Positions 1 through 21,264 of a stretch of 21,264 nucleotides of DNA are shown here, piece after piece. The DNA comes from a virus. Within the stretch, counting starts at the first letter, position 1, and each line of letters begins with the position of its first letter. The stretch spans positions 1 to 21,264 of the IMG/VR virus record IMGVR_UViG_3300011115_000344. One strand, 5' to 3'. Under the pieces are notes generated by a model that had not been told where the DNA came from, searched no databases, and was given only the letters and a program-made list of their open reading frames with translations. The translations under genes were made by a program, and so were the position numbers.

Positions 1-1661
1 CTAGCAAAGTCAGGAAGACGACTAAAAGTAATTTGAACGTTAGAAAATACTGGGACCATGTTTTGGTTAAAAATAGTGTGGCTGACACTAAAACCATCAA
101 TAATTCCTAGATACCTTAAGTTTTTTCCTAAGTGTAGTTCTACAGGGTATGCACCGAGGTATCCAATATCTGACGTAAATTTTTTGCGTAAATTGCTTTT
201 TAACTGGTATCCCAAGAGTGTGCGAAGCAAATACTCAATGTCGTACATTGTTCCTAATTCTTTAATTTGTTTTAACTCTTGAGTAATGCTGGTAAGTTCA
301 GCCGCTGTTCCAGAGTTCTCTGTGGTTACCTTATGATTTCCTACATGTGAATATATTTCGTTAACTGGTAAAGAGCCGTCAATCATAGCGTCAAGGTGTT
401 TAAAATCGTGCATCCTGTTGATTATGACGCTAAATGTTACGGTGCTGCTTGTAACGCTAGAGCCAATAAGTGGGACTTTATCTGTACCACTTGTCTGTAG
501 ACCAATGTCTACTTGAGGTGCACCAGCATACGCCATTGAAACTGTTGAAGGGTTATATTGGAATTGGAATCCATAACGACGAGTATTAATTCGTCTTGTC
601 TTTCCGTCTCCACCAAGTCCAGTAACTCCAGAATCATCAGGTCTCCACCATTTGCCATTTGCTTCTAGCCGTGAAGGGACAATGTAACTTTGAATCATAC
701 CTTTATACGGTGCACTATCTTTCCATAAATCTTCAGCATAAGACACTATTGCAGGTAAATTACCTTTATCAACTTTAAAATTTGCTAAGTTATTTGCAGT
801 AAAATAGTTCTCTTTGACTGCTGGAAAGTTATGTACAACAGGTTTAGTGTCATCTCCAACACCCGCCATGCTTCCGCTTGGCGGTTTGTTTGTGCTGGTG
901 TCACCACCTCCTCCGCCTTTTCCATCGGGAGTAGTGGTGGTAGTTTTAGCACCTCCATCACCTGTGGCTTTTGCTAACTCGGTTTTAGCCGTAGCGTACT
1001 CTTTAGACTTTTGCTTTAAAAAGTTTAAACAGTGTTTTTCATATTCGTGAATAGTTTCATACCAGAATACGTCATCTCGTATGTTAGCAATGCTTCTTGG
1101 GGCATTTCCACCACCACCAAAACTATCTGTTTCAGGGTTTAATTGGCTAGTCCAAATAGGTAAGTCATAATAAGTTAGTTTTCTTGTACCAAATTTTCTA
1201 GCAAACTCAGCCAGTGCATTGGTCCAATCTTGTTCATTTAAATCTTTACGAGCAACTGATTTTGTAGCGTCTACAGAATATACGTAGGCCGCATCAGGGT
1301 ATTGCAGCCCTAGGTTACCTAAAAGAGTGTCGTATTTTACTTCAGTGGTTGAACCTACAACAAAACTAAAGTCGTTATCAATACGTCCTCGTACCCCAGC
1401 AGCATTAACGCCTTCTATGTAATGGTCTTTATTAAAACTTGCAGATTGAATTCCTGCAGCAACTACTAGGTAGACTTTACCGCCAGAAATTCTGTAAGAA
1501 TTGATTTTTGTTTTAGCCAGACGTTTTTTTGCTTTAGCCGCTTGAGCAACGACTGCGGCATAGCAGGCTGCAGCAATTTTTTCTTTTGCTTTAGCAATGT
1601 TTGCTTCGTTAACAAGGCTTTGTGGCGGCGGTGTAGCCCGAATGATGATTGTGCCTGCCAT
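1..1661 (-). CDS. Baseplate / CIS-tube (LysM-type) protein, C-terminus cut by window edge
   Basis: The frame is open for 553 codons from the ATG at 1661 to the left edge, with no stop inside the window. Residues 1-60 are Ala/Lys-rich and probably helical. A middle region follows, then a Gly/Thr/Lys low-complexity linker (about residues 240-270), then a domain starting near 'RRYGFQFQYNPSTVSMAY' and ending with 'LRYLGIIDGFSVSHTIFN' and 'VQITFSRLPDF'. That pattern (an F-x-YNP strand, then a late 'GxIxxFSVxHTxFxxxMVPVxxxVxxTF' strand) is typical of the contractile-injection-system tube / LysM-associated baseplate family (PF19266-like), which links the tail tube to the baseplate hub. The position directly after the tape measure fits. 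The start overlaps the tape-measure stop (TAATG), with GGGGAG upstream. Family assignment is from memory of the motif. The open frame is certain; the role is likely. Confidence 0.7.
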   Translation of the reverse strand, partial: MAGTIIIRATPPPQSLVNEANIAKAKEKIAAACYAAVVAQAAKAKKRLAKTKINSYRISGGKVYLVVAAGIQSASFNKDHYIEGVNAAGVRGRIDNDFSFVVGSTTEVKYDTLLGNLGLQYPDAAYVYSVDATKSVARKDLNEQDWTNALAEFARKFGTRKLTYYDLPIWTSQLNPETDSFGGGGNAPRSIANIRDDVFWYETIHEYEKHCLNFLKQKSKEYATAKTELAKATGDGGAKTTTTTPDGKGGGGGDTSTNKPPSGSMAGVGDDTKPVVHNFPAVKENYFTANNLANFKVDKGNLPAIVSYAEDLWKDSAPYKGMIQSYIVPSRLEANGKWWRPDDSGVTGLGGDGKTRRINTRRYGFQFQYNPSTVSMAYAGAPQVDIGLQTSGTDKVPLIGSSVTSSTVTFSVIINRMHDFKHLDAMIDGSLPVNEIYSHVGNHKVTTENSGTAAELTSITQELKQIKELGTMYDIEYLLRTLLGYQLKSNLRKKFTSDIGYLGAYPVELHLGKNLRYLGIIDGFSVSHTIFNQNMVPVFSNVQITFSRLPDFA

Positions 1662-4192
1662 TATAGTCTCCCCATCGTTGAAGTTAATGTATCGTTGTCT
1701 AGATACTCTTTAATAAGTTTTGCAAAACGTCTTGCTTCAGATTCTGAAGCCTGTGCTACGGATACGTTTATAGTGACGTTGTTTCCGCTTCCATTACCAC
1801 CGCTGCTAGGACCATCTCCTCCACCAGTAGTACCCATACCTCCACCTAGGTTTGCACCTGTAGAAGTTCCTTTACCCAGCAATGTTCCGCCGCCACCAGA
1901 AGACGCACTAGTTCTACCGCCACCTGCAGCAGCAGGCTTTCCAACAGCAGCACCCTTATAGGACGAAGGTATCTTAGTACCATTACCTGCCGCACCTGAA
2001 GAGAACCCTAGTAGACCCGCATCAGCAGAGCCGCCCATACCACGGACAGAGTTAGACGAAGTCCTGCTGCCGCCTGCAACACCTGTGTTGCTTCTATAGT
2101 TTGCACCTAAGAATGGTGATGGGTCAACCCTTACGCCACCTTTCCAAAGTTCAAAGTGGAGGTGAGGTGCCTCAGAGAAACCTGTGTTACCCACCCTAGC
2201 AATTTGCTGGCCTTGAGTAACCTTCTGGCCAACGCTGACATCGAACCCACTTACGTGAGCGTACAAAGTTGAGTAGCCATTTCCATGGTCAACTTTTACT
2301 CTTAAACCATAACTTCTGTCGCTAGTACCCATTGTGTTTCGGGCAGTTCCACCAGTTTCCGTAACAGTTCCGTCAGCAGCAGCCATAATTCCTGTACCTT
2401 CTGCAGCAGACCAGTCAACAGCCCAGTGACCCTTTGGGTGAAGGTTGTCATAAACTCCGTAACCACAAACCATTCGGGCTCTACCTACAGGGTGAATAAG
2501 TTTAAAGTTAGCCCCAGCACCTGCACCAGCACTGTTACCACCAGCACCGTTGCTACTTCCACCGTCACCAGTAAACCCACCATAAAGTGCACCAGCGGTG
2601 GCTCCAATAGCAGCACCAATTCCTGTACCAAGACCTGGAATAATGCTTCCAACCATTGCACCCATACCACCCCAAGATGCGGCAGTACCAATAGCGTTAC
2701 CTACTTTACTGTTGACACTTCCTTGAGCAGAATCACCAGCAACAGCATCTCCAATAAAACCACCAGCAACACTGGCAAGCAACCCAAGACCAAAACCTTT
2801 ACCGCCTTTAAGTCCGCCACCTCTTCTAGGTGCAGGGGCTTTAGAGTATCTACCTGTCTTAGGGTCACGATAGCGACCTCCACCAGCGGCGACTGGGCCA
2901 CCGCCTTTAGGCCCAAGAACTCCTGCACCTCTTAAACTTTTTGTTAGTAATGCGTTAGTTAATAGTGCCCCACCAATATCCCCTAGACCACCTAATAGAC
3001 CGCCTGCAGCAGTCATTCCTCCAGCGATTGTAGGGTCTCTCATACCTAAATTAGTTCCAGCATTTAATTGAGCCATGGCCTGACCAGCAGGAGTCTTTAA
3101 GAACCCCTGCATAGCACCATTAAACTTCTCAATAACCACAACGGCTTTTTTCATACCTTCAATGTACGCCTCTGTTGCAGTCTCCATAGTTTTTGTTTGA
3201 GAAGTAACGGCACTATACTCAGACTGCATAGGGTTATCTCCAGCCTTCTTTTGAAGGCGAGCCATAAGTTTATCGTCGCTCAGGTCCATGTTTTCGCCGC
3301 CAGCAGCGTCAAGCATGTACTGGTAAGCCATACGCTGCTGAGTAGCATCTAACCCAGAATTTTTAAGGTTTTGCTCTAACGCACCACCCTGCATAGAGGT
3401 CTGTAATTCGGCTACAGTAAGTTTTTGCCCACCAGTCATACGTTCATTTAACTGAGAGAAGATTTCTCCCTGAGAAAGACGCTTACCTGTTATAGGGTCT
3501 GTTGTATATAACCCAAAGTTACGCATCAAAGAACTAGAGGTTGCACCACTAGTTAACCCGCCCAATGCTTGAGCAGCAGTAGCGTTATCTATGTTTAAAT
3601 ATTTAGCGGCATTTTTTGTAGATGTAAGTAAATTTTGGAATTGCCCTGCGTTAACTCCTGTGGCGTTAGCGTTAACTCCCATACCAGAAAAAATAGCGGC
3701 AGTAGCGGCATCCATTCCAAGACCTGTAATACCGCCCTTCATACCATTAAAAGTGGCGTTTGCTATTCCTGCCCTACCCCCAGCAGAACCTCCCTGCATA
3801 AGGTTAGCCCCGTAAAAACCTGATGCTCTAGTTATGGTTGTTTCAACGTCAGGCATAGCCATAAAGCCACCAGCAACAACGCCAGTAAGGGCCTTCAGAC
3901 CTCCTTGAGCAGCACCCATGCCCAAGTTCATTTTCCTGGTCCAGTCCCAAGTAGCCGCAACATTTCCTGTTGGAGGCATGAAACTGAAACCACCCATAGA
4001 TTGGGATAAACGGTTACCTGAACCTACACCTAAGCCTCGCTGACCAAATCCCCCGTTACCCATAGGCTGCATAGCACCGCTATTGGCAGTAGTAAACTTT
4101 TTAAAACTTTCGGTAAGTTTAAGGACAAGACGGTCCATTTTGGATAGGGCATTATTAGCCCCCTCAATGTCGCCAACTAAATCTTTAGCCAT
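1661..4192 (-). CDS. Tail tape measure protein with M23 peptidase domain
   Basis: This is the longest gene of the tail block (843 aa) and sits just after the tube and chaperone-like genes, the usual tape-measure place. The N-terminal ~470 residues are helical with many Ala/Gly/Met residues. A Gly-rich hydrophobic stretch with GxxxG spacing follows (about 470-550), a possible membrane-penetrating segment. Residues ~565-700 form an M23/LytM metallopeptidase. H589 and D593 (in GHWAVD), H646 (YAHVSG), H677 and H679 (HLHFE) match the zinc and catalytic set of lysostaphin-type enzymes with the family's spacing, so the enzyme looks intact. It should cut peptidoglycan cross-links during DNA entry. 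The last ~140 residues are Gly/Ser/Thr low complexity followed by a short charged helix. Expected role: sets tail length and opens the cell wall. The start overlaps the preceding 70-aa frame by 8 bases, with GAAGGA upstream. Confidence 0.93.
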   Translation of the reverse strand: MAKDLVGDIEGANNALSKMDRLVLKLTESFKKFTTANSGAMQPMGNGGFGQRGLGVGSGNRLSQSMGGFSFMPPTGNVAATWDWTRKMNLGMGAAQGGLKALTGVVAGGFMAMPDVETTITRASGFYGANLMQGGSAGGRAGIANATFNGMKGGITGLGMDAATAAIFSGMGVNANATGVNAGQFQNLLTSTKNAAKYLNIDNATAAQALGGLTSGATSSSLMRNFGLYTTDPITGKRLSQGEIFSQLNERMTGGQKLTVAELQTSMQGGALEQNLKNSGLDATQQRMAYQYMLDAAGGENMDLSDDKLMARLQKKAGDNPMQSEYSAVTSQTKTMETATEAYIEGMKKAVVVIEKFNGAMQGFLKTPAGQAMAQLNAGTNLGMRDPTIAGGMTAAGGLLGGLGDIGGALLTNALLTKSLRGAGVLGPKGGGPVAAGGGRYRDPKTGRYSKAPAPRRGGGLKGGKGFGLGLLASVAGGFIGDAVAGDSAQGSVNSKVGNAIGTAASWGGMGAMVGSIIPGLGTGIGAAIGATAGALYGGFTGDGGSSNGAGGNSAGAGAGANFKLIHPVGRARMVCGYGVYDNLHPKGHWAVDWSAAEGTGIMAAADGTVTETGGTARNTMGTSDRSYGLRVKVDHGNGYSTLYAHVSGFDVSVGQKVTQGQQIARVGNTGFSEAPHLHFELWKGGVRVDPSPFLGANYRSNTGVAGGSRTSSNSVRGMGGSADAGLLGFSSGAAGNGTKIPSSYKGAAVGKPAAAGGGRTSASSGGGGTLLGKGTSTGANLGGGMGTTGGGDGPSSGGNGSGNNVTINVSVAQASESEARRFAKLIKEYLDNDTLTSTMGRL

Positions 4193-4397
4193 TGTCCTTC
4201 ACCACCTTTCCGCTCGTTCTGGCTATTTCAAACCAGTTCAACCTTTCACGGCTAGACATCTCACGGATTTCCGTTAGAGTCCAACCTTTATACAACTTAG
4301 CCAAAGAGGCCCAAGCGTAAATTAACTCTTCATAACTTATTAGATTAGAGGCGAAACAAAGTACCGAGATTAATCGGCACCTGCACTTCACTCTCAC
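4185..4397 (-). CDS. Tail-assembly chaperone C-terminal frame, probably made by programmed frameshift
   Basis: A small frame (70 aa from a GTG at 4397, open back to a stop at 4410-4412) lies between the 268-aa gene and the tape measure and overlaps both. It has no ATG and no Shine-Dalgarno site before the GTG, so independent initiation looks poor. Its protein-like part begins about 'SYEELIYAWASLAKLYKGW' and carries aromatic and charged residues, like the T part of G/GT tail chaperones. It is in the +1 frame relative to the 268-aa gene. The upstream frame contains TTT followed by C (4356-4353) two codons before its stop, and Phe-tRNA could slip from TTT to TTC. That slip would give a fusion of about 321 aa ending at 4185. 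The open frame and overlap are seen; the frameshift is inferred from the position and from known G-GT pairs. Confidence 0.6.
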   Translation of the reverse strand: MRVKCRCRLISVLCFASNLISYEELIYAWASLAKLYKGWTLTEIREMSSRERLNWFEIARTSGKVVKDNG

Positions 4398-5151
4398 AAT
4401 CTGGGCAAGTTACATTTATTGGGTCAAATAGTGGGCCAGGGTTGCGGTCTGAGATAGCGTCTGCAATAGCACGTCTGTCGACAAGTCCTAATGCTTGAAT
4501 CTGTGTTTTACTAAAGACGGGTCTACCATCAATTTCTAATACGGTTTGTTCTAGCAGAGTTGTTAAAGACTCTGCAATGTTTGCTTCAGGGTTAGCCAAA
4601 AGTTTTTTCTGTGTCTTACCTGTTGGTAAAGTCACCAAAAACTCTTTGTTCTTACCTTTAACGATAAAGTTAGTTTCCTGAGCGTCAGGCAAAACCCTGC
4701 TCTTAATGTCTTGCAGAATGTTAACTTCTACAGGTTTAAACTCAGAGCATCCATTACAGTACCCAGATAGTTCTGCTGTTTCACCAAATGTTGCACGGTA
4801 AACACCTAGAAGGATGGCATCTCTGTCTCCAACTAGTAGGCTATCAAGCAACTCATCAGTTGCTTTAGTATTACCTAATGAAACGGTTGTACGGTTTACG
4901 ATTATGGAAAACATTTTTCCAGAACTTTCTGCTCTGATTAATGCTTCTTCATCTCTACCGTTTATTTCTCTTACAAGAGCAGTCTTGACAACCTCCCCGT
5001 CGATTACGATACCTCCAGGGAGGTCGACAAGAATGTCTGTAGGAGAAACAATTTTTGGTGCTTCTACGGTTTGTGGTTCGGATAGTGCTTGAGCAAGCAA
5101 GTCATTTGCTTTGTTAGCGTCGTCTGCTGCTCTTAGGGTTTGTTCTGCCAT
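4345..5151 (-). CDS. Baseplate hub / tail-assembly chaperone-like protein (T4 gp26-like)
   Basis: This 268-aa protein is encoded directly after the tail tube and before the tape measure. It has two CxxC pairs, C132/C135 (in GYCNGCSEF) and C249/C252 (in TCPDCESEV), which could bind one zinc. The stretch 'DAILLGVYRATFGETAEL' just before the first pair resembles the T4-type baseplate hub subunit (gp26-like) proteins I remember from T4-like phages. By position it could equally be the gpG-type tail-assembly chaperone, and the overlapping downstream frame supports that reading. A good Shine-Dalgarno site (AAGGAG) precedes the ATG at 5151. The first ~35 residues are a charged leader rich in Ala and Glu. 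Function is moderately certain at the level of a tail morphogenesis protein. Confidence 0.72.
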   Translation of the reverse strand: MAEQTLRAADDANKANDLLAQALSEPQTVEAPKIVSPTDILVDLPGGIVIDGEVVKTALVREINGRDEEALIRAESSGKMFSIIVNRTTVSLGNTKATDELLDSLLVGDRDAILLGVYRATFGETAELSGYCNGCSEFKPVEVNILQDIKSRVLPDAQETNFIVKGKNKEFLVTLPTGKTQKKLLANPEANIAESLTTLLEQTVLEIDGRPVFSKTQIQALGLVDRRAIADAISDRNPGPLFDPINVTCPDCESEVQVPINLGTLFRL

Positions 5152-5178
5152 GTTATTCTCCTTGTTTAATTATTTGGT

Positions 5179-5838
5179 TTAGTATGCTTCGTACTCAGAC
5201 TCACGTACTGCTGCTGAACCAGCGTCAGTTAGGTCCTTACCCCAGATAACTTCAAAACCTTCGTGAGTCAGAGACATCTGCTCAACCAAGATAGCGTTGT
5301 CACCTGCGTTTAGGTCTGAGTACGCTAGTGAAGTAATCCAAGCGTTGTACACCTTAAAACGCATTGAAACGTGGTCGTTGTAGGTAGTAGGGTTAGCACT
5401 GCCTGCAGTTGCGGTAGACGCCAGTGGGTGGCTTAGAACATCGATGTCAATGTCAACACGGAAGTCTGAAGCCGCAGTACGTGTAACGGTTCCTTGAACT
5501 GTCTGAAACAGTTGCTTCATCCACTTCCAGTTTTCGTCTGTACCTAGAAGCACACCACGCTGCATTGTTAGTGGAGCAAATGCAGTTTGGCCTGGAATCT
5601 GGTGAACAGTGGTGTTGTAGCCACCTTCACGGTAAGGGATTGAGTCAGTAGACACAGCCATACCTGATACCGAAGTAAACCCAAATGGAATTGACGCAAC
5701 TGCCTGTGACCAAGGGTTTGTGGCGTTAGCACCTGTGTTACCACCTGTTGTAACGTGTGGTTTGAAAGTAACTAGAAACCTAAAGTTTCTAATCGGGTCA
5801 GTTGCAATGTTAGAGCGGTTGTTTAATATAGTAGCCAT
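5179..5838 (-). CDS. Tail tube protein (contractile tail)
   Basis: The protein is 219 aa, the usual size for T4 gp19-type tubes, and follows the sheath gene by 17 bases. It opens 'RSNIATDPIRNFRFLVTF', the typical tube start with a 'DPxxNFRFxV' strand. It also has 'FTSVSGMAVSTDSIPYREGG' and an internal 'LTMQRGVLLGTDENWKWM', both common in tube subunits: a beta-sandwich that stacks as hexamer rings inside the sheath. The C-terminal half has 'YNAWITSLAYSDLNAGDNAI', also a tube hallmark. A strong Shine-Dalgarno site (AAAGGAG) precedes the ATG. It forms the DNA conduit and polymerises on the tape measure. No anomaly seen. Confidence 0.93.
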   Translation of the reverse strand: MATILNNRSNIATDPIRNFRFLVTFKPHVTTGGNTGANATNPWSQAVASIPFGFTSVSGMAVSTDSIPYREGGYNTTVHQIPGQTAFAPLTMQRGVLLGTDENWKWMKQLFQTVQGTVTRTAASDFRVDIDIDVLSHPLASTATAGSANPTTYNDHVSMRFKVYNAWITSLAYSDLNAGDNAILVEQMSLTHEGFEVIWGKDLTDAGSAAVRESEYEAY

Positions 5839-5855
5839 TGTTTTCTCCTTTAAGG

Positions 5856-7436
5856 CTAGTTGCCAGTAATCTGGCTTAGGTTGATAACTACAAATTCAGC
5901 AGGGTACTCAAGAGCAACACCAACCTGAATGTTTACTACACCAGTAGCAATAGACTCTGGAGTATTGTTTTGGCTGTCTATCTTCACGTAGTAAGCCTCG
6001 GCAGGTGAGTTTCCACGCAGTCCACCTTGGTTACGGTATTCGTTTAAGAACACGCTCACTACAGTACGTAGTTGAGACCATAACTTTGTGTTGTTGTTGT
6101 TGAACACAGCGAACTGTGTAAGGTTCTGTAGTTGCTTTGTAATGTAAATCAAAGAACGACGAGTGCTTACATACTTGTTTGCAGTACCATCCTGAAGAAG
6201 AGTACGTGCACCCATAACAACTACCCCAGCACCTGGAAGGTTGCGGATAGCGTTTACAGAAGTTCCGTAAACTGGGCTACCAGAAGGACCATACACACCA
6301 GTGTTAAGTGAGTCTAGGTCTTTAGGTGAGAACGCACGTTCCAAAGAAATGGCTGTACGAATTCCCGCATTAATACCTGCTGGAGATTTAAATGGGCCAT
6401 ATGACTTATCGGTAGACAAGTAGATACCAGCAATAGCACCTGCAGGAGCAGTCTTACGAAGTGCTTGAGCACTACGAGCAACAGGGTCCTGAATGTAGTA
6501 GTGAGGGTAGTAACCTGCGGCACGTGATGATGCAGTACGTGCAGTGATGTATGCGATAGCCTGAGCGACAGTTAGGCTCGGTGCGGTATCGATAATCGCA
6601 AAACCGCTTCCTGAATTAGCCCATGCAATTAGTGCGTCATGAACTAAAGCCAAGTGAGCAGCAGCAGAGGCGTTACCGTCTACAACGAACTTCTCGTAAA
6701 TGTTTGGTGCAAAAACAAGAAGTGGGCGGTCGATAGCGTCAAACTCTGAAGTGCCGTCAGTAGCAAAAACTCCAGTGTAGTCAGTGTATACAGGGGCAGA
6801 ACCATCAGCACCACCAGTCAATGGTAGAACATTAGTGATTTCCTGTGTGGTTGGGGTGCCTGTAGAAGACAACGCCAAAGTAATGTAGTTTGAAGTAGCG
6901 TTTACTACAGTCTGAGCATAGTCAGCAGAAGCAGCGTTGTTAAACACTACGTTAGTGAACTGTTCAACAATAACGTCGCTGTTTCCGTCAACGTTAGCAG
7001 TGCCTAGATACGCAGTTGCTACTTCTTTCAAAACAGTTAAGTTGTAGTAGTTTGCTGTTGCAGTGCCAGTAATCTGGATACGAAGGTTGTTGCTATCTGC
7101 ACCTTTGTTAAGTGATGAAGCAGTTCCAAGGTTACCGCCAGATTTAGGGATAGCCACTGACGCAACTGCTGCACCAGAGCCAAGCACTCGGCGAACATAC
7201 AACTCTGAACCACCGTTAGCAAAGAACTGGTTTACACCAATAGTTGCAGGGTATGAAGCGTTGTAGCCACCAAATTGCTGTGTAAAGTCAAACCAAGAAG
7301 TAACAAGTGTTACTGTGGCAGGGCCTTGTGGGAAAGCACCAACAATAGCACCAGCGGCATTAGCCGAACCTGAGGCTTCAATAGGTGCAGGGATTAGAGT
7401 CTCATTTACATAGACTCCAGGACGACCATAGGTCAT
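5856..7436 (-). CDS. Contractile tail sheath protein
   Basis: The 526-aa protein begins 'TYGRPGVYVNETLIPAP', the classic sheath N-terminus with the PGVYV motif. It continues with 'FANGGSELYVRRVLG' at about residues 70-85. The conserved C-terminal domain contains 'TVVSVFLNEYRNQGGLRG', 'AYYVKIDSQNNTPESI' and a terminal 'EYPAEFVVINLSQITG'. These strands exchange between neighbours in the assembled sheath, and contraction drives the tube through the host envelope. This gene alone fixes the morphology as a myovirus type. The middle region is Thr/Ala/Asn-rich and variable, as is usual for surface insertions. An AAGGAG site lies before the ATG at 7436. Confidence 0.96.
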   Translation of the reverse strand: MTYGRPGVYVNETLIPAPIEASGSANAAGAIVGAFPQGPATVTLVTSWFDFTQQFGGYNASYPATIGVNQFFANGGSELYVRRVLGSGAAVASVAIPKSGGNLGTASSLNKGADSNNLRIQITGTATANYYNLTVLKEVATAYLGTANVDGNSDVIVEQFTNVVFNNAASADYAQTVVNATSNYITLALSSTGTPTTQEITNVLPLTGGADGSAPVYTDYTGVFATDGTSEFDAIDRPLLVFAPNIYEKFVVDGNASAAAHLALVHDALIAWANSGSGFAIIDTAPSLTVAQAIAYITARTASSRAAGYYPHYYIQDPVARSAQALRKTAPAGAIAGIYLSTDKSYGPFKSPAGINAGIRTAISLERAFSPKDLDSLNTGVYGPSGSPVYGTSVNAIRNLPGAGVVVMGARTLLQDGTANKYVSTRRSLIYITKQLQNLTQFAVFNNNNTKLWSQLRTVVSVFLNEYRNQGGLRGNSPAEAYYVKIDSQNNTPESIATGVVNIQVGVALEYPAEFVVINLSQITGN

Positions 7437-7470
7437 TGTATCTCCTTAGGGTTAATTGGGAAAATTCCGA

Positions 7471-8073
7471 TTAGTGGCGGTTTATTAGTTCGACAGGGGT
7501 AAGTACAGTTTCTTCTACCGTGTAGTATTGGCGGTATGCTTCCTGCACGATTTCACTAGTGACTCGTACAGTTACAGCATTGATAAACAAACGTTTTGCT
7601 TGTTCAACACTATCTCTCTTCGCTACGTCAAGTACCTCTAAACGACGAACAGTATTGTCATCTAGAGTTAATTGGCCGAAACGTAAAGGAAGTTTTTCAT
7701 GCAGCAGTTGAGACAGCAACTCACGGTCGTGTCTAGGTTGGCGTGCATAAGTAGTTATTTGATAGTCAATGTTGACTGGGATAGGCAGGTCAATATCCCA
7801 ACCTAGGTCGCTAGTCTCAGTAGGGCCTAAGTAGCCAAACTGTTCTACAGTGCCTGTAATACGGCCACGCATTTCACGTTCGGTATCACGCTGAATATCA
7901 ATCATGTCAATAGTGATGTAAGGGTAAATCTGTGAGCGTAACTCCTGGTCAGGCTGACCAAAGAACACGCCTACTTGGCGTGGAGTGTCATCCCCTGTAG
8001 CACGCTGGTCGTGTACAGTTATGCCTTGAATTTGCTTACGTAAAGCGTCATCTTCAGATAGGAGGAAAGTCAT
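7471..8073 (-). CDS. Tail terminator / sheath-capping protein (putative)
   Basis: A 200-aa protein encoded immediately before the sheath gene and overlapping the neck gene by four bases (ATGA). That is where phages with contractile tails carry the tail terminator (gpU/T4 gp15-type) that caps the finished tail and joins it to the neck. The sequence has 'GVFFGQPDQELRSQIYPYIT' near residues 35-55, then 'MIDIQRDTEREMRG', and mixed alpha/beta content with no membrane segment. I recognise the shape and context rather than a diagnostic motif. AAGGAA precedes the ATG. It could alternatively be a neck/tail-completion protein; the structural role is more certain than the exact name. Confidence 0.6.
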   Translation of the reverse strand: MTFLLSEDDALRKQIQGITVHDQRATGDDTPRQVGVFFGQPDQELRSQIYPYITIDMIDIQRDTEREMRGRITGTVEQFGYLGPTETSDLGWDIDLPIPVNIDYQITTYARQPRHDRELLSQLLHEKLPLRFGQLTLDDNTVRRLEVLDVAKRDSVEQAKRLFINAVTVRVTSEIVQEAYRQYYTVEETVLTPVELINRH

Positions 8074-8381
8074 TTAGTTTCCTTCCAGCGGTTGTTAAGG
8101 GTAACCATAAAAGCATCGTTAACGTGCTTAGGGTCGTTCATAAACTTACGGATGGTGGCGGTAGGCTTAACGTTCTCGTTGCCATACTCGTGCACAAAAG
8201 CACGGTCAGCGTAATCTGGGTGAGCCTGTGCAGAGAACTTCCCGTTCTCGTGGGTGACATGCAAAGTGCTGGCCACTTCAGGGTCCCAGCCACTGTGGAC
8301 GGCTTGCTTACGCAATTGTGCCGTCATATAGCGTGCAGTATCCTGCTTTGCTTTCTGCGTTGCTTCTAGTAACTTCTTCAC
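8070..8381 (-). CDS. HK97-gp10-like neck (head-tail joining) protein
   Basis: This 103-aa protein starts at a GTG (8381) whose overlap with the upstream stop (GTGA) suggests translational coupling; the Shine-Dalgarno site is poor. It is a small alpha/beta protein with an N-terminal amphipathic helix and the stretch 'DRAFVHEYGNENVKPTATIR', followed by 'KFMNDP'. This resembles the 'vEfGT...PxpFlrpA' segment of HK97 gp10 / virion-morphogenesis neck proteins. The gene order gp10-like, terminator, sheath/tube matches many phages. Expected role: part of the ring between head connector and tail terminator. Family assignment is by motif memory. Confidence 0.6.
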   Translation of the reverse strand: MKKLLEATQKAKQDTARYMTAQLRKQAVHSGWDPEVASTLHVTHENGKFSAQAHPDYADRAFVHEYGNENVKPTATIRKFMNDPKHVNDAFMVTLNNRWKETK

Positions 8382-8566
8382 TTGTCATCGCCTGTACGTT
8401 GGGCAACTTTACCGCCAACGTAACCAGCAATCACAGATAATAAGATAGTTTGACCGAAGGTAGGCTTACGTGCTCCCCCGACTCCTCTGATGAACTCTTG
8501 TTGTTCTTGAGGGTTGGGTATATCAGCAACACGTTCCCACCAAGGTTTCCAGTCCTTAGATGACAT
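8378..8566 (-). CDS. Small membrane-type protein of unknown function
   Basis: The 62-aa protein has a tryptophan-rich charged N-terminus (KDWKPWWERVADIPNPQEQQ) and one hydrophobic stretch at about residues 37-55 (FGQTILLSVIAGYVGGKVA) that could cross a membrane. It ends in a short charged tail. It is the first gene after the terminator at 8641-8667, so it begins the tail transcription unit. Its Shine-Dalgarno site AAAGGA lies partly inside a small 5-bp hairpin (8575-8587). I do not recognise the family. The tight coupling (GTGA) to the neck gene suggests co-production with tail proteins. Confidence 0.6.
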   Translation of the reverse strand: MSSKDWKPWWERVADIPNPQEQQEFIRGVGGARKPTFGQTILLSVIAGYVGGKVAQRTGDDK

Positions 8567-8574
8567 CGCAAAAT

Positions 8575-8587
8575 CCTTTATTAAAGG
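8575..8587 (-). promoter_or_regulatory. Small hairpin overlapping the ribosome binding site of the 62-aa gene
   Basis: On the minus strand the sequence CCTTT-AAT-AAAGG can fold with a 5-bp stem. Its 3' arm is the AAAGG of the Shine-Dalgarno site used by the ATG at 8566. With only five mostly A-T pairs and a three-base loop it is weak and may be coincidental. Confidence 0.25.
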
Positions 8588-8606
8588 TGCAGGGCTACGT
8601 TAGTAG

Positions 8607-8632
8607 ATAGGTACCCGCATGGATACCTACCC
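8607..8632. promoter_or_regulatory. Imperfect inverted repeat between terminator and tail operon
   Basis: The plus-strand sequence TAGGTACCC...GGATACCTA forms an inverted repeat with one mismatch. It sits in the non-coding gap after the minus-strand terminator and before the first tail gene. It could be an operator, a 5' leader hairpin or an RNA-processing site. I found no convincing -35/-10 pair for a host-type promoter in this gap. Confidence 0.3.
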
Positions 8633-8640
8633 TCTAAGGA

Positions 8641-8667
8641 TAAAAGAAAACCCTGCTTTTGGCAGGG
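8641..8667 (-). terminator. Intrinsic terminator after the basic mini-protein cassette
   Basis: On the minus strand CCCTGC-CAAAA-GCAGGG forms a perfect 6-bp GC-rich stem (8651-8656 with 8662-8667) followed directly by TTTTCTTTTA (8650-8641). It lies about 20 bases after the stop of the 81-aa gene and before the tail genes, so it separates two transcription units or attenuates read-through into the sheath/tube genes. Confidence 0.85.
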
Positions 8668-8688
8668 TAAACTTTGTTTGTGTTGGGA

Positions 8689-8934
8689 CTACTTCTTTTT
8701 CTTAGTTACGACGCCTGTTCGGATAGCCTTTTTCATCTGGGCATTTGTTTTTACGCCTTCAACTTTACGCACACCAAGATTTGCTGCGGAGTTGTCATTA
8801 ACAAGAGGTGGGTTTTTCCCTTTACTGAGTTGATACTGGACTGTTTTGCCCTTTGGGTCTTTAGCGACTCTGAGACCTGCGATGTTTCCGCCTTTTCTTT
8901 CAGTCTTGCGGCTTGATTTTGGGTTAGTTGCCAT
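8689..8934 (-). CDS. Basic lysine-rich small protein, unknown function
   Basis: An 81-aa protein, strongly basic: charged N-terminus (NPKSSRKTERKGG), a mixed centre with 'GKTVQYQLSKGKNPPLVNDN' and 'AANLGVRKVEGVK', and a C-terminal KKKK. It has no cysteines and no membrane segment. It is the last gene of the basic cassette, two bases after the neighbour's stop, and is followed by the intrinsic terminator. I do not recognise a family. Charge and context suggest nucleic-acid binding, but that is inference. Confidence 0.65.
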   Translation of the reverse strand: MATNPKSSRKTERKGGNIAGLRVAKDPKGKTVQYQLSKGKNPPLVNDNSAANLGVRKVEGVKTNAQMKKAIRTGVVTKKKK

Positions 8935-8936
8935 GA

Positions 8937-9236
8937 TTACTTCTTACCCATCTTCTTTTCACGCTTATCTTCGGCTTTCTCGCCTTTTTTACCCTCACGC
9001 TTTTCGTGAGCGGCTTCCTTAGCCTTAATACCCTTAATAATCTTGGCATCAATCTTCTTGTCTTCAGCCATAGTCTTAGGCTTCTTTTTGGCACCGTGAG
9101 CCTTATCAGCCTTCTCAAAGGCCTTTTTCTCATCTTTTTCTAGACCAGCCTTACGGAGCATAGAAGCATCCTTCTTCTTGTCTTTAGATTCGGTGTACTT
9201 ACCTTTTTCGTAAGATGGTTTCTTAGTTGTTGCCAT
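8937..9236 (-). CDS. Highly charged Lys/Glu-rich helical protein, unknown function
   Basis: I chose the ATG at 9236 (99 aa, MATTKKPSYEKGKY...) over a start further upstream at 9344. The upstream extension would run through the Cys-rich 62-aa gene in another frame and looks like a shadow, while 9236 has AAGAAGAG upstream and a 14-base overlap with that gene's end. Lys, Glu, Asp and Ala make up most of the protein, with repeated KK and EK pairs, predicted as one long charged helix or disordered chain. It ends in KKMGKK. No enzyme motif. The likely function is binding DNA, RNA or an acidic partner; unproven. Confidence 0.62.
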   Translation of the reverse strand: MATTKKPSYEKGKYTESKDKKKDASMLRKAGLEKDEKKAFEKADKAHGAKKKPKTMAEDKKIDAKIIKGIKAKEAAHEKREGKKGEKAEDKREKKMGKK

Positions 9237-9411
9237 TTGTCTCTTCTTTCTTGCAGTCGCAGTTGCCGCAACCACAGTTTGTAGGAACTCTCTTATTTGC
9301 ACAATTGTAGCAAATTTTACCAGTCTCAGCACCAGGGATGCCAAGCAATAAAGCGTCTACACCAGAGTAAACGATGTTTTCTTCAGTAGAACAGACTTTA
9401 CAAGTAGCCAT
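9223..9411 (-). CDS. Small Cys-rich, probable zinc-binding protein
   Basis: This 62-aa protein has C4/C7 (CKVC), C34/C37 (CYNC) and a terminal cluster C46, C48, C51, C53 (CGCGNCDC). The first two CxxC pairs, about 27 residues apart, look like a four-Cys zinc ribbon. The compact CxCxxCxC cluster could bind a second metal. Between them is a short hydrophobic stretch (VDALLLGIPG). The family is not recognised. It starts inside the stop of the 63-aa gene (TAATG), with GGAGG about 13 bases upstream. It could be a DNA- or RNA-binding adaptor, or a redox or metal-storage peptide. Confidence 0.65.
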   Translation of the reverse strand: MATCKVCSTEENIVYSGVDALLLGIPGAETGKICYNCANKRVPTNCGCGNCDCKKEETNGNN

Positions 9412-9602
9412 TATCTATGCAGACCTCCAGGCACGTTTACTACTCTGCCTAGTGCAGACTGTACCCTACCCACATCTGGGTTACCTTTTTTGTCCATCCA
9501 CCCTAAGGTAGTTGCTGTGCTTTTGTGCATTTCATGTGTTGCCACATTTCTTGCCTTAGCCTTAGCGTATAGGTCAACTCTAGTGCTATGTCCTGGACGC
9601 AT
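9411..9602 (-). CDS. Small basic protein, unknown function
   Basis: A 63-aa protein starting 'RPGHSTRVDLYAKAKARN', with several histidines (HEMHKS) and a C-terminal 'GRVVNVPGGLHR'. It is basic but less lysine-dominated than its neighbours. Its stop overlaps the next start (TAATG). GGAGG lies about 11 bases before the ATG at 9602, within the end of the preceding 45-aa gene. No family recognised. Conserved spacing in the operon supports it as a real gene. Confidence 0.6.
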   Translation of the reverse strand: MRPGHSTRVDLYAKAKARNVATHEMHKSTATTLGWMDKKGNPDVGRVQSALGRVVNVPGGLHR

Positions 9603-9604
9603 GG

Positions 9605-9742
9605 TTATTTCTTACCTCCACGCATTTTACCCAGAGAGTTCTTCTTACGTGCCGTAACAGTTTGCTCACGCTTCATGTTAGGGTTCTTCTTTGTCTTACA
9701 TGCTGGGCATGTGCCACAAGTACAAGGCTTCTTAACAGCCAT
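9605..9742 (-). CDS. Cys-cluster lysine-rich mini-protein (45 aa)
   Basis: A very short gene between the 106-aa and 63-aa genes. It begins 'MAVKKPCTCGTCPACKTKK' with four cysteines (C7, C9, C12, C15) in a CxCxxCxxC cluster, then a lysine/arginine-rich tail ending GGKK. The start overlaps the previous stop (TAATG) and the stop lies two bases before the next gene. The Cys cluster could hold a single metal ion. It fits the cassette by start, charge and spacing, and without it there would be a 139-base gap in an otherwise closely packed block. Function unknown. Confidence 0.6.
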   Translation of the reverse strand: MAVKKPCTCGTCPACKTKKNPNMKREQTVTARKKNSLGKMRGGKK

Positions 9743-10062
9743 TACTTCATACCAATGTTTCTGGTGTAAGTCTTCTGTGGCTTACCGCCACGAGCAACAA
9801 TAGACTGATTAATTCTCTTATTAGTAGTCTTCATCTTGCTACTGCCTGCAGACCCAGTACCTTTTACCCCAGCACGAACTGCACTTTTAAGTGACTTACC
9901 TGCTTTTGCAAGGTCTTTGTCCAGAGTTGGCGTGGTGCTGGTACTACTAGGTGAGGTTTTTTCCTGACGTTGCATGGCAAGTGTAGTACTTGCACTCATC
10001 CTACGAACATCTTTCATTGCTTTAGTATTTGCTTTAGCCTGAACTTTTTTACTTGTTGGCAT
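9742..10062 (-). CDS. Basic Ser/Thr/Lys-rich small protein, unknown function
   Basis: A 106-aa basic protein with an N-terminal Lys/Ala helix (KKVQAKANTKAMKDVRRM), a Ser/Thr-rich low-complexity centre (TSPSSTSTTPT) and an Ala/Gly/Lys-rich stretch 'AKAGKSLKSAVRAGVKG'. The latter resembles a short segment in the 99-aa neighbour ('GPKSVKSAIQFAVASGVSK'). It ends 'GGKPQKTYTRNIGMK'. The ATG at 10062 directly abuts the upstream stop, with AGGAAAG ahead. No recognisable enzyme domain. Confidence 0.62.
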   Translation of the reverse strand: MPTSKKVQAKANTKAMKDVRRMSASTTLAMQRQEKTSPSSTSTTPTLDKDLAKAGKSLKSAVRAGVKGTGSAGSSKMKTTNKRINQSIVARGGKPQKTYTRNIGMK

Positions 10063-10353
10063 TTACTTCTTCTTTCCTGCTCGACGTTTATTTTCTTTAG
10101 CAACATTGTCTTTATGCTTCATTGCCTTCAGGTTAGACATACGGTCATCACCTGCACGACCCTTGTTGTTTTTATGGTCAACATCAGTATCTTTACTTAG
10201 TTTACCATTTTTAGACTCATAGTCTGCTCTAGCCTTATTTTTACTTGTAGTCTTCCAAGTACCATCGGCTTGCTTAGTCTTATACACATAGATAGGTCTA
10301 CCACCATTGGCTTTAGAGCCTTTATATGGGCCAAACTTCTTAGTCTCAGCCAT
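10063..10353 (-). CDS. HNH-nuclease-like small protein
   Basis: I chose the ATG at 10353 (96 aa) because AAGGAT lies just upstream; an earlier in-frame start at 10413 would lie mostly within the upstream gene. The N-terminal half has 'GGRPIYVYKTKQADGTWKTT' with two short strands. The C-terminal half has 'DVDHKNNKGRAGDDRMSNLK' and then 'AMKHKDNVAKEN'. The order D59-H60, N74-L75, H80/N83/N88 matches the HNH_3-type pattern (vDHxNgnxxDNRxxNLxxxxxxxNxxN) used by phage HNH endonucleases. It ends KRRAGKKK. It could be a packaging-associated or homing-type nuclease, or a DNA-binding relic, since the domain is minimal. Motif match is visible; activity is not proven. Confidence 0.66.
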   Translation of the reverse strand: MAETKKFGPYKGSKANGGRPIYVYKTKQADGTWKTTSKNKARADYESKNGKLSKDTDVDHKNNKGRAGDDRMSNLKAMKHKDNVAKENKRRAGKKK

Positions 10354-10579
10354 TGCGTTTATCCTTACCAATCTCAGGATGCTTCTTGTGGTACGACTTA
10401 GTGGCCTTAACACCCTGAGCCACAGTCTTAGACCCAGCCAGTTTAGTGAGATTCATGCGTTCTTTCTTACCAGACTTGCTAGTCTGCTCAACAATGATGT
10501 CGCCCTTTTTACCAGCACCACGGTCTTCTTTTTTCTTTGTGACTTTGTGCTTTAACCCGCCAGCAGTTACTTTAGCCAT
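10346..10579 (-). CDS. Basic lysine-rich small protein, unknown function
   Basis: A 77-aa, very basic protein with a Lys-rich first third (KHKVTKKKEDRGAGKKGD), a short strand-like segment 'IIVEQTSKSGKKERMNL' and 'LAGSKTVAQGVKATKSYHKK' toward the end. It overlaps the HNH-like gene by 8 bases and its ATG overlaps the previous stop (TAATG). No cysteines, no membrane segment, no family recognised. Confidence 0.6.
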   Translation of the reverse strand: MAKVTAGGLKHKVTKKKEDRGAGKKGDIIVEQTSKSGKKERMNLTKLAGSKTVAQGVKATKSYHKKHPEIGKDKRNG

Positions 10580-10743
10580 TACTTTTTCTTCTTTTTAGCG
10601 GCAGCCATGTTATCCACTAGGTTTGGGTATGGACGTCCAGCAGCCTTGGCACGAGCCTTAGCAGAAGACTTTTGGCTCTTAGATAGAGGCTTATCTTTTT
10701 TAGTTGGGTCTGGCTTCTCCCAGACCTTCTTCTCTTTAGCCAT
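10579..10743 (-). CDS. Basic mini-protein with GRPYPNLVDNM motif (54 aa)
   Basis: A short gene from the ATG at 10743 (AAGGAG upstream) to TAA at 10579-10581. It has a lysine-rich first half and then 'KARAKAAGRPYPNLVDNM' and a KKKKK tail. I recall this AGRPYPNLVDN motif, preceded by 'SxSQKxxAKARAK', from small hypothetical proteins of other phages, so it probably belongs to a conserved family. That recollection is unverified. Overlapping start/stop on both sides (TAATG) confirms its place in the operon. Function unknown. Confidence 0.66.
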   Translation of the reverse strand: MAKEKKVWEKPDPTKKDKPLSKSQKSSAKARAKAAGRPYPNLVDNMAAAKKKKK

Positions 10744-11042
10744 TATCTACTCCTTAAGTTCTGTGCGACACCTTTAACAGCACCCTTTACTGCACCAGCA
10801 TAGTATGAGCCCATAATCTTAGGTTTAGACACCCCTGAAGCAACAGCAAACTGAATAGCACTTTTAACTGACTTAGGGCCCAACACTGTGGCATCACGAT
10901 GGACTTGGTCAATCTGCATCTGACGTTCCATAGGGAGCATAGAGGTATTTTTAGCAATCTTCTTTTGAGTAGAGTTGCTTGTAACCATCCTGTTAGCGTA
11001 GGACTCCGCCGCCGCCTTTACAGCGTTAGGTTTCTTAGCCAT
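10743..11042 (-). CDS. Basic small protein, unknown function
   Basis: A 99-aa protein, mainly helical, with 'ESYANRMVTSNSTQKKIAKN' near the start and the motif 'LPMERQMQIDQVHRD' in the middle. A mildly hydrophobic C-terminal half follows ('SAIQFAVASGVSKPKIMGSY' and 'AGAVKGAVKGVAQNLRSR'). It differs from neighbours in having an amphipathic Ala/Gly/Val-rich C-terminus that might associate with membranes or form a helix bundle. TAATG overlaps at both ends. Not recognised. Confidence 0.62.
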   Translation of the reverse strand: MAKKPNAVKAAAESYANRMVTSNSTQKKIAKNTSMLPMERQMQIDQVHRDATVLGPKSVKSAIQFAVASGVSKPKIMGSYYAGAVKGAVKGVAQNLRSR

Positions 11043-11356
11043 TACTTCTTGCCTTTCTTAGCATCAAGCCGCTTAGACATAGCGGCAGCCTTAGACTTAG
11101 CATCACTCTTAGAGGAGGCACCCCAAGCCTGTAGAGACAATAGTAGTCTAGTAGGCTCACCGTTAGGCTTACGCTCTGGACCAGGGTTACCGCCCATTCT
11201 AGCAAGGAATGATGCACGTCTAGGGTTATCGCCAGACTTAACTGGAGCCTTCAAGTTAGACCCAGGGTTTGCTCTCTCATAGGACTTACGTCCCTTTTCA
11301 TTAAGACCGCCTTTAGCGTTCTTACCAGACTTTTTCTGCCATGCTTCGCTTGCCAT
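11042..11356 (-). CDS. DUF6321-like phage protein
   Basis: A 104-aa protein with the ordered motifs 'AWQKKSGKNAKGGLNEKGRK', 'SYERANPGSNLKAPVKSGDN', 'PRRASFLARMGGNPGPE' and 'PTRLLLSLQAWGASSKSDAK'. I recognise these as the phage family annotated as DUF6321 (WQRKEGKNxxGGLNxKGxxSY...NPGSxL...RxxSFxARM...GPxxxxxGKPTRxxxxLxxW). The family is widespread in aquatic phages and its function is unknown. Basic, no cysteine, ends KKGKK. TAATG links to the genes on both sides. The family call rests on memory of the motif set. Confidence 0.75.
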   Translation of the reverse strand: MASEAWQKKSGKNAKGGLNEKGRKSYERANPGSNLKAPVKSGDNPRRASFLARMGGNPGPERKPNGEPTRLLLSLQAWGASSKSDAKSKAAAMSKRLDAKKGKK

Positions 11357-11562
11357 TAGTTCTTCTTAAATTTAGGGGTCTTTTTAGGGCCTTTGCCTGT
11401 AGTGCTGTAACGGCTGTGAACTTTCTCACCAGCAGTGTCAGTAGGGTTCTTCTTAATGTTACCCTTGTGCTGTGCCTTTACAGTCTTTTCGGCTTTGCCA
11501 TTAGAGTCTTTAGTGTTAGCGACGTTAGCCTTCTTCTGGCCTTTTGGTCTTGGTAGTGCCAT
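11356..11562 (-). CDS. Basic lysine-rich small protein, unknown function
   Basis: A 68-aa lysine/asparagine-rich protein, likely disordered, with 'KAQHKGNIKKNPTDTAGEKV' in the centre and 'GKGPKKTPKFKKN' at the end. GAGGAA precedes the ATG, which overlaps the previous stop (TAATG). Nothing identifies a family. It resembles its neighbours in composition only. Confidence 0.58.
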   Translation of the reverse strand: MALPRPKGQKKANVANTKDSNGKAEKTVKAQHKGNIKKNPTDTAGEKVHSRYSTTGKGPKKTPKFKKN

Positions 11563-11696
11563 TATTTTTTCCTCGGTTTCTTCTTTACTTTTTTAGGTAG
11601 AGCCTTATCTTTAGGTGTGTGCTCTTCCCATTTTGCCGCCATTTTAGGGTTGGTGGCGTACATGAATTTTCTTTGTTGTTCGCTTTTAAACGGCAT
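11562..11696 (-). CDS. MPFKSEQQRKFM-type phage mini-protein (44 aa)
   Basis: A short gene from ATG 11696 to TAA 11562-11564. It begins 'MPFKSEQQRKFMYATNPKMA' followed by 'AKWEEHTPKDK' and a K/R-rich tail. I remember the 'MPFKSExQRRFMxAxxPxxAxxW' pattern from many small hypothetical proteins of phages, so this is probably a conserved family of unknown role. It is the first gene of the basic cassette and lies two bases after the 71-aa gene; the Shine-Dalgarno site is weak. Family memory unverified. Confidence 0.7.
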   Translation of the reverse strand: MPFKSEQQRKFMYATNPKMAAKWEEHTPKDKALPKKVKKKPRKK

Positions 11697-11698
11697 AA

Positions 11699-11914
11699 TT
11701 ACCAACTAGATAGTGCGGTACGTTTCCAAGTGTTGGTGGCTACACATACGTATAGGAATCCAGATGCGTAGGCTAGTTGACCTGCGGTACCTGTTGCTGT
11801 TGCTGATGCGGGTACAGCGACCCAAGGACCTACCTTGGTGTCTAGGTAGTCTAAAGCAGTGTTTAGGGTAGTGCCCCAAGAGGACTGCCCGATAGTAGGT
11901 TTAACAAGTGGCAT
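11699..11914 (-). CDS. Stand-alone fibre-tip-like small protein
   Basis: A 71-aa protein: 'KPTIGQSSWGTTLNTALDYL', then 'VPASATATGTAGQLAYASGF' and 'LYVCVATNTWKRTALSSW'. The second half is a module that I know as the C-terminal end of many phage tail-fibre and structural proteins; here it forms most of a separate gene. It may trimerise at the tip of a fibre or decorate the virion. Shine-Dalgarno GGAGAG precedes the ATG at 11914, which lies two bases after the neck gene's stop. The role is inferred from the module only. Confidence 0.68.
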   Translation of the reverse strand: MPLVKPTIGQSSWGTTLNTALDYLDTKVGPWVAVPASATATGTAGQLAYASGFLYVCVATNTWKRTALSSW

Positions 11915-11916
11915 TT

Positions 11917-12522
11917 TTACTCTCCGTAAAGGTCAGAACCGTAAGTGCTAACATCATAACCAAAAGTTCTGTAATCTGATTTAGATGGTGTGGCGTATGC
12001 CTGAAACTGTGGGTCATTTACAAGTTCTTCAGCGTTCATCTGGTTGCAGTCAATTGTTACTACAGCCCAACGGTAACCGAAAGAGCCTCTAGGTAGCACC
12101 CTTGTAGGGACAAATACTTGACCACGATAAATAATTCTATCTTTAATGTGGCCGTTAGAGTTGGTAAGTAAAGTAGGTAAAAAACGACTTACTTCACCTA
12201 CGTTGATAACTAAGCGAAGTGTGTCTGAGGTATAGAAACCACGTTCATTCATGACGTTAGTTCCACGAACTAGTTGAGCCATAACTACAGGCATCTTGAA
12301 CGGTAGCATCCAGCGTCTACCCTTAGTGGCTGTAGATGATGACACGTCATAGATAGGGTCTACAATATCGGTGTAGTTGTCGTTTAGGTAGTAGTCTTGC
12401 CAACGCCACCAGTCAACTTCAACACCTACGGTAGCACCTAGTTCTTCACCAATTCCTTCATACATGGATTTGGCTTCATAGTCTACGCTGAACCTGCCGT
12501 TATCGGCTCCACCACCACGCAT
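11917..12522 (-). CDS. Head-closure / neck-type virion protein (putative)
   Basis: A 201-aa protein with an aromatic-rich segment 'GVEVDWWRWQDYYLNDNYTD' (around 33-52), then 'YDVSSSTATKGRRWMLPFKM', 'RGTNVMNERGFYTSDTLRL', and 'IIYRGQVFVPTRVLPRGSFG' followed by 'YRWAVVTIDCNQMNAEELVN'. The strand order and the 'RGQVFVPTRV...VVTIDCNQ' part resemble SPP1 gp16-type head-closure proteins that seal the connector after DNA packaging. It does not sit directly beside the adaptor gene because the fibre cluster intervenes, which is unusual. TAATG overlaps with the fibre gene. The assignment is by shape and elimination, not a firm motif. Confidence 0.5.
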   Translation of the reverse strand: MRGGGADNGRFSVDYEAKSMYEGIGEELGATVGVEVDWWRWQDYYLNDNYTDIVDPIYDVSSSTATKGRRWMLPFKMPVVMAQLVRGTNVMNERGFYTSDTLRLVINVGEVSRFLPTLLTNSNGHIKDRIIYRGQVFVPTRVLPRGSFGYRWAVVTIDCNQMNAEELVNDPQFQAYATPSKSDYRTFGYDVSTYGSDLYGE

Positions 12523-14486
12523 TACTTAATTCCGTAAATTTCCCAAGAAAAATCTGGGGTGTTACCTGATGTAGCAATAACCATGCTAGTTATCGCTCCT
12601 TCTATCCCTGAGTTCTGCCCATAGCCAAACCCGTTTTTATTTTGCCAAGAAACATGCTTTGTTGTTATGTTTAACGAAGGGTTCATAATGTCTACAATTA
12701 TTTGAGTACTTGTTGACTGAGTTGCTGTCGTTGGTTCATTTGTAATAAGGTACCCAGTCTCAGAGATATCCCCAGTCAAAGATGGTGTATTCGAATAGTT
12801 GCTGTATAAGTTCTTATACCCAGTTCCAGTACCATTAAACCTTAAAAGAAATCTACCAGTCGGTGCTCTTGATAGTCCAAGACCAGAAATAACTAACTGT
12901 ATGTTTTTATAGCCTGAAAAATCAGCACCTGAGATTAATGTCGATGAGCCCGAAGTTGCAGAGTTAGCGACTGTGCCTGAAGCAAATAAGGTGTATCGAG
13001 CCGCTTCTCCAGCGACAGAGACTGTCCAAGTAGTGTAAGTTCCTGTGCCATTAGTTTGGTCTACTAAGAACGTGACTGCTAGTGTACCCGTGTTGATGTT
13101 GGTGATAACTCCTTCAGCATAAGTTGCTGGAGAAGTAGCGTACGCAACACGAATTCTGGTGCCAACAGCAAGGGCCCCAACCTTGTTTACAGTAATTGCT
13201 TTAGAACCAAAACTAACTGAAAGGGAAGTGGAAGAAGTAATCCCATCATAACCAACACCTGCGGCACCTGCAGCACCAGTAGAACCTGTAGCCCCTGTAG
13301 TACCTGCAGTACCTGTAGCACCAGTAGCACCAGTCGCTCCAGTAGCACCTACGCTACCTGCTACCGAGAAAGTCCAAGCAGTGAAAGTACCCGTACCACC
13401 AATAGCATCCGCATTAACGGTAACAACTAGGCTGGCAATGTTAGTGATAATACCTTCAACATAGTTGGCTGGTGCAGCAGTATTTGCTACACGAACTCTA
13501 GTGCCTAATGCGTATGCACCAACTTTGTTTACGGTAATAGCCTTAGAACCTGTAGAAATTGAGATTGAGGTGGTAGAAGTCACCCCATCATAGCCAACGC
13601 CATCGGCACCGTTGGTTCCGTTAGTGCCAGCGGCACCAGTAGGTCCAGTAGAACCCTGAGGGCCAGTAGGTCCTGTTGGGCCAGTTGCACCAGTTGCACC
13701 AGTAGTTCCAGTAGCACCAGTTGCACCAGTGGCACCTACGTTACCTGCAACAGAGAAAGTCCAAGCAGTCTGTGTGCCAGAACCGCCAATAGCGTCAACG
13801 TTAACTGTGATAGAAGTATCCGCAACTAACCCGCTGATTACACCCTCAACATAGTTAGTTGGAGTAGAAGTGTGTGCGGCACGAACACGAGTACCGACTG
13901 CGTAAGCCCCAGTACTAGTAACAGTGAACGCTTTAGAGCCTGTAGAAATAGCCACAGAAGAAGTAGAAGTTACACCAGAATACCCTGGACCAGTAGGGCC
14001 AGTAATAGTTTGACCCACAGTTCCTGGAAGACCTGCAATGCTTACAGTCCAAGAACTTAAAGTTCCTGTACCTGACGTTTGGTCTACGTTAACAGTGATA
14101 GAGGTGTTTACAGTAAGTGCTGAGATTGTTCCTTCAACCCAGTTAGTTGCAGTGTTAATCACTCTAACTCGGTCTCCAAGTACAAATGCACCTGTGCTGG
14201 CTACAGTAAAGGTCTTAGACCCAGTACCGATAGCGACTGAGGAAGTTGAAGTTACACCATTATACCCAGCACCTGTTGCACCTGTAGAACCTGTAGCCCC
14301 TGTAGGGCCAGTAGTGTTTTGGAAAGCAAGAGAGTTCCAAGCAGTGGTGCCATCACCAATTTTAAAGTAGGTGGCGTTAGTTCCGCTGATTACATAGCCT
14401 AGTTCACCTTGTGCTAACACAGGGTTAGTGTTGCTCCAGTTGGTAGCAGTATCCCTGCGTACCTGAATTTTGGTTTTTACGGCCAT
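12522..14486 (-). CDS. Collagen-like tail fibre with four repeat modules
   Basis: A 654-aa adhesin. Residues 1-55 match the Mtd-type N-terminal fibre domain ('KIQVRRDTATNWSNTNPVLA', 'QGELGYV', 'FKIGDGTTAWNSL'), which usually attaches to the virion. Four ~80-residue beta modules follow, each starting 'GY(N/S/D)G(V/I)TS' and ending 'W T (V/F) S (V/I) A G', separated by collagen-like G-x-y runs rich in GATGATGPTGPTG. The C-terminal ~150 residues ('YTLFASGTVANSATSGSSTL' to 'DFSWEIYGIK') form a separate beta-rich, possibly receptor-binding, domain. Collagen-like segments build trimeric triple helices. AGGAGA precedes the ATG. The modules seem to have multiplied by duplication. Confidence 0.88.
   Translation of the reverse strand: MAVKTKIQVRRDTATNWSNTNPVLAQGELGYVISGTNATYFKIGDGTTAWNSLAFQNTTGPTGATGSTGATGAGYNGVTSTSSVAIGTGSKTFTVASTGAFVLGDRVRVINTATNWVEGTISALTVNTSITVNVDQTSGTGTLSSWTVSIAGLPGTVGQTITGPTGPGYSGVTSTSSVAISTGSKAFTVTSTGAYAVGTRVRAAHTSTPTNYVEGVISGLVADTSITVNVDAIGGSGTQTAWTFSVAGNVGATGATGATGTTGATGATGPTGPTGPQGSTGPTGAAGTNGTNGADGVGYDGVTSTTSISISTGSKAITVNKVGAYALGTRVRVANTAAPANYVEGIITNIASLVVTVNADAIGGTGTFTAWTFSVAGSVGATGATGATGATGTAGTTGATGSTGAAGAAGVGYDGITSSTSLSVSFGSKAITVNKVGALAVGTRIRVAYATSPATYAEGVITNINTGTLAVTFLVDQTNGTGTYTTWTVSVAGEAARYTLFASGTVANSATSGSSTLISGADFSGYKNIQLVISGLGLSRAPTGRFLLRFNGTGTGYKNLYSNYSNTPSLTGDISETGYLITNEPTTATQSTSTQIIVDIMNPSLNITTKHVSWQNKNGFGYGQNSGIEGAITSMVIATSGNTPDFSWEIYGIK
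13258..13362 (-). repeat. Collagen-like Gly-x-Thr/Ala tract between modules 3 and 4
   Basis: A run of nine-base-periodic codons (seen as repeats of accagtagc/cctgtagc on the plus strand) encodes about 35 residues with Gly in every third position. It is a recombination-prone, low-complexity DNA repeat. Confidence 0.75.
13600..13747 (-). repeat. Collagen-like tract between modules 2 and 3
   Basis: The longest G-x-y run of the gene (about 49 residues), with Pro and Thr in the x and y positions and a GPQGSTGPTG part. It is built of near-identical 9-base units such as accagttgc and would form a triple-helical rod in a trimer. Confidence 0.78.
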
Positions 14487-14545
14487 GAAAATCTCCTAAA
14501 GTCTTCTTTTATTGTAAGGCTTTATCTACTCAGAAAGAGCCTGAA

Positions 14546-14788
14546 CTACCATTTGCCTAGAGGGCATTTAGCCGCCTCTAGTTTTGACTTAAACTCCATA
14601 AAGCAACCGCACTGTTTGCATTGGTCTAGGCCTTTGATTAACTCTGGACAAGCCCTACAAATCTCCATACGACCAGCGGCGTGGCTCTCGTCAATCTTGC
14701 GGGTCTTAGGGTTTAGCAGGTCCAATGGCGTTACGCCATTCTTTTCCTTGTACTGCTCCCATCGGGACTTCTTATGCTCCGTGCTCAC
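14546..14788 (-). CDS. DUF6171-like four-to-six-Cys small protein
   Basis: An 80-aa protein starting at a GTG (14788) and overlapping the previous gene by 17 bases. The C-terminal half holds 'RMEICRACPELIKGLDQCKQ' and 'CGCFMEFKSKLEAAKCPLGK' and ends in W80, with cysteines 44, 47, 57, 60, 62 and 75. This matches the recurring phage/bacterial family with 'RxxxCxxCxxL...QCxxCGCFMxxKxxLxxxxCPxxKW' (DUF6171-like), a probable zinc-binding module of unknown function. The N-terminal 30 residues are charged (SRWEQYKEKNGV). The family call is from memory. The odd feature is its location among fibre genes. Confidence 0.72.
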   Translation of the reverse strand: MSTEHKKSRWEQYKEKNGVTPLDLLNPKTRKIDESHAAGRMEICRACPELIKGLDQCKQCGCFMEFKSKLEAAKCPLGKW

Positions 14789-15173
14789 CGTGGAACGGCT
14801 CCAATTCAGTCATGTCTGTCTCTAGGATTACAAATGCTCCGTCTACAAAAAGTGCGTTCGGAGACTCGACGTACAGCCCATATGGGTGTTCTAAAAGGTT
14901 AAGTACTTGTGGGTTGCTTAGTAAGATGCTCCCAAAATATTCGGTGGTCTGTAGTTCTTCTAAAACTTGACCTTCTTTTAGAAAACGAACTGTTATGCCT
15001 TCGTGCTCTGGGTAATCGGCAGAAATGTCTACTACCTCGTCTGCACCCTGAAAGATAGCGGCATGTCCTACATAAAGTGGTAAGTCATAGACGCACTGGG
15101 TGTCTATAACCCAAACTATGGGCACCCCATTTACACCTTTGTGCACAAATTCAAGAGAACTATCTGTAAGCAT
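14772..15173 (-). CDS. Conserved-looking hypothetical protein in fibre cluster
   Basis: A 133-aa acidic alpha/beta protein, with strands 'GVPIVWVIDTQCVYDLPLYV' and 'GITVRFLKEGQVLEELQTTE' and an acidic centre (GADEVVDISADYPEHEG). Acidic overall, unlike the basic cassette. A Shine-Dalgarno site (TTAGGAT) precedes the ATG at 15173. I do not recognise it. Adjacency to fibre genes might suggest a fibre chaperone or small virion protein, but nothing in the sequence shows that. Confidence 0.6.
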   Translation of the reverse strand: MLTDSSLEFVHKGVNGVPIVWVIDTQCVYDLPLYVGHAAIFQGADEVVDISADYPEHEGITVRFLKEGQVLEELQTTEYFGSILLSNPQVLNLLEHPYGLYVESPNALFVDGAFVILETDMTELEPFHGEHGA

Positions 15174-15182
15174 TTTATTATC

Positions 15183-15650
15183 CTAACAGTTGTTTGGGTC
15201 GAAACCAGAGCCTGATGATGGAGAACAAGTCACACCTGCCCCATATGGTCCACAAGTGGTAGTGGATGTACAACAACCAAGGGAAATCTGTGCTGAAGTA
15301 CATTTCCTATTAGTTCCAGTAGTTACCGTCATTGTAGAACTAAGTGTATTAGAACTTTGAGTTGCCCCTCCACCTGGGTTATTTACAGCAGTGATTGTAA
15401 AAGCGTAAGTACCTGCTGTTGTTGGAGTGCCGCTAATATCCATATAAGAATTAGCAAGGTAAGTAAATGTCATTCCTGGGGGAATAGAACCTGTTGTAAC
15501 GCTTGCAGACGTAAAGTTAGAGGCAAAGAAACTGATAGCGTAGCCATACCCAGTGAAATAACTACCAGTAAAAGTTCCATTAAAAACTGGGGTAGGTGCA
15601 ACACTTACCCCTTTTAAGGAACCAATTAACGCAGCAACTGAACCAGACAT
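15183..15650 (-). CDS. He_PIG/Ig-like virion protein with Cys-rich tail
   Basis: A 155-aa protein whose residues ~45-95 contain 'SVTTGSIPPGMTFTYLANSY' and 'MDISGTPTTAGTYAFTITAV', the signature of the putative Ig (He_PIG/cadherin-like) fold: 'LPxGLxxx...GxIxGTPTxxGxYxFTVxAxD'. Such domains decorate phage virions and may aid adhesion. The last ~45 residues are unusual, with six cysteines (RKCTSAQ, GCCTSTTTCG, VTCSPSS) and a terminal Cys at the very end. They may form disulfides outside the cell or bind metal. No signal peptide. TAATG overlap with the previous fibre gene. Confidence 0.75.
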   Translation of the reverse strand: MSGSVAALIGSLKGVSVAPTPVFNGTFTGSYFTGYGYAISFFASNFTSASVTTGSIPPGMTFTYLANSYMDISGTPTTAGTYAFTITAVNNPGGGATQSSNTLSSTMTVTTGTNRKCTSAQISLGCCTSTTTCGPYGAGVTCSPSSGSGFDPNNC

Positions 15651-16618
15651 TATGTTAAACCGTTACCGCTAATCATCCATGCGGTTGAAGTTATCTTTAC
15701 AGCCGTAGCCATACCGAATGGGGCAAGAGTACGAGAGCCTGTAGTTCCAGCCCCTGCCAAATACATTGTGTCTGTCGTAATAGCGATAGTCATTGTTGCA
15801 CCTGTACCCGCAATAAAGGTAAGTGTTGTTCCAATTGGAAAAGCAACACCTCCAGTGTTGGCTGGAATAGTTACTGTTCTTGTGGCTGAAGCGTAGATAT
15901 GTTTACCAGCATCTGCTGCTGCAACTGTGTAGGCACCTGTAGTTGTGGCGTTCTGCGGTAGTCCCATAAAACCAAAACCTGTAGTTCCAGTTGAAGTAGT
16001 TCCATCTACTGGTCCATCACGCCAAGCAGGTGTTGCACCCGCACCTGCGGAAGATAGGACTTGACCTGTAGTTCCAACGGTTGCGTTTAGAGTGATAGGT
16101 GAAGTTGTGCTGGATAAGGTAAGCCCCGCCGCAGTGACAGCACTAGAAAAAGTCTTTGCCCCACCAAGGGTTTGTGTACCAGTGGTTACCACACCTGAAG
16201 CAGTTACTCCATTTGCAACAGGTACAGCAGCAACTGAAATAGTCGATGAAGTACCTGTAATAGATGCGGTTGGTCCCGCTGTAGTTCCAGCGGTCCAAGT
16301 CCAAGTTTGAGGGAAAGTGTTAGTATCTGTTGCGTTAAAAGTAAATGTGCCAGCAGTTTCAGCAATAGTTAAGTTAGTGCCTGAAACAAAGTTAAGGGTT
16401 TTAGCAACAGACCCGTTAAATGTGTAAAGGTCTGTTCCTTCTGTTGTTCCAGAGTCGGATTTGATGACTAAAGCATTAGTGGTACTTCCACCACCTCCCA
16501 CAGCCCAAGAAATAACCCCAGTACCATCAGTCTTTAAAAAGTAACCGTTAGTTCCACCAGAACCTGCAATAGTTAGTGTACCGTTTAAGTCGATGTTATT
16601 GAGAAACTTTGTAGTCAT
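15650..16618 (-). CDS. Tail fibre protein
   Basis: A 322-aa Thr/Gly/Ala-rich fibre-type protein starting 'TTKFLNNIDLNGTLTIAG', which parallels the N-terminus of the next upstream fibre ('ARNFLTPINLNGLELQG'). It continues 'GTNGYFLKTDGTGVISWAVG', a repeated fibre motif, and contains beta-repeat stretches (e.g. 'TSPITLNATVGTTGQVLSSA'). The C-terminal part ('AYTVAAADAGKHIYASATRT' to 'AVKITSTAWMISGNG') is a fibre-end domain seen in other phages. It sits 9 bases after the 851-aa gene. Probably a trimeric structural or adhesin protein sharing an attachment domain with its neighbour. Confidence 0.82.
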   Translation of the reverse strand: MTTKFLNNIDLNGTLTIAGSGGTNGYFLKTDGTGVISWAVGGGGSTTNALVIKSDSGTTEGTDLYTFNGSVAKTLNFVSGTNLTIAETAGTFTFNATDTNTFPQTWTWTAGTTAGPTASITGTSSTISVAAVPVANGVTASGVVTTGTQTLGGAKTFSSAVTAAGLTLSSTTSPITLNATVGTTGQVLSSAGAGATPAWRDGPVDGTTSTGTTGFGFMGLPQNATTTGAYTVAAADAGKHIYASATRTVTIPANTGGVAFPIGTTLTFIAGTGATMTIAITTDTMYLAGAGTTGSRTLAPFGMATAVKITSTAWMISGNGLT

Positions 16619-16627
16619 GGGTTAACC

Positions 16628-19183
16628 CTAGCCTATAATTACATATTGGTAGTTAGTTCCAGTAGTAGGGGCAGTTGCAAATGTAAACGTAGTAGTTCCG
16701 CTTGAAGTTGAGGCGTTTGTAACGTCTACTTCAACCAAGTTTCCGCTAGTAGCGTCAAACAACTGTGCAGTTACCCATTGACCAAACGCATGGTTAATAG
16801 CAAAAGCGGTTGTAGATGAGTTAGCAGTCAATGTACCTGTTTTTTTACGAGCAATACCATCAGTGGTAACACCAGTTAGTGAAGATGTAGGAAGGTCAGC
16901 GTAAACAACTGTACGGAACGACGGTGTTCCAGCAGAACCATTTGGTGCGGCAAGGAAAGTGTTTGCAGTAGTGCTACCGTATGGAGCGATGTAGTCAGTA
17001 CCAGCAGCGGCAAGGCCAACCACACCTGTAGTAATAGTGGTTTTTAGAAGACCAGTTGCTGTTGCAATCTGAGGTACAGACACGTTACCATAAATAGTTG
17101 TAGTACTCTTATTAGTTCCAGTCTGACCATTGTTACCAATAGCAATAGTTGCAGTGCCTGAAGTTCCATTTCCTGAACCAATGTTGATGGTTGGAGAACC
17201 AGAAGCACCAGTACCAATGTTGATATCACCTGTAGTCCAAGTACTTCCAGCACCTATGTTGAGATGACCTGAAGTAAACCCTGCACCAATAGTAAGAGTA
17301 CCTGTAGTCAAGATTCCCCAGTTAGCAACGCTATTGGCGGCGTTTGATGTAGTAATATTACCCGTTACGTTACCTGTAAGAGGACCAGAAAAACCTGTTG
17401 CAGTAAGAATACCTGTAGAGGGAACAAAGGCTAGATTTGCAGAACTAGTCTTAACACCGTTGTTTCCAGTGTTTGCTCCGACCCATGTAGGATAAACAGC
17501 AGTAGCAGTAGCAACATCGTTGGTAACGGCTACGTTATTTGCATTAGTGACAGCGTTAGAGCCAATTAGAGTGGTAACGTCTGTTCCTGTAGCAGCAGTA
17601 AACGCACTTGTGCCGTTACCCTTTAGGATTCCAGTGAGTGTGCTCGCTCCAGTACCGCCTTGACCTACTGAAATACCAGCGGATTTGACAACTACAGCAC
17701 CAACAGCGTCAACAGTAAACGAGTTAGTGTCGAAGGAGGCGATACCTGCAACAGAAGTGCTTGCGTAAGGTACAGACCCAGCACCAGAGAACTGGGTGTA
17801 AGAAACTGCGTCAGTACCAATCTTTACAGAGTAAATAGTTCCTGCACCAGTTCCCTGAGTTGCAGTTCCCTTTACGGTCTGAACAAACTGGTCTCCACCG
17901 TAAGTGTTTCCACCAATAACGTAAACAAGGTCACCAGCAGCAAGGTCACCAAAGATGCTGTTATCAGAGTCAGTAGCACGAGTTAGGACTGCGGCTGTTC
18001 CAACAGCACCAGCAGTAGTTACTACGTAGATACCGTTAGCGATAGATGAAGCACCAGCAGCAGCGGTGACACCATCTTTTACAAGAACACGGTCGCCCTG
18101 AACAAGAGTTACTGAAGTATCTAGAGTGACTACGCCAGTAGCAGAGTAAGTAATGGTTGCACCAACACCTGTACCGCCATCACCTGGAGGGTTAGGAGTA
18201 GTAGATGGGCCAGCGGCGTAAACACCAGCAATAGTTCCAGTGGTTGCAGCAACTACAGCATCGTGAATGTTGATACCAGTAGAAACGTTGTCTACATAGT
18301 CTTTAGTTGCAGCGTCAGCAGCAGCGGTAGGAGTTCCAAGACCAGTAATCTTGTTGCTACCCATAGCGATAGCACCAGACATCGTGCCACCAGCCTTTGG
18401 CAGGGCAGCGTCAGCAGTTGACTGTGCAGTTGCGGCGTTAGTCACACCGAGGCTACCACGGTCATAAGCAGCCTTAGCAGCAGTGGCTGTAGCGGCAAGA
18501 GTAGAAGAAGTAGTTGAGGTAGAATCGCTCAACTGGACGATACCAGCAACGCTAGTAGTTCCTGAAACTACTGACAAAGTAGATGCTTGAGAGCCGTTGT
18601 AACCTGGGTAGGTGGCAGTTAGACCAGTGCTAAAAGTAAGCGTGTTAGCAACTGAGCCAGCCGAACCAGTGGTGTTCTGGTTGAGGGTTGGGAAGTCACC
18701 CGCAACAGCAATTGATAGCACGCCAGTAGAGGTGGTGTTCTTTAGGATACCTGTTCCCAAAGCACCCAAGAACTGTGCCCCAGTCAAACCTGCGTCAGTA
18801 GTACCTTGAACAATAAACTTATTAGAAAAAGGTACGCTGGTTGAACCGTCAACTGAATTACCTGCAAGGTTTACTGCTGAAGCCCATTTAGTAGAAGTTC
18901 CAGCGTTACCCGTGATAGAAAGTCCAGTGATGCTAGTAACTGAGCCGCTTGTGTTACCTAAAGAAACAGATGTACTTCCTAAGAAGAACGAGCCTCCACC
19001 AGTAGAAATAGTCTGCCAACCTGTGTTATCACGATACTTTAGAACGTTTAGGGTGTTGTCGTACTGGATACGACCAGTACCAGAAGTAATGGCGTTAATA
19101 GAAGTGGTTGAAAGGTTACCAATCGCAGCACCTTGAAGTTCAAGACCATTCAAGTTGATTGGAGTCAAAAAGTTACGAGCCAT
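16628..19183 (-). CDS. Long tail fibre protein
   Basis: At 851 aa this is the largest fibre gene. The N-terminus 'ARNFLTPINLNGLELQG' and 'GRIQYDNTLNVLKYRDNTGW' is a known phage fibre start. Around residues 260-295 it has 'LPKAGGTMSGAIAMGSNKIT', then 'DAATKDYVDNV', a motif used many times in tail fibres. Residues ~335-470 hold a 'VQGDRVLVKDGV...NGIYVVTTAG...LTRATDSD' domain, also a recurrent fibre domain. The C-terminal ~65 residues ('TTAFAINHAFGQWVTAQLFD' to 'NYQYVIIG') form a compact beta end. Low-complexity T/G/S repeats join the domains. SD TAGGAA before the ATG. Likely a host-recognition fibre; the ligand is unknown. Confidence 0.87.
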   Translation of the reverse strand: MARNFLTPINLNGLELQGAAIGNLSTTSINAITSGTGRIQYDNTLNVLKYRDNTGWQTISTGGGSFFLGSTSVSLGNTSGSVTSITGLSITGNAGTSTKWASAVNLAGNSVDGSTSVPFSNKFIVQGTTDAGLTGAQFLGALGTGILKNTTSTGVLSIAVAGDFPTLNQNTTGSAGSVANTLTFSTGLTATYPGYNGSQASTLSVVSGTTSVAGIVQLSDSTSTTSSTLAATATAAKAAYDRGSLGVTNAATAQSTADAALPKAGGTMSGAIAMGSNKITGLGTPTAAADAATKDYVDNVSTGINIHDAVVAATTGTIAGVYAAGPSTTPNPPGDGGTGVGATITYSATGVVTLDTSVTLVQGDRVLVKDGVTAAAGASSIANGIYVVTTAGAVGTAAVLTRATDSDNSIFGDLAAGDLVYVIGGNTYGGDQFVQTVKGTATQGTGAGTIYSVKIGTDAVSYTQFSGAGSVPYASTSVAGIASFDTNSFTVDAVGAVVVKSAGISVGQGGTGASTLTGILKGNGTSAFTAATGTDVTTLIGSNAVTNANNVAVTNDVATATAVYPTWVGANTGNNGVKTSSANLAFVPSTGILTATGFSGPLTGNVTGNITTSNAANSVANWGILTTGTLTIGAGFTSGHLNIGAGSTWTTGDINIGTGASGSPTINIGSGNGTSGTATIAIGNNGQTGTNKSTTTIYGNVSVPQIATATGLLKTTITTGVVGLAAAGTDYIAPYGSTTANTFLAAPNGSAGTPSFRTVVYADLPTSSLTGVTTDGIARKKTGTLTANSSTTAFAINHAFGQWVTAQLFDATSGNLVEVDVTNASTSSGTTTFTFATAPTTGTNYQYVIIG

Positions 19184-19191
19184 TTACATTC

Positions 19192-19635
19192 CTAAGATAG
19201 ATAAGCAAAGCCTGTAGTGGCAATGCTAAAAGTTATAGTTACAGCATTTGTAGACGGGTAAGTAATTTCGCCCTCGATAGTAAACCCAGTTACGTCAGTT
19301 GTAGTAACGTTTGGGTACATGCCCAAGTTATGTGTGATGTTCCAAGTAGATGATACCGCATTTTGAGCGTGGACATACGATGAACCCGCAGGACCAGCAG
19401 GGCCAGTTGCCCCAGTAGCACCAGTTGCACCAGTAGGGCCAACCGCACCTGCAACCCCCTGAGGACCACGTTGGCCAGGAACGCCTGGAAGGATAGCAAT
19501 ATCAACTTCTGGCTGTCCTTGGTCATTCGGTACACCAAAGTTAGCATCGCTATAAGTTGGTCCAGGAGCAGAAACTACCCCAGGCCCAGATTGTAAAAGA
19601 CCAATGTCAACTTCAGGTTTTGGAATAGTAGGCAT
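19192..19635 (-). CDS. Collagen-like short tail fibre/appendage protein
   Basis: A 147-aa protein with an N-terminal 'VDIGLLQSGPGVVSAPGPTY' region, a collagen-like run (residues ~52-83; GxxGxxG with 'GPTGATGATGATGPAGPAG'), and a C-terminal 'STWNITHNLGMYPNVTTTDV' with 'GEITYPSTNAVTITFS', a compact beta module that ends many phage fibres. The collagen part suggests a trimeric stalk. It overlaps the adaptor gene by TAATG, so it is coupled to a head/neck gene rather than to the tail block. It could be a head or neck appendage (whisker-like) instead of a tail fibre. Confidence 0.8.
   Translation of the reverse strand: MPTIPKPEVDIGLLQSGPGVVSAPGPTYSDANFGVPNDQGQPEVDIAILPGVPGQRGPQGVAGAVGPTGATGATGATGPAGPAGSSYVHAQNAVSSTWNITHNLGMYPNVTTTDVTGFTIEGEITYPSTNAVTITFSIATTGFAYLS
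19382..19492 (-). repeat. Collagen-like tract in the 147-aa protein
   Basis: A run of Gly every third residue (about 35 residues), encoded by nine-base near-repeats like those in the 654-aa fibre. Shared repeat units between the two genes could allow recombination. Confidence 0.75.
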
Positions 19636-20933
19636 TAAATAACCACCGTACTTCTTCTAGCAATAAAGAAGTTACCACCCTTATACTCGATAGACTCTCC
19701 TGTGAAATAGTCAACGGTAGACAGTGACCAGTAAGTACGCTCTGCGACTCGGAGTGTCTCGTCTTTAGTTAGAGATAAATGGAAAGTGTATTCTTTAGAG
19801 GTGTTGGTCTCTACTTGACCAGTCAGGTTAGTCAAAGCCAACGCAGTTGTTGCGATTCCTGTGACTGTAAATGATGATGCGGTTAACCCACCTGAAAGAA
19901 CTGTATAGTATCCATCAGCAGAGTCATCAACATCGGTGACCACAATAGCGGTTCCAGCAGTCAATCCGTGAGGGGCACTAGTAGTAAAAGTAACTGTTGT
20001 GCTGCCAGAAGTTCTAGCGGCCTCAGTGACTATGTCAGTTCCAAGAACATCTACTTCAAGAGCAAAGTTCTGTACCGCAAGAACAGAGCCACGTTGATTT
20101 AGCAACTTGGCTGTAAATAGTTTGCCAGCAAAATTATCTGTATAAACAAGGGCACCAGAGTAGGCACGGCCTTGATAGGCGGTAAGGTCCCCGCCTTCAG
20201 TTACCCAAGGAACTGTTTTGTCGCCATAAGTTGGGGCAGGAATGTCTACACGCTGAGGGTATGAACGGTCATCCACTTCTTGTGGCTTGTAGATAGGTAC
20301 GTAACGTCCAGTAGCCTTAGAGATTCTGCGGAAACTAAATACGTCAATCTTGTATAGACCAACGCCAAGATGTACACATAAATCACGGTATTGTCCCTGA
20401 CGAGCAGAAACCATGTCCATCAACTGGCGGTAACGTTCAGAACGAGGGATGCTCACACCATCAGGTGCAGCAATATCGATGTCAAATGAGGCATCAGTTG
20501 CCAAAGTATATAGAGCCAAAGTAACAGCATAAATAGATACTGGGTATTCTTCCATAGCAGGAAGGGTGTCTACAGTCATTTTGCGACCCAAGGAGTCGGT
20601 GTGCCCAGCAGAGTGCTGTGCTACTGCGTCAGTAATAAGGGAAGTAAGTTCAACATCTGTGAAATAACGGTAATACAAACCGCTTACAGTAAGTTCATCA
20701 CCATCAGCAGGGATGAAATCTAAAACAAGAACACCAGTGGATTCTTCTACATGGGCTTGGGTAGTTACCTCTGTGCCATTATTGTAGACAACAACGCTAG
20801 TAGCGTCTAGAGGAGAGTAGTGCAATTTAAAACGGTTAGTAGTTCCATCAGCAACAAACTGGGAAACAAACGTTTTACCCATGTCGCCAAGTTCTAACCG
20901 AACTCTACTGATTAGGCTTGCTGTAGTAGCCAT
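19635..20933 (-). CDS. Head-tail adaptor-like protein with C-terminal beta domains
   Basis: A 432-aa protein with GGAGGA before the ATG at 20933. The N-terminal ~200 residues match phage head-tail adaptors: 'ASLISRVRLELGDMGKTFVS', 'RFKLHYSPLDATSVVVYNNG', 'TGVLVLDFIPADGDELTVSG', then a helix with 'YFTDVELTSLITDAVAQHSA'. The C-terminal half is beta-rich. It contains 'TSAPHGLTAGTAIVVTDVDD' and 'SADGYYTVLSG', the recurrent 'PHGLxxGdxVxvxxVd...G.Y.V' domain of phage virion proteins. Usual adaptors are around 100-200 aa, so the extra part is a fusion that may be exposed on the neck. Its position after the right-edge gene and terminator fits the start of a head-tail connector operon. Confidence 0.65.
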   Translation of the reverse strand: MATTASLISRVRLELGDMGKTFVSQFVADGTTNRFKLHYSPLDATSVVVYNNGTEVTTQAHVEESTGVLVLDFIPADGDELTVSGLYYRYFTDVELTSLITDAVAQHSAGHTDSLGRKMTVDTLPAMEEYPVSIYAVTLALYTLATDASFDIDIAAPDGVSIPRSERYRQLMDMVSARQGQYRDLCVHLGVGLYKIDVFSFRRISKATGRYVPIYKPQEVDDRSYPQRVDIPAPTYGDKTVPWVTEGGDLTAYQGRAYSGALVYTDNFAGKLFTAKLLNQRGSVLAVQNFALEVDVLGTDIVTEAARTSGSTTVTFTTSAPHGLTAGTAIVVTDVDDSADGYYTVLSGGLTASSFTVTGIATTALALTNLTGQVETNTSKEYTFHLSLTKDETLRVAERTYWSLSTVDYFTGESIEYKGGNFFIARRSTVVI

Positions 20934-20989
20934 TAATCCTCCGAAATCTTCTCTTCTATGTTCTCTTATTCAGCGAAGAAATACACGGT

Positions 20990-21040
20990 AAAAGGAAAGC
21001 CCGTCCTGCTGGTGAGGAGGGCGGGACCAGCAGAACGGGC
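20990..21040 (-). terminator. Long-stem intrinsic terminator
   Basis: Positions 20999-21013 pair with 21026-21040 over 15 positions with a single mismatch, around a 12-base loop. On the minus strand the stem is followed by TTTCCTTTT (20998-20990). It lies 15 bases after the stop of the gene at the right edge, so it terminates or attenuates transcription before the adaptor/fibre genes. Confidence 0.85.
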
Positions 21041-21054
21041 AGTCAAATGGAGTG

Positions 21055-21264
21055 TTACTGTCTCCAGGTGTATCCGAGACGCTCAAGATGAGCGGCTAGT
21101 TCTACTGGTACTGAATAACGAACTCCAGCCTTGAAAGTATAGTTCTGTGGTGCTCCGTTAACTATACCGAAAGTCATGTCTTCGATGTCAGTGATGGTGC
21201 GAATAATTACCTTGTCACTAACAATCGAAACGCCAAGTTCTTCAATCTCATCGATAAGAATTGG
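21055..21264 (-). CDS. C-terminal part of a phage structural-region protein, cut by window edge
   Basis: The frame is open from the right edge (69 residues) and stops at 21055-21057. It starts 'PILIDEIEELGVSIVSDKVI' and ends 'KAGVRYSVPVELAAHLERLG' then 'YTWRQ'. The 'G.RY.VP..lA.HLe..Gyvw' ending resembles the C-terminus of small hypothetical proteins encoded near the capsid and portal genes of tailed phages. It is probably a head-region protein just upstream of the adaptor. The start is not in the window. Identity uncertain. Confidence 0.65.
   Translation of the reverse strand, partial: PILIDEIEELGVSIVSDKVIIRTITDIEDMTFGIVNGAPQNYTFKAGVRYSVPVELAAHLERLGYTWRQ

Follow-up and report, generated by a model that had tools for sequence, protein, structure and literature searches.

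Tail assembly chaperones of the G/GT kind are made as two proteins in an unequal ratio, both needed for tail assembly and absent from virions. Tail-gene frameshifts are mostly backward, being -1 in lambda and reported as -2 in Mu, and few programmed +1 frameshifts are known from bacterial systems. In lambda, the short and the frameshift-extended forms (gpG and gpGT) come from one mRNA, and gpG/gpGT, like P2 E/E' and Mu gp41/42, are encoded between the tail tube and tape measure genes. The tail chaperone of Vandenendeviridae and Andersonviridae is made with a -1 frameshift at GTTTTT (PMC12846349), while that of the archaeal myovirus HSTV-2 has been listed as 'very likely +1' (PMC5009743). In T4-like phages, gp26 and gp51 are tail assembly chaperones, as the work of Vladimirov, Gautam and Davidson (2022) is cited in PMC12846349 and PMC10885494. 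Forward shifts have also been described at the +1 site of influenza PA-X, UCC UUU CGU (PMC8310308, PMC5009743). On 70S ribosomes, +1 shifting is stimulated when an engineered hairpin abuts the shift site (PMC6321510). According to a recent tool paper, forward shifts have no general motif identified to date (PMC10885494).

The locus described here would be a new variant, +1 in direction, of the known tail-chaperone frameshift. The window analysed is a stretch of viral DNA of 21,264 nucleotides, and its tail genes lie on the minus strand: a contractile tail sheath (5856-7436; PHROG_23 tail sheath, E=2.9e-45), a tail tube protein (5179-5838; Phage_T4_gp19, E=4.6e-24), a gene for a 268-aa protein (4345-5151) and an 843-aa tape measure protein carrying an M23 peptidase domain (1661-4192; Peptidase_M23, E=2.7e-29; tape-measure PHROG_10030). 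The 268-aa gene lies between those for the tail tube and the tape measure, likewise as in lambda, P2 and Mu, and we read the locus as that of the tail assembly chaperone of a contractile-tailed phage, probably with an actinobacterial host.

By both profile and fold, the 268-aa product belongs to the T4 gp26 family. It matches PF12322 T4_baseplate (E=1.3e-10; 41.8 bits against a curated cut-off of 24.5) and PHROG_150 (E=1.7e-8), the latter being matched by 42/42 family members and also by both gp26 and gp51 of T4. The AlphaFold2 model of this protein (TAC-N; pLDDT 87) had T4-like baseplate hub assembly proteins as its top Foldseek matches (best E=6e-19), and also matched Gp26 of Aeromonas phage 25 (E=1.2e-4). 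An earlier note on this DNA, made from the sequence alone, had proposed a gp26-like protein with two zinc-type CxxC pairs; the PF12322 match agrees with this, and the pairs were located at C132/C135 and C249/C252. In these features the N-terminal protein differs from the lambda G type. Of the label 'hub/chaperone' given to the gene in that note, the chaperone part stands, and the better name is tail assembly chaperone, T4 gp26 being the short form and gp51 the long.

Downstream, a small frame is open from stop to stop over 74 codons (4185-4409, minus strand) and overlaps both the 268-aa gene (4345-4409) and the start of the tape measure gene (ATG at 4192). Direct reading bore out the earlier description of a frame in the T position that has neither an ATG nor a ribosome binding site, overlaps both neighbours and is open jointly with the upstream frame between 4409 and 4345; its first GTG, at 4397, lies deep within the upstream gene and has no Shine-Dalgarno sequence. 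It is in the +1 frame relative to the 268-aa gene, and not in lambda's -1 frame, as had been read. If TTTC is read as a single Phe, translation would yield a 321-aa fusion (TAC-NC) with Ala after Phe266, in line with the fusion of ~321 aa that had been predicted, the T-like extension (4185-4352, minus strand) supplying the 55 aa after Phe266 and the stop.

This reading was compared with relatives at 128 distinct loci, which form 68 clusters at 70% identity and go down to 26% protein identity, comprising freshwater phages, Streptomyces phages and actinobacterial contigs. The search for relatives used TAC-N peptide patterns that left the shift site out, and the sample was therefore not chosen for TTTC. 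In 128/128 loci the +1 frame was open through the zero-frame stop and encoded one conserved domain of 50-80 aa with the motif GW(T/S)LxEIxxxSxRERxNW, while in the set of loci collected first the -1 frame met a stop after at most 89 nt. In many clades the +1 frame is closed only 14-29 nt upstream, and a shift would therefore have just a few codons around TTTC in which to occur. The +1 frame is under protein-level purifying selection, also ahead of any possible start: pN/pS of the extension was 0.49 in this frame, close to the 0.50 of the parent gene, with the other frames giving 0.93 and 1.11, and was 0.47 for codons 5' of any ATG, GTG or TTG.

The small frame could instead be a gene in its own right, whose translation is coupled to the upstream stop through re-initiation at a start that is weak or not AUG. 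The current records of the Streptomyces phages BRock, LuckySocke, Alone3 and GiJojo annotate it as a separate hypothetical gene, whereas that of pSt2308 does not annotate it, and in 75/128 loci some ATG, GTG or TTG falls between shift site and W motif. Such starts, however, occupy more than 15 different alignment columns and none lies between the shift site and the core motif in 53/128 loci, selection is equally strong on codons that precede every possible start, and a separate gene leaves the invariant TTTC unexplained. We therefore regard independent initiation as very unlikely. A broken small frame, which the earlier note had named among the grounds against a shift, was found at none of the 128 loci.

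The candidate shift site, TTT-C at 4356-4353 (minus strand), is separated by two sense codons, CGC and CTC, from the zero-frame stop TAA at 4347-4345. An in-frame TTT was present at the gene end in 128/128 distinct loci and was followed by C in 128/128, while the other Phe codons in these genes were mixed (TTT:TTC 441:343), as was the one other well-conserved Phe column (84:34). The number of sense codons between the shift codon and the stop was two in 86 loci, three in 36 and five to six in the remaining six. The earlier note had singled out this very tetranucleotide, two codons before the stop, for a slip of Phe-tRNA from TTT to TTC, and had proposed that an alignment of related phages should show TTTC and the overlap to be kept; both were, at every distinct locus. 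With a +1 shift the junction would read Leu-Phe-Ala-Ser in the window, Leu-Phe-Ala-Asn in BRock, GiJojo and pSt2308, and Leu-Phe-Arg-Asn in LuckySocke and Alone3.

The direction had been left as '+1 (or -2)', and since both reach the same frame, open frames alone cannot separate them. A -2 change, as reported for Mu, would re-read two nucleotides and add one residue (Leu-Phe-Phe-Ala). A -2 slip from UUU, however, would mostly place tRNA-Phe on UGU, UAU or UCU, where re-pairing is poor, the codons before TTT being TTG, CTG, TTA, CTA, TTC, ATC and others, and it gives the invariant C no role. The +1 direction is favoured because the base after TTT is an invariant C, which suits re-pairing from UUU to UUC, and a -2 change is in our view very unlikely. 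Judged from these sequences, it is very likely that the locus carries a real programmed +1 frameshift.

Directly 5' of the shift site lies a stem-loop (4382-4359, minus strand) that was absent from the first reading and is new here; it is conserved, covaries and has a stability beyond what the protein sequence demands. It has a 9-bp stem in the window, of which eight pairs were tested (4381-4374 with 4367-4360, around a hexaloop at 4373-4368), and the 8-pair stem ends 3 nt ahead of the TTT codon. Folding z peaks at this position and 88.7% of cells were paired. Double-sided changes numbered 51, against 16.5 +/- 3.3 in shuffles (0/500) and at most 21 in slid controls, these counts being inflated by the relatedness of the loci. 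Two pairs in which both positions are synonymous, -19/-10 and -22/-7, were paired in 54/60 and 48/60 against 27.4 and 30.5 expected, the tree requiring at least nine and at least seven switches between Watson-Crick types, while nine control third-position pairs had no comparable excess of pairing. An independent-pairs sign test on the stem-loop, with too few pairs, fell short of significance. Compared with same-protein recodings, stability z was -1.97, -1.66 and -1.04 in three clades, with a control of ~0. In Streptomyces-type phages the hairpin is in a different register, and its pairs barely vary.

These data bear on whether TTTC and the hairpin could be by-products of the conserved protein sequence V-P-x-x-x-G-x-L-F-R/Q, with the +1 frame a chance or decaying ORF. 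The Val-Pro ... Gly-Thr codons are partly self-complementary, so that some pairing comes free, as was noted ahead of testing. This explanation is already largely refuted by TTT in 128/128 loci against mixed Phe codon use elsewhere, by selection in the +1 frame only, and by wobble positions that covary in a hairpin that beats same-protein recodings in three clades, and it is hardly credible. RNA polymerase slippage, which would likewise join both frames, has no result to support it and can be dismissed for practical purposes, since the longest homopolymer at the site, TTT (T3), is too short for it and the base flanking TTT on either side is almost never T in the relatives.

The fusion was modelled as two parts folded apart, from window and viral-contig sequences only, and a fold search with the extension's predicted fold gave no significant match. 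The whole-fusion profile was collinear with the gp51 family through the gp51 C-terminus (pairwise E=5e-4, prob 31%), the extension alone giving E=0.1. With this modest profile match, the extension appears to correspond to the C-terminus of T4 gp51, and on this ground we take the gp26-like protein and the 321-aa +1 product to be the putative short and long tail assembly chaperones, respectively. T4 gp26 and gp51 share the family of the present protein (PHROG_150, PF12322), and gp51 has what appears to be the same kind of C-terminal extension; T4, however, has separate genes for the two forms, where here a single gene with a +1 shift would serve.

We infer that translation of the gp26-like gene mostly ends at its own stop, giving the short chaperone, while a fraction of ribosomes slip +1 at UUU-C, the P-site tRNA-Phe re-pairing with UUC in place of UUU, and so run past the zero-frame stop to produce the 321-aa TAC-NC with its helical C-terminal domain. 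The stem-loop would probably refold behind the ribosome against the E-site codon and pull or block the mRNA, favouring the forward slip. If lambda G/GT is a guide, the tape measure protein would be coated by many copies of the short form and few of the long, whose C-terminal domain would recruit tail tube subunits. Taken as a whole, an explanation by tail chaperone isoforms from a hairpin-favoured +1 slip at UUU-C is highly probable.

Like the locus as proposed here, lambda makes both forms from one mRNA, but it shifts -1, and Mu reportedly -2, where the present site would shift +1 at UUU-C with a 5' hairpin. The Vandenendeviridae/Andersonviridae chaperone shares with it a contractile tail, a conserved slippery site near the 3' end and a mis-annotated downstream frame, but differs in its -1 direction and in having no 5' hairpin reported. 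The earlier supposition that +1 shifts in tail chaperones are uncommon holds, but they are not unprecedented, as HSTV-2, likewise contractile-tailed, is listed as very likely +1 (PMC5009743); it is a single case with an archaeal host. Influenza PA-X has the same P-site slip from UUU to UUC, often with CGN in the A site, but on eukaryotic ribosomes, at a very low rate, with no stimulator known and in unrelated genes. In the construct of PMC6321510 a hairpin abuts the E site of a +1 site on 70S ribosomes, much like the present position, but that hairpin was designed, at the RF2 CUUUGA site without RF2, while the present one is natural and covarying.

It is likely that a large clade of actinobacterial phages uses UUU-C and a refolding 5' hairpin, with neither a slip-site stop nor a Shine-Dalgarno sequence, as a standing isoform switch, and that one family makes the same isoform pair in three ways: by a +1 shift (here), by a -1 shift (an Acidobacteriales relative) and from two genes (T4). 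Viral contigs searched with the -1 relative, L207, yielded no further members. This would be one protein family in which shift direction changed during evolution, and the relatives offer more than 100 natural variants of one +1 element, an invariant UUU-C core with a covarying 5' hairpin, in which the proposed mechanism of an upstream hairpin pushing forward becomes directly testable in a natural setting. The locus would also identify the missing long tail chaperone in Streptomyces phage BRock and similar phages, whose two frames carry annotations as separate proteins.

Other stimulators were looked for. In 60-nt windows starting 0-60 nt downstream, mean z for a 3' structure was only -0.4 to -1.2; a low z of -3.5 (100 nt) was found downstream in the window, and most relatives had no similar value. 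Rfam and tRNA scans of the window returned nothing. No clear Shine-Dalgarno-like sequence of the RF2 type immediately precedes the shift codon: over the 15 nt upstream, anti-SD pairing was weak (-3.1 kcal/mol in the window); among the relatives it averaged -3.8 against -2.4 kcal/mol for the control. A simple rare-codon model was unsupported, since the A-site codon varies, with ten codons in all: CGN or CAR in 117/128 loci, and CTC, CTT, CCA and CCT also occurring. Three loci among the relatives contain TTTCGTTTC.

The gene for the 268-aa protein (4345-5151, minus strand) lies after the sheath and tube genes and before a tape measure gene, whose product carries an M23 peptidase domain (2120-2431, minus strand) with a likely role in cell wall penetration. 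Direct reading of the sequence reproduced the coordinates, reading frames and TTT-C described earlier: the small frame extends uninterrupted over 4409-4185 (minus strand), has neither an ATG nor a ribosome binding site and overlaps both neighbouring genes, and taking TTTC at 4356-4353 as a single Phe yields the 321-aa fusion predicted in the earlier note. Relatives were collected from viral contigs (close relatives of the 268-aa protein), annotated phages (six records of five Streptomyces phages, 36-38% identity), two profile searches (80 relatives from each), a search with a Streptomyces phage protein as query (18 relatives) and a cellular-genome search (six relatives, some of them on contigs from Actinomadura, Saccharothrix, Nonomuraea and Streptomyces), with search patterns placed in the protein body, away from the shift site. 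Removal of duplicates left 128 distinct loci, forming 68 clusters at 70% identity, with a minimum pairwise identity of 26%. The sequences of two loci, L123 and L197, end before the shift site.

Conservation of TTTC across related phages, which the earlier note had anticipated, was seen throughout, as all 128 distinct loci have exactly one in-frame TTT-C inside the last nine codons and a +1 frame that stays open for >90 nt beyond the stop. The shift-site Phe codon is TTT in 128/128, compared with 441 TTT versus 343 TTC among the other Phe codons of these genes; the chance of this would be ~1e-18 with the 68 clusters taken as independent, a figure that is indicative only, because the clusters are related. 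The codon after TTT is CGN or CAR in 117 loci and CTC, CTT, CCA or CCT in 11. One sub-clade (L145, L148, L149, L151 and L158) has its TTT-C six codons ahead of the stop, and its A-site codon is CTC or CCA, for example TTT CTC GAC TTC GGA TGG ATT TGA. The sole exception, from an Acidobacteriales metagenome bin (L207, 28% identity; match of its gp26-like gene ending at about 3650-3830), has TTT TTT TTG and a matching extension in the -1 frame, and therefore the direction of the shift varies inside the family.

The +1 frame evolves as a protein-coding sequence: beyond the zero-frame stop, the extension has a pN/pS of 0.49 (115 moderately divergent pairs) versus 0.50 in the parent gene, and the other two frames of the same DNA give 0.93 and 1.11. 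Independent initiation of the small frame is strongly argued against at the sequence level, since the part of the extension 5' of any ATG, GTG or TTG has a pN/pS of 0.47 and in 53 of the 128 loci the interval from shift site to core motif lacks a start codon. The extension domain, with the motif GW(T/S)LxEIxxxSxRERxNW, is predicted to form three helices (pLDDT 83). On sequence grounds, we regard a +1 frameshift at UUU-C as very probably real. Its simplest reading is that tRNA-Phe in the P site would slip from UUU to UUC, putting the ribosome in the +1 frame, the same slip as that of influenza PA-X at UCC UUU CGU (PMC8310308).

When folding z-scores are followed along the gene, the only peak falls in the 60 nt immediately before TTTC (mean -1.64, 44% below -2; -0.3 to -0.6 in the rest of the gene), where the window has the stem-loop GGTGCCGA-TTAATC-TCGGTACT, three bases from TTT. 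Partial complementarity between Val-Pro and Gly-Thr codons means that only pairs not forced by the protein are informative. Of the pairs joining two third bases, -19/-10 is formed in 54/60 distinct sequences (27.4 expected under shuffling) and -22/-7 in 48/60 (30.5 expected); none of nine others was enriched to a similar degree (best p 0.02-0.04, uncorrected). In the alignment test, both sides had changed in 51 cells versus 16.5 +/- 3.3 in shuffles, none of which reached 51, and in 3-21 cells for slid control structures. Watson-Crick type changes on the tree numbered at least nine for -19/-10 and at least seven for -22/-7, and an independent-pairs test for -19/-10 pointed in the same direction, but with too few pairs for significance. 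Compared with recodings that keep the protein and draw on the codons of the gene itself, the 30 nt preceding the site are more stable, with z of -1.97 in the freshwater clade, -1.66 in the Streptomyces clade and -1.04 in other actinophages, with control stretches near 0. In the Streptomyces clade (L104-L144) the hairpin register is one base off (CCCAC/GUGGG), and instead of covariation its synonymous positions show almost no change. The hairpin probably stimulates the +1 shift; it occupies a position corresponding to that of an engineered hairpin adjoining a shift site, which with 70S ribosomes stimulated +1 and attenuated -1 shifting, provided that RF2 was absent, and was ~60% as effective as an internal Shine-Dalgarno sequence (PMC6321510).

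The 268-aa protein scores 41.8 bits against Pfam T4_baseplate (gp26), and its AlphaFold2 model matches T4-like baseplate hub assembly proteins. Two similar halves of that model, with one CxxC pair apiece, suggest an internal duplication. PHROG_150 includes both T4 gp26 and T4 gp51, and gp51 looks like gp26 plus a C-terminal extension, because they cover profile positions 13-280 (gp51) and 14-235 (gp26). The fusion profile aligned with the gp51 family over most of its length, extension included (SLNSISKMIPAERGFVLKL with TLTEIREMSSRERLNWFEI; pairwise E=5e-4, probability only 31%). We take gp26 and gp51 to be the T4-like tail assembly chaperone pair, in agreement with their PHROG_150 profile matches. 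In the literature, the two T4-like tail assembly chaperones come from two genes, one short and the other a longer fusion, with no frameshifting involved (PMC10885494, PMC12846349, citing Vladimirov and co-workers 2022). Given this two-gene pair, the fusion/gp51 alignment and the model matches, the window most likely carries a one-gene version; whereas T4-like phages use two genes, here one gene would suffice with the predicted +1 shift.

Frameshifting in tail chaperones is classical, being -1 in lambda and "very likely" +1 in HSTV-2 (PMC5009743). A search of open-access literature turned up neither a +1 site described for the gp26-type family nor a bacterial +1 site with a natural, covarying hairpin on its 5' side. 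Annotations of Streptomyces phages list the two frames as distinct proteins, mostly 'hypothetical', or omit the second: BRock, LuckySocke, Alone3 and GiJojo have the extension as a separate gene with a non-conserved start, and pSt2308 has it without any annotation. These annotations of gene and extension (L007-L011) should be merged. Elsewhere in the window, a small ORF at 10063-10413 (minus strand) with a DVDHKNN...N pattern resembles an HNH endonuclease, and 12522-14486 and 19192-19635 (minus strand) encode proteins that resemble tail fibres and carry collagen-like G-x-T repeats (GATGATGPTG).
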